Source of the DNA: Sulfurimonas marina
GTDB taxonomy: Bacteria; Campylobacterota; Campylobacteria; Campylobacterales; Sulfurimonadaceae
Length of the DNA stretch: 64,000 bases
Assembly (NCBI RefSeq): GCF_014905095.1
Contig: NZ_CP041165.1
Span: 806,001-870,000, forward strand
Direction: 5' to 3'
The notes beneath the pieces were generated by a model. It was not told where the DNA came from, made no database searches, and worked only from the letters and a program-made list of their open reading frames with translations. The translations under genes were made by a program, and so were the position numbers. Of the stretch, positions 1 to 64,000 are shown piece by piece. Position 1 is the stretch's first letter, and every line of letters starts with the position of its first letter.

Positions 1-717
1 CCATTTCAGCCAAGAAAGCATTTTGATGAAGAAGCTTTACATGAACTTGCAGAATCTATTAAAAATGATGGATTAATCCAGCCGATTGTTGTAAAAGAAG
101 ATGACTTAGAAGGGTATGTGTTAATTGCAGGAGAGAGACGTTTTCGTGCTTCAAAACTTGCAAAAATAAAAGAGATAAAAGCGATTGTATTAAATTCAGA
201 TGAGCAAAAAATGCGTAAATTTGCTCTTATTGAAAACATTCAACGTGAAGAGCTTAATGCTGTAGAATTAGCTGAGGCATATGGAGAGCTTTTAAAACTT
301 CATGAACTGACACATGATGAACTCTCTGGAATGATTCACAAAAGTAGAACGCATATTACTAATACTATACGTTTATTACAATTATCTAAAAAAACACAAA
401 AAGCTCTTATTGAAAAAAGTATCTCAGCTGGCCATGCAAAAGTATTGGTTGGGCTTGACGATAAAGAACAAGAGCTGATTGTAAATTCTATTATTGGTCA
501 AAAATTAAGTGTGCGTGAAGTAGAATCTATGATTAAGAATAGAAAGCAAAATTTAGAGAAAAAACCTACTTCAACTGAAAAAACAGCATATGATTTTTCT
601 AATTTACAAGAAAAATTTGACACGTTTAACTTTAATTATAAAACTTCCGCAAATAAGCTAACCATCGAGTTTTCATCAGAAGATGAAATAAGTGAATTTT
701 TGTCACATTTATCCTAA
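1..717 (+). CDS. parB: Chromosome partitioning protein ParB (5' end outside window)
   Basis: The reading frame is open from base 1, so the gene starts before the window; only its last 238 codons are present. ParB binds parS sites near the origin, spreads as a CTP-dependent clamp and works with ParA to segregate the chromosome. Visible hallmarks are the QPR-K-FD entry, the IQPIVV strand and the IAGERRFRA box (codons 40-49), which form the CTP-binding N-terminal domain, followed by NIQREELN and a helix-turn-helix around SRTHITNTIRLLQL. The C-terminal part (KLTIEF near the end) fits the dimerisation domain. A GTG at 118 is internal and not a real start. The stop is 87 bp upstream of the ATP synthase operon. 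Confidence 0.95.
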   Translation, partial: PFQPRKHFDEEALHELAESIKNDGLIQPIVVKEDDLEGYVLIAGERRFRASKLAKIKEIKAIVLNSDEQKMRKFALIENIQREELNAVELAEAYGELLKLHELTHDELSGMIHKSRTHITNTIRLLQLSKKTQKALIEKSISAGHAKVLVGLDDKEQELIVNSIIGQKLSVREVESMIKNRKQNLEKKPTSTEKTAYDFSNLQEKFDTFNFNYKTSANKLTIEFSSEDEISEFLSHLS

Positions 718-775
718 TTTCTTCAAAAATATTAAAATTTTTATAAATTTAACTATCCTTTCAATTTAATAATAG

Positions 776-781
776 TATAAT
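776..781 (+). promoter_or_regulatory. TATAAT -10 box upstream of the ATP synthase operon
   Basis: A perfect TATAAT lies 22 bases before the atpF' start, in an AT-rich spacer after parB. No clear -35 is present, which is usual for sigma-70 promoters in Campylobacterota. A strong ribosome site (AGGAGG) follows at 794-799. It is the best candidate start of the atp transcript; readthrough from parB is also possible. Confidence 0.6.
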
Positions 782-803
782 CTCGCAACTTTTAGGAGGT
801 GCT

Positions 804-1226
804 ATGTTAGATATAAATCCAATGTTACTTTTGGCTACATTTGTTGTATTTGTTTCGCTTATAGCCGTTCTAAATAGTTGGCTTTATAATCCATTGTTTG
901 GCTTTATGGACAAACGTGATGAAGATATCAGAAAAGACCTTGAAAAAGTAGGTTCAAATGATAACGAAATCGCTGAGTTACAAGCAAAAGCAGAATCAAT
1001 CATTATGAATGCTAAACTAGAAGCTGCGGCCCTAAGAGAAAAAGTTATTGCGGATGCTAAAGAGTTAGCAGAGAACAAGTTAGAAGCAAAACGTGCTGAA
1101 CTTGCAGTAGATTATGTTGAGTTTAAGCAGTCACTTGCTCAATCTCAAGAAGAGTTGACAAAAGAGCTCATGGCTCAAGTTCCAATGTTTAAAGAAGCTG
1201 TTACAGCTAAAATAAGTCAAATATAA
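804..1226 (+). CDS. atpF': F1Fo ATP synthase subunit b' (AtpF')
   Basis: Peripheral-stalk subunit of 140 residues. One N-terminal membrane helix (about residues 5-28) is followed by a long charged, Ala/Glu/Lys-rich helix typical of b-type subunits; the short motif NPLFGFMDKRDE after the membrane helix is characteristic of b' chains. In Campylobacterota two different b chains (b and b') form the stalk, and this gene is followed 9 bp later by the second. The start is supported by an AGGAGG site. Subunits a and c are not in the window; in this phylum they are normally encoded elsewhere. Confidence 0.93.
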   Translation: MLDINPMLLLATFVVFVSLIAVLNSWLYNPLFGFMDKRDEDIRKDLEKVGSNDNEIAELQAKAESIIMNAKLEAAALREKVIADAKELAENKLEAKRAELAVDYVEFKQSLAQSQEELTKELMAQVPMFKEAVTAKISQI

Positions 1227-1235
1227 GGATGTAAT

Positions 1236-1748
1236 GTGAGTAGAATTTTAGTGTTATTACTAATGGTATCAACTTATGCATTAGCATCTGAAGCAGGTCA
1301 TGGGGATACTGATATAGTTCAAAGAACTGTTAACTTCTTATTATTTGCTGGACTTATTTGGTACCTAGTGGCAGAACCGGCGAAAAATTACTTTGCTTCA
1401 AGAAGTAATGAAATTGCTGATGAATTAAACAAAGTTCAAGAGAAACTTAAAGAATCTGTAGAACTCAAAAAAGAAGCATTGGCTAAAATATCAGAAGCTG
1501 AAAAGTTTGCTGAAGAATTAGCTGCCGCGTCTAAAAAAGAGAACAAGATTTTAAACGACAATATCATGTCTCAATGTGATTCTGATCTTGAAGTGATTGC
1601 AAAACAGCATGAAACTAAAAAAGATTTTGAAACTAGAAATATGGTTGTAGAAGTTGTTGAAGAAGTTATTTCTGAAACATTAAATCAAAGTTCTGAAATT
1701 TTTGATAGAGAAGCTATGGCTAACGTTATTTTAAAGAAGGTGGCATAG
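1236..1748 (+). CDS. atpF: F1Fo ATP synthase subunit b (AtpF)
   Basis: Second stalk subunit, 170 residues, starting with GTG preceded by AAGGATG. It has two hydrophobic stretches: an N-terminal one that looks like a signal peptide (residues 3-17, ending ALASEA) and a second helix near residues 32-47 (NFLLFAGLIWYLV), then a long heptad-rich charged helix. The extra leader is a feature of epsilonproteobacterial b subunits as I recall them. It lies between b' and delta in a tight operon and should anchor F1 to the membrane through the delta subunit. Confidence 0.92.
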   Translation: MSRILVLLLMVSTYALASEAGHGDTDIVQRTVNFLLFAGLIWYLVAEPAKNYFASRSNEIADELNKVQEKLKESVELKKEALAKISEAEKFAEELAAASKKENKILNDNIMSQCDSDLEVIAKQHETKKDFETRNMVVEVVEEVISETLNQSSEIFDREAMANVILKKVA

Positions 1749-1751
1749 TAG

Positions 1752-2285
1752 ATGGAAGAATTAATAGCAAAAAGATATGTTAAAGCCTTAAAAGATGGCA
1801 TTGATTTAGCATCTGTAGAAGCAATTAGCGATGTTTTTTCTGCTTTATCTGATTCTTTTAAAGATGATAAGTTTATTAAAATTGTTACTAACCCAGATGT
1901 AGCAATGGAAGATAAATCTAACATTTTATTAGAAGCGGTAAAATCGGCAAACTCTGAAAAACTGAATAACTTTATCAAACTTATTGTTGAAAACAGAAGA
2001 ATTGAAGTTATCCCGGCTATTTCAGTTGAGCTAAAAAAAGATATAGCAAACTCAACGAAAACTTATGAAGGAACTGTTTATAGCGACAGTGAATTAGATT
2101 CAAAAGTTATTAGTGATTTAAGCAGCGGACTTAGTAAAAAGTTTGACTCTACAATAACTCTAAATTTTGTTAAAAATGACTTTAACGGAATTAAAGTTGC
2201 AGTAGAAGGACTTGGTGTAGAGATTAACTTTTCTAAAGACAGAATTGATAATCAAATTATTCAACATATTATTAAAGCAATTTAA
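1752..2285 (+). CDS. atpH: F1Fo ATP synthase subunit delta (AtpH)
   Basis: 177 residues, the usual length for OSCP/delta, which joins the top of F1 to the b/b' stalk. The N-terminus has the family pattern (AKRYVKALKD), followed by helical domain sequence and a C-terminal domain containing the GIKVAVEGLGVEINFS segment, equivalent to the conserved GG..I...G...DxS motif. Three bases separate it from atpF and 21 bases from atpA, so it is cotranscribed. Confidence 0.93.
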   Translation: MEELIAKRYVKALKDGIDLASVEAISDVFSALSDSFKDDKFIKIVTNPDVAMEDKSNILLEAVKSANSEKLNNFIKLIVENRRIEVIPAISVELKKDIANSTKTYEGTVYSDSELDSKVISDLSSGLSKKFDSTITLNFVKNDFNGIKVAVEGLGVEINFSKDRIDNQIIQHIIKAI

Positions 2286-2306
2286 CTTCAAGAGAGGAGA
2301 AAAATA

Positions 2307-3824
2307 GTGGTAGCAAAAATCCAAGCTGATGAGATCAGCTCAATAATTAAAGAACGTATCGACAACTTTGAATTAAGTGTTGATATAAACGAAACAGGTA
2401 AAATCGTTTCTTATGCTGACGGTGTTGCAAAAGTTTACGGACTAAGCAATGTAATGGCAGGAGAAATGGTTGAATTCGAAGACGGTACTAGAGGTTTAGT
2501 AATGAACCTTGAAGAAGCAAGTGTAGGTGTTGTTATCCTTGGTTCTGGTGAAAATCTTCGTGAAGGTATGAGTGTAAAACGTCTTGGTAAACTTCTTCGT
2601 GTACCTGTTGGTGATGCTCTTCTTGGTCGTGTAGTTAATGCTCTTGGTGAGCCAATTGACGGTAAAGGACCAATCGAAGCAACTGAAACTCGTTTCGTTG
2701 AAGAAAAAGCTCCTGGAATCATGGAACGTAAATCTGTTCATGAACCATTAGCAACTGGTATCAAAGCTATTGATGCACTAGTGCCAATCGGTCGTGGTCA
2801 ACGTGAGCTTATTATCGGTGACAGACAAACTGGTAAAACTACTGTAGCTGTAGATACAATTATTAACCAAAAAGGTAACGGTGTTGTTTGTGTATACGTA
2901 GCTGTTGGTCAAAAAGAATCAACTGTTGCTCAAATCGTTCGTCGTTTAGAAGAACATGGTGCAATGGAATATACAATCATCGTATCTGCAACTGCTGCTG
3001 AAGCTGCTGCACTTCAATTCTTAGCTCCATATACTGGTGTTACAATGGGTGAGTACTTCCGTGACAATGCTAGACATGGTCTAATCGTATATGATGATTT
3101 ATCTAAGCATGCGGTAGCTTACCGTGAAATGTCACTTATCCTTCGTCGTCCTCCAGGTCGTGAAGCATACCCAGGTGATGTTTTCTATGTACACTCTCGT
3201 TTACTTGAGCGTGCTGCTAAACTTTCTGACGAAGAGGGTGCAGGTTCTTTAACTGCTCTTCCAATTATTGAGACTCAAGCTGGTGATGTTGCTGCATATA
3301 TCCCAACTAACGTTATCTCAATTACAGATGGTCAAATTTTCTTAGAAACAGACCTATTCAACTCAGGTGTACGTCCAGCGATCAACGTTGGTCTTTCTGT
3401 ATCTCGTGTTGGTGGTGCTGCTCAAATTAAAGCTACTAAGCAAGTTGCTGGTACTTTAAGACTTGACCTTGCTCAATACCGTGAACTTCAAGCATTTGCT
3501 CAATTCGCATCTGACCTTGATGAAGTTTCTCGTAAACAACTAGAGCGTGGACAAAGAATGGTAGAGGTACTTAAACAACCTCCATATTCTCCATTATCAG
3601 CTGAGAAACAAGCTGCTATTATCTTCGCAGGTAATGAAGGTTTCTTAGATGATTTAGACGCATCAGATGTTGTACGTTTCGAAGCTGAAATGTATCCATT
3701 TATTGAAGCATCTTATCCACAAATTTTAGAGAACATTAGTAGCTCTAAGAAAATTGATGATGATACTGATGCATTACTGAAAAAAGCACTTGAAGAGTTC
3801 AAAGCTAGCTTTATAGCGTCATAA
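2307..3824 (+). CDS. atpA: F1Fo ATP synthase subunit alpha (AtpA)
   Basis: 505 residues, full length. Non-catalytic nucleotide-binding subunit of the F1 hexamer. Order: beta-barrel domain (residues 1-95, with [11 protein letters not shown]), nucleotide-binding domain with P-loop GDRQTGKT at about residue 171, a Walker B-like [11 protein letters not shown], the signature [12 protein letters not shown] (SRLLERAAK after it), and a helical C-terminal domain. The GTG start is preceded by GAGAGGAG. Codon use in this gene is more selective than in neighbours (many CGT, GGT and GCT codons), as expected for a highly expressed protein. Confidence 0.98.
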
Positions 3825-3834
3825 GGGATACTTA

Positions 3835-6131
<2,297 letters not shown>

Positions 6132-6155
6132 GCTTTTTAAATATAAAGGACTGTA

Positions 6156-6548
6156 ATGGATAAGTTTAAACTTGAAATCCTAACGCCTAACGGTGAAATC
6201 TTCAACGGTGAAGCTGTTAGCGTAGTTCTTCCTGGTGTAGAGGGAGAATTCGGTGTTTTAGCTGGCCACGCTGCACTAACAACATTGTTAGAAGCTGGTG
6301 TAGTTGATGTCGAAAAAGAGGATAAATCAGTCGAATCTATTGTTATTAACTGGGGTGTTGCTCACGTTAATGAAGAAAAAGTTGTTGTTTTAGTTGAAGG
6401 TGCTGCAGCTATTCGTGGTGCAAACGAATCTGAAATTGCTGAAGCTATTGATGCAGCGAAAAAACTTATTAACGATATTGCAGACTCAGGTGCTGCTATC
6501 GCTACTGTGTCAGCTAAAATTGAAACAGCTGCACAAAAGTTACTATAA
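6156..6548 (+). CDS. atpC: F1Fo ATP synthase subunit epsilon (AtpC)
   Basis: 130 residues. The N-terminal beta-sandwich is clear (LEILTPNGEIFNGEAVSVVLPG, then GEFGVLAGHAALTTLL), followed by an Ala-rich C-terminal two-helix domain that in bacteria can inhibit ATP hydrolysis. It ends the atp part of the operon; the exbB-like gene starts 3 bases after the stop, so transcription probably continues into the Tol-Pal genes. Confidence 0.95.
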   Translation: MDKFKLEILTPNGEIFNGEAVSVVLPGVEGEFGVLAGHAALTTLLEAGVVDVEKEDKSVESIVINWGVAHVNEEKVVVLVEGAAAIRGANESEIAEAIDAAKKLINDIADSGAAIATVSAKIETAAQKLL

Positions 6549-6551
6549 TAG

Positions 6552-7118
6552 ATGATTAACAATATAATAGATTTTTATTTAAAATCTCATCCGGTTACTA
6601 TTGGGGTACTTGCATTACTTGCAGTGTATTTTATAGTTTTAAACTGGGTGTTTTTCTACCGCTATTTTTCTCTTAATACGTGGCTCAAAAATGAGAGTGC
6701 TTCACTTGAAGCACTTTTACTTGGTGCCACAAGAGTAAATGAGAACTCTTTTTTAAATAACTTTGTAAAATCAAGTAATTTTATTTCAAAAGAAGTTTTA
6801 CAATTAGGACAACTTGCATCTACTAAAGAAGCTACAAAGGGTCTTTCTATCCTTTCAATATTTGCTTCTACAACACCATTTATTGGACTTTTTGGTACTG
6901 TTGTTTCTATCCTTGATACTTTTACACATATAGGGCAAACAACGGGAAGTATGTCTGTAATTTCTACAGGTGTATCAGATGCATTAATAGCAACAGCCGC
7001 AGGTATCTTTGTTGCAATCTTTTCTTATACATATCACCAAATTTTAAAACGATTATCTTATGATGTTATTAGTCATATACAGATGCAAAGTGATGCACTT
7101 TTAGCTCGCAAGGCTTAA
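6552..7118 (+). CDS. tolQ: TolQ/ExbB/MotA-type proton channel protein
   Basis: 188 residues with three predicted membrane helices (about 18-36, 107-130, 142-162). The conserved segment SILSIFASTTPFIGLFGTVVSILDTF and the later GVSDALIATAAGIFVAIFSY are the TolQ/ExbB pore-helix signatures. With the ExbD/TolR protein encoded next it forms the proton-driven motor. Position ahead of a TonB/TolA-like protein, TolB and Pal argues for a Tol-Pal role (outer-membrane constriction at division) rather than iron uptake; the annotation name exbB is also used for this gene. Confidence 0.9.
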   Translation: MINNIIDFYLKSHPVTIGVLALLAVYFIVLNWVFFYRYFSLNTWLKNESASLEALLLGATRVNENSFLNNFVKSSNFISKEVLQLGQLASTKEATKGLSILSIFASTTPFIGLFGTVVSILDTFTHIGQTTGSMSVISTGVSDALIATAAGIFVAIFSYTYHQILKRLSYDVISHIQMQSDALLARKA

Positions 7119-7121
7119 GAT

Positions 7122-7514
7122 ATGTTATATGATTGGGATGAAAAACCTGAACTAAATATTACACCTCTTGTTGATGTAATGCTTGTTCTTTTAGCAATTT
7201 TAATGGTAATTGCTCCAAACATTATCTTTGAGGAAAATATAAAACTTCCTCAGGGTTCTACAACGAAACAGATATCTAAAATTCCCCCTGTTCATATTAC
7301 GATTGATGAAGAACAAAACATACAGGTAAATAAAGAGAATTTTCTACTTAACGGTTTTCAAGACAACTTTTATTTATATGCAAACAAGTTGGATAAAAAA
7401 GCAACTGTACTTATAAGTGCAGATGAGAGTTTGGATTACGGTATTGTAATGTCTATATTGGCAGCTGTAAAACAAGCTGGATTTACTGAGGTCTCTTTAG
7501 CTACCAATGGTTAG
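7122..7514 (+). CDS. tolR: TolR/ExbD-type proton channel protein
   Basis: 130 residues. A cytoplasmic tip (LNITPLVDVMLVLLAILMVIAP) contains the membrane helix with the conserved Asp (residue about 18) that carries protons in this family, followed by a periplasmic domain ending in GFTEVSLAT, the TolR/ExbD C-terminal pattern. It starts 3 bases after tolQ and overlaps the following tolA-like gene by 8 bases, so the three are translated together. Confidence 0.92.
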   Translation: MLYDWDEKPELNITPLVDVMLVLLAILMVIAPNIIFEENIKLPQGSTTKQISKIPPVHITIDEEQNIQVNKENFLLNGFQDNFYLYANKLDKKATVLISADESLDYGIVMSILAAVKQAGFTEVSLATNG

Positions 7515-8238
7515 AGATGATAAATATTTTTATATCAGTGGATTTATTTCACTGTCTCTTTTTTTAATTTTCCTAATTCTTTTTGCTACTCTTCTTTTTA
7601 GCGCATCACAAACAAAAAAATATGGTTTAAAAAAAGATAACTATGTTTCTATATCATTAACAACACCTGTAGTTACAAAACCTCATACAAAAAAGAAAGT
7701 TGAAAAACAGCAATCTATTATTACCGAAACAAGTGAAGTGACAAAAGATGTTGACGTAAATGATCTATTCAGTGATGTATGGACACAAAAAATCGATCAT
7801 ACAAAAACAAAGCCTAAAAAAGTAAATTCTAAAAGAATACAAGAGATCTCAAAGAGAGTTAAAACAAGTAAAGAAAATGAAGTTGAATCTATCTCTGAGA
7901 AACTTAAAAGTCTTGACACTTCAAACAATGAACAAGAACAACAAAGCAGTTCGACTGCCGATGAAGTTAATGAATATTTAGCTAAAATTCAAGCAATAGT
8001 TTATGAAAATTTTTCCCCTCCTATGAACTCAGAGGGGAATAAAGTACAAATCGTAATAGAACTTGATGCTATCGGTAAAATGTTAGACTTTAGAGTGTTA
8101 ACCTATTCATCTAATGAAGCTTTAAATCAAGAAGCTGATAAGATAAAAATGAGACTTTCTAACATTATGTTTCCTAAGAACCCCGAACATCATTCATTTA
8201 GAGCTATTATAAATTTAATTCCAGAAAACAAGGAGTAG
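7507..8238 (+). CDS. tolA: TolA/TonB-like periplasmic spanning protein
   Basis: 243 residues: one N-terminal membrane anchor (residues 11-35), a Lys/Ser/Glu-rich hydrophilic spacer (about 50-155) and a C-terminal TonB/TolA-like fold with SPPMN and VQIVIELDAIGKMLDFRVL. The architecture is that of TolA, which links the TolQR motor to TolB-Pal. Sequence similarity to enterobacterial TolA is not visible beyond this, so the name rests on architecture plus its place between tolR and tolB. Confidence 0.82.
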   Translation: MVRDDKYFYISGFISLSLFLIFLILFATLLFSASQTKKYGLKKDNYVSISLTTPVVTKPHTKKKVEKQQSIITETSEVTKDVDVNDLFSDVWTQKIDHTKTKPKKVNSKRIQEISKRVKTSKENEVESISEKLKSLDTSNNEQEQQSSSTADEVNEYLAKIQAIVYENFSPPMNSEGNKVQIVIELDAIGKMLDFRVLTYSSNEALNQEADKIKMRLSNIMFPKNPEHHSFRAIINLIPENKE

Positions 8239-8240
8239 TT

Positions 8241-9488
8241 TTGAAGATATTATTTTCACTCTTAATTACATTTATCTTATCGTTTGCCAGTGATGCAACA
8301 ATTGATGTTATTAAAAAAGTTGATTCTTTACCGTCATTAGCACTAGAGGATGCATCTATCAGTTATGACGATACGTTTAAATTACAAGTTTTTAAATCAC
8401 TTGTAGCTGACCTAAATGTTATATCTATTTTTAACGTAGACAGACATCATAGAATCGCAAACTATAACGATACAAATGTGTTAGTTGAAAACAAAGATCA
8501 AAACTATGTACTGAGATATATGATGCGAGAAGATGATAAGGGCGCACTCAATATATCTATCAAACTACTTAATAAAAATGAAGAGGTATTTTCAAAAAGT
8601 TATAAAGTAAGTAAACAAAAACTTTATGTATTTATATCTCATGCTATTGCTTATGATATTAATGAATTTATGGGTGAACCGTCAGTAGAATGGATGAAAA
8701 GAAAAGTGATCTTTTCTCGTATTGTTGGACCTAAGCAGAGTGAAATAGTAATATCTGACTACACTTTAAGATATCAGCATGTTATTATCAAAGGCGGGTT
8801 TAATGTTTTTCCTAAATGGGCAGATAAAAGACAAAAAGGATTTTATTACACATCTTTAGATGCAAAACCAACTTTAAAGTATGTTGATATTACAACTGCT
8901 AAAATTGATAGTTTAATATCATCAGACGGAATGTTAGTATGTTCTGATGTAAGTACTGACGGTAAAACTTTGTTATTAACAATGGCACCTAAAGGGCAGC
9001 CTGATATCTATACATACAATGTAGATAGTAAAAAATATAAAAGAGTTACTAAATATAGAGGGATTGATGTAAATGCGCAGTTTATGTCAAGAGATAAAAT
9101 TGTTTTTATTTCATCACGCCTTGGTTACCCAAATGTATTTTCAAAAAAACTGGGGACAAATGAAGTTGAACAATTAGTATATTACGGAAAAAACAATTCA
9201 GCATGTAGTGCCCACGGTGAATATGTAGTATACAAAGCAAGAGAGAGTTCAAATAGCTTTAGTGAAAATACTTTTAACTTGCATTTAATATCTACAAAAT
9301 CTGATTTTATCAGACGTTTGACAGCAACAGGTATCAATGAATTCCCTAGATTTTCTAAAGATGGGGATGCAATTATTTTTATTAAAAACTATAAAAACCA
9401 AAGCTCGATCGGGATCATAAGATTAAAGTACAATAAAAATTATCTCTTCCCTTTACGATATGGTCGTGTTCAATCTATGGATTGGTAA
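8241..9488 (+). CDS. tolB: Tol-Pal system protein TolB
   Basis: 415 residues, begins at TTG with AAGGAG 6 bases upstream. It has a signal peptide (ILFSLLITFILSFAS), an N-terminal domain and a beta-propeller made of WD40-like PD40 repeats; the repeats are visible as SDVSTDGKTLLLTMAPKGQ, DIYTY and FPRFSKDGDAIIFI. Periplasmic TolB shuttles between Pal and TolA and helps the outer membrane follow septation. It is three bases after tolA. The stop is followed by a new promoter for pal. Confidence 0.93.
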   Translation: MKILFSLLITFILSFASDATIDVIKKVDSLPSLALEDASISYDDTFKLQVFKSLVADLNVISIFNVDRHHRIANYNDTNVLVENKDQNYVLRYMMREDDKGALNISIKLLNKNEEVFSKSYKVSKQKLYVFISHAIAYDINEFMGEPSVEWMKRKVIFSRIVGPKQSEIVISDYTLRYQHVIIKGGFNVFPKWADKRQKGFYYTSLDAKPTLKYVDITTAKIDSLISSDGMLVCSDVSTDGKTLLLTMAPKGQPDIYTYNVDSKKYKRVTKYRGIDVNAQFMSRDKIVFISSRLGYPNVFSKKLGTNEVEQLVYYGKNNSACSAHGEYVVYKARESSNSFSENTFNLHLISTKSDFIRRLTATGINEFPRFSKDGDAIIFIKNYKNQSSIGIIRLKYNKNYLFPLRYGRVQSMDW

Positions 9489-9506
9489 CAATTAATATTT
9501 TTTTGG

Positions 9507-9512
9507 TATAAT
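9507..9512 (+). promoter_or_regulatory. TATAAT -10 box for pal
   Basis: TATAAT preceded by a T-rich run, 33 bases before the pal start and just after the tolB stop. This gives pal, an abundant lipoprotein, its own promoter inside the larger tol cluster. Confidence 0.6.
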
Positions 9513-9544
9513 ATTTCAAATTATAATTTCGAAGGATTTAAGAT

Positions 9545-10093
9545 ATGAAAAGTTTAGTACTTTCTAGCGTTGCTGTAGCACTTTTAGTATTTAGTGGATG
9601 TAGTTCAAAAGAGCCAGCTGTTGATTCAAAAGCTCAAGAATCTACTCAAAATGTTGAAGAGGTGCAAGCACCGGCAACTGAAACAGTTGCAGGAGAGGAA
9701 AGTGTTGTAGACTCTAGCACAAATGAAATCTCTAGATTAAGTATGGATGAAGTAGAAAGCAAGTTACCAACTATCTATTTTGCTTTTGACAAATTCAACA
9801 TCTCAACTCAAGCACAAGAAAAAATTGTAGCTGCTGCTGAACTTGGTAAAGCAGGTGCTAAACCTTACTCTGTAAAATTAGAAGGTAACTGTGATGAATG
9901 GGGAAGCGATGAGTATAACTTTGCTTTAGGTTTAAAACGTACAGAAGCTGTTAAAAATGCTTTAGTTAACGAAGGTATTGATGCATCTCGTATCTCTATG
10001 GTAAGTTATGGTGAAAGCAACCCAGTATGTACTGATAAAACAAAAGAGTGTTGGGCACAAAACCGTAGAGTAAACTTTAAACTTCTTCCATAA
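9545..10093 (+). CDS. pal: Peptidoglycan-associated lipoprotein Pal (OmpA domain)
   Basis: 182 residues. Lipoprotein signal with lipobox FSGC (Cys at residue 19), an acidic linker, then an OmpA-like domain (about 75-182) with the peptidoglycan-binding pattern: YFAFDKFNI, LEGNCDEWGSDEYN, LGLKRTEAVKNAL and NRRVNFKL. It sits in the outer membrane, binds the peptide stem of peptidoglycan and TolB. An extra pair of Cys (VCTDKTKECW) near the C-terminus could form a disulphide. RBS GAAGGA precedes the ATG. Confidence 0.95.
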   Translation: MKSLVLSSVAVALLVFSGCSSKEPAVDSKAQESTQNVEEVQAPATETVAGEESVVDSSTNEISRLSMDEVESKLPTIYFAFDKFNISTQAQEKIVAAAELGKAGAKPYSVKLEGNCDEWGSDEYNFALGLKRTEAVKNALVNEGIDASRISMVSYGESNPVCTDKTKECWAQNRRVNFKLLP

Positions 10094-10102
10094 GTTTTAT
10101 AG

Positions 10103-11014
10103 ATGAAACGCAGTACAATAATTTTATTACTTAGTGCTGCTACATCTCTTTCTCTCAACTGTGCCGAACCATCAGCGTTCGGTGCAGGAGATCTTTCAAG
10201 CGATAGTCCTTACGGGCTTACTCCAGATGAAAAAGTTATATTAGAAACTAAGAAAAAGCTCAAAAAAGTTGATCTTAGTACAAAAACACATGCTTCACAA
10301 TTGGACTCTTTGAGAGAAAGAATTGATGGACTTCAAGATATTATAGAAGCACTAAGTAGAAAATCACATAACAATAAAATAGCATTAAAAGAGTTACAAA
10401 ATAAAGATAAATTAGATGATGAAAACTCTAATGAATATCAAAAAAGACTCTCAGAGGTAGTGCAGCAAGATTCGCAAAGTATTAAAACTTTACAGGAGCA
10501 GGTATTAGAAATTTCTAAACTTGTAGACCAGATAAATGCCAACTATGTTTCTAAAAAAGAGTTTAATGATTTAGTAGCAGATATCAATAACTTTAAAGAT
10601 CTTGTAGCTAAAGAGTTAAAAAGCGGCTCTAAAAAGTCATCTGCTAAAACAAAAAAAGTATCAAGCGCAGATCTTTATAACAGTGCAAAGCAGAATTTTG
10701 ATAAAAAATATTATACAAAAGCGATTGAACAATACACAGAGTTAATTGCCAGAAAGTATAAACCGGCATATTCACACTATATGATCGGTGAGATGTATTA
10801 TAAACGTAAAGATTACGCTAAAGCGATCTCTTATTTTAAAAAATCATCAGAGCTTTATGCAAAAGCGTCTTATATGCCAACGCTAATGTTACACACTGCA
10901 ATATCGATGGATAAGACAGGTGACAAAGGACATGCACACTCTTTTTATAAGGCAATAATTAAAAAGTATCCAAGTTCAAGCGAGGCCAAAAAGGCGAAAA
11001 AACTCTTGAATTAA
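10103..11014 (+). CDS. cpoB: CpoB/YbgF-like periplasmic TPR protein
   Basis: 303 residues with a signal peptide (ending about residue 20), a coiled-coil region (55-165, heptads such as LRERIDGLQDIIEAL) and three TPR-like repeats at the C-terminus (DLYNSAKQNFDKKYYTKAI, YMIGEMYYKRKDYAKAISYFKKS and SEAKKAKKLL). CpoB coordinates peptidoglycan synthesis with Tol-driven constriction; YbgF is the usual last gene of tol-pal operons. Starts 9 bases after pal. Confidence 0.88.
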   Translation: MKRSTIILLLSAATSLSLNCAEPSAFGAGDLSSDSPYGLTPDEKVILETKKKLKKVDLSTKTHASQLDSLRERIDGLQDIIEALSRKSHNNKIALKELQNKDKLDDENSNEYQKRLSEVVQQDSQSIKTLQEQVLEISKLVDQINANYVSKKEFNDLVADINNFKDLVAKELKSGSKKSSAKTKKVSSADLYNSAKQNFDKKYYTKAIEQYTELIARKYKPAYSHYMIGEMYYKRKDYAKAISYFKKSSELYAKASYMPTLMLHTAISMDKTGDKGHAHSFYKAIIKKYPSSSEAKKAKKLLN

Positions 11015-11060
11015 TGTTTTTATGTTAAAATCTCGAAATTAATTAAATAAAGGTTATACA

Positions 11061-11582
11061 ATGGCAATTGAAGCAAATCAAATCGTATCTATTGAATATG
11101 AGGTACGTGACGGAGATAAAGTAGTAGATAGTAATGTAGGTGCAAACCCATTAGTATTTATGTTCGGTAAAGGTCAAATCATTCCTGGTTTAGAAGAGGG
11201 AATTAAAAATATGGCTATCGGTGAGAAAGGTGATGTTTTAGTTCAGCCTGCAGATGCATATGGTGAATATAATCCTGAAGCTACACAAGAAGTTCCAAAA
11301 GAGCAGTTTGCTGGAATCGATTTACAAGAAGGTATGACACTTTACGGTCAAGGTGAAGACGGTTCTACTGTACAAGTTATCGTTAAAGAGATCAAAGATG
11401 CTGCTGTAATTATCGACTTTAACCACCCATTAGCTGGAAAAAGTTTAATGTTTACAGTAACTATCAACAATGTAAGAGAGGCATCTGCTGAAGAAGCTAT
11501 GACTGGTATTCCAGAAGAGAATAAACCAGCAGAGTCTGGATGTTGTGGTACTGGTGGCGGCAGCGGCTGTGGATGTCACTAA
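11061..11582 (+). CDS. slyD: FKBP-type peptidyl-prolyl isomerase, SlyD-like
   Basis: 173 residues. FKBP fold with the inserted chaperone flap: VSIEYEVRDGDKVVDSN, PLVFMFGKGQIIPGLEEGI (active-site strand), the IF domain around YGEYNPEATQEVP, and FNHPLAGKSLMFTVTI. The C-terminus is a Cys/Gly/His tail (CCGTGGGSGCGCH) like that of E. coli SlyD, which binds nickel and helps load hydrogenase and urease. A putative -10 (TAAAAT) is in the short spacer upstream. The next gene overlaps the tail-coding region. Confidence 0.95.
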   Translation: MAIEANQIVSIEYEVRDGDKVVDSNVGANPLVFMFGKGQIIPGLEEGIKNMAIGEKGDVLVQPADAYGEYNPEATQEVPKEQFAGIDLQEGMTLYGQGEDGSTVQVIVKEIKDAAVIIDFNHPLAGKSLMFTVTINNVREASAEEAMTGIPEENKPAESGCCGTGGGSGCGCH

Positions 11583-12339
11583 TTTCGTAACAGCTTCTGA
11601 AGCGTCCAGTCAAGCTTTTAAAACAGCTACACTGTTAAAATCGCTTACTATTAATGCCCTAATTATGGGTGAAAATGGTGTAGGTAAAAGAACTTTAGCT
11701 TCTTTTATCTTGCCAAATGCAACAGCAATAAATGGATCTAATTATGAAGAACTTTTACAGGCAATGGAAAGTTCTAATGAAATAATTATTACAGATATTG
11801 ACAACTTCCCAAATATAAAACTTTTAATCGATACTATAAAAACAAATAAGGTCAGAGTTGTAGCAACATCTAAACAATCGTTTAGTAATGAACATCTTGA
11901 TGATATTTTTAGTGTAAAATTTGATATTCCTCCATTGTCATCGAGAGAGGAAGATGTTCAAGAATTAATAGAAGTTTTTGTAAAAGATGCGGTAAAGTTA
12001 TTTGGCGGTGAAAATAAGTTTGACATTAAAGACTTTAAACCGGATTTATCAGATAATGCTAATTCGTTAAGAAGACAAGTGATGATTAGTTATCTGCTGC
12101 AAGATATTGACGATAAAGAGCTGATGGATATTATAGAAAATTATCTGTTTGACAAACTAGGTTCAAACAGTGATTATAGAAACTATCTCTATCTTTATGA
12201 AGTTCCTTTGATACGAGCAGGATTAACTAAGTTTAAGTCGCAATTACAATTATCTGATAGATTAGGACTAAACAGAAATACATTAAGAAAAAAGATCTCT
12301 GATAACAAAGAGTATTTACAAGGAGAAAATAATGAGTAA
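11569..12339 (+). CDS. Fis-family regulator with degenerate NtrC-type AAA+ domain
   Basis: About 256 residues from the GTG at 11569; another GTG at 11545 would add 8 codons that translate the slyD Cys/Gly tail in another frame and look meaningless. Real homology seems to begin near NFVTASEAS, so the true start may even be non-canonical. It has a Walker A-like MGENGVGKRTLA and an IIITDIDNFPNIKLLID segment, then a C-terminal Fis-type HTH (SDRLGLNRNTLRKKI). The GAFTGA loop needed to contact sigma-54 is absent, so classic sigma-54 activation is unlikely. Overlaps slyD by 14 bases and fabD by 8. Confidence 0.75.
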   Translation: MDVTNFVTASEASSQAFKTATLLKSLTINALIMGENGVGKRTLASFILPNATAINGSNYEELLQAMESSNEIIITDIDNFPNIKLLIDTIKTNKVRVVATSKQSFSNEHLDDIFSVKFDIPPLSSREEDVQELIEVFVKDAVKLFGGENKFDIKDFKPDLSDNANSLRRQVMISYLLQDIDDKELMDIIENYLFDKLGSNSDYRNYLYLYEVPLIRAGLTKFKSQLQLSDRLGLNRNTLRKKISDNKEYLQGENNE

Positions 12340-13270
12340 AATAGCAATGATTTTTGCTGGACAAGGTTCACAAGCAGTTGGTATGGGGAAAGATTTTTAT
12401 GAAAATTCTGAACTTGCTCGTGAAATGTTCGAAAAAGCGGGAGAGAGAATAGGTGTTGATTTTAAAGCACTTATTTTTGAAGAGAATGAAAAGTTAAATG
12501 AAACGGCATATACACAACCTGCCATTTTATTAGTGCAAATGATTGCATATAAACTTTTTAAAGATGCTTGTCCGGATGTAAAAGCAGAACTGTTTTTAGG
12601 ACACTCATTAGGTGAGTTCTCAGCTTTATGTGCAAGTGGTGCTATTGATTATATTGATGCAGTAGAATTAGTACATAAACGCGGTTCTTTTATGCAAGAA
12701 GCATGTAATGAGATCGAAGCAGGTATGATGGCTATTGTTGGTCTTGGTGATGCAGATGTTGAGAAAATTTGTGCAGATGCACAAGCTGAGGGCAAAAAAG
12801 TTTGGCCGGCAAACTATAACCAAGACGGTCAATTAGTTGTAGCAGGATTAAAATCTGATCTTGCTTCATTAGAGCAAACATTTAAAGATGCAGGTGCAAA
12901 ACGTGCATTACTTTTAAATATGTCTGTAGCATCTCACTGTGATCTTTTATCTCCTGCAGTTGAAAAACTGGGAGCTATTATGGAAACTATGGTAAATGAT
13001 AGTTTTGAAGCACCAATCATCTCGAACGTTACAACACAACCATACAGTTCAAAAGATGAAGCTATTAAACTTTTAAAAGAGCAATTAACTTCTCCTGTAA
13101 AATACAAGCAATCGATTGAAGCTGTTGCAGGTGATCTTGATATGGCTATCGAATTTGGAAACGGTGTAGTTCTTAAAGGTTTAAACAGAAGAATTGCAAA
13201 AGATCTTACAACTCTTAATATCTCTGATATGGCTTCATTAGAGAAAGTTAAAGAGGAAATCTGCTCATAA
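12332..13270 (+). CDS. fabD: Malonyl-CoA:ACP transacylase FabD
   Basis: 312 residues. Transfers malonyl from CoA to acyl carrier protein for fatty-acid synthesis. Seen: IFAGQGSQAVGMG at the start, the nucleophile motif GHSLGEFSAL (Ser about residue 91), QEAC with the substrate-binding region, and the catalytic His in MSVASHCDLL (about residue 204). AGGAGAAAAT provides the RBS inside the end of the preceding gene, so translation is probably coupled. Confidence 0.96.
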   Translation: MSKIAMIFAGQGSQAVGMGKDFYENSELAREMFEKAGERIGVDFKALIFEENEKLNETAYTQPAILLVQMIAYKLFKDACPDVKAELFLGHSLGEFSALCASGAIDYIDAVELVHKRGSFMQEACNEIEAGMMAIVGLGDADVEKICADAQAEGKKVWPANYNQDGQLVVAGLKSDLASLEQTFKDAGAKRALLLNMSVASHCDLLSPAVEKLGAIMETMVNDSFEAPIISNVTTQPYSSKDEAIKLLKEQLTSPVKYKQSIEAVAGDLDMAIEFGNGVVLKGLNRRIAKDLTTLNISDMASLEKVKEEICS

Positions 13271-13984
13271 ATGAGAATCACTTTAGCACAAACATCTCCT
13301 AAACTTAATAGAGATAACCTAAAAGAGGTTATCTCTGTTATAGAAAGTATTAAAGGGAGTTCGGACTTAATAGTATTCCCGGAATTAAGTTTAAGCGGAT
13401 ATATGCTGCAAGATAAACTTTACGAGGATGCTTGGAACGAAGATGAACTTCAAGCACTGAAAGATTTAAGCTATGATATAGATATAGTTGTTGGTGCAGC
13501 TTTAAAAGATGGTAATCTGTTTAGGAATACAGCACTGTACTTCAGCAATGGAGAATTTGTTTCTAAACATATTAAAGTACATTTGCCAAATTATGGGATG
13601 TTTGAAGAAGCCCGCTATTTTGAAGGTGGAGACAAATTTGAATCCTTTGAAGTAAAGGGTAAAAAGATATCTATGTTGGTATGTGAAGATGTATGGCATG
13701 AAAATGTTCATAAAGAGATTATAAAAATGGACCCGGATATGGTCATAACACTCGTAGCATCTCCGGCAAGAGGTTTTCACGATAGTGGCTTAGCTATCGA
13801 AGACAAATGGTATAAAATTATAAAAACACTCTCTCATGAATCAAACTCAAAGCTTATTTTTGTAAATCGAGTCGGTTTTGAAGATGGTTTAGGTTTTTGG
13901 GGTGGAAGTTGTATTGTTGACAATGGCAATATTATGGCTCAATTGCCAAGATTTATCAAAAGCATAGAAACATTCGAGGTATAA
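13271..13984 (+). CDS. Carbon-nitrogen hydrolase (nitrilase superfamily)
   Basis: 237 residues. The catalytic triad of the superfamily is visible: Glu in VFPELSLSGY (about residue 38), Lys in KHIKVHLPNYGMFEE (about 104) and Cys in MLVCEDVWHE (about 138). Homologous proteins hydrolyse amides such as omega-amidase substrates or form the glutaminase part of NAD synthetase; the true substrate cannot be told. Follows fabD with no spacer and precedes mtn by one base, so it is part of the same operon. Confidence 0.88.
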   Translation: MRITLAQTSPKLNRDNLKEVISVIESIKGSSDLIVFPELSLSGYMLQDKLYEDAWNEDELQALKDLSYDIDIVVGAALKDGNLFRNTALYFSNGEFVSKHIKVHLPNYGMFEEARYFEGGDKFESFEVKGKKISMLVCEDVWHENVHKEIIKMDPDMVITLVASPARGFHDSGLAIEDKWYKIIKTLSHESNSKLIFVNRVGFEDGLGFWGGSCIVDNGNIMAQLPRFIKSIETFEV

Positions 13985-13985
13985 A

Positions 13986-14678
13986 ATGAAAATAGCAATA
14001 ATGGGAGCAATGCCTGAAGAGGTAGCACCGATATTAGAAAAACTGGGTAACTATACAACTACAGAGTATGCAGGGAACAAGTATTATGAAGCAAACTATA
14101 AAGGTGTGGATGTTGTAGTTGCATACTCTAAAATAGGTAAAGTATTTTCTACATTGACTGCAACGACAATGATTGAGCATTTTGGATGTGAGAAACTTCT
14201 TTTTAGTGGTGTTGCAGGTGCAGTTAACCCAGAACTTAAAGTTGGTGATTTAGTTGTAGCTACTAAACTTTCACAACACGATCTTGATATTTCTGCTTTT
14301 GGTCATCCATATGGATATGTACCTGAGGGTTCTGTTTATGTAGAAGCAGATCCAGAGCTTATCAACATTAGTAAGGGTGTAGCTCAAAGTTTAGGAAAGT
14401 CAGTTCGTGAGGGTATTATTGCTACGGGTGATCAGTTTGTTGCCAATGAAGATCGCAAAAACTGGATCGGTGAAACTTTCAATGCCGATGCATTAGAGAT
14501 GGAAGGGGGCAGTGTTGCTGTTGTATGTAATGCTTTAAATGTACCGTTTTTTATTCTTCGTGCTATCAGTGATGCAGCTGATATGGATGCAAGTTTTTCA
14601 TTTGATGAATTTTTAGAAACGAGTGCAATTGAATCTGCAGAGTTCGTTATGAAAATGTTGGATGAGATAATTAAATAA
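13986..14678 (+). CDS. mtn: 5'-methylthioadenosine/S-adenosylhomocysteine nucleosidase
   Basis: 230 residues, normal for MTAN (Pfs). Cleaves adenine from MTA, SAH and, in Campylobacterota, 6-amino-6-deoxyfutalosine for menaquinone synthesis. Motifs: IGAMPEEV-like start (IMGAMPEEVAPI), SGVAGAVNP, GDQFV, ALEMEGGSVAVVC (substrate Glu) and RAISDAAD with the catalytic Asp. The stop overlaps the following ATG by one base. Confidence 0.96.
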   Translation: MKIAIMGAMPEEVAPILEKLGNYTTTEYAGNKYYEANYKGVDVVVAYSKIGKVFSTLTATTMIEHFGCEKLLFSGVAGAVNPELKVGDLVVATKLSQHDLDISAFGHPYGYVPEGSVYVEADPELINISKGVAQSLGKSVREGIIATGDQFVANEDRKNWIGETFNADALEMEGGSVAVVCNALNVPFFILRAISDAADMDASFSFDEFLETSAIESAEFVMKMLDEIIK

Positions 14679-15448
14679 TGGGAATCAAGCTATCTAAAAA
14701 GATTATGTCGAAACTCGGTAAGACAAATGCCGAATTTGGACTAATAGAAGAGGGTGATAAGATTCTTGTAGGACTAAGTGGCGGAAAGGACTCTTTAACA
14801 CTTGTACATGCTTTAAAAGAGCAACAACGACGTGCACCCTTTAAATTTGATTTTGTAGCGGTTACTGTTACATATGGGATGGGAGAAGATTACTCAAACC
14901 TTATTGGACATTGTAAAGAGTATGAGATACCGCACGTAGTTAAAGAGACAGAAACTTATGAGCTTGCAAAAGAGAAGATCCGTAAAAACTCATCATTTTG
15001 CAGTTTCTTTTCCCGTATGAGAAGAGGTTATCTATATACCGCTGCAAAAGAGTTAGAGTGTAATAAGGTAGCTCTTGGGCATCATTTAGATGATGCTGCA
15101 GAGAGTTTTTTTATGAACTTTATATATAATGGACAGTTACGCTCTTTAGCACCGAAATATACTGCTGAGAACGGTTTAGTAGTTATTCGTCCGCTTATTC
15201 AGATGCGTGAGCGTCAACTACGTGCATTTGTTGTTGATAACGGTATTGAAGCGATTGGCGATGAAGCCTGTCCTGCAATGCGTTTTGATGTCAAAATGCC
15301 ATATGCTAGAGCAAATACAAAAGATATGCTTGAAAAGATGGAAAAAGAGCATCCGCAACTGTTTACTTCATTAAATGCTGCATTTAAAAATATAAGTATT
15401 GATAGTTTTTTTCTAACTGAGAAGGATGAAGAAAAAGTAGGATTTTAA
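14678..15448 (+). CDS. TtcA-like PP-loop ATPase (tRNA thiolation family)
   Basis: 256 residues. N-type PP-loop SGGKDS (about residue 34-39) for ATP-dependent adenylation, and GHHLDDAAESFFMN typical of the TtcA/TilS group. TtcA makes 2-thiocytidine 32 in tRNA with a [4Fe-4S] cluster held by three Cys; here the first pair reads CSFFSRMRRG where I expect CxxCSRxRRG, so the second ligand is Phe, and the downstream Cys is in EACPAMRF. Either the cluster differs or this is another thiolase-like subfamily. Overlaps mtn by one base, last gene of the operon. Confidence 0.85.
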   Translation: MGIKLSKKIMSKLGKTNAEFGLIEEGDKILVGLSGGKDSLTLVHALKEQQRRAPFKFDFVAVTVTYGMGEDYSNLIGHCKEYEIPHVVKETETYELAKEKIRKNSSFCSFFSRMRRGYLYTAAKELECNKVALGHHLDDAAESFFMNFIYNGQLRSLAPKYTAENGLVVIRPLIQMRERQLRAFVVDNGIEAIGDEACPAMRFDVKMPYARANTKDMLEKMEKEHPQLFTSLNAAFKNISIDSFFLTEKDEEKVGF

Positions 15449-15587
15449 AATCCTATTTAAAAAGAGAGTCTCTTAGAAACTAGGAAGTTTCGAAAGAGAG
15501 ATAGTTTCCTTAGAAAATAAATTTTCTAAAGATGGATTCCTTAGAAACTAGAGAGTTTCTAAAGAAAGGGACTTCAAATTAGAAGTC
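15438..15587. repeat. Array of five adjoining hairpins between convergent genes
   Basis: This stretch joins the ends of the TtcA-like gene and a minus-strand lipoprotein gene. It holds an 18-base perfect palindrome (15438-15455, includes the TAA stop), then three related imperfect inverted repeats starting near 15472, 15508 and 15539, each of the form CTTAGAAA(C/A)T, short loop, A(G/T)TTTC(T/G)AAAG; the third is a perfect 9-bp stem with a 4-base loop (15541-15549 with 15554-15562). A further hairpin, GACTTC/GAAGTC (15570-15587), includes the lipoprotein stop codon. A simple terminator would not need three copies. Confidence 0.7.
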
Positions 15588-16166
15588 ACCTTTTGCAGCA
15601 CGCTCTGGAACTTTTTCCATTGCTTCTTTAACTTTTAATGCAGCTTCTAACATTTCTGGAGGAAGTGTTTTACCACCATGGATTGCTAATGTCATATCCA
15701 TACTTACTAGGTAAGCATCACCATTTCCATATGAAACATACATAATTCTACATGGCATAAAACCACCATAGTATCTTGAGTAGTTAAGGAATACTTTTGC
15801 AGTAGTTAAATTACATAAAGAGTAGATTCTTGCTTCTTTAACTTCATCTGGTGCAGCATCTTCTTTTGTATACATTTTCACATAACCAGTAAGTCTCATG
15901 TTGTATTCTTCAGTAAGTGCTTCAATTGATTCTTTTACTTCATCACCAGTGATACCTTCTTCAACTTTCCACTCTAGCATCATAGCTCTTGCTGGATCAC
16001 CATACTCTGTAACTTTAGTGAACATGTTGTCATATGCATCCATAGCTTTGTCATCAAGCGTATGTTGCTTAGTTACAGCTGTCCATCCCATATGCATAGT
16101 TGAACATCCTGACATTAAAAACGATAAACCAGCTGCTAATAATACAGCACTTAATTTCTTTTTCAT
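15579..16166 (-). CDS. Putative lipoprotein of unknown function
   Basis: 195 residues. Signal peptide with lipobox LMSGC (Cys about residue 21) and a polar residue after it, so outer-membrane sorting is plausible. The rest is soluble, mixed alpha/beta, with Tyr-rich segments (VFLNYSRYYGGFMPCRIMYVSYGNGDAYLVSMD). No domain recognised. AGGGGTATTT precedes the start and a TATTAT-like box lies about 45 bases further up. It stands alone between the hairpin array and an RDD gene. Confidence 0.75.
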   Translation of the reverse strand: MKKKLSAVLLAAGLSFLMSGCSTMHMGWTAVTKQHTLDDKAMDAYDNMFTKVTEYGDPARAMMLEWKVEEGITGDEVKESIEALTEEYNMRLTGYVKMYTKEDAAPDEVKEARIYSLCNLTTAKVFLNYSRYYGGFMPCRIMYVSYGNGDAYLVSMDMTLAIHGGKTLPPEMLEAALKVKEAMEKVPERAAKGDF

Positions 16167-16263
16167 AAATACCCCTACGTTTAATTTTGGAAATTAGGAG
16201 TATATTTTACTATGATAATATAAAAGTAGTTTTAAAATATCACAAACTTCTTACAAATTAATA

Positions 16264-16743
16264 TTAAGTGTATATAACTACGGTGTTAGCGAGCATATCG
16301 TGGAGAGATTGTTTATTTTTTGTAAAGATTATCATAAGAAAACCTAATCCAAGTAAAAGTGTGGAAGGGATATATCCTAATGATCTTGTAATCGCTTGTT
16401 TATTTGAGATATCTTCTAGTGTTTTTGCATCTACAATTTTAATGTTTACGATTTTTTTCCCGGGTGTAGCACCTTTAAATTGTTTCCAAAAAAGAACAGT
16501 TATGACTAAAACAGAAATTTCAAAAATAAGTTCCCATGTAAAAGATGTTTGGGGTTGTGAGTTAAGAGCATTAGCGTTACCAGCCATTGCCATTTGTAGA
16601 TTTTGTTGATATTGGGAAAAGTCAAACCACTCTCCGCCACTGATAAAATAGATAACTATACCAACGGGAAGAGCTAAAAAGAAAGTGTCTAAGAGTGAAG
16701 CTAAAAACCTGATACCAAAGCCGGCATATTTTATTTCACTCAT
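16264..16743 (-). CDS. RDD family membrane protein
   Basis: 159 residues. The hallmark start is seen: YAGFGIRFLASLLDTFFLALPVGIV (R and D of the first helix), followed by two further hydrophobic segments (about 79-95 and 127-146) and the family pattern KGATPGKKIVNIKIVD. RDD proteins are small inner-membrane proteins, some linked to ion exchange, most of unknown function. Lies 11 bases after the guaB stop in the same direction, so it may be cotranscribed with guaB. Confidence 0.88.
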   Translation of the reverse strand: MSEIKYAGFGIRFLASLLDTFFLALPVGIVIYFISGGEWFDFSQYQQNLQMAMAGNANALNSQPQTSFTWELIFEISVLVITVLFWKQFKGATPGKKIVNIKIVDAKTLEDISNKQAITRSLGYIPSTLLLGLGFLMIIFTKNKQSLHDMLANTVVIYT

Positions 16744-16754
16744 AGTTTTATAGA

Positions 16755-18218
<1,464 letters not shown>

Positions 18219-18289
18219 TTAAAATGGTTGTCAATTATTTAAAATTTTTGCATTATACCTTTTTTGTTGTTAAAAACAGGTAAAAAGAC

Positions 18290-18688
18290 TTACTTTTTCT
18301 TTCTAAAAAGATGATAGTTTTCAGCTTCCAACATCTCTTCGATATATCCAACTATACATTTTGAACATTCAGTCCAAATCCCTGATGGAAGTCTAACTTC
18401 CAGTTTGTTCTTTTCACGAAGTTTGATGATTTTTTTCGCTGAAAGTACTTTTGTTACAGGTGAGAAGTCAACGTCTGTTAAGTCAACGTCATTTTTATAA
18501 AAACAAGTTTGTTTTTTAAAGTTACCCCATCCCGGGACACCCTCTTCAGTGTATGGCACTTCATAACCATTTTTAAACTTTATCATCATTTTATAGTGTG
18601 AATCTTCAAAAACAGCTACAACTTTTCCAGGCCCAAAAACAAGACCGTATACTTTGTCTTTAATTTTTACATCATCAAAATACGCCAT
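18290..18688 (-). CDS. Conserved-looking small protein of unknown function
   Basis: 132 residues, Lys-rich, no membrane segment. The first half reads like a small beta-barrel (DKVYGLVFGPGKVVAVF, MMIKFKNGYEVPYTEEGVPGWG), reminiscent of CarD/KOW-type or WYL-like barrels, and the C-terminus has a CSKC pair. I do not recognise a family. It starts 10 bases after gatA ends in the same direction, so it probably sits in the gatA transcript. Confidence 0.7.
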   Translation of the reverse strand: MAYFDDVKIKDKVYGLVFGPGKVVAVFEDSHYKMMIKFKNGYEVPYTEEGVPGWGNFKKQTCFYKNDVDLTDVDFSPVTKVLSAKKIIKLREKNKLEVRLPSGIWTECSKCIVGYIEEMLEAENYHLFRKKK

Positions 18689-18698
18689 AAAAGTATCC

Positions 18699-20039
18699 TT
18701 ATTTGTAATTTAGTTCTTTCTCTAGGCTAAGTGCACCGTCAAAAAGTGTTTGCTCATCATATGCTTTTGCAATTAGTTGCAATCCGATAGGCATACCTTC
18801 AGAGTTTTTCATAACCGGCAGTGAAAGTCCAGGAAGTCCTGCAAGGTTTACACTAATAGTGTAGAGGTCGCTTAAGTACATATCCATAGGATTTGCAAGT
18901 TCACCGAATCTTGGTGCAACTGTAGGAGCTACAGGTGATAAAATAAGATCAATATCTTCAAATACTCTTGCATACTCCTCTTTAATGATATGTCTTGTTT
19001 TTTGCGCTTTTACATAGTAAGCTTCGTAATAACCGCTGCTTAAAACAAAGTTTCCAAGTAAGATACGTCTTTTTACTTCGTCACCGAAGCCTTGGCTTCT
19101 AGTTTGTACAAATGTATCTTCAAGGTTTTTCCCTTCAACTCTGTTTCCGTAACGGATACCATCATAACGTGCAAGGTTTGTAGTAGCTTCTGCAGTTGCC
19201 GTGATATAGTAAGCTGAGATGTCGTATTTTGCATCCATAAGCTCTTTTTCCACAATCTCATGTCCTGCAGCTTTTAGCGCTTCAGTTGCGAGTTTATATG
19301 CATTTTTAATATCTTCGCTTGCATTTTCGATATATTTAGGAACTACAGCTACTCTTAGTTTTCTTGTAGGATCCAGATTTGGTACAACTTTATCATCCAT
19401 TTTTGCATTTGTAGAATCTTTGTCGTCACTTCCGCTGATGATGTCGTAAAGAATTGCAGCATCTTCAACATTTTGCGTCATAGGACCGATTTGATCAAGA
19501 CTTGAAGCGTATGCACCAAGACCGTAACGGCTTACTCTACCGTATGTAGGCTTCATACCAACAATTCCGCAGTACGCAGCAGGCTGACGGATTGAACCAC
19601 CAGTATCACTCCCAAGTGCTGCAATCGCAAGGCCTGCACCAACAGCAGCTGCACTACCGCCTGAACTTCCACCAGGAACACGGTCAGATGCATGAGGATT
19701 TAATGTTTTACCGTAGAAGCTTGACTCAGTAGTAGAACCCATCGCAAATTCATCCATATTTGTTCTACCAAACGGAGAAAGACCGGCATCTACCATTTTG
19801 TTGATAACTGTCGCATTGTATGGAGCTATATAGCCTTGAAGGATATTTGAAGCTGAAGTAACTGACCAATCTTTTACCTGGATGTTATCTTTCACGGCAA
19901 TAGGGATACCTTCGCCGAAATCTTTTACATCGATATATGCATTCAGATCTTTGTTCGCTTCAATTTTTTCTGTAAGTTCTTTTTTAAATGTGTTTAATTC
20001 TTCTTTTGAGAGTTGTAGGGCTTCTTTTAGTGTAATCAT
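18699..20039 (-). CDS. gatA: Asp-tRNA(Asn)/Glu-tRNA(Gln) amidotransferase subunit A
   Basis: 446 residues. Amidase-signature enzyme that releases ammonia from glutamine for GatB. The Ser-cisSer-Lys triad region is clear: [11 protein letters not shown] (Lys), [16 protein letters not shown] and [16 protein letters not shown]. The missing amidation of Asp-tRNA and Glu-tRNA is the standard route to Asn-tRNA/Gln-tRNA in this phylum. gatB and gatC are not adjacent. Confidence 0.97.
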
Positions 20040-20072
20040 TAAGTTTCCTATGATCGTAAAATTGTTTTTTGT

Positions 20073-20078
20073 ATTATA
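20073..20078 (-). promoter_or_regulatory. TATAAT -10 box for gatA
   Basis: On the minus strand a TATAAT lies about 34 bases before the gatA ATG, in a short AT-rich gap after the unknown gene at 20112. It separates the gatA transcript from the 5'-nucleotidase pair upstream. Confidence 0.55.
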
Positions 20079-20111
20079 CCTAATTGTGTTTATTTTTTTA
20101 TTAGAGAATGG

Positions 20112-20738
20112 TTACAAGTTCGGTTGAAACACAAAAGATCGCATATTGATATCTTGTAGTTGTTTATTCCAGCCTATAAAAATAGTTTTTTCATCTGTTT
20201 TCATAGAGGTGAAATTGTTTTGAAAGTAGTGCTTCATAATCTTTGTAAGATCATGATTGTCAGTTACGTCTGCGATCCAAATAAAACTTTTCGTTTTTAG
20301 AAGTGGAACCTCTTTTCTACTGCGCATAATATCTCTGAGTACTGTTTCAATTTCATGCTCTTCATCAAAATCTGAAAAATAGGAAATTTCTATAACAGCT
20401 TGGAGATCCTCGTCGTCTATAATTTTTTTCCAACGATCCTGAGGGTACTTTTCTGAAAATGTGAAGTTTGTATAGGTTGATTTTGTAGAGATTCCAAAAG
20501 AGACGCTTTGGATATATTCAGGTGCATTTGTGTGTAGAAATTTTATGGTCTTATCTGTATGGGTATCGTTTGAGAACCCCTCTTGATCAAAGAACTCTAT
20601 CTCTTGTAAAGTTTCTAAAACATTATCTTCTTTTACACGGGTTTGATCGTGAACTATTTTTATAGGATAGTTTTCTATGTAAGAGAGATCCTCATCTGAA
20701 AACAGAGTTTCTTTTATATATTTAATAATCTTTTCCAT
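20112..20738 (-). CDS. Unknown protein paired with a 5'-nucleotidase
   Basis: 208 residues, soluble, acidic, no signal peptide. Nothing in it matches a family I know; secondary structure looks mixed. It begins on the base directly after the 5'-nucleotidase stop codon, so the two are surely cotranscribed and probably functionally linked, for example in nucleotide turnover. Other possibilities remain open. Confidence 0.7.
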   Translation of the reverse strand: MEKIIKYIKETLFSDEDLSYIENYPIKIVHDQTRVKEDNVLETLQEIEFFDQEGFSNDTHTDKTIKFLHTNAPEYIQSVSFGISTKSTYTNFTFSEKYPQDRWKKIIDDEDLQAVIEISYFSDFDEEHEIETVLRDIMRSRKEVPLLKTKSFIWIADVTDNHDLTKIMKHYFQNNFTSMKTDEKTIFIGWNKQLQDINMRSFVFQPNL

Positions 20739-21698
20739 TTAGGTCACCTCGTGTAATCGTGATGTTGAAGGGTATAAAACTTTTCCCGAAGGGACTACCA
20801 AGGAAGAGTTGTGTAAGTGCACCTCTTGATCATCAAAAAAGATATGTGCTTTAAAAGCTTTTAATATATTGCTTTTTTCGATCCCGCCTAGAAAAAAAGC
20901 TTCATCGACATAGACACCCCAATGTCTGAGCGTTTTGATAACCCTGAGATCAGATGGAGAGTTTCTGGCTGTTACTATTGCGATTCTCACCGGAGAGTAT
21001 TCAACTTTCATAGGAAGCCTCTCTTGAAGTGTAGAGAGTTTTTTTAAAAAACTTGCAAAAGGTCCCTCATTCATAGGAACGTTTTGGGAGTTGTTTTCAT
21101 TTTCATGAAACGCATCAAGTCCTTTTTCTTTGTAAACCAGTTCACTTGATTCATCAAAAAGTACGGCATCCCCGTCAAAAGCTATTCTTACCTGATCGTC
21201 GGGAATGTCGCATTTGTATTTTGGAGGTATTGAGAGTACGGCAGAGGCACATGCCCCGCTGTCTATAACTTTTTGTGCATCCTCTTCGTTGGTTGTTAAA
21301 AACAGATCGACATCAAAAGCTTCTAAATAATCGGCACTCGATTCACCTGCCGTAAAAGCTGAACGGGTAACGTTTAAACCAATATTTCGGATAGTATTTA
21401 AAACTCTGATTCCGGTTTCTGGAGAGTTCCTTGATATAACAACCACTTCTACAAGGGGAGCTTCATTTTTTTCCTGATATCTGTTGAGGTTGAGAAGCGC
21501 TTTGACAAGGGGGAAACCTATCCCCTCATTCAAAGGGTTCTCTTCATTTTCAAGCATATACTGTCTATATTTTTCTATCGCATGATCAGGGTCTTTTTGA
21601 TACTCTTGGCGAAACAGTTGATCTGATTCTGAGAGATCAAAGAGTGCAGTTGCTGAAATACCGATCACCAATGTGTCTTTTAAATATAGAGCCACCAT
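20739..21698 (-). CDS. Cytosolic 5'-nucleotidase family protein (PF06189-like)
   Basis: 319 residues. Matches the bacterial 5'-nucleotidase family related to vertebrate NT5C1: ISATALFDLSESDQLF at the start, VEVVVISRNSPETGIRVLNTI, FTAGESSADYLEAF, and RIAFDGDAVLFDE with the catalytic-type Asp residues, and later FFLGGIEKSNIL and IFFDDQ. It would dephosphorylate nucleoside monophosphates. First of a two-gene unit with the unknown at 20112. Confidence 0.85.
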   Translation of the reverse strand: MVALYLKDTLVIGISATALFDLSESDQLFRQEYQKDPDHAIEKYRQYMLENEENPLNEGIGFPLVKALLNLNRYQEKNEAPLVEVVVISRNSPETGIRVLNTIRNIGLNVTRSAFTAGESSADYLEAFDVDLFLTTNEEDAQKVIDSGACASAVLSIPPKYKCDIPDDQVRIAFDGDAVLFDESSELVYKEKGLDAFHENENNSQNVPMNEGPFASFLKKLSTLQERLPMKVEYSPVRIAIVTARNSPSDLRVIKTLRHWGVYVDEAFFLGGIEKSNILKAFKAHIFFDDQEVHLHNSSLVVPSGKVLYPSTSRLHEVT

Positions 21699-21840
21699 AA
21701 AACCTTTAAAATTATTGTAAGTAGTATATCATATAAATTAAATTGAATGATCTCTATCCTTTGTCTTGTGTACATTTTTAAATATTTTTTAACATTATGT
21801 ATGATACTATCAGTAATCTTTGAAGAAAAAGAGAAAAGTA

Positions 21841-22827
21841 ATGATGAAACAATCTTCTAAATTAAGAAGTGGAATTACATTTCTGCTTGAAAACAACTAC
21901 CTCAAACCTGAAAATACAACTTATGCATTGAAACTTAGCGGTATATCTCCTGATGCTCTGCGTTGGCGTAATTTTATCGATACTCTTTTACTAGTCCTCG
22001 CAGGCCTGGCCATAGCAGTTGGGATAATGTTTTTTATCGCTTACAATTGGGATGAGATTGGAAAGTTTACTCAGTTTAGCCTGGTTGAGATATCAATAAT
22101 TATCTCTATGATCATTTATTTTAGAGCAGATAAAGAAAAAATAGCAGCGAAGATTGCATTAACGGCAGCCTCAATTCTTTTGGGTGTGCTGCTTGCTCTA
22201 TTTGGACAGACCTATCAAACAGGTGCAGATACATGGGAGCTTTTTTTTAACTGGGCATTATTGATTTTACCTTGGGTGTTTATAGGTCGTTTTGCCACTA
22301 TCTGGGTAATTTGGATTGTATTAATAGATATCTCGATTCTGCTATACTATAAGACCTTTGGTTCACTGTTGGGAACTTTTTTTAGTTCAAAAGATACTTT
22401 ACTCTGGTCTATGTTCATATTTAATACTGCTATGGTGCTTCTTGGAGAAGTTATATCTCCTTACCAACCTTGGCTAAAAAAAGAGTATTGGGCAAAGCGT
22501 TTTATTATGGTTATCGGTGGAAGCTCTATCACTTGGTTAGTTATTGTATATATTCTTGACAGAGATACCGCAATAATACCTACACTGGTTTGGATCCTTT
22601 ATCTAACTGCTCTTTATTTTATTTACAGAAATATAAAACATGATCTTTTTATGCTTGCAGGGGGTTGTTTCTCTGCTATTTTAGTGGTTACGGTCTTTTT
22701 AGGAAAACATCTTACAAAAACTTTTCATGAGTTTGGACTTTTTCTTTTAATGTTTATAGTTGTAGGAATGGGAGCATTAAGCGCAATATGGTTAAAAAAC
22801 CTCTACAAGGAGTGGCATAATGAATAA
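21841..22827 (+). CDS. DUF2157 family membrane protein
   Basis: 328 residues from the ATG at 21841 (a TTG at 21820 would add seven Lys/Arg-rich codons; the later start follows AGAGAAAAG). About ten membrane helices after a short cytosolic lead that ends in LRWRNFIDTLLLVLAGLAIAVGIMFFIAYNWDEIG, the DUF2157 signature. Function unknown. It is the first of three genes (DUF2157, DUF4401, GDYXXLXY) that often occur together, and its 3' end overlaps the next start by 8 bases. Confidence 0.88.
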   Translation: MMKQSSKLRSGITFLLENNYLKPENTTYALKLSGISPDALRWRNFIDTLLLVLAGLAIAVGIMFFIAYNWDEIGKFTQFSLVEISIIISMIIYFRADKEKIAAKIALTAASILLGVLLALFGQTYQTGADTWELFFNWALLILPWVFIGRFATIWVIWIVLIDISILLYYKTFGSLLGTFFSSKDTLLWSMFIFNTAMVLLGEVISPYQPWLKKEYWAKRFIMVIGGSSITWLVIVYILDRDTAIIPTLVWILYLTALYFIYRNIKHDLFMLAGGCFSAILVVTVFLGKHLTKTFHEFGLFLLMFIVVGMGALSAIWLKNLYKEWHNE

Positions 22828-23869
22828 ACCTGCAGATTCTTTATGGATGCAACTCTTAGAGCAAAACCTTGTAAGTGGCGAAGAGCCATATTATCAGGAA
22901 CTTTCTTCACCTTGGTACATCAAAATGTTACTCGCTTTTTAAGGGTGGCTTGCTGCTTTATTTTTACTTCTTTTTATCGGAGTAGGGCTCACTTCTATAT
23001 TTAACAATACTTTAGCTTCTACAATTTTAAGTTTTGTTTTGTTTGTATTAGCTTTTATGATTTTTAAGAATAATAAAAATGATTTTTTAGAACATTTGGC
23101 TCTGGCGATTAGTTTAGCGGGGCAGGCCCTTATAATTATTATACTCTATAGACATTTTAAAACAGATACAGAGTTATTATGGTTTATCATCGCAATGTTA
23201 CAGATAGCTCTTGCCTTTGTTATGCCTAACTATATTCATCGTCTTTTTTCAGCCTATTTCGCGACAATGGCACTATTTACATCTTTTGTAAGTTTTACCT
23301 CTGTTTTAGTCCCTCTGTTTATGATGGTAGCTGTCTATCTGTGGCGTTATGAATTTAAATATCCAAAACATATACAAAAGATGCAGGCTTTTGGTTACGG
23401 AGTAGTTCTAGCACTTATTCAAGTAGAGGCTTCAGGAGGATATGAAAAGCTGTTTTATCTGTTGAGTCATATGAAACATTCGGTAATATGGATGCCATGG
23501 TTGGAGAGTGTTTTAACGACAATAGTAGTATTTTACATGGTGTTTATTATAATAAAAGAATACAATCCCAAGCTTACCAAAGAGCTGCTTATTGTCTTTA
23601 TCTCTGCATTTGTCGTTTTATCGTGCAGTGCATATTACATCCCGGGAGTTATGCTTGGAGTACTCATCATTTTACTAGGTTTTAATCATAGTAATCGTAT
23701 TCTTCTTGGTCTTGGGATAATCTCTTTACTCTATTATGTATCGGCTTATTATTATCAACTCAATGTTACCTTGCTAGAAAAGTCAATGATATTTATAGCA
23801 CTTGGAGTGTTGTTACTCCTTGGGCGCTGGTTGGCGTTTTCTAAATTGCTGTTGAAGAAGGAGTTATAA
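22820..23869 (+). pseudogene. DUF4401-like membrane protein interrupted by one in-frame stop
   Basis: Reading from the ATG at 22820 gives 40 sensible residues (MNKPADSLWMQLLEQNLVSG onward, ending KMLLAF), then TAA at 22940-22942, then the same frame continues without break as GWLAALFLLLFIGVG and about 300 residues of membrane helices to the stop at 23869. The pattern around it (W-------F-GWLAA) is what DUF4401 proteins show, with a residue such as Gln or Ser at the stop. CAA or CAG to TAA by one change, or a sequencing error, explains it. A TTG at 23039 could restart but would miss the first helices. Confidence 0.8.
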
Positions 23870-24357
23870 TGGCTAATAAAATTGCTTTAGTATCTCTAAT
23901 AATTGTTTTAACTCTGGTAAATTGGTCAATATATAAAAAAGAGCAACATCTAAAAGAGGGAGAAGTAGTTTATTTGGAACTAGCCCCGGTTGATCCGAGA
24001 TCTCTTATGCAGGGAGATTATATGGCTTTGAGATTCAAAGTAGCTAATGAGATTCGCGAAAAATTGCCGAAAAAGAATACTATTTTAGAACCTCAAGAGG
24101 GGGATGTTATTGTCTCTCTGGCAGAAAATAGAGTAGCCACTTACAAAGCACTCTATAAGGGGCAAGACTTGGCCGTTAATGAACTGCGTATTCATTACCG
24201 TGTAAGAAACCGTCAAGTAAAGTTTGCAACAAATGCTTTTTTCTTTAAAGAGGGGGAAGGAAAAAGATATGAAGCTGCAAGATATGGAGAGTTTCGGGTA
24301 GATAACGGTGAGGTTTTATTAATCAATTTGTACGATAAGGAACTCAAAAGATTGTAA
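23869..24357 (+). CDS. GDYXXLXY family protein
   Basis: 162 residues with one N-terminal membrane helix (about 5-21) and a periplasmic domain. The motif giving the family name appears as QGDYMALRF (about residues 48-56), with VYLELAPVDPRSL just before it. Function unknown; such proteins are encoded next to DUF2157/DUF4401 membrane proteins. The ATG overlaps the last base of the DUF4401 stop codon, so it was translated coupled to that gene; the nonsense codon upstream may be compensated by reinitiation. Confidence 0.87.
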   Translation: MANKIALVSLIIVLTLVNWSIYKKEQHLKEGEVVYLELAPVDPRSLMQGDYMALRFKVANEIREKLPKKNTILEPQEGDVIVSLAENRVATYKALYKGQDLAVNELRIHYRVRNRQVKFATNAFFFKEGEGKRYEAARYGEFRVDNGEVLLINLYDKELKRL

Positions 24358-24373
24358 ATATTTCACAGAGTGA

Positions 24374-24379
24374 TATAAT
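24374..24379 (+). promoter_or_regulatory. TATAAT -10 box for the AEC transporter
   Basis: TATAAT in the 49-base gap after the GDYXXLXY gene, 28 bases upstream of the GTG start of the transporter. No -35 of note. Confidence 0.5.
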
Positions 24380-24406
24380 TGCGCAAAAAAATAAGGTTGC
24401 GTAAAA

Positions 24407-25306
24407 GTGGAAAACTTTTTATATATTGTCTTGATGATGTTTTTAGGATACTTTTTTAAAAGAGTAAATATCTTTGAACGTGACGTCGCAACTTCCTTAA
24501 ACCAGTTTGTGATCTATATCTCCCTTCCAGCACTTATACTTTTACAGATATCACAGCTTACATTCTCTTTTGATATTTTAATCCCTGTAATTGTATCTTG
24601 GAGTGTAATGGTATTCTCAGCCTTGATCGTACTAGCTGTTTCTAGGATGATGGAATTTTCAAAAGAGATTACAGGTATGTTAATGCTTGTTGCAGTGCTT
24701 ACAAACAGTTCGTTTTTAGGTCTGCCGATCATTCAGGCATATTACGGTGCTGAAGCTTTGGCGTATATTATGGTTTACGATCAGCTCGGTGTCTTTTTGG
24801 CACTTGCAACATACGGAACTTTTGTAAGTGCTTTTTACAGTGCAACTACGAAGATTACTCCATCTATAATCGGTTATAAAATAATAACATTTCCACCCTT
24901 TATAGCTTTGATTGTAGCACTATTTTTAAACGGTATAACATTTCCGGCTTCGATTGAGTTAGTGCTTAATTCACTCTCGGCAACGGTTATCCCTTTAGCG
25001 CTTGTAGCAGTCGGTTTGCAACTGGAGTTTAAACTTCCAAAAGATGAACTTAAACCTTTTAGTGTAGCACTGTTTATAAAACTGTTCATTGCACCGCTAA
25101 TTGCAATAGCTATCTGCTACATCTTTGCATGGGATAACTTAGCCTCAAAAGTCTCAATCTTAGAAGCTGCAATGGCACCTATGATTACGGCGGCTGCAAT
25201 GGCTTCAATGGCAGGACTCTCTCCAAGGCTTAGTTCTGCGATTGTAGGTTATGGGGTGATATTCTCGTTCTTTACGAGTTATTTGTTTTATCTATTGATA
25301 CTCTAG
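24407..25306 (+). CDS. AEC family transporter (auxin efflux carrier-like permease)
   Basis: 299 residues starting at GTG, ten predicted membrane helices. Family marks: an N-terminal FLYIVLMMFLGYFFKRVNIF, the FVIYISLPALILLQIS helix, LTNSSFLGLPIIQAYYG in the first half and AMAPMITAAAMASMAG in the second half. AEC proteins export or exchange organic acids or related solutes; substrate unknown here. It overlaps the convergent NUDIX gene by 15 bases at its 3' end. Confidence 0.88.
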   Translation: MENFLYIVLMMFLGYFFKRVNIFERDVATSLNQFVIYISLPALILLQISQLTFSFDILIPVIVSWSVMVFSALIVLAVSRMMEFSKEITGMLMLVAVLTNSSFLGLPIIQAYYGAEALAYIMVYDQLGVFLALATYGTFVSAFYSATTKITPSIIGYKIITFPPFIALIVALFLNGITFPASIELVLNSLSATVIPLALVAVGLQLEFKLPKDELKPFSVALFIKLFIAPLIAIAICYIFAWDNLASKVSILEAAMAPMITAAAMASMAGLSPRLSSAIVGYGVIFSFFTSYLFYLLIL

Positions 25307-25714
25307 ACGTATAAACTCTTTATTCTCATTATGTTGTCCAAAAGGGATTAAAAAACGAAGATTTCTGATCATCTTTTTATCGTGTAGCTCTTCAACGGCG
25401 TAAACATTAAGAGGTTCATCCTCTTTTTGCTCAAAGTTCCATATTGTGTCGTTGTATGTATAAAATATATGACACTCAAAAGGTTTGCCATCACCATTCA
25501 TCCCCGACATAACACCTCGATGTTCCCACTCTAATTTAAGTCCCGTTTCTTCCATACATTCACGATCCATAGCATCACTTGGCATTTCTCCTGCTTCGAT
25601 CTTTCCACCGATACCGTTGAGAGAGTTCTTTTGCCACTCGGGGCGGAGTTTTTCTATAAGAAGAATATTGTTTTTATTTTCGGAGAATGCAAAGCCGACG
25701 ACGTAAGACTTCAT
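25292..25714 (-). CDS. NUDIX hydrolase
   Basis: 140 residues. The Nudix box is complete: GGKIEAGEMPSDAMDRECMEETGL fits Gx5Ex7REUxEExGU (residues about 36-58). The family cleaves nucleoside diphosphates linked to X; the N-terminal part and length resemble MutT/8-oxo-dGTP type enzymes, but the substrate is not determined by the box. The gene converges on the AEC transporter with overlapping 3' ends. Confidence 0.9.
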   Translation of the reverse strand: MKSYVVGFAFSENKNNILLIEKLRPEWQKNSLNGIGGKIEAGEMPSDAMDRECMEETGLKLEWEHRGVMSGMNGDGKPFECHIFYTYNDTIWNFEQKEDEPLNVYAVEELHDKKMIRNLRFLIPFGQHNENKEFIRLEYQ

Positions 25715-25834
25715 AGATGGTTTCCTATATAGTTAAATTGAAAAAGTATTATATGGAGATATACTTGAAAACAGATTATGGATTACCCTTTTTAGATAGA
25801 ATAGTTGTACCAGTTTTAAGTTAGGGGAGAGACA

Positions 25835-26353
25835 ATGAAAATAACATCTTTTTTATTTGTAATGATATTTGCTTGGAATTTAGAAGCTTTGAGTATAGGT
25901 GAAGCACCTAAAAATATTGTACTAAGCGGAGTAAATGGCGGTCTTGTAAAAGATGGTAGTGAGTGGAGCTCTAGATCGTTAAAAGATAAAGTACTTGTGA
26001 TGTTTTATGTCGATCCGGATGAAAAAGATCTCAATGAAGATTTTGCCGATGCATTAAAAGCAAAAAACTTTGATAAAGAAAAGTTTGGCAGTATTGCGAT
26101 CATCAATATGGCGGCATCATGGAAACCAAACTTTGCGATTCAAGTGGCACTTGAAGCAAAACAGAAAAAATTCCCCGATACTCTTTACGTAAAAGATATG
26201 AAAAGCGTTATAGTAAAAGAGTGGGGCGTTGCCGATGATAATTCAGATATTTTAATCTTCTCTAAAAATGGTGAACTGCTTTTTAATAAAGATGGTAAGT
26301 TAAATGATGATGAGATAGCACAGGCGCTGAAGATTATTGAAGAAAATATGTAA
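25835..26353 (+). CDS. YtfJ-like periplasmic thioredoxin-fold protein
   Basis: 172 residues with a signal peptide (about residues 1-18, cleavage after EALS-like). The core has a thioredoxin/peroxiredoxin fold outline (LKDKVLVMFYVDPDEKDLNE, FGSIAIINMAASWKPN, ILIFSKNGELLFNKDGKL), but lacks a CxxC. This corresponds to the YtfJ family of unknown function. Upstream -10 candidate TAGAATAG is weak; RBS GGGGAGA is strong. Confidence 0.8.
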   Translation: MKITSFLFVMIFAWNLEALSIGEAPKNIVLSGVNGGLVKDGSEWSSRSLKDKVLVMFYVDPDEKDLNEDFADALKAKNFDKEKFGSIAIINMAASWKPNFAIQVALEAKQKKFPDTLYVKDMKSVIVKEWGVADDNSDILIFSKNGELLFNKDGKLNDDEIAQALKIIEENM

Positions 26354-26361
26354 AGTTGTGA

Positions 26362-27162
26362 TTACCAAAGGTAAAAACTAGACTTCTTATTCATAATCTG
26401 TAACTCAATATACTCATCACAAGCAGATTGCTTCACCCCATAACAGACGTGTAAGGGGAGCAGATGCTCCTCTCTCGGATGGCAATAACGTGCATAAGGT
26501 GCTTGTTCCCATTTTACTAATCTATTTGTTCTTGCAGATTCACTAAGTTCTTTATTTGAACATGTATCTACCAACCATTGCTCAAACTGCTCACTCATTG
26601 ATGTAGTTTCTGTAGTATCTTTTGCAAAAAATGCTTTTAGATTATGAAAAGAAAAACCTGAACCAATAATGAGTAAATTTTCGTACTCAATATCCGCTAG
26701 GGCTGTACCAATTTTTATATGCTCTAGAGGATCTAGAGTGTTGAGTAAAGAGATCTGCACACATGGGATATCTGCTTTGGGATACATTATTTTTAGAGGG
26801 ACAAAAACTCCGTGATCAAATCCCCGCTCTTCATTAAGCTCTGTTTCTATTCCAGCTTTTTGCAGTACCTTTTCAACTTCTTTAGCTAAAGATGGCTCAC
26901 CCAAGCAGGGGTATTTAATATCGTAAGATTCTTGCGGAAAGCCGTAATAATCATAAATAAGTGAAGGATATTTAGATGAGGTGATGCTAACGAGTTCATC
27001 TTCCCAATGGGCACTAATGAGTAAAATAGCAGAGGGTTTTTGGATTTTTTCAGCTATGCTTGTTAACTCTTTAACCATCTCTAAATGTCCTGTATCCCCA
27101 AGTAGGGGAAGGGGGCCTCCACCGTGGGAAATAAAGAGTACACGTTTTTTGTCAGTATTCAT
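26362..27162 (-). CDS. DODA-type extradiol ring-cleavage dioxygenase family protein
   Basis: 266 residues from the ATG at 27162; a GTG four codons upstream is less likely because GGAGTGG fits the ATG spacing. Metal-site residues of the class III LigB/DODA family are present: ISHGGGPLPL, LISAHWED, FDHGVFVPLKIMYP and GSGFSFHNL. E. coli YgiD is the closest known type and acts on DOPA-like catechols; the natural substrate here is unknown. Ends nine bases from the convergent YtfJ gene. Confidence 0.87.
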   Translation of the reverse strand: MNTDKKRVLFISHGGGPLPLLGDTGHLEMVKELTSIAEKIQKPSAILLISAHWEDELVSITSSKYPSLIYDYYGFPQESYDIKYPCLGEPSLAKEVEKVLQKAGIETELNEERGFDHGVFVPLKIMYPKADIPCVQISLLNTLDPLEHIKIGTALADIEYENLLIIGSGFSFHNLKAFFAKDTTETTSMSEQFEQWLVDTCSNKELSESARTNRLVKWEQAPYARYCHPREEHLLPLHVCYGVKQSACDEYIELQIMNKKSSFYLW

Positions 27163-27225
27163 AATGTTGTCCACTCCATTGAAGCTATCTAAAACATTAT
27201 AAGGAAATTAACCTGAAACTATAAA

Positions 27226-27714
27226 CTATTTTTTTAGTAAGGCATCACGCGCTGCAGTAATTTCAATAAATTTTTCATGACTTCCACCGACGTCGGGGTG
27301 TTCTGTTTTAATAAGCCTTCGGTAAGCCGCTTTAATTTCAACTGCCTCAAGAACTCCTTCTAGCGGCAAACACAAAACTTCTCGATGTTTTTTTTCATCA
27401 TTTAAATATTGCTTTTTTCTATTGTATCGACGGATATCTTCATAGTGTTCTTGTTGCGCTTTTTGTTGTCTTTTTAAAGCCTCTTTTTGTAAAAATATAC
27501 GCTCTTTTTTCCATTTTTGTTGAGACATTACAACACAGGCAGCAAAATTGAACTCTTCACCTGTTCTAAGTTTATTTAGATCAAATGGACCAACCATCTC
27601 ATAAGGCTCTTCCAGCCAGGCAATAGTTTTCTCATTTTCAACTTTCATCTCACCGATTGTTACAAAATCATGAACACCTAAGCTACCGTTGAAAATAATA
27701 AATCTCTCTTCCAT
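27226..27714 (-). CDS. DnaJ-domain protein (C-terminal J domain)
   Basis: 162 residues. Most of the protein is a novel-looking N-terminal part (residues 1-115; FIIFNGSLGVHDFVTIGEM and a very charged helix of Lys/Gln/Arg around 70-110). The last 40 residues are a J-domain: IKAAYRRLIKTEHPDVGGSHEKFIEITAARDAL with the HPD triplet needed to stimulate Hsp70 ATPase. A C-terminal J domain is the reverse of classical DnaJ; it presumably recruits DnaK to a client held by the N-terminus. Third gene of a unit with 27726 and 28316. Confidence 0.85.
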   Translation of the reverse strand: MEERFIIFNGSLGVHDFVTIGEMKVENEKTIAWLEEPYEMVGPFDLNKLRTGEEFNFAACVVMSQQKWKKERIFLQKEALKRQQKAQQEHYEDIRRYNRKKQYLNDEKKHREVLCLPLEGVLEAVEIKAAYRRLIKTEHPDVGGSHEKFIEITAARDALLKK

Positions 27715-27725
27715 AATCTAGAACT

Positions 27726-28319
27726 TTACATTATTTTAAAACCGAAAAGTTGGAGGGTGTTTTTACTTGCTTCAAGCATAATACTTTGTTCTGAACGAAA
27801 CATAGAGTTTGAGATCTTTTCAACAGTTGTAAATAGATCATCAAAGTCATGGGCCGGATAGTTGCTTTGCAGAACAAGCTTTTTCATTGAGAGTTTATTT
27901 AGTACATCATTGTCAAATTGATCTACACTGCTGGGACTGATGCTTACAAAAAAGTTTTTTAAATGATCATAGCTTTTCGTAGCATTGAGTATGATCCCTT
28001 TATGCTTATAGAGTGCTTTGTAGAGTGTTTCATCCAAGTTGTCCTCCTCTATCATAACTACATCTTTTTTTACACTTTCAAGCTCTTGTATCGTAGATAT
28101 ATAGACAGCAACACATTTCTTATCAGTATTATCTGCAAGTTCGACAGGTACGGTATAAAAAATATTATGATGTTCATCCGTTAACTCTTGAACCTCTTTA
28201 AGTGCATCTGCATCTTTGGGATGCAGAACAAACATCTGAACATTTGTTTCTTCCATAATCTCTTCGATGTTGTCAATAAAGTTATCATCATAATTCTTTA
28301 GATGTACATCTATAATCAT
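27726..28319 (-). CDS. TatD-like protein lacking metal-site residues
   Basis: 197 residues. The beginning MIIDVHLKNYDDN resembles the TatD metal-dependent DNase start (D-H-H) but only one His is kept, and later the ILNATKSYDHLKNFFVSISPSSV and LVLQSNYPAHDFDDLFTTVEKIS segments echo TatD strands (ETD, P) with no full set of metal ligands. It may be a structural relic or a regulatory protein. Its ATG overlaps the stop of the 59-residue gene by four bases (ATGA) and it lies 11 bases from the DnaJ-domain gene. Confidence 0.6.
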   Translation of the reverse strand: MIIDVHLKNYDDNFIDNIEEIMEETNVQMFVLHPKDADALKEVQELTDEHHNIFYTVPVELADNTDKKCVAVYISTIQELESVKKDVVMIEEDNLDETLYKALYKHKGIILNATKSYDHLKNFFVSISPSSVDQFDNDVLNKLSMKKLVLQSNYPAHDFDDLFTTVEKISNSMFRSEQSIMLEASKNTLQLFGFKIM

Positions 28320-28495
28320 TTTACCTCCTTAGCTTTTGTTGATCGTTTTAGCTGACCCAGATCTTTGAAAAAACAACCTCCTAGATAACCTTTGTGATCA
28401 AATTTATTTTTGTACTGTTGCATCAATTTCAGATCTTCTTGACGAACATTATAGGTTTGATTACAACGATGGCAATATAGTGGTTGTGTACTCAT
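28316..28495 (-). CDS. Small Cys-containing protein, 59 residues
   Basis: Not a long ORF, but a good gene: ATG at 28495, 59 codons, stop TGA overlapping the ATG of the next gene (ATGA). The N-terminus STQPLYCHRCNQTYNVRQED holds a CxxC zinc-knuckle-like pair; a third Cys lies in YLGGCFFK and the tail is basic (LKRSTKAKEVK). It could bind zinc, an iron-sulphur cluster or RNA. Its coupling with the TatD-like and DnaJ-like genes suggests a shared function. Confidence 0.65.
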   Translation of the reverse strand: MSTQPLYCHRCNQTYNVRQEDLKLMQQYKNKFDHKGYLGGCFFKDLGQLKRSTKAKEVK

Positions 28496-28555
28496 AAGAT
28501 TTTTATATGCAAGTTTTGTTCGTTATGAATATATATTTAAAAAAAAGAGGGGAGG

Positions 28556-28825
28556 TTAATCTCCGTAGTGTGTCCACATTCGTAAAACTCTGACAACTTT
28601 TTCCTGCTCTTTTACTTCATAAATAATTCTATGGTGGTGGTTGATACGGCGTGCAAAAGTGTTGTGCAGATTGCCGATCAGTTTTTCAAAAGAGGGGTGT
28701 TGTTGAAATGGATCTGTTTTTAAGATCTCAATGAGTTTTTTTGTTTTCTCGGCAAGGTTGGAACCTGTCAGTTTTTTAGCATCTTTGAGTGCATGGTGTG
28801 AAAAAAGAACTTTATAGTTTACCAT
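28556..28825 (-). CDS. YoeB/Txe family mRNA interferase toxin
   Basis: 89 residues. Good match to YoeB: PFQQHPSFEKLIGNLHNTFARRINHHHRIIY and RVLRMWTHYGD. Catalytic-type residues are visible: Glu of FEKL, Arg in RRINHHHR and His of the final WTHYG. YoeB enters the ribosome A site and cleaves mRNA. Its ATG overlaps the stop of the upstream short gene (TAA at 28819-28821), which supports a type II toxin-antitoxin pair. Confidence 0.9.
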   Translation of the reverse strand: MVNYKVLFSHHALKDAKKLTGSNLAEKTKKLIEILKTDPFQQHPSFEKLIGNLHNTFARRINHHHRIIYEVKEQEKVVRVLRMWTHYGD

Positions 28826-28992
28826 TCTATCTCCTCACTAAAATCACTGTCGTCTAATTCCATCACTTCATGGATCGAAGCTACAAGGTCGGGGATGGAG
28901 TTGAGATAATCTACCTCTTTTAAAGCATTAGTGTGTTCGCTCAGGTTTTCATTTTCCATATCTAATACTGAATGTAGATCATGGTTAGCCAT
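28819..28992 (-). CDS. Probable antitoxin partner of the YoeB-like toxin, 57 residues
   Basis: 57 codons from ATG at 28992, with AAAGGAAACCA upstream as RBS. The protein is acidic (start MANHDLHSVLDMENENLSEH, end DDSDFSEEIEW) with a C-terminus that looks like a toxin-binding tail. Usual YefM antitoxins are about 80 residues with an N-terminal DNA-binding fold (Phd/YefM), which I cannot see here. It overlaps the toxin start by seven bases. Identity rests on position, charge and length. Confidence 0.7.
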   Translation of the reverse strand: MANHDLHSVLDMENENLSEHTNALKEVDYLNSIPDLVASIHEVMELDDSDFSEEIEW

Positions 28993-29060
28993 TGGTTTCC
29001 TTTGCTCTTAGAATATACCTTTTATTAAGGAGCATTATATATCGATTGTCTTGATTTTAG

Positions 29061-29564
29061 CTAAATGAGATTTAGTTCCATTTTATAATCATCCATCACA
29101 AAACCATTTCCTATATCAGCACACAATTCAGCTGTTATTTTAAAGCTCATCTTTTGATAGGCCGTAATTGTGTCTTCATTTTTTTTATTTACAGTGAGAG
29201 TGATTTTAGTCAAGTCAAAAGATCGAGCCAAATGTTTTAAAAAATCGATACTTACTCTGCCAAAACCTTTTTTCCTGTATGGTAATAAAATATAGAATTT
29301 ACTTAAGAAAAGGGTTTTGTCTTCTATATTGACCCCAATATAGCCTATAGGTGTAGTGTCTTTGATGATTAAGAAGTACTCATACCCTTTATTCTTGATC
29401 TCACTGGAGATGGAATCTGCGCAGTGAAAAGTTTCCAGCATATAGTCAACCTGCTCTTGACCGATAATAGGAGTGTAGTGCTCTGGCCATATTGTATTTG
29501 CCAATTGGGTTAGAGTATCAATTTGTTCGGTTGTAGTTACTTGTACAAAATTTATTTTTATCAT
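29061..29564 (-). CDS. GNAT family N-acetyltransferase
   Basis: 167 residues. GNAT fold: first strand and helix NFVQVTTTEQIDTLTQLANTIWPEHY, acetyl-CoA site motif FYILLPYRKKGFGRVSIDFL (pattern R/Q-x-x-G-x-G/A), and ITLTVNKKNEDTITAYQKMSFK. Substrate not predictable. The start overlaps the stop of the rhodanese gene by four bases, so they form one unit. Confidence 0.88.
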   Translation of the reverse strand: MIKINFVQVTTTEQIDTLTQLANTIWPEHYTPIIGQEQVDYMLETFHCADSISSEIKNKGYEYFLIIKDTTPIGYIGVNIEDKTLFLSKFYILLPYRKKGFGRVSIDFLKHLARSFDLTKITLTVNKKNEDTITAYQKMSFKITAELCADIGNGFVMDDYKMELNLI

Positions 29565-29929
29565 GATTTTATCGTTTCCAAACCCTTATCAATCCAACCC
29601 CAGTTGATCCCGCCGTCTAGTTCATAGACATTAGTATATCCAAGTTTTAGACCCATTATTTCACAGACTATTTTTGTTCTGGTGGCATGGGCACATACTA
29701 AAATAAAAGGCTGTTCTTTATCTGCAACTACCTTTGTGAACTGCTCTAGGAACTGCTCAATATCAAACTTTCCCGATTCATCATAAAATGTGATCTTATG
29801 GCTCCCCTCAATAACACCAAAATCTTCCCATTCATCAGCTCTTCTTATATCGATGACGGCAAAACCTTCTTCTCTTTTTTGTTGAAACTCTTTCGTCGAA
29901 AGAGACTTAAACGGTCCAAAATTTAACAT
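29561..29929 (-). CDS. Rhodanese-like domain protein
   Basis: 122 residues, a single rhodanese domain: VIDIRRADEWEDFGVIEGSHKI, then the active-site loop ILVCAHATRTK (Cys starting CAHATR) and YELDGGINWGW. Free rhodaneses move sulphane sulphur; the actual acceptor is unknown. It is first in a two-gene unit with a GNAT acetyltransferase. Confidence 0.9.
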   Translation of the reverse strand: MLNFGPFKSLSTKEFQQKREEGFAVIDIRRADEWEDFGVIEGSHKITFYDESGKFDIEQFLEQFTKVVADKEQPFILVCAHATRTKIVCEIMGLKLGYTNVYELDGGINWGWIDKGLETIKS

Positions 29930-30048
29930 CTACTTCCTTTTTACAGACTGTTTAAGAGTGTATATGCATAAAGTGTACTTTATAGTTGTATTTTAGTATT
30001 AATAAGGTTTAAAATAAATAGTTGAAGAGTAAGGGAAAATGAGGGTTG

Positions 30049-30076
30049 AAAAAGTCTAAGAGTTTCTAGACTTTTT
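30049..30076. terminator. Bidirectional stem-loop after ileS and the small protein
   Basis: A perfect 10-bp stem, AAAAAGTCTA at 30049-30058 with TAGACTTTTT at 30067-30076, loop of eight bases. On the minus strand the T-run follows the stem directly, as expected of an intrinsic terminator for the ileS transcript. The stop codon of the 40-residue gene lies inside the stem (30056-30058). Confidence 0.8.
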
Positions 30077-30178
30077 TCCAAGTTTTACAAGTGCGATCCC
30101 TACTGCGATCACAGCAAAGATAACACCGATTGTAGAAAGGATGAATCCCATCTCTACAGGTTGCGTCATGTCAGGCAT
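30056..30178 (-). CDS. Small single-pass membrane protein, 40 residues
   Basis: The ATG at 30178 shares its A with the ileS stop (TAATG), and the frame runs 40 codons to TAG within the terminator. The product starts MPDMTQPVEMGF, has one hydrophobic helix (ILSTIGVIFAVIAVGIALV, about residues 13-31) and ends in a basic tail (KLGKKSRNS). This is the layout of a small inner-membrane protein with N-out, C-in topology. No function known; translational coupling to ileS makes expression very likely. Confidence 0.72.
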   Translation of the reverse strand: MPDMTQPVEMGFILSTIGVIFAVIAVGIALVKLGKKSRNS

Positions 30179-32937
30179 TAGGCTACAACCTCGCCACATC
30201 TAGCACAAGTACAGTCCTCTTTTTCAGCCTGGAATTTCCAACATCTTGGACATTTGTGTGCAGTTGCTTTTGCTACTGTGAAAGTATCGTCACCAACTTT
30301 AAATGAACCAAGCTCATCCTCTTCAGGTTTGTCTTCAAAGATGCCGCTTACTACGAACCAGTCTTCAGCATCAACTTCGTTCATATCTAAAACAGTTTTA
30401 GACTCAGTGTAGATGATAAGCTCTAGAGTAGCTTTAATAACTTTCTCTTTTTTCAGTGCATCTACAACCGCTCCGAAACCTTCACGTGCTTTTTCCATAT
30501 AAGCAGCATCAAATGGAGATGCAACCTCAGGTAAAGGCTCGTATGTAAAGTCGAAGATATCTTCTGCATCACCTTTGATGATAGCTGGTGCATTTTCTAT
30601 AATCTCGTCAGCTGTATATGTTAGAATCGGCGCTACTAGAAGCAGCATCGCTTTTGTAATCATAGCCATAGCACTTTGGCTTGCACGACGGCGAGTAGAG
30701 TTTTTATCGTTACAGTAAAGGTTGTCTTTAGTCATATCGATATACATACCGCTTAACTCGTTAACGATAAAGTTATTGAGTGTATTCATACCATTTACGA
30801 AGTTATACTCGCTGAAAAGTTTATGTACCTCGTCAAATGTTTCTTTAGCAGCTGAAAGAACCCATTTGTCTAAATCACCCATTTGCTCTACAGGAACTAG
30901 TGTTTCAAGGTCATTAATGTTAGCAAGCATAATTCTAAACGTATTTCTTAGTTTACGGTAGTTTTCTGCTGTTTGTTTTAAGATCCCTTGAGAGATTTTA
31001 AGATCCCCTTGGTAGTCAGATGATGCTACCCATAGACGAAGGATCTCAGACCCAAACTCTTTGAGAACTTTCTCAGGTGCGATAACATTCCCTTTAGACT
31101 TAGACATCTTCTCACCTTTTTCATCAACCGTGAAACCGTGAGTAAGTACACCTTTATAAGGAGCCGTGTGTTGTACGGCAGTTGATAAAAAAAGTGAAGA
31201 CTGGAACCAACCGCGGTGTTGGTCACTTCCCTCTACGTAAAGATCAGCAGGATACATTCCCGCATCGTAGTTACGAGATTTTAGTACTGAGTACCAAGTT
31301 GAACCAGAGTCAAACCATACATCTAAAATGTCGTTTACTTTTTCTAACTCTTCAGCTTTATAACCGCTTCCTGGGTAAAGAAGTTGCTCGATCGGCATTG
31401 AGTACCAAGCATCAGACCCTTGCATCTCAAAAATCATCGCTACAAAGTTTAGAACTTTTTCATCTAGAAGTACTTCACCAGTTGCTTTTACTCTAAAAAA
31501 TGCAATCGGCACACCCCAGTCACGTTGACGAGAGATACACCAGTCTGGACGGTTCTCAACCATAGAGTTAAGACGTTTTCTACCAGTTTCAGGAATGAAT
31601 TTAGTTTTCTCAACTTCGCTAAGTGCGATATCTCTTAGAGTTCTCTCTTCACCTTCAGGCGTTCCATCAACTGAGATAAACCACTGTTTTGTAGCACGGA
31701 ATATAAGTGGAGTATGACTTCTCCAACAGTGTGGGTATGAGTGAGTAAACTTCGTTACTTTAAGAACTGCATCACCCATAAGCTCGATGATGTCATCGTT
31801 TGCTTTAAAGATGTGACGCCCTAAGAAATCTTCAGCATTAGGAATTAGCTTTTCACGTACGATAGTCTGATCGTAACAACCAGTTTCATCAACAGGCATA
31901 ACTACGTCAAGGTTGTAAACAAGTCCAACACGGTAGTCGTCTTCACCATGTCCAGGAGCCGTGTGTACACAACCCGTACCGTTGTCAACTAAAACGTGCT
32001 CGCCAAGAACGATACGAGAATCTCTGCCATTTAACGGGTTGATAGCTACTAGATTTTCAAATTGCGTAGCATCGAACTCTTGTGCAATTTCTCCGCTAAT
32101 TACTCCGTTTTCAATATTTGCATTGTAAAGCTCTTTAGCAACGATGTGACCGTCAGTTGTAAGTACATACTTCTCATTTGGGTTAAAAGAGATACCTGTA
32201 TTTGCAGGGATCGTCCAAGGAGTTGTCGTCCAGATAACAGGAGCAGCTTTTCCTGTGATTCCAAGTTTTGCTTTAGCATCGTCGTTAAGCTCGAATGCGA
32301 TAAAGATAGAGTGAGACTCTTTGTCTTCATACTCAACTTCCGCTTCAGCAAGTGCAGTTCTCTCAGCCCAAGACCAGTAAACCGGTTTACTACGCTCGAT
32401 TAAAAGACCTTTATTAGCTACTTCACAAAGTGTTCTATAGATGTTTGCTTCAAATTTGTAATCCATAGTTACATAAGGATTGTCCCAATCAGCTAGTATA
32501 CCAAGTTGTTTAAATTCACTACGTTGTACATCTACGAATTTTGCAGCGTGCTCACGGCAAAGTTTACGGATTTCGGCAGTTTCTAACTGTTCTTTTTTCG
32601 CTTTACCGCCAAGTTTTTTCTCAACTTGTTGCTCGATCGGTAGACCATGACAGTCCCAGCCCGGAGTGAAACGAACAGACTTCCCGTTGAAGTAGTTGTG
32701 TTTGATGATGATATCTTTTAAAACTTTATTGAGTGCATGACCGATATGAATATTTCCATTTGCATACGGTGGTCCATCGTGTAATGTAAAGCTCTCTGCG
32801 TCTTTACGATTGATTTTCATTTTGTTGTAAACTTTTTTATCTTCCCAAGCTTTATATCTTAGGGGTTCATTGTTGATTAAGTTACCACGCATTGCAAACG
32901 ACGTTGTCGGTAAAAGTAATGTATCTTTATAATCCAT
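30178..32937 (-). CDS. ileS: Isoleucyl-tRNA synthetase
   Basis: 919 residues. Class I synthetase with the HIGH motif in PPYANGNIHIGHALNK (about residue 60), the editing CP1 domain (TTPWTIPANTG, GTGCVHTAPGHGEDDY), KMSKS in GEKMSKSKGN (about 605), anticodon-binding helices and the C-terminal zinc finger CPRCW ... CTCARCG. Joins Ile to tRNA(Ile) and clears Val-tRNA(Ile). The divergent CinA-like gene is transcribed away from it. Confidence 0.98.
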   Translation of the reverse strand: MDYKDTLLLPTTSFAMRGNLINNEPLRYKAWEDKKVYNKMKINRKDAESFTLHDGPPYANGNIHIGHALNKVLKDIIIKHNYFNGKSVRFTPGWDCHGLPIEQQVEKKLGGKAKKEQLETAEIRKLCREHAAKFVDVQRSEFKQLGILADWDNPYVTMDYKFEANIYRTLCEVANKGLLIERSKPVYWSWAERTALAEAEVEYEDKESHSIFIAFELNDDAKAKLGITGKAAPVIWTTTPWTIPANTGISFNPNEKYVLTTDGHIVAKELYNANIENGVISGEIAQEFDATQFENLVAINPLNGRDSRIVLGEHVLVDNGTGCVHTAPGHGEDDYRVGLVYNLDVVMPVDETGCYDQTIVREKLIPNAEDFLGRHIFKANDDIIELMGDAVLKVTKFTHSYPHCWRSHTPLIFRATKQWFISVDGTPEGEERTLRDIALSEVEKTKFIPETGRKRLNSMVENRPDWCISRQRDWGVPIAFFRVKATGEVLLDEKVLNFVAMIFEMQGSDAWYSMPIEQLLYPGSGYKAEELEKVNDILDVWFDSGSTWYSVLKSRNYDAGMYPADLYVEGSDQHRGWFQSSLFLSTAVQHTAPYKGVLTHGFTVDEKGEKMSKSKGNVIAPEKVLKEFGSEILRLWVASSDYQGDLKISQGILKQTAENYRKLRNTFRIMLANINDLETLVPVEQMGDLDKWVLSAAKETFDEVHKLFSEYNFVNGMNTLNNFIVNELSGMYIDMTKDNLYCNDKNSTRRRASQSAMAMITKAMLLLVAPILTYTADEIIENAPAIIKGDAEDIFDFTYEPLPEVASPFDAAYMEKAREGFGAVVDALKKEKVIKATLELIIYTESKTVLDMNEVDAEDWFVVSGIFEDKPEEDELGSFKVGDDTFTVAKATAHKCPRCWKFQAEKEDCTCARCGEVVA

Positions 32938-32982
32938 ATTTGCCTCAAGTATTTAGATGTTTTTATCTGTATAATTGGGGGG

Positions 32983-32988
32983 ATTATA
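32983..32988 (-). promoter_or_regulatory. TATAAT -10 box for ileS
   Basis: Minus-strand TATAAT about 46 bases upstream of the ileS ATG in the 126-base divergent intergenic gap. No recognisable T-box or attenuator hairpin was seen in the leader. Confidence 0.55.
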
Positions 32989-33019
32989 TCTTTTTTGCGT
33001 TTAAAAGTGTATAAAATGC

Positions 33020-33025
33020 TATAAT
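33020..33025 (+). promoter_or_regulatory. TATAAT -10 box for the CinA-like gene
   Basis: Plus-strand TATAAT, 38 bases upstream of the ATG at 33064 and 31 bases from the oppositely oriented ileS box. The two promoters share one intergenic region. Confidence 0.6.
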
Positions 33026-33063
33026 AAGCCGATTTTTAGTTCATAGTAAAAGGTAAGAGATCG

Positions 33064-34152
33064 ATGAAATTGCACGTGATGTTTATAGGAAGTAAGTTTA
33101 TTTATAATGAACCGTTAAAAGAGTATGTTGTTAGACATATTAAAAAAACATGTGATGAGATTGAACTTATTAGTTACTATAAAGATGGAGAAAATACTCT
33201 ATTTTTGGAGATAGAAAAAGAGCTCAATAGTAACAATAGAACTATTATAGTAACAACAAAACAAAATTTTTCAACGATCGGAAAACTTATCTCTACCGCT
33301 ACGACAGATATACAAGTTTTAAAAGATGGATTTTTAATGCCGCAAAAAGCTTTAGTATATGAAGAGGGGAGTTATCTTATAGAACACGATAAAACTCTTG
33401 TAAATGTACTTCAAGTAGATGAGTCGACAAATATCCCTTCTATACTTATGAAAAGTGAAACAACAAATGCAACTATTCATGTATTTGATGAAGAGAAAGA
33501 TACTTTAATTAATATACTTACTCCAATCGCACAAACATATGAAGTGACGTTTGAAGTTACAACACTTATAGACGGATGGCAAAGGATAGATATCTGTTCA
33601 AAAAGATACGGAGATATCTCTAACTTTATAAGTGCATCGAAAAAACTGCTTTCTAACAATTTAATACCTGCTAGTAACGTACTTGAATACATTATAGAAA
33701 GACTCTCTTCCCTTGGCAAAAAAATCACTTTTGCTGAGAGTTGTACAGGGGGACTGCTTAGCTACTATCTTACAAAAAATAACGGGGCTTCAAAAATATT
33801 AGAAGGGGCATTAATAACATACTCCAATGATCTCAAAGATAACTGGTTAGCTGTTAGTGAAAAAACGCTAGAGGAGTTTGGAGCTGTCAGTTCTGAAGTT
33901 GTACGTGAGATGAGCGAAGGGGCTTTAGCGGTTAGTCATGCAGATTATGCGATCGCAGTCAGCGGTATAGCAGGGGACACTGGTGGAACAGATGAAAAAC
34001 CGGTCGGAACTGTATATATAGGCGTAAGAAGTAAAACTGATCATAATGAAAAGCATTTATACTTTAACGGGGATAGAAATTTTGTCCAAAATCAAAGTGC
34101 ACTATATGCTATAAAAATGCTCTTACTTTTAGATAAAAAAACTTTTTTTTAA
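33064..34152 (+). CDS. CinA-family protein, amidase C-terminal domain
   Basis: 362 residues. The C-terminal half (about residues 205-362) is a clear CinA/PncC domain: ITFAESCTGGLLSYYLTKN, FEGALITYSN-type YSNDLKDNWLAV, EFGAVSSEVVREMSEGA, YAIAVSGIAGDTGGT and KPVGTVYIGV; it deamidates nicotinamide mononucleotide. The N-terminal half aligns in outline with the CinA MoaB-like region (FIGSKFIYN...) but lacks the usual GDE-L- and N--N motifs, so it is a degenerate version. It is transcribed just before the tRNA cluster. Confidence 0.85.
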   Translation: MKLHVMFIGSKFIYNEPLKEYVVRHIKKTCDEIELISYYKDGENTLFLEIEKELNSNNRTIIVTTKQNFSTIGKLISTATTDIQVLKDGFLMPQKALVYEEGSYLIEHDKTLVNVLQVDESTNIPSILMKSETTNATIHVFDEEKDTLINILTPIAQTYEVTFEVTTLIDGWQRIDICSKRYGDISNFISASKKLLSNNLIPASNVLEYIIERLSSLGKKITFAESCTGGLLSYYLTKNNGASKILEGALITYSNDLKDNWLAVSEKTLEEFGAVSSEVVREMSEGALAVSHADYAIAVSGIAGDTGGTDEKPVGTVYIGVRSKTDHNEKHLYFNGDRNFVQNQSALYAIKMLLLLDKKTFF

Positions 34153-34179
34153 AAAATTTCAATTTTTTTCAAAAAACCC

Positions 34180-34208
34180 TTGACATTGGATTTTAATTTG
34201 TCTATAAT
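34180..34208 (+). promoter_or_regulatory. Consensus sigma-70 promoter of the tRNA cluster
   Basis: TTGACA (34180-34185), 17-base spacer, TATAAT (34203-34208): a textbook consensus, rare in this window where other promoters have no -35. It lies 42 bases upstream of tRNA-Lys and probably drives all six tRNA genes. Confidence 0.85.
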
Positions 34209-34249
34209 TCCAGCCTCTTAAACGAAAGAGTAACAAAAAACAAGAAAAT

Positions 34250-34325
34250 GTCTCGTTAGCTCAGCTGGTAGAGCACGTCACTTTTAATGATGTGGCCGAT
34301 GGTTCGAATCCATCACGGGACACCA
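34250..34325 (+). tRNA. tRNA-Lys (TTT)
   Basis: 76 bases including encoded CCA. Acceptor GTCTCGT pairs with ACGGGAC; D arm GCTC/GAGC; anticodon stem CGTCA/TGATG with loop CTTTTAA, anticodon TTT; T arm GATGG/CCATC around TTCGAAT. First gene of the cluster. Confidence 0.97.
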
Positions 34326-34339
34326 TTTTTAAACTAAAT

Positions 34340-34416
34340 GCGGTGGTAGTTCAGTTGGTTAGAATACCTGCCTGTCACGCAGGGGGTCGCGAGTTCGAGT
34401 CTCGTCCACCGCGCCA
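34340..34416 (+). tRNA. tRNA-Asp (GTC), copy 1
   Basis: 77 bases with encoded CCA. Acceptor GCGGTGG/CCACCGC, anticodon stem CCTGC/GCAGG, loop CTGTCAC with anticodon GTC. Identical over its full length to the copy at 34730. Confidence 0.97.
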
Positions 34417-34429
34417 TTTAGTATAAAAT

Positions 34430-34505
34430 GGGCGCTTAGCTCAGTTGGTAGAGCGCTACCCTTACAAGGTAGATGTCACTGGTTCGAGTCCAGTAGTGCC
34501 CACCA
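34430..34505 (+). tRNA. tRNA-Val (TAC), copy 1
   Basis: 76 bases with encoded CCA. Acceptor GGGCGCT pairs with AGTGCCC, allowing one G-T pair; anticodon stem CTACC/GGTAG with loop CTTACAA, anticodon TAC. Identical to the copy at 34639. Confidence 0.97.
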
Positions 34506-34533
34506 TTAACAATAACCCTTTGTTGACATAAGT

Positions 34534-34609
34534 GACCCTTTCGTCTAGTGGCCAAGGACACTATCACTTCATGGTAGTAACAGAGGTTCAAATCCTTTAG
34601 GGGTCGCCA
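34534..34609 (+). tRNA. tRNA-Glu (TTC)
   Basis: 76 bases with encoded CCA. Acceptor GACCCTT/AGGGGTC with one G-T pair, anticodon stem CTATC/GGTAG, loop ACTTCAT with anticodon TTC. Single copy, separating the two Val genes. Confidence 0.96.
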
Positions 34610-34638
34610 ATTTTGGTGTTTTCATTTTCCCATTCTAT

Positions 34639-34714
34639 GGGCGCTTAGCTCAGTTGGTAGAGCGCTACCCTTACAAGGTAGATGTCACTGGTTCGAGTCC
34701 AGTAGTGCCCACCA
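34639..34714 (+). tRNA. tRNA-Val (TAC), copy 2
   Basis: Base-for-base copy of the gene at 34430, with encoded CCA. Together with the adjoining Asp copy it makes the second half of an inverted-order duplication (Asp-Val then Val-Asp). Confidence 0.97.
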
Positions 34715-34729
34715 TTTCTTTTTACATGC

Positions 34730-34806
34730 GCGGTGGTAGTTCAGTTGGTTAGAATACCTGCCTGTCACGCAGGGGGTCGCGAGTTCGAGTCTCGTCCACC
34801 GCGCCA
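34730..34806 (+). tRNA. tRNA-Asp (GTC), copy 2
   Basis: Base-for-base copy of the gene at 34340, with encoded CCA. Last gene of the cluster, followed by a T-rich stretch and the chemoreceptor promoter. Confidence 0.97.
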
Positions 34807-34842
34807 TCCTTATTTTTAATAATCTTTTAAATAACATTGCTT

Positions 34843-34848
34843 TATAAT
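34843..34848 (+). promoter_or_regulatory. TATAAT -10 box for the chemoreceptor gene
   Basis: TATAAT 46 bases upstream of the ATG at 34895, after the last tRNA. I saw no sigma-28 or sigma-54 flagellar promoter here. Confidence 0.5.
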
Positions 34849-34894
34849 AACAACCTTTCTACTCACATTAACTAACATATTAAGGAAAAATCTG

Positions 34895-36763
34895 ATGTTA
34901 TTTTTCAATACTTTCAAGTCCAGACTTATTTTAATGGCTGGAATTTCAATAGTCTCTTTTCTCATATTAGGCTTGTTTTTTTCTTACTCATCATCACAAG
35001 CACAAGAGTTGGCTGAGCTTAAATATGAAGTAACAAACATTGACAATTCTATATTACAATTACGTCGTAACGAAAAAGACTTTTTAAGTCGTATTGACTT
35101 GAAGTATCAGGAAAAATATCAAAACAACTATAAAAAGCTAGAAACACAACTTGATAGAGTTACTACAAAACTAGAAGATTTCGGAATCGATCTGACAAAA
35201 GTGCAAAATCTGCGCACTATACTTGAAAAATATTCAAAAGATTTTAATACTATCGTGGAGATACAGAAAAACATAGGTTTAAACCCAAAAGATGGACTCT
35301 ACGGTTCACTTAGAGACAGTGTCCACAATCTAGAAGCTTTACTTAAAAAAGATAACAACTATAAACTAAGTACAGATATGTTGATGCTTCGCCGCGGGGA
35401 AAAAGATTTTATGTTACGTAAAGATCTAAAGTATGTTGGAAAATTTGATGCTTCGCTAAAAACTATTGTTACACATCTTCAAGATGAAAAGCTTTCAGAC
35501 AAAGCACTTGCAAAGAAATTCCTGGAAAATTACAAAAAAGATTTTTATAACCTTGTCGAAGGTTACAAGATGATAGGACTTTCTTCTAAAGAGGGCGCTT
35601 TAGGAGAGATGAGAGATACAATTCATAAAACAGATCAATCTTTAAAAGAGGTGTTAGAGAGTGTAGATAGTGTAATCTTGAAAAAAGAATCACAAGTGAG
35701 ATTTTTATATATAACTATATTTGTTGTGCTCTTATCGATCGTAAGTGTGCTTACATATGTCGTTACAACTACGATCAATAGAAAAATAACAAACATATCT
35801 CACTCAATTCACGATATTACAAACAGAAAAGATCTCTCTAAACATCTTGCAATTGAAGGTAAAGATGAATTGTCACAACTTGCAAAAGATTTGAACTATA
35901 TGTTTCATGAGTTACAAACAGTGATCAATGATGCTAAATCAAACTCTTTAGAAAACTCATCTATCTCTCATGAACTCTCAACTACATCCCTACAGGTAGG
36001 AAAAAATGTTGAAGAGTCTGTTACAATTATTGATAGTGCTACACAACAAACATCTGAGATTATTAATACAATTATGGTTGCAATTGATGATGCAAAAAAA
36101 TCGAAAGAGGAGATTCAAGAGGCTAACGGCATGCTTGATGAAGCTCAAAGTGAAATTGTGAACCTGACAAATAGTGTTCATAGCAGTGCAGAACTTGAAA
36201 CGGAACTTGCTCAAACTATAGAGACACTTTCAACAGATATGGACCAAGTGAAAAACGTTTTAGAGGTTATTTCAGATATTGCTGATCAGACAAACTTATT
36301 GGCACTTAATGCTGCTATCGAAGCTGCACGTGCAGGTGAACATGGACGCGGATTTGCGGTAGTTGCCGATGAGGTAAGAAAACTGGCAGAACGTACGCAA
36401 AAGACTCTAATGGAGATCGATAGTACAATCAATATGATTGTTCAAGCTACAGGTTCAGCAAGTGAACAGATGAACAACAATTCAGAGCACATAAAAGAGC
36501 TTGCAGAGATCTCTACAAATGTTAAAAATAAAATAGAATTGACAAACGGTATTGTTTCGCAAGCGGCGAATGTTAGTGATAAAACAGTTACAGAATTTGA
36601 AAGTACCGGTAAAAATATTGATAAAATTGCTACTATTATTTCTCAGATAAACAGTATCTCAACACAAAATGCACGAAGTGTAGAAGAGATTGCAAGTGCA
36701 TCGGAACATCTCAATCATATGACGAGTTCACTTACAACTAAACTTGAGCAATTTAAAACGTAA
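34895..36763 (+). CDS. Methyl-accepting chemotaxis protein with HBM-like sensor
   Basis: 622 residues. N-terminal membrane helix (about 11-33), a long helical periplasmic part containing two copies of an LRR-EKDFL-R-DLKY motif ([21 protein letters not shown] and [18 protein letters not shown]), which is the helical bimodular (HBM) type that senses organic acids in McpS. Second membrane helix about 268-290, HAMP domain, then the signalling domain with the hairpin tip [37 protein letters not shown] (shown by its core [15 protein letters not shown]). No CheR-binding pentapeptide at the C-terminus. Confidence 0.93.
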
Positions 36764-36867
36764 AAATGTACACTGTTTTTATATAATATAAAATAACAGC
36801 CACTTTATCAAAAATTAATTCTATTAAGTGTATTATTAATTAAAATTATATTGTAGGTAGTAAACAT

Positions 36868-39414
36868 ATGAAAATCACAACACTTAAAAATGCTTTCAGA
36901 GTCTCTATTTTTACAATTACAGTCAGTTTATTTATACTGTTTTATTTCTTCTCCTCTTACATATATAAAAATATTACGATTACAGAGATTCAAAAAGTCT
37001 CTGAGTCGTTATCAAAACAGGTTTTCAACTCTATGTACCAAGTTATGAGAAAAGGGTGGAGTAGAGAAGACCTTCAGGTATTTCTAACAGAAACACAAAA
37101 CTCTTTTGAAAACAGTAACTATTCTGTAGAGATCTACAGAGGTGAAAAAGTTGAAGCACTTTTTGGAAGAATTGAACAAGGAGAGATGAACAGTAATGTT
37201 CAAAAAGTCTTTCATACAAAAGAGAAAATCCTGACCACAGAAAATGACGCAACGAAGATCGTTACACCTATTATTGCAAAGCAGGAGTGTATGCAGTGTC
37301 ATATCAATACCCAAGAGGGAGATGTGCTCGGTGTAGTTTCCGTTGAGTATGATTTTTCTGAAATTATTGAAAACAGTAAAAACGAACATCTTTTATTTTT
37401 CATTTTTATTCTGCCTTTGATGTTTATAGTTGTATATATTTTCTCAAAACTGTTTTTAAACAAGATAAATCTCTCGTTAGATGCATTTCAAAAAAAGATA
37501 CACAATATTAACAGTGTTAAAGACTTCAAAAATCTAAGCATTGTAAAAGATAAAAACACTTACAAAGAGTTTGACCAGATACTAGAGGGGTTAAATACGC
37601 TAAGTAAAAAACTCAAAGATATCGCAGTCGATAAAGATATACTTGAGTTTGAGGTAAAACTGCTGGATAAGATGGTAATTACTTCGGATGTTATTAAAGA
37701 CTGGAAAGAGTATATAAAAGACCTGTTACACGAGATAAATATAGTCCTTCCTGTTTATTGTCTAGTCACAATATTTAAAACAGAAGAGGAACAGTATGAG
37801 GTAGAAGTTTTCTGGTACGGTAAGCCGGATAAAAAGCTTATGGAACATCTCAATCATATTGCAAAAGAGATGATTACGGAACATCACCATTTAGATCATA
37901 ACGGTTCGAAGATCAATCATAATTTTAGTGAAGAGAATCTTTGTCTGACGGAACTTGCAATTGAGGATATTGAACATGAAGCAAAATCGTTACTGTTAGA
38001 GACTCCAAAAATTGGCGGGATTGTAGGACTTGGTATACAAGCAAGATTGGAAAAAGATTCTATCCATTCGATCGTAATTGATTCTATACTTACGACATTA
38101 TTGAACTTAGTGGGCTCAATTAAAGCTATCAATAAATATACGGAACATTTAGAGTTCTATGCGACAAGGGATCCTTTAACGGGACTTTTTAGCCAAAGGG
38201 TATTTAGAGACCTTTTAGAGTATGAGGTTAAACGTGCAGCTAGACATAAATATGAGTTTGGTGTACTTGTAATTGACTGTGATAACTTTAAACCAATCAA
38301 CGATACATACGGACATAGTTTCGGTGATGAGTTTTTAAAAGCGTTTGCTGAGCTTCTTGAAGAATCAAAAAGAGATGAAGATATCTTATCTCGATACGGA
38401 GGAGATGAGTTTACTCTAATTTTACCTGAATCGGGAGCTCAAGAGACTTTTACGGTAGCCAATAGAATTTTGGAGAATGTTAATAAGTTTGAGCTTATTG
38501 CACCGGATGGAACACCGACAAGTATGACAGTTTCAATCGGAATCGCTATTTTCCCAGAACACGGAAAACAGCCTAAAGAGCTTTTTGATGTTGCAGATTC
38601 TATGATGTACAAGGCAAAATATGAAGGGAAAAACCTTGTTAAATATCCTACTGAAATAGATATAGAAGAGATAGCTCAAAAAGCCCAGGACCAGTCGATA
38701 GTCGTTTTAGATGCGATAAAGCAGAAGAAAATTATTCCACATTTTCAACCTATAATGGATGTAAAAACAAGTAAGGTTGCGATCAATGAACTCTTAATGA
38801 GAATAGAGGTTGAAGATGAAGTGATCTCGGCTGGTCGTTTTATAGAGACTGCGGAAGCTTTAGGTGTAGTGCATCAAATGGATTATATGGTGATAGAAGC
38901 TGCTTTTGAGAAGATTAAGAAGCTGAACTATCAAGGGCTTTTGTTTATAAATCTGTCTCCAAAAGCATTGATGATTGGGGAGTTTATAAACAAGATTGTG
39001 CTGTTAAGTTCGAAATATGAGATAAAAAGAGAGAACATCGTATTTGAGATTACAGAGAGAGAAACTGTAAAAAGCTTCTCACTACTTGAAAAATTTGTTC
39101 AAAATTTAAAACTGGAAGGGTTTAGTTTTGCAATCGATGATTTCGGTTCGGGCTTTTCATCGTTTCATTATATTAAAAGATTTCCGATTGATTATATAAA
39201 AATTGACGGTGATTTTATAATCAATATTCATCAAGATAAAAAAGATCTTGCATTTGTAAAGTCTATTATCTCACTTGCTAAAGAGCTGGGAGTAAAAACG
39301 GTCGCAGAATATGTTGAGAATGAAGAGATACTGAAGTTTTTACAAGAGATAGATGTTGATTACGGACAAGGATTTTACATAGGAAAGCCATCAGAAAAAC
39401 TACTGACTACTTAG
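36868..39414 (+). CDS. Haem-motif sensor GGDEF-EAL protein
   Basis: 848 residues. N-terminal membrane helix (about 12-31), a periplasmic part with C141-M-Q-C-H145 (a c-type haem-binding motif) ending in VLGVVSVEYDFSEI, resembling the Tll0287/DUF3365-like sensor, and a second membrane helix (174-193). Cytoplasmic: a helical/GAF-like part (260-420), GGDEF domain with RYGGDEF (about 511-517) and EAL domain with ELLMR, ITERET and IDDFGSGFSS. Both c-di-GMP cyclase and phosphodiesterase motifs look intact. Redox or gas sensing feeding c-di-GMP is plausible. Its stop overlaps the convergent corA stop. Confidence 0.9.
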   Translation: MKITTLKNAFRVSIFTITVSLFILFYFFSSYIYKNITITEIQKVSESLSKQVFNSMYQVMRKGWSREDLQVFLTETQNSFENSNYSVEIYRGEKVEALFGRIEQGEMNSNVQKVFHTKEKILTTENDATKIVTPIIAKQECMQCHINTQEGDVLGVVSVEYDFSEIIENSKNEHLLFFIFILPLMFIVVYIFSKLFLNKINLSLDAFQKKIHNINSVKDFKNLSIVKDKNTYKEFDQILEGLNTLSKKLKDIAVDKDILEFEVKLLDKMVITSDVIKDWKEYIKDLLHEINIVLPVYCLVTIFKTEEEQYEVEVFWYGKPDKKLMEHLNHIAKEMITEHHHLDHNGSKINHNFSEENLCLTELAIEDIEHEAKSLLLETPKIGGIVGLGIQARLEKDSIHSIVIDSILTTLLNLVGSIKAINKYTEHLEFYATRDPLTGLFSQRVFRDLLEYEVKRAARHKYEFGVLVIDCDNFKPINDTYGHSFGDEFLKAFAELLEESKRDEDILSRYGGDEFTLILPESGAQETFTVANRILENVNKFELIAPDGTPTSMTVSIGIAIFPEHGKQPKELFDVADSMMYKAKYEGKNLVKYPTEIDIEEIAQKAQDQSIVVLDAIKQKKIIPHFQPIMDVKTSKVAINELLMRIEVEDEVISAGRFIETAEALGVVHQMDYMVIEAAFEKIKKLNYQGLLFINLSPKALMIGEFINKIVLLSSKYEIKRENIVFEITERETVKSFSLLEKFVQNLKLEGFSFAIDDFGSGFSSFHYIKRFPIDYIKIDGDFIINIHQDKKDLAFVKSIISLAKELGVKTVAEYVENEEILKFLQEIDVDYGQGFYIGKPSEKLLTT

Positions 39415-39421
39415 TAGTTTT
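39396..39421. terminator. Bidirectional hairpin between convergent GGDEF-EAL and corA
   Basis: A 9-bp perfect stem, AAAACTACT at 39396-39404 with AGTAGTTTT at 39413-39421, loop of eight bases. It spans the overlapping stop codons of both genes, so each gene carries its terminator in its last codons. T-runs follow on both strands. Confidence 0.7.
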
Positions 39422-40309
39422 CTCGTTTGTTGTAAGCTTTTTTATCTTGGAAACGATTTTGTTATAGATATGAAACTTACTTAGAACTTTTTGTAGTACG
39501 TATCTGTGTACTATACGTGTTATTGGGAAGATAATTAGTAATACTACAAACATAAGTCCTAAAATAAAAACTACATTATATGTACCGTCCGGGTCATTTG
39601 TAAAAAAGAGATTTTGCGTATTCATTCCGAAAAAACCTACAACAAGGTTCAGCGGTAAAAATATTCCAGATAAAATAGTGAGAGTATAGATGTTATTATT
39701 TATCTTGTCATTTTTCAAAGAGTTATAGTAGCTATATAAAGTATCAAGTTTTACAGTATGTAAACTAGCTAATCTTTGATAGCGTTGTATGTGTTCTAAA
39801 ATGTCAGAGAGCGAATCATCGGGGAAAGACCCATTCTCCATATGCTCACTTTTATACTCTTTTAAAACGGTATCTATCCTCTCTAACATTCTGTCTATTC
39901 GTGTTAGGTCTTTTTTAAGATCAAACCATAGGTCTAAAAAGATAGCGGGAATTTTACGGGAATATAAAGCATCTTCAAGATTGTCGATCTCGTCTAAATA
40001 TCTCTTTACAAGCCTTTCTGCTTTTCGTAAATGAATGCTGATAGAGTGGAGCATCTCTTCAATAGTATTGTATATGGTAAAACTGTTTGTTGTTCGATTG
40101 TATTTACATATCAATTCATCTTTTATAATATATGGGATAGAAACACCCTTAAGCTCATCATCTTCGATCTCAAAAAATCTTACTATTAGAAGTATGTAAT
40201 TATCTGTTGGAAAGTAATAAGATGGATGTTCCGGATTTAGTATATCTTGAACATGTAAAGGATCAAGTTGTTCAGTAACTGTTGTAAAGTCGAGAGTATT
40301 TGTTTTCAT
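39407..40309 (-). CDS. corA: CorA family magnesium/cobalt transporter
   Basis: 300 residues. Large cytosolic N-terminal domain with long helices, then two C-terminal membrane helices; the pore signature GMN is in VVGFFGMNTQNL (after the first helix, about residue 230). CorA channels carry Mg2+ (some Co2+, Ni2+). The tail is rich in Lys and ends in the region that overlaps the GGDEF-EAL gene stop. Confidence 0.9.
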   Translation of the reverse strand: MKTNTLDFTTVTEQLDPLHVQDILNPEHPSYYFPTDNYILLIVRFFEIEDDELKGVSIPYIIKDELICKYNRTTNSFTIYNTIEEMLHSISIHLRKAERLVKRYLDEIDNLEDALYSRKIPAIFLDLWFDLKKDLTRIDRMLERIDTVLKEYKSEHMENGSFPDDSLSDILEHIQRYQRLASLHTVKLDTLYSYYNSLKNDKINNNIYTLTILSGIFLPLNLVVGFFGMNTQNLFFTNDPDGTYNVVFILGLMFVVLLIIFPITRIVHRYVLQKVLSKFHIYNKIVSKIKKLTTNEKTTK

Positions 40310-40323
40310 AGACCAACCTTGTA

Positions 40324-41436
40324 TTAGAGAAAACTTTTTGTTCCCCGTTTATCGTACATATCTTTATATCTAAAAGTGATAAGGTTCTGCATAATAGCAA
40401 ATAGAACCATAAAGTTTAAGAAACTACTTCCTCCATAACTAAACATAGGTAAAGGCACCCCTACAACAGGTGCAAAACCTATTGTCATAGAGATGTTTAC
40501 CCCCATATAGATAAAGATCATAAAAGAGATCGCGACGGTGACAACTTTTATGTAGTAGTCCTTATTAAAAACACCGAGACTCAGCAGGTGTAAAATAAGT
40601 ACTACATAGATCAAAATAAGTAAAAGTGCCCCTAAAAAGCCTGTTCGCTCAACCACAAAAGCAAAAATAAAATCACTCGTTGCAATAGGGAGGAATTTCA
40701 TTTGTGTCTGTGTAGCTTCCTCTTTGTTTTTTCCTGTCCAGCCACCTGAACCGATAGCAATTATTGACTGTTGTACATGGTATGAAGGTTTTTCACTTAA
40801 AAAGTCTTTGATACGTACTTTTTGGTAATCGTGCAGGCCGTATTTGTAAGCAAGCGGAGAGATTAAAAGGATTGTTGCGGCAATAGTTGCAATTATCTTC
40901 CAGTATATTCCTACGAAAAATAAAACACCGTAACCGATGAGTAAAAGTACCAATGCAGTTCCGAGATCGGGCTCTTTAACGATCAAAATAAACGGAATAA
41001 GGATATAAACGCTTAAACGTAAAAAATCTTTGAGTCTATAACCACCTACAGGGGGAGGAGTTTTATCGATCAGATATGCTAGCATTAAGATTAGTGCCGG
41101 TTTTACAAACTCCGAGGGTTGAATGGTAGCATTAACAAATGGGATATCAATCCAACGCTGAGCACCCAGACGCGAGTGTCCGAAAAACTCAACTGCAAGG
41201 AGTAAAAGGATGTTAAGCCAGTAGATAAAAGGGATCATCCAGCGCATCTTGCGAATAGGGAGTAAAAAGACACCCAAAGATACAATAAGTGCTACACCGA
41301 CATAGGCAAGTTGTTTTTCAGCAAGTGCAGGGACTGCTTCCCCGATAAGCCAATTGGACATTACTACAAGAGGGATAATAAGTATTATAGAAAAAAAGTC
41401 AAATTGTGATAAAATACTCTTATCAAATCTCCACAA
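40324..41436 (-). CDS. rodA: Rod shape-determining protein RodA (SEDS glycosyltransferase)
   Basis: 370 residues, about ten membrane helices. SEDS peptidoglycan polymerase; the catalytic-type Asp lies in KEPDLGTALVLLLIG, and AIGSGGWTGK plus VPLPMFSYGGSSFLN are family signatures. Polymerises lipid II during elongation with PBP2. Divergently transcribed from rluD. The overall order (corA, rodA) on the minus strand leaves 14 bases between them. Confidence 0.95.
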   Translation of the reverse strand: MWRFDKSILSQFDFFSIILIIPLVVMSNWLIGEAVPALAEKQLAYVGVALIVSLGVFLLPIRKMRWMIPFIYWLNILLLLAVEFFGHSRLGAQRWIDIPFVNATIQPSEFVKPALILMLAYLIDKTPPPVGGYRLKDFLRLSVYILIPFILIVKEPDLGTALVLLLIGYGVLFFVGIYWKIIATIAATILLISPLAYKYGLHDYQKVRIKDFLSEKPSYHVQQSIIAIGSGGWTGKNKEEATQTQMKFLPIATSDFIFAFVVERTGFLGALLLILIYVVLILHLLSLGVFNKDYYIKVVTVAISFMIFIYMGVNISMTIGFAPVVGVPLPMFSYGGSSFLNFMVLFAIMQNLITFRYKDMYDKRGTKSFL

Positions 41437-41498
41437 GTTTGTAACTCCAAATAAAATTATTGTGATTGTAACATAGATATGTAATATAAAGGTATATA

Positions 41499-42494
41499 AT
41501 GAAAGAACTTAAAGAGTATATTTGTGAAAAATCAGAAAGATTAGATACATTTTTAGCTTCACAAATAGCTCAAACTCGTTCACAAATAGCCCAACTGATA
41601 AAACAAGAAGTTGTGTTTGTAGATGAGAAGTTAGTAGCTCGTCCCGGTGTAAAATTAAAAGCGGGACAAAAAGTAAGGGTAGAGTTTCCCGAACTGAAAA
41701 TTGATGAGGTTAATACCAATTTACTTGAAGAGGTTTCTTGGGCAAAAGAGGTAGAAGTTCTTTATGAAGATGATGACATTATGGTTATCAATAAACCAAG
41801 CGGAGTAACTGTACATCCTGCACCAAGCGTAAAAGAACCAACTTTAGTTGACTGGCTCAAGTTTAAAGGGATAAGGCTCTCTACAATCAGCGGTGAAGAG
41901 CGTCACGGGATCGTGCACCGTCTGGACAAAGGGACATCGGGTGCGATGGTGATTGCAAAAACAAACGAGGCACATGAGTTCCTGTCTCAACAACTGCAAG
42001 ATAAAAGTATGGGTAGATATTATCTTGCTATAATTGCACCACCATTAAAAGATGATATCACTACTGTTGAATCAAATATAGGTAGAAGCAGTTCAAACCG
42101 TCTAAAAATGGCAAGTGGCTTAGAGCACGGTAAGTACGCAAAAACAATGTTCAAACAACTGCTGCTAAGTGACGATGAAAGAATGCAGTTAATTGCCTGT
42201 AAACTCTTTACCGGCAGAACGCACCAGATTAGAGTACACTTAGAGAGTTTAAACAGACATATTGTCGGGGAACACCTGTATGCACAAAGCCCGAAAATGG
42301 AGAAATCGGAACGAATTTTGCTCCATGCATACATAATATATTTTATACATCCGACAACAAAAGAGCGACTCTCTTTTGAAGCAAAATATGATGAAAATAT
42401 GAAAAGTTTTATAGAGAAAAAATTTGATATGGAGAAGGTTGATGAAGTTACTAAGCTTAAGTACATTACTGACAGCTTCACTACTGACATTTAA
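41499..42494 (+). CDS. rluD: Ribosomal large subunit pseudouridine synthase RluD-like
   Basis: 331 residues. N-terminal S4 RNA-binding domain (ERLDTFLASQIAQTRSQIAQLIKQ) then the RluA/D catalytic domain with INKPSGVTVHPAP, HGIVHRLDKGTSGAM (catalytic Asp in HRLDKGT) and the RIHLESLNRHIVGEHLYA end. It isomerises uridines in 23S rRNA helix 69 or similar. The 3' end overlaps the next gene by about 50 bases. Confidence 0.93.
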   Translation: MKELKEYICEKSERLDTFLASQIAQTRSQIAQLIKQEVVFVDEKLVARPGVKLKAGQKVRVEFPELKIDEVNTNLLEEVSWAKEVEVLYEDDDIMVINKPSGVTVHPAPSVKEPTLVDWLKFKGIRLSTISGEERHGIVHRLDKGTSGAMVIAKTNEAHEFLSQQLQDKSMGRYYLAIIAPPLKDDITTVESNIGRSSSNRLKMASGLEHGKYAKTMFKQLLLSDDERMQLIACKLFTGRTHQIRVHLESLNRHIVGEHLYAQSPKMEKSERILLHAYIIYFIHPTTKERLSFEAKYDENMKSFIEKKFDMEKVDEVTKLKYITDSFTTDI

Positions 42495-43824
42495 TGCTTG
42501 TAGTGGTGTAAAACCAAATGTAGATGAAAAAACTGCCGTTGATGATACGCTTCCGGTTATAACACTTACACAAAACGGGATCATGTCAGATATGACTAGT
42601 ATCGCTTTTGAGTGGAATAGTATTAAAGATCCAAGAGTAAAAGAGATATACGTATACAGAACATCTCCAAAATCTGAAAACAATAAAGAGATGCAATATT
42701 ATGAAAGTGTAAACAGTCGTTTTAAAACACACTATGTTGATGATGATGTATCACCTGATACTATCTACTCATACAGTTTTCGTGTTTTAGCGGAAGATAC
42801 TCAGGGAAGACTCTCTCAAGTTTATAAAGTAAATACAAAACCTGTTTTACAGTCTGTTGCATGGATACATAGTATTACAGGACTTCCTAGAAGTGCAAAA
42901 ATCATTTGGCGTCCCCATTCAAATCAAAGGGTACAAAAGTATATTGTAGAGCGTAAAACACTGGAAGAGACTGAATGGGAAACAATTGAGACTATTAACG
43001 ATAGACTAAATGCCGAGTTTTTAGATACAGAGCTTAAAGATAATTATGTTTACATGTATAGACTTAGAGCAAAAACATATGACGGTATTATTTCAACACC
43101 TTCACAGATCGTAAAAGTTATAACAAAACCGTTGCCAAAAACAGTTACAAACATCAGAGTAAGTACAAACCTTCCAAAACAGATAAAAATAGACTGGGAA
43201 GCAACGACGCAAAAAGATTTTTCAAGATACTATGTATATAGATCTACAAGTATAGACGGAAATTATGAGCTGATCGCAAAACTTCACAACAATACTTTTA
43301 TAGATAAGATTGATGAAGATGGTGCGCGCTATTTTTATCGTGTAAGTGTTGTTGATAAAGATGGTTTAGAGAGTGAAAATGAAAAAAACAGCATAATGGG
43401 TATGACACTTGCAAAACCTGCGGCACCTGCAATTTTTAAAGCAGAACTTGTCGGTTCGTATATAGAGCTAAACTGGTCAAAAGTTGATCCAAGATCAAAA
43501 AGTTATATTATTGTAAAAGAGACACAAAAAGGTTGGCTTGATACGAAACGTGACGAGTTTAGAGATATTGCGGCAACACACTATAGAGATAATGTTGTAG
43601 ATGCCGATACTACATACACATATAGAATCTACTCTTTAGATGAAAATAAAATTTTATCTGAATCAAGTGAGCCTGTAGTTGTAGTAACTCCAGAGTCAAC
43701 AGAGTTTATAGAAGCTCCAAAAGCATCAGCAGTAGAAGAACAAACGGTGAAAAAACCGGTTGAAGTGAAAACACAAGAGAAGGTGATAGCACCTGCAGAA
43801 GATTTAGATATTAACGAGTTATAA
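42442..43824 (+). CDS. Lipoprotein with fibronectin type III repeats
   Basis: 460 residues from ATG at 42442, GGAGAAGG upstream; a TTG at 42424 gives a poor leader. Signal peptide with lipobox FNAC (Cys about residue 20). Contains about four FN3-like modules, each with W..., Y--YR- and AEDTQG/DKDG patterns (e.g. [39 protein letters not shown]). The Pro/Lys/Val-rich tail suggests a linker. Probably an outer-membrane lipoprotein used in protein or polysaccharide contacts. Overlaps rluD by 53 bases and trmB by one. Confidence 0.85.
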
Positions 43825-44993
43825 TGCCACATTTACATATTAAAGAATTTAAAAATATAGACTTGCCTCAAGAGATTGACGGTGTAAAATTTAATTTCCT
43901 AGCTGATAATGCTACAAGAGATGATGAACAACTTATATCGACAACGGTTGATGGAGAGAGATTCTTTTTACTGGTAAAAGAGGATGGGGAGAGAGTCCTT
44001 TTAAAGACAGACAAATTAACACGCCCTGCATCGATAGGCATTGTTCATAAAGCTCTCTTAGCATATGCAAAAGGTGCCAAGCTTGAGGTGTTAGCTTCAA
44101 ATGTTGTTGATAGAAAAAATGTCCACCTTGAAGAATCAACGGCACTTAAAAAAATAGAATACTTTGCAAAAGAGTTTCCTGAAGACAGAGAGGTGCGTAT
44201 CGAGGTTGGTTTTGGTTCGGGACGTCATTTACTGCATCAAGCGGCAAATAACCCGGATGTACTTTTCATTGGAATTGAGATCCACAGACCTTCTATTGAG
44301 CAGGTTTTAAAACAAGCGGTTATTCAAAAGTTAGACAACCTTTTAGTTCTCGATTATGATGCAAGACTTTTTATGGAGTTAGTACCTTCAAATTTAGTGG
44401 GAGCGGTATATGTACATTTTCCGGTACCTTGGGATAAGAAACCGCATCGCCGTGTGATCTCGACTGCTTTTATTGAGGAGTGTAGACGTGCGCTTAAAGT
44501 TGGCGGTACGTTGGAGCTTCGAACAGACAGTGAAAACTATTATGCTTACTCGTACGAAACGTTTATAGCATTTCCAAAAACAACACTTCTTATCAATAAA
44601 AACAAAGATATTGCTGTGAGTTCGAAGTATGAAGACAGATGGAAAAAGATGGAGAAAAACATCTATGATGTTATTATGACTAATGATGAAGACTCTGAAG
44701 CTCTTTCTATCGAAGGTAATTTTGAATTTGATGAGGTAAAACTCTCAAACGAAGAGCTGATAGCTTTACACGGAACTACAAAAAGGTTTGAGAGTGGTTT
44801 TATCCACTTTGAAAGAGTCTATAAAACAGATGAGGGTGTGATGTTGCGTACATCTATGGGAAGTTTTGACAGACCTGAACATCTTTATGTGATCGTTCGT
44901 GAGAAGGGGGTAGAGTATTATCCTGAACTCCCTTTACGATCAAAAGCAAACCTGAAAGCACATCAATATCTAAATGAGGTCTTGCATGGATAA
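43824..44993 (+). CDS. trmB: tRNA (guanine-N7)-methyltransferase TrmB, long form
   Basis: 389 residues, longer than the usual 210-240; the C-terminal half has an extension. The methyltransferase core is seen: [59 protein letters not shown] and [12 protein letters not shown]. It makes m7G46 in tRNA with SAM. The long form occurs in Campylobacterota as I recall. One-base overlap with the previous gene (TAATG). Confidence 0.93.
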
Positions 44994-45657
44994 AGTTATA
45001 ATCGCCGAAAATCTATCTCTGTCTTACTCGAGTGAAGAAACCATTATAAACAAAGCGAACTTTTCTATAGATTCCGGTAGTTTTGTTTTTATAACAGGTG
45101 CAAGCGGTAGTGGAAAATCTACACTGCTTAAATCTCTTTATGGTGCCTTAAAACCTAAAGAGGGTTCACTGGTAGTAGGGGGAGTTGAGTTAAAAAATGT
45201 ATCTAACTCAAAACTCAATTTTTTACGAAAACATTTAGGGATAGTTTTTCAAGATTATAAACTTGTCAAAGAGTGGACTATTGAAAAAAATATTATGTTG
45301 CCGCTAATCATTAACGGTTACGATAAAACGGTAACGCAAAATCAGGTAGATTCTCTACTAAAGCATGTACGATTAAAACATCAAGCGGGAAAATATCCTC
45401 TTGAACTCAGCGGTGGGGAGCAGCAGCGTGTAGCTATGGCCAGAGCACTTGCACATAATCCGATCCTGATTTTAGCAGATGAACCTACGGGGAATCTTGA
45501 TGATTACTCTTCTCAACTTATCTGGAACCTTTTAGAGGGTGCAAATGAACAGTTGAAAACGACAGTTATTGTCGTAACACACCATATACCTGAAAATATG
45601 AAAGTGAATTATAAACATTATCATATTGAGTTTGGAGATATCCGTGAAGTCCTTTAA
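44986..45657 (+). CDS. ftsE: FtsE-like cell-division ABC ATPase
   Basis: 223 residues from ATG at 44986 (the earlier ATG at 44974 adds MRSC and lies further inside trmB). Walker [10 protein letters not shown], signature [16 protein letters not shown], Walker [15 protein letters not shown], in the FtsE/LolD subfamily. Together with FtsX it signals across the membrane to a peptidoglycan hydrolase activator. Next gene is ftsX, then an EnvC-like protein, which supports FtsE over LolD. Confidence 0.93.
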
Positions 45658-46456
45658 AAATCATATATCTTTAGTATTAGCTTTACTTGGGATTCTTTTC
45701 GCCTTACAGGTATTTATGGTTGTTGAGCGTTCTATTGACAGCTATAAAGAGAATTTGGCAAACAATTACTCTTTAGTAGTAGTAAGTGAGAAAACTTTAG
45801 AGACAAAGCAACTCAAATCGATCGATCCGTTAATTGCAAACATGGATAGCCTATCTCCCGACAATATCATTAAAAAACTAAATACGGGCATTAACAAAAC
45901 AAACTTGGAACTTTTAAAGCTGACATTACCGAAGTTTTATAAAGTAAGTCTGCAGCACTATCCAAGTCCATCAGAACTAAAAAGCTTAACGCAAGCACTA
46001 TTGAAAAATAACTACATTACAAAAGTTGAAACGTTTGAAAAAACTCACGACACTACCTACAGACTTCTTTTACTCTTTAAAAATGTAATAACCGTTTTTG
46101 CTTTTACGGTTATAGTCGTAACACTCCTTTTAATCTCAAAAGAGTTAAGAATATGGCAGTTTAAACATAATGAGCGTATGAGCATTATGGGACTTTTTGG
46201 AGCACCTTCTTGGCTTAGATCAGCAGTACTTTTCCGCCTTGCTATCGTAGATGCTCTGATCGCATCATTCTTGGCTTTTATACTGTTTTCATATATAAGC
46301 ACGCTTCCTATGATTGCACAAGAGTTTGAGCATATAGGAATTAATGTAGTACTTTTTGATTATACATATGACTTTTTACTTATGCTTGGTGTATCTATCT
46401 CTGTAGCGATTATACTGGCATCGTTTGTAGTGTTAGGTCATAAAGAAGAGGTATAA
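45644..46456 (+). CDS. ftsX: FtsX-like division permease
   Basis: 270 residues from GTG at 45644 with GGAGATA five bases upstream; a TTG at 45626 is a less likely start. Four membrane helices (about 8-28, 140-165, 188-215, 230-260) with a periplasmic loop between the first two, and the FtsX pattern LRIWQFKHNERMSIMGLFGAPSWL (I-Q---N-- arrangement of the coupling helix). The first codons overlap the ftsE end by 14 bases. Confidence 0.9.
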   Translation: MKSFKNHISLVLALLGILFALQVFMVVERSIDSYKENLANNYSLVVVSEKTLETKQLKSIDPLIANMDSLSPDNIIKKLNTGINKTNLELLKLTLPKFYKVSLQHYPSPSELKSLTQALLKNNYITKVETFEKTHDTTYRLLLLFKNVITVFAFTVIVVTLLLISKELRIWQFKHNERMSIMGLFGAPSWLRSAVLFRLAIVDALIASFLAFILFSYISTLPMIAQEFEHIGINVVLFDYTYDFLLMLGVSISVAIILASFVVLGHKEEV

Positions 46457-47682
46457 TGATCAAAATATTTTTCTCGTTAGTTTTACTGTTCTCTTTTGTT
46501 CACGCTGCAAATAATATTGATAAAAAAATAAAAAGCACGAGTCAAAAACTCAATACTTACAGTAAAAATTACTCTAAGATCAACAAAAAAATGGCGCAAA
46601 CGGCTAAGGCGATTTTAGAACAAAAACAAGAACTCTCAAAACAAGAAAAGTATTTAAAAGCACTCAAAGAGGAGTTAGAGTCTAAAGCGAGCAGTTATAA
46701 AGACAGTCGTGTACAGCTTGATGAACTCAGAGAGAAACAGGTACAGCTCAAAAAAAAGCAAAATAAGCTTGAGCAGGAGCTTGTATTTGTTATAGCACAA
46801 AGCGTTTCTTTATCGATCATCTTAGAAGAAGATTTTAAAAGTGATGCAGACTCTTTAATTGAGCTGGAAGTACTTCGTTCGATGTTGGAATCTTCAAGGA
46901 AAAAAGCAAAAGAGTTAAGTGAAAAGTTTTTAGCTAACTCCAACGATATAGAATTTTTAGTTAAACATGCGACAACTTTAGAGAGTTCAATTAAAGAGAT
47001 TGATGATAAGCGTAAAAAACTACTTATAACGCAAGAGGAAAACAAAAAAGCGCTAAAGAAACTAGAGGTTGCAAAAGCATCTTACAAAAAAGAGCTGCAA
47101 GGGTTATTAAAGAGACAAAATGCTCTTAAAGATACACTTTCACATCTAAATATCATTAAAGTTGATCAGCAGAAAAAAGCGCAGGAAGAGAAAGAACGTA
47201 AAGCTGCTTTAGCGAAAAAAGAGATCTATGTTGATAACAACAACCTGCCAAAAGTAAAAAAACACGGTAGCTCTTATCAGGCGATGAAAACGATTAAGTA
47301 TCGTGGAGCAAAAACAATTGCACCGTTAAACGCTTATACTATTACTAAAAACTATGGGACATATACAGACCCTATTTACGGGATTAAGATCTTTAACGAA
47401 TCGATATCTTTAAAGCCTAAAAAGCCAAATGCAAAAGTAAGGACGGTATTTAACGGTAAAGTTATCTACGCAGATAAAACAGCAGTACTTGATAATATTG
47501 TTATTGTAGAACATTCCCATGGTTTACATACTATCTATGCAAACTTATCTCAGATAGCTCCAAATATAAAAACAGGTAAGAAGATTAAGAAAGGGTATAC
47601 AATCGGAAGAGTAAAAGATGAACTTATCTTTGAAGTTACCCAAAAAACATCCCATATTAACCCTATAAGATTATTTAGGTAG
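46456..47682 (+). CDS. EnvC-like murein hydrolase activator (degenerate LytM domain)
   Basis: 408 residues. Signal peptide (1-17), a coiled coil of about 230 residues (heptads around KIKSTSQKLNTYSKNY through LKRQNALKDTLSHL), then an M23/LytM-like domain. The domain lacks the zinc ligands: the first HxxxD position reads IKIFNESISL and the HxH of the last motif reads HGLHTIYANL with Asn for His. Inactive LytM activators such as EnvC show this. It follows FtsEX directly, matching the FtsEX-EnvC module that activates amidases at the septum. Confidence 0.88.
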   Translation: MIKIFFSLVLLFSFVHAANNIDKKIKSTSQKLNTYSKNYSKINKKMAQTAKAILEQKQELSKQEKYLKALKEELESKASSYKDSRVQLDELREKQVQLKKKQNKLEQELVFVIAQSVSLSIILEEDFKSDADSLIELEVLRSMLESSRKKAKELSEKFLANSNDIEFLVKHATTLESSIKEIDDKRKKLLITQEENKKALKKLEVAKASYKKELQGLLKRQNALKDTLSHLNIIKVDQQKKAQEEKERKAALAKKEIYVDNNNLPKVKKHGSSYQAMKTIKYRGAKTIAPLNAYTITKNYGTYTDPIYGIKIFNESISLKPKKPNAKVRTVFNGKVIYADKTAVLDNIVIVEHSHGLHTIYANLSQIAPNIKTGKKIKKGYTIGRVKDELIFEVTQKTSHINPIRLFR

Positions 47683-47689
47683 ATTTGGG

Positions 47690-47695
47690 TATAAT
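47690..47695 (+). promoter_or_regulatory. TATAAT -10 box for thrC
   Basis: TATAAT in the 43-base gap between the EnvC-like gene and thrC, 31 bases before the ATG. Suggests thrC is transcribed separately from the division genes. Confidence 0.55.
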
Positions 47696-47725
47696 CGCGA
47701 AAAATTTTTAGATTAGAGAAATGAT

Positions 47726-49198
47726 ATGAACTTTATACAAACTCGTGGCATCGATCCATCAAAACCTAAAACAGTGACTTTTTCACAAGCTATCTTAGAC
47801 CCGATAGCATCTTACGGCGGACTTTACGTTCCTGAAAAACTTCCTGAACTAGGGCAAGCATTTTTAGATAAACATTTAAACTCTTCATACAAAGTATTAG
47901 CAAAAGATATGTTAGATGCTTTTGATATCGATATTGAATCAGAAGTAATTGATGAGGCTTTAAACCTATACGATAAGTTTGATGATGCAGCTAATCCTGT
48001 ACCGGTTGTAAAAGTAAAAGAGAATCTTTATGTAAGTGAACTATATCACGGTCCTACTCGTGCATTTAAAGATATGGCATTACAACCTTTTGGTATTGTA
48101 CTTTCATCTATTGCACAAAAAAAGAATGAAAACTATTTAATCTTAGCTGCAACAAGTGGTGATACTGGTCCGGCTGCATTAGAGACTTTTAAAAACCGTG
48201 CGAACGTAAGAGTTGCTTGTTTATACCCTGACGGTGGAACAAGTGATGTTCAAAGATTACAAATGGTTACTGAAGATGCCCAAAACTTAAAAGTTATCGG
48301 TATCAACGGTGTATTTGATGATGCACAATCTGCTCTTAAAAGATTACTAGCATCAAGTGAATTCAAATCTGCACTCTCTGAGAAGAATACAAAACTTTCA
48401 GCGGCAAACTCTGTAAACTTCGGTCGTATCATTTTCCAAATCATTTACCATATTCACAGTTATTTAGAACTAGTACGTCAAAATGCGATAGAGATGGGTG
48501 AAAAAGTTTACCTAAACGTTCCAAGTGGAAACTTCGGTAATGCACTTGGCGGATACTATGCTTGGAAAATGGGACTTCCTGTTGAGAAGATTATCATCTC
48601 TTCAAATGAAAACAATGTATTAACACGTTTAATCAAAACTGGAAAGTATGATCTTAACGGTTGTGATGTAGTAAATACAACTTCACCTGCAATGGATATC
48701 TTAAAATCTTCAAACGTAGAGAGAATCCTTTTTGATATGTTTGGCGAAGTAAGAACAAAAGAACTTATGCAAGACCTAGAAGAGAAAAATGTTTATGAGC
48801 TTACAGCAGATGAACTAGCAACTTTACGCACTTGTTTCGATGCAGATTTCTGTAATGGTGACGAAGGTAAAGCATATATCAAAGATACGTTTGAAAATGA
48901 TAACTACTTAATGGACCCTCATACTGCAACATGTTTTAAATCTTATGAAACATGTAGTGATCCTAAAATAAAATCTATTATCTACTCAACTGCAGAGTGG
49001 ACAAAATTCTCTCCTGTAATTGCAAATGCACTAACAGGTGAAGTAGATGCAGAGGATATCATTGCATTAGAATCAATCTCAAATACTGCAAAACTGGCAA
49101 TCCCTGCTATGGTAAAAGAACTTTTTACTAAAGAGATTGTTCAAAAAACTATTATCAACAAAGAAGATATAGAAAAAGAGATTTTAGATTTTATCTAA
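47726..49198 (+). CDS. thrC: Threonine synthase
   Basis: 490 residues. PLP enzyme forming threonine from O-phosphohomoserine. Visible: the N-terminal TRG, Lys Schiff base in TRAFKDMALQPFG (about residue 114), phosphate-loop ATSGDTGPAALE, and NVPSGNFGNALGGYYA. Length fits the long (type I) threonine synthase. Confidence 0.97.
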   Translation: MNFIQTRGIDPSKPKTVTFSQAILDPIASYGGLYVPEKLPELGQAFLDKHLNSSYKVLAKDMLDAFDIDIESEVIDEALNLYDKFDDAANPVPVVKVKENLYVSELYHGPTRAFKDMALQPFGIVLSSIAQKKNENYLILAATSGDTGPAALETFKNRANVRVACLYPDGGTSDVQRLQMVTEDAQNLKVIGINGVFDDAQSALKRLLASSEFKSALSEKNTKLSAANSVNFGRIIFQIIYHIHSYLELVRQNAIEMGEKVYLNVPSGNFGNALGGYYAWKMGLPVEKIIISSNENNVLTRLIKTGKYDLNGCDVVNTTSPAMDILKSSNVERILFDMFGEVRTKELMQDLEEKNVYELTADELATLRTCFDADFCNGDEGKAYIKDTFENDNYLMDPHTATCFKSYETCSDPKIKSIIYSTAEWTKFSPVIANALTGEVDAEDIIALESISNTAKLAIPAMVKELFTKEIVQKTIINKEDIEKEILDFI

Positions 49199-49315
49199 AA
49201 CTCTTTTCCTCTTTTCACCCCTTTAATTTCTCTAAAATCAATATTTCTTATACTCTTTTATACTTGTTTAATATTATATGTCATACAATGATAGTATCTT
49301 GTAATAGGATTGGTC

Positions 49316-49735
49316 ATGGGTATAGATGAAGACTTAGAACATAAACGACACATGATGTATTATAATCAACTTCTACAAAGTGATAGAAGAACGAAGCTCA
49401 AAGGTGAAAAAAGTAAGAAAAAGAAAAAAGACAAATTGAGCTTTGGATCACAGAAAGTTGATTTTAAAGACTATGTATATGCACCTGATGATTATGAATT
49501 CATAGCTTATATTTTTTATTTTGTAGCTATACCTTACCTCACTGGTGCTATTTTCCTATTTTTATTTATAGCCGGTGGTGACTTTGATAATTTTATGTTG
49601 TTAAATCTAAACTCTTTTATAATCGTGTGGTTAATAGGGTATGAGATAGTTGCGGCATTTTTACTTTTTTGGATTTTTATCATGTTCTTACAATATGAAC
49701 GTGAGGATGATGAAGACCCTTACGGATTTGGATGA
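49316..49735 (+). CDS. Small membrane protein of unknown function
   Basis: 139 residues from ATG at 49316 (a TTG at 49310 is less likely). N-terminal 60 residues are very basic (KLKGEKSKKKKKDKLSFG), then two hydrophobic helices (about 65-85 and 98-122) and an acidic tail (YEREDDEDPYGFG). No family recognised. It stands alone between thrC and a convergent gene. Confidence 0.7.
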   Translation: MGIDEDLEHKRHMMYYNQLLQSDRRTKLKGEKSKKKKKDKLSFGSQKVDFKDYVYAPDDYEFIAYIFYFVAIPYLTGAIFLFLFIAGGDFDNFMLLNLNSFIIVWLIGYEIVAAFLLFWIFIMFLQYEREDDEDPYGFG

Positions 49736-49756
49736 GAGCGTTATTTTACTCTCATC
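49731..49756. terminator. Hairpin shared by convergent genes
   Basis: GATGAGAG (49731-49738) pairs with CTCTCATC (49749-49756), loop of ten bases. Both stop codons, TGA at 49733-49735 and TAA on minus at 49741-49743, lie in it. No long T-run, so it may end transcription weakly. Confidence 0.5.
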
Positions 49757-50343
49757 TCTTTTGGAGCATCTTTAGGTACAAGTCCGTACTTTGAAAGATC
49801 AATCATAATCTCTTCTCTTTTATCTTTAAGAAGTTTTTGCATAACAGGGTTTCTATCCATTTTGTATGTTTCTGTTTTAATAACATTACCTTGATGATCG
49901 TAGTATTTTTTTAACCCCACTTTGTAATTGTTTTTATAATAAACTTCAGAATAAAGATACCCTTCAATATCCCACTCTTTCATAACACCTTCACGTCTTC
50001 CCATAACGTAGTTAACTTCAGAACCAAGTACACCGTTATCGTAGAAGATTTTTTGAATATCATGTTTTTGACCGTCAACATACTTTACAGTCAGTTTTTT
50101 AGCTCCGTTATCGTAAAAAGATGTGTAGATTCCGTTCTCTTTTCCATCGATAAAATTAACTTGTGATTTCACTTTACCGGTATCTGTATACCAGTATGTC
50201 ATGCCGTTTCTTTTACAGTTTTTATACGTTGATGACTGAGTATTGTCTTTTTGAATATATTCACTAGGATCTGCACAAAAAAACTGAGTATCATTAGCAA
50301 AAATAGCAGTAGAGAGCAATATTAAAGATAGAGACTTTAACAT
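49741..50343 (-). CDS. YwqK-type MORN repeat protein, exported
   Basis: 200 residues with a signal peptide (KSLSLILLSTAIFAN). The body is a run of MORN/YwqK repeats: YWYTDTGKVKSQVNFIDGKENGIYTSFYDNGAKKLTVKYVDGQKHDIQKIFYDNGVLGSEVNYVMGRREGVMKEWDIEGYLY (shown by the recurring YDNG..K and G.K.G units). Databases often call this group antitoxin YwqK, but no toxin lies nearby and it is probably periplasmic. Confidence 0.83.
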   Translation of the reverse strand: MLKSLSLILLSTAIFANDTQFFCADPSEYIQKDNTQSSTYKNCKRNGMTYWYTDTGKVKSQVNFIDGKENGIYTSFYDNGAKKLTVKYVDGQKHDIQKIFYDNGVLGSEVNYVMGRREGVMKEWDIEGYLYSEVYYKNNYKVGLKKYYDHQGNVIKTETYKMDRNPVMQKLLKDKREEIMIDLSKYGLVPKDAPKEMRVK

Positions 50344-50399
50344 AATAGTTCCTTATATAAAATTTTTAAAAATAATACCATATACTCATCACATTTTTA

Positions 50400-51161
50400 T
50401 CAAGATAATTCTGTCGCGCGTTTATAGGCACTTTCAATTGCATCCATACAAGCGTTTCTAACATTTCCTTTTTCAAGTGCACCGTATCCTGCAGCAGTTG
50501 TCCCACCCGGGCTCATTACACCATCTTTTAAAAGAGCAGGGTGGATATCTTGGATCAGTTTTCCAAAACCGCCGAAAAGTCCACGCATAATCTCCATTGC
50601 ATCATCACGTTTAAGTCCTTGTTTTACCGCACCGTCTGTAAGAGCTTCAGAGATGAGTGCTAAGTATGCAGGGCCGCTACCTGCTAAGCCCGTAGCGATA
50701 TCTAACTCTTTTTCGCTTCCCAGCCATACAGTTGGTCCTATTGCAGAGAAGATCTCTGTTGCTTGATCTTTATATGATGCATCTCCCGTCATTGTTGTCA
50801 TAGAGTGGTGAACTGAAGCAGCCAGGTTTGGCATAGTTCTTACAACAGCCCCTGTATTAAAGTTATTACGTAGTTTTTCAACAGTACTTCCCGCTAAAAC
50901 AGAGTAGATCACTTCAGCTTTACCAATAAACTTTTTTGAAACCTCTTCAATGTTATATGGTTTTACACATAATATAATCTGTTTCCCCTCTATGTTAAAG
51001 TCATCCATTAAAGCTTTTTCTGTCGGTACACCAAGCGCTTTTTCAAATTTTTCTAATTTTGTAAGGTCTCTTCCAACAACTTCTATTTTATATGTGTTTT
51101 TTAAGCCTTGGGCAATGCTAAGTGCCATATTTCCGTTACCAATAAAAGTTATTGTTTTCAT
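50400..51161 (-). CDS. proC: Pyrroline-5-carboxylate reductase
   Basis: 253 residues. NAD(P)-binding GNGNMALSIAQGL at the N-terminus, VVRTMPNLAASVHHSMT, the ATGLAGSGPAYLALISEALTDGAVKQGL dimer motif and a C-terminal DGVMSPGGTTAAGY. Final step of proline synthesis. Divergent to proA, which supplies the previous step. Confidence 0.96.
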   Translation of the reverse strand: MKTITFIGNGNMALSIAQGLKNTYKIEVVGRDLTKLEKFEKALGVPTEKALMDDFNIEGKQIILCVKPYNIEEVSKKFIGKAEVIYSVLAGSTVEKLRNNFNTGAVVRTMPNLAASVHHSMTTMTGDASYKDQATEIFSAIGPTVWLGSEKELDIATGLAGSGPAYLALISEALTDGAVKQGLKRDDAMEIMRGLFGGFGKLIQDIHPALLKDGVMSPGGTTAAGYGALEKGNVRNACMDAIESAYKRATELS

Positions 51162-51187
51162 ATTTTGTCCTCATTATCTTTTATGTT

Positions 51188-51193
51188 ATTATA
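51188..51193 (-). promoter_or_regulatory. -10 box of proC, overlapping a plus-strand TATTAT for proA
   Basis: GTTATTATAAC is an almost perfect palindrome here: on minus it reads TATAAT 27 bases before proC, on plus TATTAT 29 bases before proA. Two opposed -10 boxes on the same few bases imply that transcription of the two genes competes or is balanced. Confidence 0.45.
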
Positions 51194-51220
51194 ACATCAA
51201 TATATTAGAAGGATTTGAGT

Positions 51221-52453
51221 ATGGAACAATTTTTAAACGAAGCAAAAAAAGGAAGTAGGGTTTTAAATACTTTAAGCGGTAGAGAAAAAAATAGAATTTT
51301 AAGAGAGATGGCTGAAGCGATGAGAGCAAATACAATGACTTTGATCGAAGCAAATGCAATAGATATGGCAAACGGGAAAGAGAATAATCTCTCTTCAGCA
51401 CTGATGGACAGACTGTTATTAGATGAAAACAGAATCGATGCCATGGCTGTTGCAGTGGAGGAGATCGCAGCACTTAAGGAACCGACAGGTCGTGTACTAG
51501 ATGGTTGGGTAACGGAAGATGGACTTAAGATCGAAAAAGTATCTATCCCTATAGGTGTGATAGGGATCATATATGAATCTCGTCCAAACGTTACAAGTGA
51601 TACCGCTGCACTTTGTTTTAAAAGCTCAAACGTATGTGTACTAAAAGGTGGAAAAGAGGCTGAAAATTCTAATCAGGCGATTGCAAAAGTACTACAGGCT
51701 GTTTTAGAGAAAAATAACTTACCAAAAGAGCTTATTTCACTTTTACCTGATAGCTCACGTGAGGGTGTTGCTAAACTTATTAAGATGGATAAATATGTTG
51801 ACCTTATTATTCCTCGCGGTGGTGAAGCACTAATTCGCTATGTAAGTGAGAATGCTACTGTAAGTGTTGTAAAACACGATAAGGGACTGTGTCATACATA
51901 TATTGACAAAGATGCAGATCAGGAAAAAGCGGTAAAAATCGCGATCAATGCAAAAGTACAACGTCCAGGTGTTTGTAATGCTATGGAGACTTTACTTGTA
52001 GATAAAGCAGTAGCTGCAGAAGTTTTACCAAAACTAAAAGAGGGATTTGATGCAGCTGGAACAGACTTAAGAGGTTGTGGGGCTACACAAGATATCATCA
52101 ATGTTACAAATGCAACTGATGAAGATTACGATACTGAGTATTTGGCAAACATCTTAAGCATTAAAGTTGTTGATGGTGTTAATGAAGCGATTGAGCATAT
52201 TGTAAGATTCGGTTCGGGACACTCTGAGGCTATTATTACCGAAAATATTACAACTGCCGAAGAGTTTTTAAATAACATTGATGCAGCAGCACTTTATGTA
52301 AATGCAAGTACACGTTTTACTGATGGAGGGGCTTTTGGTTTTGGAGCGGAAGTTGGGATCTCAACAAATAAACTTCATGCTAGAGGACCTATGGGAATTG
52401 AAGGCTTAACAACATATAAGTTTAAAATCTACGGAAGCGGTCAAACAAGATAA
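51221..52453 (+). CDS. proA: Gamma-glutamyl phosphate reductase
   Basis: 410 residues from ATG at 51221; a TTG two codons earlier is the only other start. GAAGGATTTGAGT upstream gives the RBS. Aldehyde-dehydrogenase-like: PIGVIGIIYESRPNVTSD, KGGKEAENSN, PRGGEALIRYV and the catalytic Cys in VQRPGVCNAMETLLV. Reduces gamma-glutamyl phosphate to glutamate semialdehyde. Confidence 0.97.
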   Translation: MEQFLNEAKKGSRVLNTLSGREKNRILREMAEAMRANTMTLIEANAIDMANGKENNLSSALMDRLLLDENRIDAMAVAVEEIAALKEPTGRVLDGWVTEDGLKIEKVSIPIGVIGIIYESRPNVTSDTAALCFKSSNVCVLKGGKEAENSNQAIAKVLQAVLEKNNLPKELISLLPDSSREGVAKLIKMDKYVDLIIPRGGEALIRYVSENATVSVVKHDKGLCHTYIDKDADQEKAVKIAINAKVQRPGVCNAMETLLVDKAVAAEVLPKLKEGFDAAGTDLRGCGATQDIINVTNATDEDYDTEYLANILSIKVVDGVNEAIEHIVRFGSGHSEAIITENITTAEEFLNNIDAAALYVNASTRFTDGGAFGFGAEVGISTNKLHARGPMGIEGLTTYKFKIYGSGQTR

Positions 52454-52481
52454 AAAGAGTATCTATTTTTGATACTCTTTT
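52453..52481. terminator. Bidirectional terminator between proA and the REC protein gene
   Basis: AAAAGAGTATC (52453-52463) pairs perfectly with GATACTCTTTT (52471-52481), 7-base loop. The T-rich side follows on both strands. It begins right at the proA stop and contains the stop of the minus-strand gene. Confidence 0.85.
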
Positions 52482-53617
52482 ATATCTTCAAGTAATATTT
52501 TCAGGTGGTGCTGATACTGTTGAATAAGTGTCAGGTAGCTTTTCTCTGTATCGTCTGAGAGAGAATCTTTTATATATGTCGCAACATTATGTAGTTTTAC
52601 GGCACCGATATTTGCCGATACACCGATAATATCTAAAAGCAGTTTATCTGCTTTTTTCAGATCGTTATTTTCTAACATACTAATCAGTCTTTGATCGGAA
52701 TCACTATATGTTTGTAAAAATTCACTTAAAATTTCATGGTAGAAAGCCTCGTCACCACCACAGATCTCTAAACCTTTATCGCCGTCAAGTTCTCTTGTTG
52801 AGACAACATTGACTATATCCTCATCATCTGATACTTCCTCTTCTGAATCTCCGGAATATGCATATAAAATATCATACAATGCATCCATTTTAAGAGGTTT
52901 TTCGAGGTGTTCAGACATACCTGCTTCTGTCATTTTTCTTATATCGTCTGATGCAGTATCACCACTTAGTGCTACAACTACGATATGATCATATTCAGGT
53001 GTTGCACGTATACGACGTGTAGCTTCAAAACCGTCAATATTTGGCATATGGGCATCCATTAAAATTACAATAAAATTACTATCATTCTGCAAAATGCTTA
53101 ATGCTTCCGCTCCATCATTTGCAACCACTACTTCTATTCCGCTGTCGGCTAAAAGTCCAAGGATAACTTTTTGGTTAATGAGGTTGTCTTCGGCTAATAA
53201 GATTCTTTTGCCTGAGAAATCTTGAAAGCTCTCTTTTGTGATTTTTCCATGTGGTGGGACATCTCTTTTTTGAAATGTTTTAGTCTCAGGAATTTCTTCC
53301 TCTTTGACTTCCTCTTCGATAACACCGAAGTCACCCTCTTCAGAGCCCATACCTTGTGGCTCTTCTTCCATTAAGTCTTTTGGCTCTTCAGGGGCTTTTT
53401 CTTCCTGAGTTACAAGTTCTTCTTGAGCTGTTTCTTGTTGCTCATCATATTCATCTTCTACATGAGCTTTTTCTTCTGTTTCTTTTTCTAGCTCATCCTC
53501 GATTATCTCTTCAGTAGGCTTTTTAGTAGATATTTTATAAATAACAAATGCGACTATAAGAATAGCAACAACAACGATAGCAACCAGCTCAATATTATTT
53601 TGTAACTCTTCTAACAT
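52463..53617 (-). CDS. Membrane-anchored response regulator with HPt-like C-terminus
   Basis: 384 residues. One membrane helix at the N-terminus (about 11-28), a highly acidic Glu-rich linker (40-115), a REC domain (about 130-250) with RILLAEDNLINQKV, phosphoacceptor Asp in VILMDAHMPNIDGFEA and VALSGDTASDDI, then an HPt-like helical bundle. In the HPt-like part the canonical AH-LKG-AANIGA reads LLLDIIGVSANIGA, so the phosphorylatable His is missing. A membrane-tethered stand-alone REC is unusual. Reads convergently to proA. Confidence 0.83.
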   Translation of the reverse strand: MLEELQNNIELVAIVVVAILIVAFVIYKISTKKPTEEIIEDELEKETEEKAHVEDEYDEQQETAQEELVTQEEKAPEEPKDLMEEEPQGMGSEEGDFGVIEEEVKEEEIPETKTFQKRDVPPHGKITKESFQDFSGKRILLAEDNLINQKVILGLLADSGIEVVVANDGAEALSILQNDSNFIVILMDAHMPNIDGFEATRRIRATPEYDHIVVVALSGDTASDDIRKMTEAGMSEHLEKPLKMDALYDILYAYSGDSEEEVSDDEDIVNVVSTRELDGDKGLEICGGDEAFYHEILSEFLQTYSDSDQRLISMLENNDLKKADKLLLDIIGVSANIGAVKLHNVATYIKDSLSDDTEKSYLTLIQQYQHHLKILLEDIKEYQK

Positions 53618-53709
53618 TTCTCTCTCTTTTTTGTTAATTTTACTAATAGTACACTAACTAAAATTAAAGATAAATTATACTCTTGGCACAAGACTTTACA
53701 ATTTTGGGG

Positions 53710-53715
53710 TATAAT
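53710..53715 (+). promoter_or_regulatory. TATAAT -10 box for rsmH
   Basis: TATAAT 29 bases before the TTG start of rsmH in the divergent gap from the response-regulator gene. Confidence 0.6.
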
Positions 53716-53744
53716 CTGAATAAAATAATTGCTCAAGGAAAATT

Positions 53745-54671
53745 TTGGAAAATATCCCACATATACCAGTTTTATATAGAGAAGTTGTAAGTGCTTTTGA
53801 TGACATTAGAGATGGGATTATCATAGATTGTACAATGGGATATGGCGGACATTCAAGCCTCATCTTGGATAACAATCCAAACATCAAATTGATCGCTATC
53901 GATCAAGACCAAACGGCAATAGACTTCTCAACAAAAAGACTGGAAAAATATGGAGAGCGTGTTGAGATAAGAAAAGGGCGCTTTTCAAATGTGATAAAAG
54001 ATATTTTAAATGAGTATGACCCTCGAGATATTAAAGGAGTGCTTGCAGATATCGGTGTATCTTCACTGCAGCTTGATCAAAAAGACAGAGGATTCTCTTA
54101 CGAGAGCGATAACCTTGATATGCGTATGGATAAAGATGCCCCACTTAGTGCTTCAAACGTAGTAAATGAATACTCTCAAAACGATTTGGAGATCATATTA
54201 CGTGACTACGGAGAGATGAGAAACTATAAAAAAGTAGCTTCAGTTATTATGCAGAATAGACCGTTTCACTCTGCTAAGGAGTTAAGCCAGAAACTCAACC
54301 CTTTTATGCCTAAGGGGAAAAAGATCCACCCTGCAACACTTTTAATGCAGGCTATCCGTATAGAGGTAAATGATGAGCTTGGAGAGTTGAAAAATTTACT
54401 CGCAGCTTTAGAAGAAGCAAAACTTCCAACTGCAAAAATTGCGATCATCTCGTTTCACTCTTTAGAGGATCGCATAGTAAAACAAACATTTGCAGCATGG
54501 GCAAAAAGTTGTATATGCCCGCCTCAAGCTATGAGATGTGAGTGTGGAAATAACCATAATTTAGGGAAAATTCTTACAAAAAAACCGATTACGGCTCAAA
54601 GTGATGAGCTTAAAGATAACGCTCGAAGTAGAAGTGCTAAACTACGAGTATTTCAAATGGAACTGGAATGA
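53745..54671 (+). CDS. rsmH: 16S rRNA (cytosine1402-N4)-methyltransferase RsmH (MraW)
   Basis: 308 residues starting at TTG preceded by CAAGGAAA. Motifs: IPVLYREVV, the SAM-binding IDCTMGYGGHSSLIL, IAIDQDQTAI, the LADIGVSSLQLD segment and the SFHSLEDRIVKQTF end region. In many bacteria it heads the dcw cluster; here it is followed only by an FtsL-like gene. Confidence 0.96.
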   Translation: MENIPHIPVLYREVVSAFDDIRDGIIIDCTMGYGGHSSLILDNNPNIKLIAIDQDQTAIDFSTKRLEKYGERVEIRKGRFSNVIKDILNEYDPRDIKGVLADIGVSSLQLDQKDRGFSYESDNLDMRMDKDAPLSASNVVNEYSQNDLEIILRDYGEMRNYKKVASVIMQNRPFHSAKELSQKLNPFMPKGKKIHPATLLMQAIRIEVNDELGELKNLLAALEEAKLPTAKIAIISFHSLEDRIVKQTFAAWAKSCICPPQAMRCECGNNHNLGKILTKKPITAQSDELKDNARSRSAKLRVFQMELE

Positions 54672-54946
54672 ATGATAAAACAGAACTTTTAGAAGAGTAT
54701 GACAATCTAATTAAAGTTAAACAAAAACTTGATTTTAATTATTTTTTATATATGCTTCTTGTGATTACCTTTTTAGCTGTTTTTGCTTTTCCAAAGATTT
54801 ATATTAATCAGCAGATATATTATACGAGCAGGGATATAGCAAAACTGCAGGTAGAGTATGAAACCCTACAAGAGGAAAACAAACTTATCCGCTCATCGGT
54901 TGAGTCGATCAAGTTTAAAAATCAAGTTTTAGATACGATGTTTTAG
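54668..54946 (+). CDS. FtsL-like small bitopic protein
   Basis: 92 residues, one membrane helix (about 25-43) followed by a short heptad helix (SRDIAKLQVEYETLQEENKLIRSSVESI). The layout matches FtsL/FtsB division proteins and the place after rsmH is where ftsL sits in many genomes. Sequence similarity cannot be confirmed by eye, so FtsL is inference. Overlaps rsmH by four bases. Confidence 0.72.
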   Translation: MNDKTELLEEYDNLIKVKQKLDFNYFLYMLLVITFLAVFAFPKIYINQQIYYTSRDIAKLQVEYETLQEENKLIRSSVESIKFKNQVLDTMF

Positions 54947-54958
54947 TAAGGAAATTCA

Positions 54959-57900
54959 GTGGTACGCAGTTTTATCAGGTTCTCTATTGAGAAACCCCTT
55001 TTAAACCATATACTTTTAATATTTATATTTATGCTCTCTATTTTTGCATATATAAACATACCAAAAGAGATTTTCCCGCCGATGAATATGGACAAGATCG
55101 TAATTACGGGCGGTTACACAGGGACTTCAGCTGATGTCCTCGATAAAATGGTCGTGCAGACGATCGAAGATGATATGCAAAATATCGATGATCTTGAAGA
55201 GATCAAAAGTGATATCAAAAACGGTGCATTCACAATCTCGGCAGATATTAAACCGGGTGCCGATAATATTTTGGTTCTCAATGATGTAAAAGATATAGTA
55301 AGCGGTGTAAAAAAAGATCTTCCATCGGATATGAATGAACCAGTTGCTAAGATCAAACTTCATGCTTTTCCACTCGCACTTATTGCACTCTCAGGTGATG
55401 TTTCCAAAGAGGAGCTGTTAGAGAAAGCTGAAGAGTTAAAAAGCGAGCTTTCAAACTTTAAAGATCTCAGTGATATTACTATCCGCGGTGATGCTGATGA
55501 AGAGCTTGATATTGTCCTCAACAACGATAAAATTAAAGCGTACGGATTACAGCCCGCACTTGTGGTTTCAGCAATCAGTAATATAAGTTCTATCTTTCCG
55601 ATCGGTACGATCAAACAACAGGCAAACCACCTTTATATCTCAACATTTAACGGGGAAAAAACGAAAGAGGGTGTAGAAAATACCTTGATCGATGTTGGGG
55701 GTAAGAAACTAAAAATCAGCGATATCGCTGATGTGGCATTTACACTTAGTGACGAGGCTGAACTCTCCCACTATAACGGTGTAAGAAATATCTCAGTAAA
55801 TGTGACAAAAAGTAAAGATGGAAATGCAATAGCACTTGTAAAAGATATTCGTACACTTTTAAAAAATTTACATCAGAAAAATCCGCAGTTCAATTATGAT
55901 ATCTATACAGATACTTCTGTGTGGATTAAGAACCGTTTGAATGTTGTTTTCTCAAACATCATGTTTGGATTGATGTTAGTATTTTTAGCGATGCTTATCT
56001 TCATTAACCGCGGGATTGCATTTGTTGTAGCACTTGGAATTCCTGTAAGTTTTATGATAGGCCTCATTGTAAGTGAACTACTTGGAGACAGTTTAAATAT
56101 GCTCTCTCTTTTAGGTGCGTTAATTGCCCTTGGGATGCTTGTGGATGAAGCTATAGTTGTAGCTGAAAACATCTACCGTCATTTAGAGGAGGGGATGGAG
56201 CGTAAAGAAGCGGTTGTTCAGGGTGCAGTTGAGATGTTCCCTGCAGTTTTAACGGCAACGCTGACAACTGTATTTGCTTTCTTACCTATGCTCCTTATGA
56301 GTGGAGAGATGGGAATGTTTATAAAAATCATTCCAATTATGATCACAGTACTACTTTTATCTTCACTCTTTGAAGCATTTTATTTCCTGCCACTTCATGC
56401 ACATGAATTTTTAAAAGTCTCTAAAGAGGGGAGTTTTACAAAAAATTTATGGGCTAGAATGTATGTACGCTATAGTAAAGTATTGCACTTTTTCTTTAGA
56501 AGAAAGGTTATTTCACTTATCACAATGGTCTCTTTGATCATCGGAGCTACAGCACTTTTTGTTTCACAGTTAAAGTTTCAACTCTTCCCAGAATTTGATA
56601 CGACACAGGTTTATGTGTACGGTAAGGTAGATATCAACAATGAACTTACAGATACGGAACAATATGTTGCACAACTAGAGAAAAAGATCTTAGAGAATAT
56701 TGATCCTCAGAATGTCTCTTCCGTTACTTCTGTTATCGGTTTTAAGATGGACTCTAAAAACAATGCTGAAGTGGGAGAGAATCTCTTCCATATCTTTGTT
56801 GATCTAAAAGAGAGAGCTCCTGTAAATATGTTCGATACATACATAAGCCCTTATCTTTCTATAGAGTACGATAAAGATGTAAAAACACGACAAAAGGACT
56901 CAAAAGTTATTGCTCAGGATATAAAAGAGCTTTTAAAAGATGAGTTTGTAAAATATGACGAGCTGGTTGTAAAAGTTCCGGGAGCGGGTGTTATTGCACA
57001 CGATATCGAGATAGGTTTACGATCGCAAGACGGCAGAGATGTTGTACCGTATCTAAAAGAGCTTGAGAGTGAGATCGCAAAAATAAACGGTGTGTTTAAT
57101 ATCTCTGATGATGCAACACTGGGAGAGAAAGAGTTAAAGCTTCGTATAAATAAATATGGTCAAGAATTGGGCTTTAATGAGCAAAGCATCTCTAACTCTT
57201 TGCGTGCGTATTATCTCAAAGGGGAGTATGGAAAACTCTTTAATAACAGTGGACTTGTTCGTATAAAAATTGAGAGTGATATGAACGAAGATATAGACTC
57301 TTTAAAAGATCTAGAAGTTCAGGTTCCTTCAACAAATCAGTATGTACTGCTGAAAGATATTGCAGATTTTATCTATGTACAAAGTTATGTGACATTGAAA
57401 AAAGAGGATGCTAAACGTATAAAAAGTTTCTATGCCTCTTTAGACAAAGATATAATTACATCTTCCGAAGTTATGAAAAAACTTCAACCTGCATTTGAGA
57501 AGCTTAAAGGTGAAGGTATTTTAGTTGATATCAAGGGTGAAGAGAAAGAGAATAAAAAGAATATCAGAGAGATGACACAGTCTGCTCTGATTGCACTATT
57601 TTTAATTTTTATTACATTGGTATGGTTGTTTGATTCTATAAAGAAATCTTTAATTGTTATCAGTACAATACCGTTAGTTTTACTTGGTGTATTTGTCGGG
57701 CATTACGTGATGGGAATAAACCTGACAATGCCTGGGATGATAGGTATTGTAGGACTTGCGGGTGTTGTTGTTAATGACGGGCTTATTATGGTTGACTTTA
57801 TAAAAAAAGCAAAAGATACTGAAGAGCTGATGAGCAGGGCAAAAACGAGACTTCGTCCTATTCTTTTAACATCACTTACAACGGTGCTTGGACTTTTAAC

Positions 57901-58057
57901 ACTGATCTTCTTTGCCTCGGGGCAAGCGATGATTCTACAACCGATGGCTGTATCACTTGGTTTTGGTATAGCATGGGCGACAGTGTTAAACCTTATCTAT
58001 GTACCGCTTTTATATGCAGTGGTATATAGAATAAAAGCACCGCAAAATATTAATTAG
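54959..58057 (+). CDS. RND family efflux permease (AcrB-type)
   Basis: 1032 residues, GTG start with AAGGAAATTCA. Twelve membrane helices with two periplasmic loops, as in HAE1/AcrB transporters. The proton relay in helix 4 reads ALGMLVDEAIVVAEN (Asp-Glu instead of Asp-Asp) and the second half has PGMIGIVGLAGVVVNDGLIMVDF. Such pumps need a periplasmic adaptor and an outer-membrane channel; neither is beside it. The substrate is unknown. It follows the FtsL-like gene by 12 bases. Confidence 0.9.
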   Translation: MVRSFIRFSIEKPLLNHILLIFIFMLSIFAYINIPKEIFPPMNMDKIVITGGYTGTSADVLDKMVVQTIEDDMQNIDDLEEIKSDIKNGAFTISADIKPGADNILVLNDVKDIVSGVKKDLPSDMNEPVAKIKLHAFPLALIALSGDVSKEELLEKAEELKSELSNFKDLSDITIRGDADEELDIVLNNDKIKAYGLQPALVVSAISNISSIFPIGTIKQQANHLYISTFNGEKTKEGVENTLIDVGGKKLKISDIADVAFTLSDEAELSHYNGVRNISVNVTKSKDGNAIALVKDIRTLLKNLHQKNPQFNYDIYTDTSVWIKNRLNVVFSNIMFGLMLVFLAMLIFINRGIAFVVALGIPVSFMIGLIVSELLGDSLNMLSLLGALIALGMLVDEAIVVAENIYRHLEEGMERKEAVVQGAVEMFPAVLTATLTTVFAFLPMLLMSGEMGMFIKIIPIMITVLLLSSLFEAFYFLPLHAHEFLKVSKEGSFTKNLWARMYVRYSKVLHFFFRRKVISLITMVSLIIGATALFVSQLKFQLFPEFDTTQVYVYGKVDINNELTDTEQYVAQLEKKILENIDPQNVSSVTSVIGFKMDSKNNAEVGENLFHIFVDLKERAPVNMFDTYISPYLSIEYDKDVKTRQKDSKVIAQDIKELLKDEFVKYDELVVKVPGAGVIAHDIEIGLRSQDGRDVVPYLKELESEIAKINGVFNISDDATLGEKELKLRINKYGQELGFNEQSISNSLRAYYLKGEYGKLFNNSGLVRIKIESDMNEDIDSLKDLEVQVPSTNQYVLLKDIADFIYVQSYVTLKKEDAKRIKSFYASLDKDIITSSEVMKKLQPAFEKLKGEGILVDIKGEEKENKKNIREMTQSALIALFLIFITLVWLFDSIKKSLIVISTIPLVLLGVFVGHYVMGINLTMPGMIGIVGLAGVVVNDGLIMVDFIKKAKDTEELMSRAKTRLRPILLTSLTTVLGLLTLIFFASGQAMILQPMAVSLGFGIAWATVLNLIYVPLLYAVVYRIKAPQNIN

Positions 58058-58065
58058 GAGAGTTT

Positions 58066-58503
58066 ATGAATTTTGATATAGCATACGGAGAGTTTGGCGT
58101 AAGACCACCGGTAACAAAACCGATCCCAGAATTTTTGATCGAAGTAGGGGAAGAGGGGATAAGAAAGTTAATTGACGAACATTATGAAGCTATTAAAACA
58201 AGTGACATAGCACACCTGTTCCCGATCGATCCTCAAGACCTAGAAAAGGCTAAAAAACATGCAGCAGATTTTTTCATTCAGATCTGTGGCGGACCTGATT
58301 ACTTTAATCAAAGCAGAGGTGCTCCTCAAATGGTAGGTCGTCATGCACGTTTTCGTATAGATGCCAAAGCGAGAGAGACATGGCTGACTCTTTATATACC
58401 ACTGCTTGAAAAACTAAAAGAGGATGGTGTGACAGAGACGTCGTTACAGTCGTTTTGGAACTATCTAAATGTATTCTCTTTATGGATGGTAAATACACAA
58501 TAA
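58066..58503 (+). CDS. Truncated haemoglobin-like globin
   Basis: 145 residues. Globin helices visible with HLFPIDPQDLEKAKKHAADFFIQICGGPDYFNQSRGAPQMVGRHARFRIDAKARETWLTLY; the pattern GRHARFRID with W in ARETWL and the proximal His resemble bacterial truncated globins (group II-like). Such globins bind O2 or NO. Starts 8 bases after the RND gene, so it could share its transcript. Confidence 0.85.
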   Translation: MNFDIAYGEFGVRPPVTKPIPEFLIEVGEEGIRKLIDEHYEAIKTSDIAHLFPIDPQDLEKAKKHAADFFIQICGGPDYFNQSRGAPQMVGRHARFRIDAKARETWLTLYIPLLEKLKEDGVTETSLQSFWNYLNVFSLWMVNTQ

Positions 58504-58544
58504 ATTTCGGATAAATAGTAAGCTATTTCTAAGCAACCGCTGAG

Positions 58545-58550
58545 TATAAT
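58545..58550 (+). promoter_or_regulatory. TATAAT -10 box upstream of the CAT-anticodon tRNA
   Basis: TATAAT 17 bases before the 5' end of the tRNA, in the gap after the globin gene. Confidence 0.6.
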
Positions 58551-58567
58551 TTCGCCCTATCAAAAGT

Positions 58568-58644
58568 GGGTTCGTAGCTCAGTTGGTTAGAGCCCTCCGC
58601 TCATAACGGAGTGGTCCCGTGTTCGAGTCACGGCGAACCCACCA
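58568..58644 (+). tRNA. tRNA with CAT anticodon (elongator Met or lysidine Ile)
   Basis: 77 bases with encoded CCA. Acceptor GGGTTCG/CGAACCC, D arm GCTC/GAGC, anticodon stem CTCCG/CGGAG with loop CTCATAA, T arm CGTG-like stem around GTTCGAGTC. It is not an initiator (first pair G-C is matched). Whether it decodes AUG or, with lysidine, AUA cannot be told. Its 3' end is the left limit of foreign DNA and a likely att site. Confidence 0.9.
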
Positions 58645-58808
58645 CTTTTAATCCCCTATAATACGTACTTTAATCAATAAAAAAATAAATTTTTATACAA
58701 TCTTTTTATACATTTTTACTAAAACTTGACGAAATTTGCAATAATGTGTAAAAATTACTCAAAAGTTTATACAAAGATTTCTTTCTATGTTAATACCAAA
58801 GGGATATT

Positions 58809-59195
58809 ATGGATAGTAAAACAGCAAAAAAGATAAAATCTAAAAACACTAAAATAGAAGTAGTTTTAGGTAAAGCAATGTGGTCTTATGGTTATAGATA
58901 TCGAAAGCATTGTAGAAATGTTTACGGGAAACCAGACTTTTGCTTTAAAAAGAAAAAAATAGCAATTTTTTGTGATAGTGAGTTTTGGCATGGTAAAAAC
59001 TTTTTAGAAGGTGAGCAATTTAAAACGAATGCTGATTTCTGGGAGACAAAAATAAAGCGTAATATTCAGCGTGATATAGAAGTAAATAATTTTTTAAAAA
59101 AAAATGGTTGGAAAGTAATACGTTTTTGGGGTAAAGATATTATCAAAAATTTAGATGATTGTCTAAAACTTATTCATACAGAAATGGAAAAATAA
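58809..59195 (+). CDS. vsr: Very short patch repair endonuclease (Vsr)
   Basis: 128 residues, typical length. Nicks 5' of T in T:G mismatches that arise from deamination of 5-methylcytosine. Seen: KKIKSKNTKIEVVLGKAMWSYGYRYRKH, GKPDFCFKKKKIAIFCDSEFWHGKN with the catalytic-type Asp and His residues, and WKVIRFWGKDI at the end. It is next to a C5 methyltransferase, the usual pairing. Base composition is more AT-rich than the core genes. Confidence 0.93.
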   Translation: MDSKTAKKIKSKNTKIEVVLGKAMWSYGYRYRKHCRNVYGKPDFCFKKKKIAIFCDSEFWHGKNFLEGEQFKTNADFWETKIKRNIQRDIEVNNFLKKNGWKVIRFWGKDIIKNLDDCLKLIHTEMEK

Positions 59196-59290
59196 ATATT
59201 GCAAAATGTCAACAAAAACAAATATAAAGAAGTTTGTAGTTATACTTTCAGAGAATAAAGACAGAAGAAAAATTGAATATTAGAAGTAGA

Positions 59291-60184
59291 ATGGAAAAAT
59301 ATAAATTTATAGATTTGTTTGCAGGCATAGGTGGCTTTCATTTAGGATTACATAATGAGGGATGTGAATGTGTATTTGCATCTGAAATAGATAAGTATGC
59401 ACGAGAAACTTATACTAAGAATTTTAAAAAACTATCCCCTAACTTATTTAAAAACAATAATTTTAATGATGATATAACTGCAATAGAAGAAGAATGTATA
59501 AAAAAAGAAATTCCTGATTTTGATATATTATGTGGAGGATTCCCTTGTCAGCCATTTAGTCAGGCAGGCTATAAAAAAGGTTTTGAAGATGATAGAGGAA
59601 ATTTATTTTTTCATATTGCAAAGATTATTGAGAAAAAACAGCCTAAAGCATTTTTCTTAGAGAATGTTCGTCATTTAGAAAGTCATGATAAAGGTAAAAC
59701 ATTCTCAACAATTCAAAAGGTTATTACTGAAGATTTAGGATATTCATTCTATACAAAAATTTTAAAAGCTTCAGATTTCGGGCTTCCTCAACATAGGCCT
59801 AGAATTTTTATAGTCGGTTTTAAAGATGATGTCTTTGAAAAAGATGATGAAAAAAAATTTAAATTTCCGACTCCTAAAAAAGAACTTGATTTTACAATGA
59901 GTGATGTATGGGAAGGTCAATGTAGTAGAGATGTTGGCCTAACATTAAGGGTTGGAGGACGAGGTTCTCCAATAGATGATAGGAGAAATTGGGACGGTTA
60001 TTATGTTAATGGAGAAGTTAAAAGACTTACTCCTAAAGAAGGAAAGAAAATGCAAGGATTTCCAGATAGTTTTATCTTTCCAGTAACAAATGCTCAAGCA
60101 ATGAAACAGCTTGGTAATAGTGTCGCAGTTCCTGTAATACAAGCCATAGCAAAGAATATAATCAATTACATGGAAAAATTATAA
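59291..60184 (+). CDS. C5-cytosine DNA methyltransferase, HpaII-like specificity
   Basis: 297 residues from ATG at 59291 (TTG at 59273 is less likely). Motif I DLFAGIGGFHLGL, motif IV GGFPCQPFSQAG with catalytic Cys, motif VI LENVRHL, motif VIII QHRPRIFIVGF, and motif X QLGNSVAVPVIQAI. The target-recognition part LTLRVGGRGSPIDDRRNWDGYYV sits between VIII and X. Pairing with the HpaII-type endonuclease suggests CCGG. Protects host DNA. The gene follows vsr by 95 bases. Confidence 0.93.
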   Translation: MEKYKFIDLFAGIGGFHLGLHNEGCECVFASEIDKYARETYTKNFKKLSPNLFKNNNFNDDITAIEEECIKKEIPDFDILCGGFPCQPFSQAGYKKGFEDDRGNLFFHIAKIIEKKQPKAFFLENVRHLESHDKGKTFSTIQKVITEDLGYSFYTKILKASDFGLPQHRPRIFIVGFKDDVFEKDDEKKFKFPTPKKELDFTMSDVWEGQCSRDVGLTLRVGGRGSPIDDRRNWDGYYVNGEVKRLTPKEGKKMQGFPDSFIFPVTNAQAMKQLGNSVAVPVIQAIAKNIINYMEKL

Positions 60185-60199
60185 GAGAGGTATTCTAAT

Positions 60200-61354
60200 A
60201 TGAGTCTACGTGGAAATAAAGGAGAATGGAGTGAAGTATACACTTTATTAAAACTTTTAGGCGAAGGTGAAATTTACGGAGCCGATGATAAACTAGAAAA
60301 AGTTACAGACTTGGTATACCCAATTTTGAATATTTTACGACAAGAGAAAGATTCTAAAAGAGAATATCATATTAATGGTTCAATAAAGCTATTAGATGGA
60401 GACTCTAAGGATATTATAAAAGAATTTGATAAATCTAAATTTCTTGAATATTCTCAAAAAATTTTTTCAAATTTAAAAAAATTAAGTGGTAGGTCTATAA
60501 AAATAGAAAAATTTGAAAACTATGAAGAAATCCAGAGTTTTTTAAATGATATAAACGTAAAAAGTTTAAAAGCTAAAAGTCTTGATAAAGCAGATATTAT
60601 AATTACTATTCATGATAAACAAACTGGAACAGCACCAACATTGGGTTTTAGTATAAAGTCATTAATTGGAGGTAAATCAACTTTATTCAATCCTGCTCCT
60701 GGAACAAATTTTATTTTTGAAATAGTAGTTCCTGATAAAACAGGCTTTGATGAAAAAAGTTTTAACAAATTAACTTATACTGAAAGTCCCCGATTAGGGA
60801 AAAGAATACAGAAAATAGAAGACTTAGGATTTAATATACAATTTGATTCAATACAATCTAATACATTAGATTTGAATTTAAAATTAATAGACGGTGATTT
60901 ATCTAAGATCCTTGCTTACATGTTATTATATAGACATAAATACGGAAAAATAAAATTAACTGATGTTCTTAATTTATTAAATAAATATAATCCACTAGGG
61001 TATGATCTATCACGCGGACATCCCTTTTATGAGTATAAAATTATCAAGTTTTTATATGATATTGCATTAGGTATGACCCCAGAATGTATTTGGACAGGTG
61101 AGATAAAAGCAAATGGTGGGGTAATTGTCGTGAAAGATAATGGTGAAGTTTTAGCTTATCATACCTATTACAAAGATAAATTTGAAAAATATTTACTAGA
61201 AAATACAAAACTGGAAGAACCCTCTACTGGAGAAGATCCTGAAAAACCAGGTAATCCTAGAGAGGGTGCGAAAAAATATTATTATGGATGGGTATATGAA
61301 GAAAGTAATCGTTTCTTCATTAAACTAAATTTGCAAGTTCGTTTTATTAAATAA
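60200..61354 (+). CDS. HpaII-like type II restriction endonuclease
   Basis: 384 residues, similar length to HpaII (358). The start LRGNKGEWSEVYTLLKLLGEGEIYGADD fits the HpaII family, and the middle has LGFSIKSLIGGKSTLFNPAPGTNF, a likely PD-(D/E)XK-type core (K in SIKSL). The C-terminal part shows a YDLSRGHPFYEYKIIKFLYDIALGM segment. Cleaves unmethylated sites, probably CCGG, in incoming DNA. Sixteen bases after the methyltransferase in the same direction. Low-GC codon use. Confidence 0.88.
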   Translation: MSLRGNKGEWSEVYTLLKLLGEGEIYGADDKLEKVTDLVYPILNILRQEKDSKREYHINGSIKLLDGDSKDIIKEFDKSKFLEYSQKIFSNLKKLSGRSIKIEKFENYEEIQSFLNDINVKSLKAKSLDKADIIITIHDKQTGTAPTLGFSIKSLIGGKSTLFNPAPGTNFIFEIVVPDKTGFDEKSFNKLTYTESPRLGKRIQKIEDLGFNIQFDSIQSNTLDLNLKLIDGDLSKILAYMLLYRHKYGKIKLTDVLNLLNKYNPLGYDLSRGHPFYEYKIIKFLYDIALGMTPECIWTGEIKANGGVIVVKDNGEVLAYHTYYKDKFEKYLLENTKLEEPSTGEDPEKPGNPREGAKKYYYGWVYEESNRFFIKLNLQVRFIK

Positions 61355-61392
61355 GTAGTGTTATATACTCTAGGTTAAAAGCTAGATTCTTA

Positions 61393-61695
61393 TTATAGAA
61401 CTTCTCTAATATAGTCTTGAACTCGTAATAAAGATGTACATACTTGAATAATATTTTCATCCATCATCTCATTAGCACTTTGTAAACCTTTTGTAACTAG
61501 TTCTAGTGTTGCTAGAAATTCACTTAGATATGTTTCATCATCTATAAGACAAGAATACTTATCTTTCAGAGTTTCTAGTATCAAATAAGCACCTGCAAAC
61601 ATATCATTTTCATGTCTGTCTGATGCAATGGATAAGTTATTAATAACATCATCAATTATTCCAAAAATTATTGGATCACGTGTTACTATTGTCAC
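61393..61695 (-). CDS. Small unknown protein, mobile-element operon
   Basis: 100 residues, helical, no signal or membrane segment. Reading starts 11 bases after the terminase gene in the same direction. No similarity recognised; it may be a phage-type accessory protein or a regulator. It ends 38 bases from the convergent restriction gene. Confidence 0.65.
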   Translation of the reverse strand: MTIVTRDPIIFGIIDDVINNLSIASDRHENDMFAGAYLILETLKDKYSCLIDDETYLSEFLATLELVTKGLQSANEMMDENIIQVCTSLLRVQDYIREVL

Positions 61696-61706
61696 TTTTT
61701 CTCCTT

Positions 61707-62102
61707 TTATCCAATATCACCCTCTAGTTCAGGTGGTAAAGAAACTGTAATTGTAATTGGCTTTTCTGTTTCATCTTCTTGTTTTATTAGCATATCTGCG
61801 AGTCTTGAGGATTTAAAGATAATTTCTGAAGCTCGAAGCTTTTCTTTATTATTTCCATTGATTAAGATATTTTCCAGCTCCTCTGTAGCTAGTGCACTTA
61901 GCTTTTTGAATTTTTCAGAGAAGTAGTGTTTTTCAGCTTCTGCAATAGCTGTTTTTATTTTAGAGTCATTTAATAAACCATAAGATTTTTTTTCTGCAAA
62001 AGTAGGACTGTAGCCAGCTTGTAACGCTGATTTTTTGGCATTACGTGTGACTACATATACTTCTACAAAATCTTGTTGCATTTTCGTAAGTGCTTTATTC
62101 AT
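61707..62102 (-). CDS. terS: Phage terminase small subunit
   Basis: 131 residues. The Terminase_2 pattern is clear: LTKMQQDFVEVYVVTRNAKKSALQAGYSP, then EKKSYGLLNDSKIKTAIAEAEKHY. The HTH-like N-terminal part binds the pac site; it recruits a large subunit for DNA packaging. No large terminase gene is adjacent, which is the feature of satellites that redirect a helper's packaging or of decayed prophages. Confidence 0.9.
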   Translation of the reverse strand: MNKALTKMQQDFVEVYVVTRNAKKSALQAGYSPTFAEKKSYGLLNDSKIKTAIAEAEKHYFSEKFKKLSALATEELENILINGNNKEKLRASEIIFKSSRLADMLIKQEDETEKPITITVSLPPELEGDIG

Positions 62103-62120
62103 AGTCCTACTCTCAACCTA

Positions 62121-62645
62121 CTAGTTTCCTAGTAACTTGTGATAAATTTCTACTTTTTTATCAATAAGGCTTTGGAGTTCAGTGAGTTTAGTTTGTGTAA
62201 TAAAAATATCCTCTTTAGGATTGTCTAGCTCGCTTTGATTAAGTTTACGGGGAAATATGTTTCCATCAATGATTATGCTACCTGATGGTTCTAAATTATT
62301 TAGTTTTTCAATCATACTATTCCCGTTAAGATGTTTATTCTGAATACTGATAGGAATATCAATATTATGTTCTTGAAGTAAAGCTTCCAATTGAGGTAGG
62401 AACTTAGTCCATTTATTCTTAGCAGTTTTATACGCTTTTAAAGATTTATTTACCCTCTCTTGTTTTTGTTTCAATCGAGATATCTGTTTCTCTAGTATAA
62501 ATACTAAATCTTTGTGAGCTTCGTAGAGTGTTTCAATATCTACTTTATTATATTTTTCTTGTATCTGCTGTCTAGTATTCGCTTCAATGGCTTCCATAGC
62601 ATTCTGCGCTCTATGTTCAATAAAACTATAATCTAGTTCATACAT
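62121..62645 (-). CDS. Coiled-coil protein of mobile element
   Basis: 174 residues. A long Lys/Gln/Glu-rich helix (about 20-95; AHKDLVFILEKQISRLKQKQERV) suggests a coiled coil; no known family. Its gene is 18 bases before terS and in the same direction. Confidence 0.65.
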   Translation of the reverse strand: MYELDYSFIEHRAQNAMEAIEANTRQQIQEKYNKVDIETLYEAHKDLVFILEKQISRLKQKQERVNKSLKAYKTAKNKWTKFLPQLEALLQEHNIDIPISIQNKHLNGNSMIEKLNNLEPSGSIIIDGNIFPRKLNQSELDNPKEDIFITQTKLTELQSLIDKKVEIYHKLLGN

Positions 62646-62698
62646 TTTTGTCTCCTAAGTCTTTTTAAGTTGTAGATGAATATTGATTTTTAGTTTAG

Positions 62699-63085
62699 TT
62701 ATTCATGCAGTACCTCCTGAATAGTTTTTACCTCTATTATTACTTCTTCAAGCTCTAAAGAGAGCATTGGAATTGCTCTTAGTTCACAACTTTCATAGTA
62801 GATAGGTTCTAAATCTAAATAAATGATGGGTATTGCACATTCAAGGTCTTTTATGTCAATCGGTTCTAATTCTTCATTAATTACTTTTGGATTGTAATCT
62901 ACGGGAATAAAGCTATCAATATTTCTCTTTTTAACTTTCAAAAAAAACCTCCTTTTTTGTTGTCTATTTTTGTCTATGCAAGCAACATCAAAACACTTTG
63001 AAACTTCGTGCTTACCGATTGATTCGTTGGATTTATTTTCAATAGACATTTTGGTCTCGATAGACAATCCAATAGACAATTTCAT
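62699..63085 (-). CDS. Unknown protein with repeated LSI-type start
   Basis: 128 residues. The N-terminus repeats a KLSIGLSIETKMSIENK pattern encoded by TGTCTAT units, which look like DNA repeats as much as protein. The rest has several short PII-YLDLEPI segments (PIIYLDLEPI, PMLSLELEE). No family recognised. Starts on the base after the excisionase-like gene. Confidence 0.55.
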   Translation of the reverse strand: MKLSIGLSIETKMSIENKSNESIGKHEVSKCFDVACIDKNRQQKRRFFLKVKKRNIDSFIPVDYNPKVINEELEPIDIKDLECAIPIIYLDLEPIYYESCELRAIPMLSLELEEVIIEVKTIQEVLHE

Positions 63086-63365
63086 TTATTGATCTTCGTC
63101 TTTCTCTTTTATAGTCATCATCACCTCTACATCTTTCTTGCAGACATATATTTTTCCCCTTGAGACTGGACGAATTGATGAAAGTTTACGTTCTCTGACT
63201 AATTGTCTTATCCTCTCTTGGGATAAGTTGGTTATTCTGCTTGCAACATAAGTGTCTATAAACTCTTTATTCTTTATGATTAACATGACTTAACTCCTAG
63301 TCTTATATTTTTCCGTGAAGTAAATTTTTGATTAAAATGTATCATTACTTGCCTTGATGTCTATT
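62959..63365. repeat. Six TGTCTAT units on both strands
   Basis: TTGTCTAT(T) occurs at 62959, 62969 and 63358 on plus, and at 63041, 63060 and 63071 on minus (as AATAGACA). Three of the minus units fall in the start of the gene at 63085 and one is upstream of the excisionase gene. The clustering in about 400 bases looks more than chance and may be operators or iterons. Confidence 0.5.
63086..63286 (-). CDS. Excisionase-like HTH protein
   Basis: 66 residues. HTH_17/MerR-type helix-turn-helix: YVASRITNLSQERIRQLVRERKLSSIRPVSRGKIYVCKKDVEVMM. Proteins of this size act as excisionases or small repressors of mobile elements. It lies between the replication-like gene and unknowns, all transcribed leftwards. 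Confidence 0.85.
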   Translation of the reverse strand: MLIIKNKEFIDTYVASRITNLSQERIRQLVRERKLSSIRPVSRGKIYVCKKDVEVMMTIKEKDEDQ

Positions 63366-63392
63366 CGTTTGTTATTAGCTAAATTAAATGAG

Positions 63393-64000
63393 TTAAACTT
63401 GAATATTTTGTAATTTTGGAATCTTGTTTTCGTGGAATCTATCTTGAAGAAGAGCCCATAATTCTAAAGCTTCATCTTTCTCTAAAAATTTTCCAGATGT
63501 AGTATTTAAGAGCAAACCATTTTTGATTTTGAAAACAGTTCCCATCTTATAGGTACTATTAGACAAGGGTAGTTGTATCACTCCTACATCATGACCGTTA
63601 AAACCATTTTGAAATTCATTGATAAATATATCTTTAAAAACATCAAAAGGAAGTCTTTTTATAGTAGAGTTAGTATTACTTCTTTTAGTCTTGATTGTAT
63701 TAGTATTACTAAGTATTGGATTTTCCGTTACGGTTTTTCCACATTGGATTTCCCGTATTGGATTTTCCGTTACGGTTTTTCCATCACGGTTTGGATGTAT
63801 TTTATATATATATTCAAACTGTCCTTTATCGTTACGTTTTTCTTCTTTAGTCACATAACCAACATCAATAAGCTCTTGAATTCCACTTCTTACTGCATCT
63901 CGTTTGTCTGATGTGTGTTTTAATATGTCATTGATATAGAACTTCCATGTCTTAGGTTTTGATTTCATATACATAAGAATACCTTTCGCTTTAAAACTAA
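63393..64000 (-). CDS. Replication-initiator-like winged-helix protein, start outside window
   Basis: The frame is open to the right edge. The first visible codons read SFKAKGILMYMKSKPKTWKFYINDILKH, then DKRDAVRSGIQELIDVGYV; this is the winged-helix start of phage/plasmid replication or accessory initiator proteins, and the internal ATG at 63974 is not the real start. The middle part carries two 14-residue repeats (GKTVTENPI and again GKTVTENPI) and a Ser/Asn/Thr-rich linker, and a C-terminal LELWALLQDRF helix. Truncated on the right by the window; at least 201 codons. Confidence 0.75.
   Translation of the reverse strand, partial: SFKAKGILMYMKSKPKTWKFYINDILKHTSDKRDAVRSGIQELIDVGYVTKEEKRNDKGQFEYIYKIHPNRDGKTVTENPIREIQCGKTVTENPILSNTNTIKTKRSNTNSTIKRLPFDVFKDIFINEFQNGFNGHDVGVIQLPLSNSTYKMGTVFKIKNGLLLNTTSGKFLEKDEALELWALLQDRFHENKIPKLQNIQV
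63714..63783 (-). repeat. Two perfect 28-base direct repeats inside the replication-like gene
   Basis: Identical 28-base copies at 63714-63741 and 63756-63783, offset 42 bases (14 codons) with a related but shorter gap segment. They encode the repeated GKTVTENPI units. Confidence 0.85.

Follow-up and report, generated by a model that had tools for sequence, protein, structure and literature searches.

A five-hairpin array between convergent ttcA-like and DUF302 genes of Sulfurimonas marina as a probable stacked terminator

Five stem-loops stand head to tail between two convergent genes of Sulfurimonas marina, at 15435-15587 of the 64,000-nucleotide stretch analysed here (the window), filling the spacer and extending into both coding ends. 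We propose that this array is probably a hairpin-cluster, or stacked, terminator combined with a structured 3′ end, chiefly for the minus-strand gene, which encodes a lipoprotein-like protein with a DUF302 domain. Such a cluster would act, we infer, through termination of transcription or through protection of the RNA. Four readings of the array were offered in an earlier note on this DNA, and the stacked terminator is the best supported of them, on four grounds: where the array lies, hairpins spaced less than 15 bases apart, pairing and tails that favour one strand, and high codon bias in the DUF302 gene. The hairpin array exceeds chance, and in the sampled part of the genome its three related hairpins were conspicuous; even so, it is an ordinary case of a known kind. 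Its value lies in a clear multi-hairpin 3′ end, with no good U-tracts behind the middle hairpins, in a Campylobacterota genome, and in a cluster that local duplication seems to have enlarged.

Layout and strand preference of the hairpins

The features of the locus, in window coordinates, are as follows.

14678..15448, plus strand: PP-loop ATPase gene, ttcA-like (256 aa; Pfam PF01171 ATP_bind_3, E 9.5e-21)
15435..15458, no strand assigned: HP0, stem-loop containing the ttcA stop codon (18-base perfect palindrome at 15438-15455)
15469..15499, minus strand: HP1, core hairpin (on each strand 12 pairs, with a small internal loop)
15506..15533, minus strand: HP2, core hairpin (on the minus strand 11 unbroken pairs, one of them G-U; -9.3 kcal/mol)
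15537..15566, minus strand: HP3, core hairpin (on the minus strand unbroken, up to 13 pairs, one of them G-U; -12.8 kcal/mol)
15570..15587, minus strand: HP4, 6-bp hairpin containing the DUF302 stop codon (terminator-like in the minus-strand scan)
15579..16166, minus strand: DUF302 lipoprotein-like gene (195 aa; PF03625, E 2.2e-5; called a lipoprotein on visual inspection of its start)

The PP-loop ATPase gene, which we take to be ttcA, and the DUF302 gene converge on a spacer proper of 130 bases (15449-15578), in which the array occupies the position of the 3′ untranslated region of the DUF302 gene; its outer hairpins, HP0 and HP4, overlap coding sequences. The earlier note had described three related hairpins and two more between convergent genes, and all five are present, including the flanking 18-base palindrome (TAGGATTTTAAAATCCTA, 15438-15455) and the 6-bp hairpin at 15570-15587. 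The core TTAGAAA that it assigned to the three middle units is likewise there, beginning at 15473, 15510 and 15541 in HP1, HP2 and HP3; of the two spacings that it gave, 31 bases holds, and the 36 becomes 37 when measured between core starts. The regions of HP1 and HP3 form direct repeats of 29 bases, 86% identical. Read along the minus strand, the gaps between hairpins are 3, 3, 6 and 10 bases, the last rising to 13 when only the palindrome is counted as HP0, and HP3 starts 12 bases past the DUF302 stop codon that HP4 holds.

Pairing favours the minus strand in two of the three core hairpins. HP2 and HP3, unbroken there by virtue of a G-U pair, carry a break or mismatch on the plus strand, where the HP2 stem is interrupted (-5.4 kcal/mol) and HP3 has one mismatch (-9.4 kcal/mol); the hairpin HPC of a related genome, G047, has the same minus-strand advantage. 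HP1 pairs equally on both strands and shows no bias. The opposite bias is seen in HP0, which forms 10 pairs including one G-U on the plus strand, its stem reaching 15435-15458, and 7 pairs (-5.2 to -5.8 kcal/mol) followed by CTTTTTCTTC on the minus strand. The stems contain few G-C pairs, 2-3 in the hairpin scan.

The tails show a similar lean. With fixed hairpin ends, the T-tail scores of HP1-HP4 are 1.50, 0.72, 1.33 and 1.26 on the minus strand against 0.66, 0.48, 0.09 and 0.67 on the plus strand, where random positions give a median of 0.80, a 90th percentile of 2.17 and a 95th of 2.68. The minus-strand tail of HP0 scores 2.65 or 3.39, depending on the stem end chosen, and ending HP0 at the palindrome gives a fair plus-strand tail as well (2.44). 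The U-tracts behind HP1-HP3 on the minus strand are weak (0.72-1.50), and the core hairpins are therefore individually no classical terminators; HP4, on the minus strand, was the one hairpin of the spacer that the terminator scan returned. The last hairpin of the DUF302 transcript is HP0, followed by CUUUUUCUUC.

These features suggest an order of events for the proposed stacked terminator. Transcripts of the DUF302 gene would first reach the stop-codon hairpin HP4, next the three related hairpins, 3-10 bases apart, and finally HP0 with CUUUUUCUUC behind it. Forming one after another in the nascent RNA, the hairpins would slow and then release the polymerase before it enters ttcA in antisense, and the stems remaining on the RNA would shield its 3′ end. 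HP0, lying over the ttcA stop codon, may in turn serve ttcA on the plus strand.

The DUF302 gene and its 3′ end

A strongly expressed DUF302 gene pointing at ttcA would need a firm stop, and the gene looks highly expressed, with codon bias serving as a proxy only: among 341 sampled ORFs, its codon adaptation falls at percentile 96.8 and that of its paralogue in the same genome (G000 C1:1449572-1450072) at 97.4, compared with 38.1 for ttcA. The reference set comprised the 21 plus-strand ORFs in 16 kb surrounding the ribosomal protein operon, a few of them not ribosomal. The Pfam domain itself is without known function, and our literature search found no paper linking Sulfurimonas with DUF302, nor any on bidirectional terminators with convergent genes, antisense and Term-seq. 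Of the 32 named loci encoding relatives of the DUF302 protein, 18 carry the name Sulfurimonas.

High expression also accords with a different use of the hairpins, namely that they are mainly stabilisers of the 3′ end of the DUF302 mRNA against 3′-to-5′ exonucleases, with termination left to HP0 or to Rho. The core hairpins, with no good U-tracts of their own, would suit such a division, whereas the last hairpin on the minus strand precedes CTTTTTCTTC; yet there this last hairpin has a stem of no more than 7 pairs (-5.2 to -5.8 kcal/mol), and sequence cannot separate stabilising from termination. We regard this alternative as unlikely, and return to the stacked terminator as the preferred reading.

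Structured 3′ ends are a tendency of DUF302 genes across the genus. In a stretch that opens 18 bases ahead of the stop codon and closes 110 bases behind it, 56 distinct homologue ends, the window's own included and not mutually independent, carry a mean of 1.50 hairpins, compared with 0.79 per ORF end in the own genome (n=356) and 0.94 where the gap is at least 60 bases (n=105). tblastn matches stopping short of query residue 190 were left out of this sample. The stop codon lies within a hairpin at 20 of the 56 DUF302 ends, as against 49 of 356 ORF ends and 18 of 105 with gaps of at least 60 bases; in DUF302 genes the stop-codon hairpin is made of the last codons and bases past the stop.

The extreme among the 56 is not the window's end but that of another genus genome, G127, with 4 hairpins within 110 bases of the stop. 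In that genome (L067 1400-1545), a DUF302 paralogue is convergent with a gene that by eye resembles one for lysyl-tRNA synthetase, and it is followed by four hairpins in a row whose sequence differs from that of the window's array. Side-by-side pairs of DUF302 genes were seen in six genus genomes (G022, G048, G049, G050, G052 and G075).

Occurrence and origin of the array

Both strands of the region fold far more stably than expected. In the RNA folding check that the earlier note had proposed, the minus strand of 15430-15600 reached -52.3 kcal/mol where shuffles averaged -28.8 (z -7.1) and the plus strand -49.6 kcal/mol where they averaged -32.9 (z -4.9), and none of the 200 dinucleotide shuffles made for each strand was as good (0/200 each). 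The core-hairpin pattern with up to 2 mismatches has 5 matches in the window where 0.55 are expected, a count that 0/100 shuffles reach; four of these are two array hairpins read on both strands, and the fifth lies at 4505.

Arrangements of this kind are rare among the spacers surveyed. The sample, 464 kb of the own genome, joined the window to 20 further stretches of 20 kb each. With ORFs picked by a simple greedy method standing in for genes, it yielded 184 spacers between 20 and 600 bases in length. Although six of the 184 contain at least one pair of hairpins with a common 8-mer, three hairpins all pairwise related occur only between ttcA and DUF302. This spacer also has the most hairpins of the 20 convergent ones (4 on the minus strand in that scan, with 3 in each of five others). 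Among the 164 non-convergent spacers, seven hold at least 4 hairpins, each of them longer than 200 bases, and three of the five inspected seem by eye to contain tRNA or rRNA sequence.

The earlier note had raised a repeat family of this genome, to be sought by a whole-genome search for the core. Two pattern searches of the 2.26-Mb genome gave no second array, and we reject the idea. The hairpin pattern with up to 3 mismatches has 9 matches, 3 of them at the array and the other 6 set against 4 for the reversed-pattern control; exact arms with 2-12 bases between them occur at 5 places, 2 in the array, the other 3 equalling the 3 of the reversed control. Outside the array, matches are thus about as frequent as in the reversed-pattern control. 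This bears on the suggestion that the array is a set of palindromic operators bound by a protein on DNA, which would draw on three similar palindromes spaced 37 and 31 bases apart. Such a core shows no clear genome excess over the reversed control (6 vs 4; 3 vs 3), and the array sits at 3′ ends, not at a promoter; we consider a protein-binding role very improbable.

It appears equally improbable that the spacer encodes a structured small RNA. Strong folding on both strands would suit such an RNA, but none of the Rfam 15 families reaches its gathering score at the array: the sub-threshold matches at E up to 1 are mir-684, a microRNA model and the best of them (21.9 of 100 bits), and sR52 (16.3 of 50). 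The promoter scan listed no sigma-70-like site inside the spacer, a scan that a -10-only promoter would escape, and promoters with only a -10 box are usual in Campylobacterota. Moreover, the array as a whole is matched in one relative only, G047. For the small-RNA and the protein-binding options alike there is no positive evidence beyond folding and palindromes. No tRNA or tmRNA was found in 14000-17000; elsewhere in the window, at 34250-34803, six tRNA genes stand in a row, including two pairs of equal score that may be duplicates.

Whether relatives conserve the stems was a further question of the earlier note, and the answer is divided: the hairpin cluster is kept in G047 but is not genus-wide. 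Of 135 genus genomes, four match at E up to 1e-8, the own genome counted; the match spans the whole query only in the own genome and G047, while those in G127 and G013 lie at the DUF302 end. We therefore reject genus-wide conservation of the array. At E up to 1e-3, 20 of 80 genus genomes match, mostly at the DUF302 end. Short matches to parts of the array in G013, G061 and G060 (27, 29 and 41 bases; E 5.7e-4 to 8.4e-4) were considered as hairpin arrays and rejected, being by eye single sequence matches elsewhere.

G047 keeps the hairpin cluster while its sequence turns over. Its DUF302 protein is 97% identical and the surrounding gene order is the same; its spacer has 116 bases compared with 130, and 91 of the 135 alignment columns are alike, with 24 gap columns. 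Identical bases number 691/771 in ttcA and 557/588 in DUF302, and fourfold-degenerate sites agree at 58/94 and 68/81, respectively; set beside the genes in this way, the spacer sequence is not specially conserved. The minus-strand fold of the G047 spacer nevertheless has a z of -5.8 (0/200 shuffles). The counterpart of HP3 has a stem of 13 bp, perfectly paired; the position of HP1 is taken by a second core hairpin and that of HP2 by a weak, different one, and HP0 is retained with outer pairs gained and inner pairs lost.

By eye, the minus-strand U-G pair of HP3 corresponds to C-G in one G047 hairpin and to U-A in the second; on the same inspection, this series preserves minus-strand pairing and passes through a plus-strand mismatch. 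The co-variation signal is weak: across five aligned hairpins 88.9% of cells are paired (35/500 shuffles as high) and 2 of 13 pairs are changed on both sides (18/500 shuffles reach that), these counts having been made on a MAFFT alignment in which the 3′ arm of G047_HPC is one column off.

The three-fold likeness of the core hairpins most likely arose by local duplication, perhaps with the DUF302 stop region itself as the source. One account would deny the result any function past a single hairpin, and would explain it as a side effect of template switching and local tandem duplication at a terminator. The 29-base repeats of HP1 and HP3, 86% alike, and the rapid turnover and length change in G047 (130 vs 116 bases) are what it would lead one to see; the retention of the cluster in G047, with a minus-strand wobble replacing a mismatch, speaks the other way, and we think this account improbable, somewhat more so than the stabiliser.

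Under the stacked-terminator reading, the array may conceivably have been built by repeated copying of DUF302's own stop-codon hairpin and 3′ untranslated region, a proposal that we hold only tentatively and think on balance doubtful. On the minus strand, TTTCTAAGGAA-type segments of the array align with the 3′ ends of the DUF302 paralogues in the own genome and G047, stop codon included. The alignment with the own paralogue scores 60, equalled by 2/2000 shuffles of the array and 3/2000 of the target, and that with the G047 paralogue scores 50 (2/2000 and 2/2000). The paralogue 3′ end of G127 was also tried and rejected as not significant (score 37, reached by 651/2000 and 602/2000 shuffles). 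The paralogue alignment is a lead only, as the own and G047 paralogues look orthologous and shuffles break the TTTC/GAAA palindromes. If true, it would illustrate on a small scale how stacked terminators come about, with a highly expressed gene growing a terminator from its own end; without the duplication reading, the array is ordinary gene-end anatomy.

Comparison with known systems

The classical rho-independent terminator is a G+C-rich stem with a U-tract at once behind it. HP4 and HP0 resemble it on the minus strand in their pyrimidine- or U-rich tails, whereas the core hairpins are A+T-rich and without a good U-tract, and the combination of a G+C-rich stem and an immediate U-tract is found in none of them.

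Repetitive extragenic palindromes (REPs) are dispersed in many copies through a genome. The array is like them (PMC12306157) in being palindromes between genes, several in a row; it is unlike them in occupying one place only in the whole-genome searches, which returned no such set of copies.

The closest likeness is to hairpin clusters, a form of intrinsic terminator described by Gupta and Pal (2021, PMC8355165), in the light of which the earlier note held too strictly to one hairpin per terminator. In that work, hairpins separated by gaps of <15 bases form a cluster; 98% of correctly identified sites lie <=80 bases from the stop, and a poly-U or poly-A within 10 bases accompanies 31% of cases, a minority of such units. 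Measured against this description, the array differs in that three of its hairpins are mutually related and in its setting between convergent genes. It agrees in its short hairpins with gaps of <15 bases, in its closeness downstream of the stop codon, at or just past it, and in core hairpins that lack strong U-trails.
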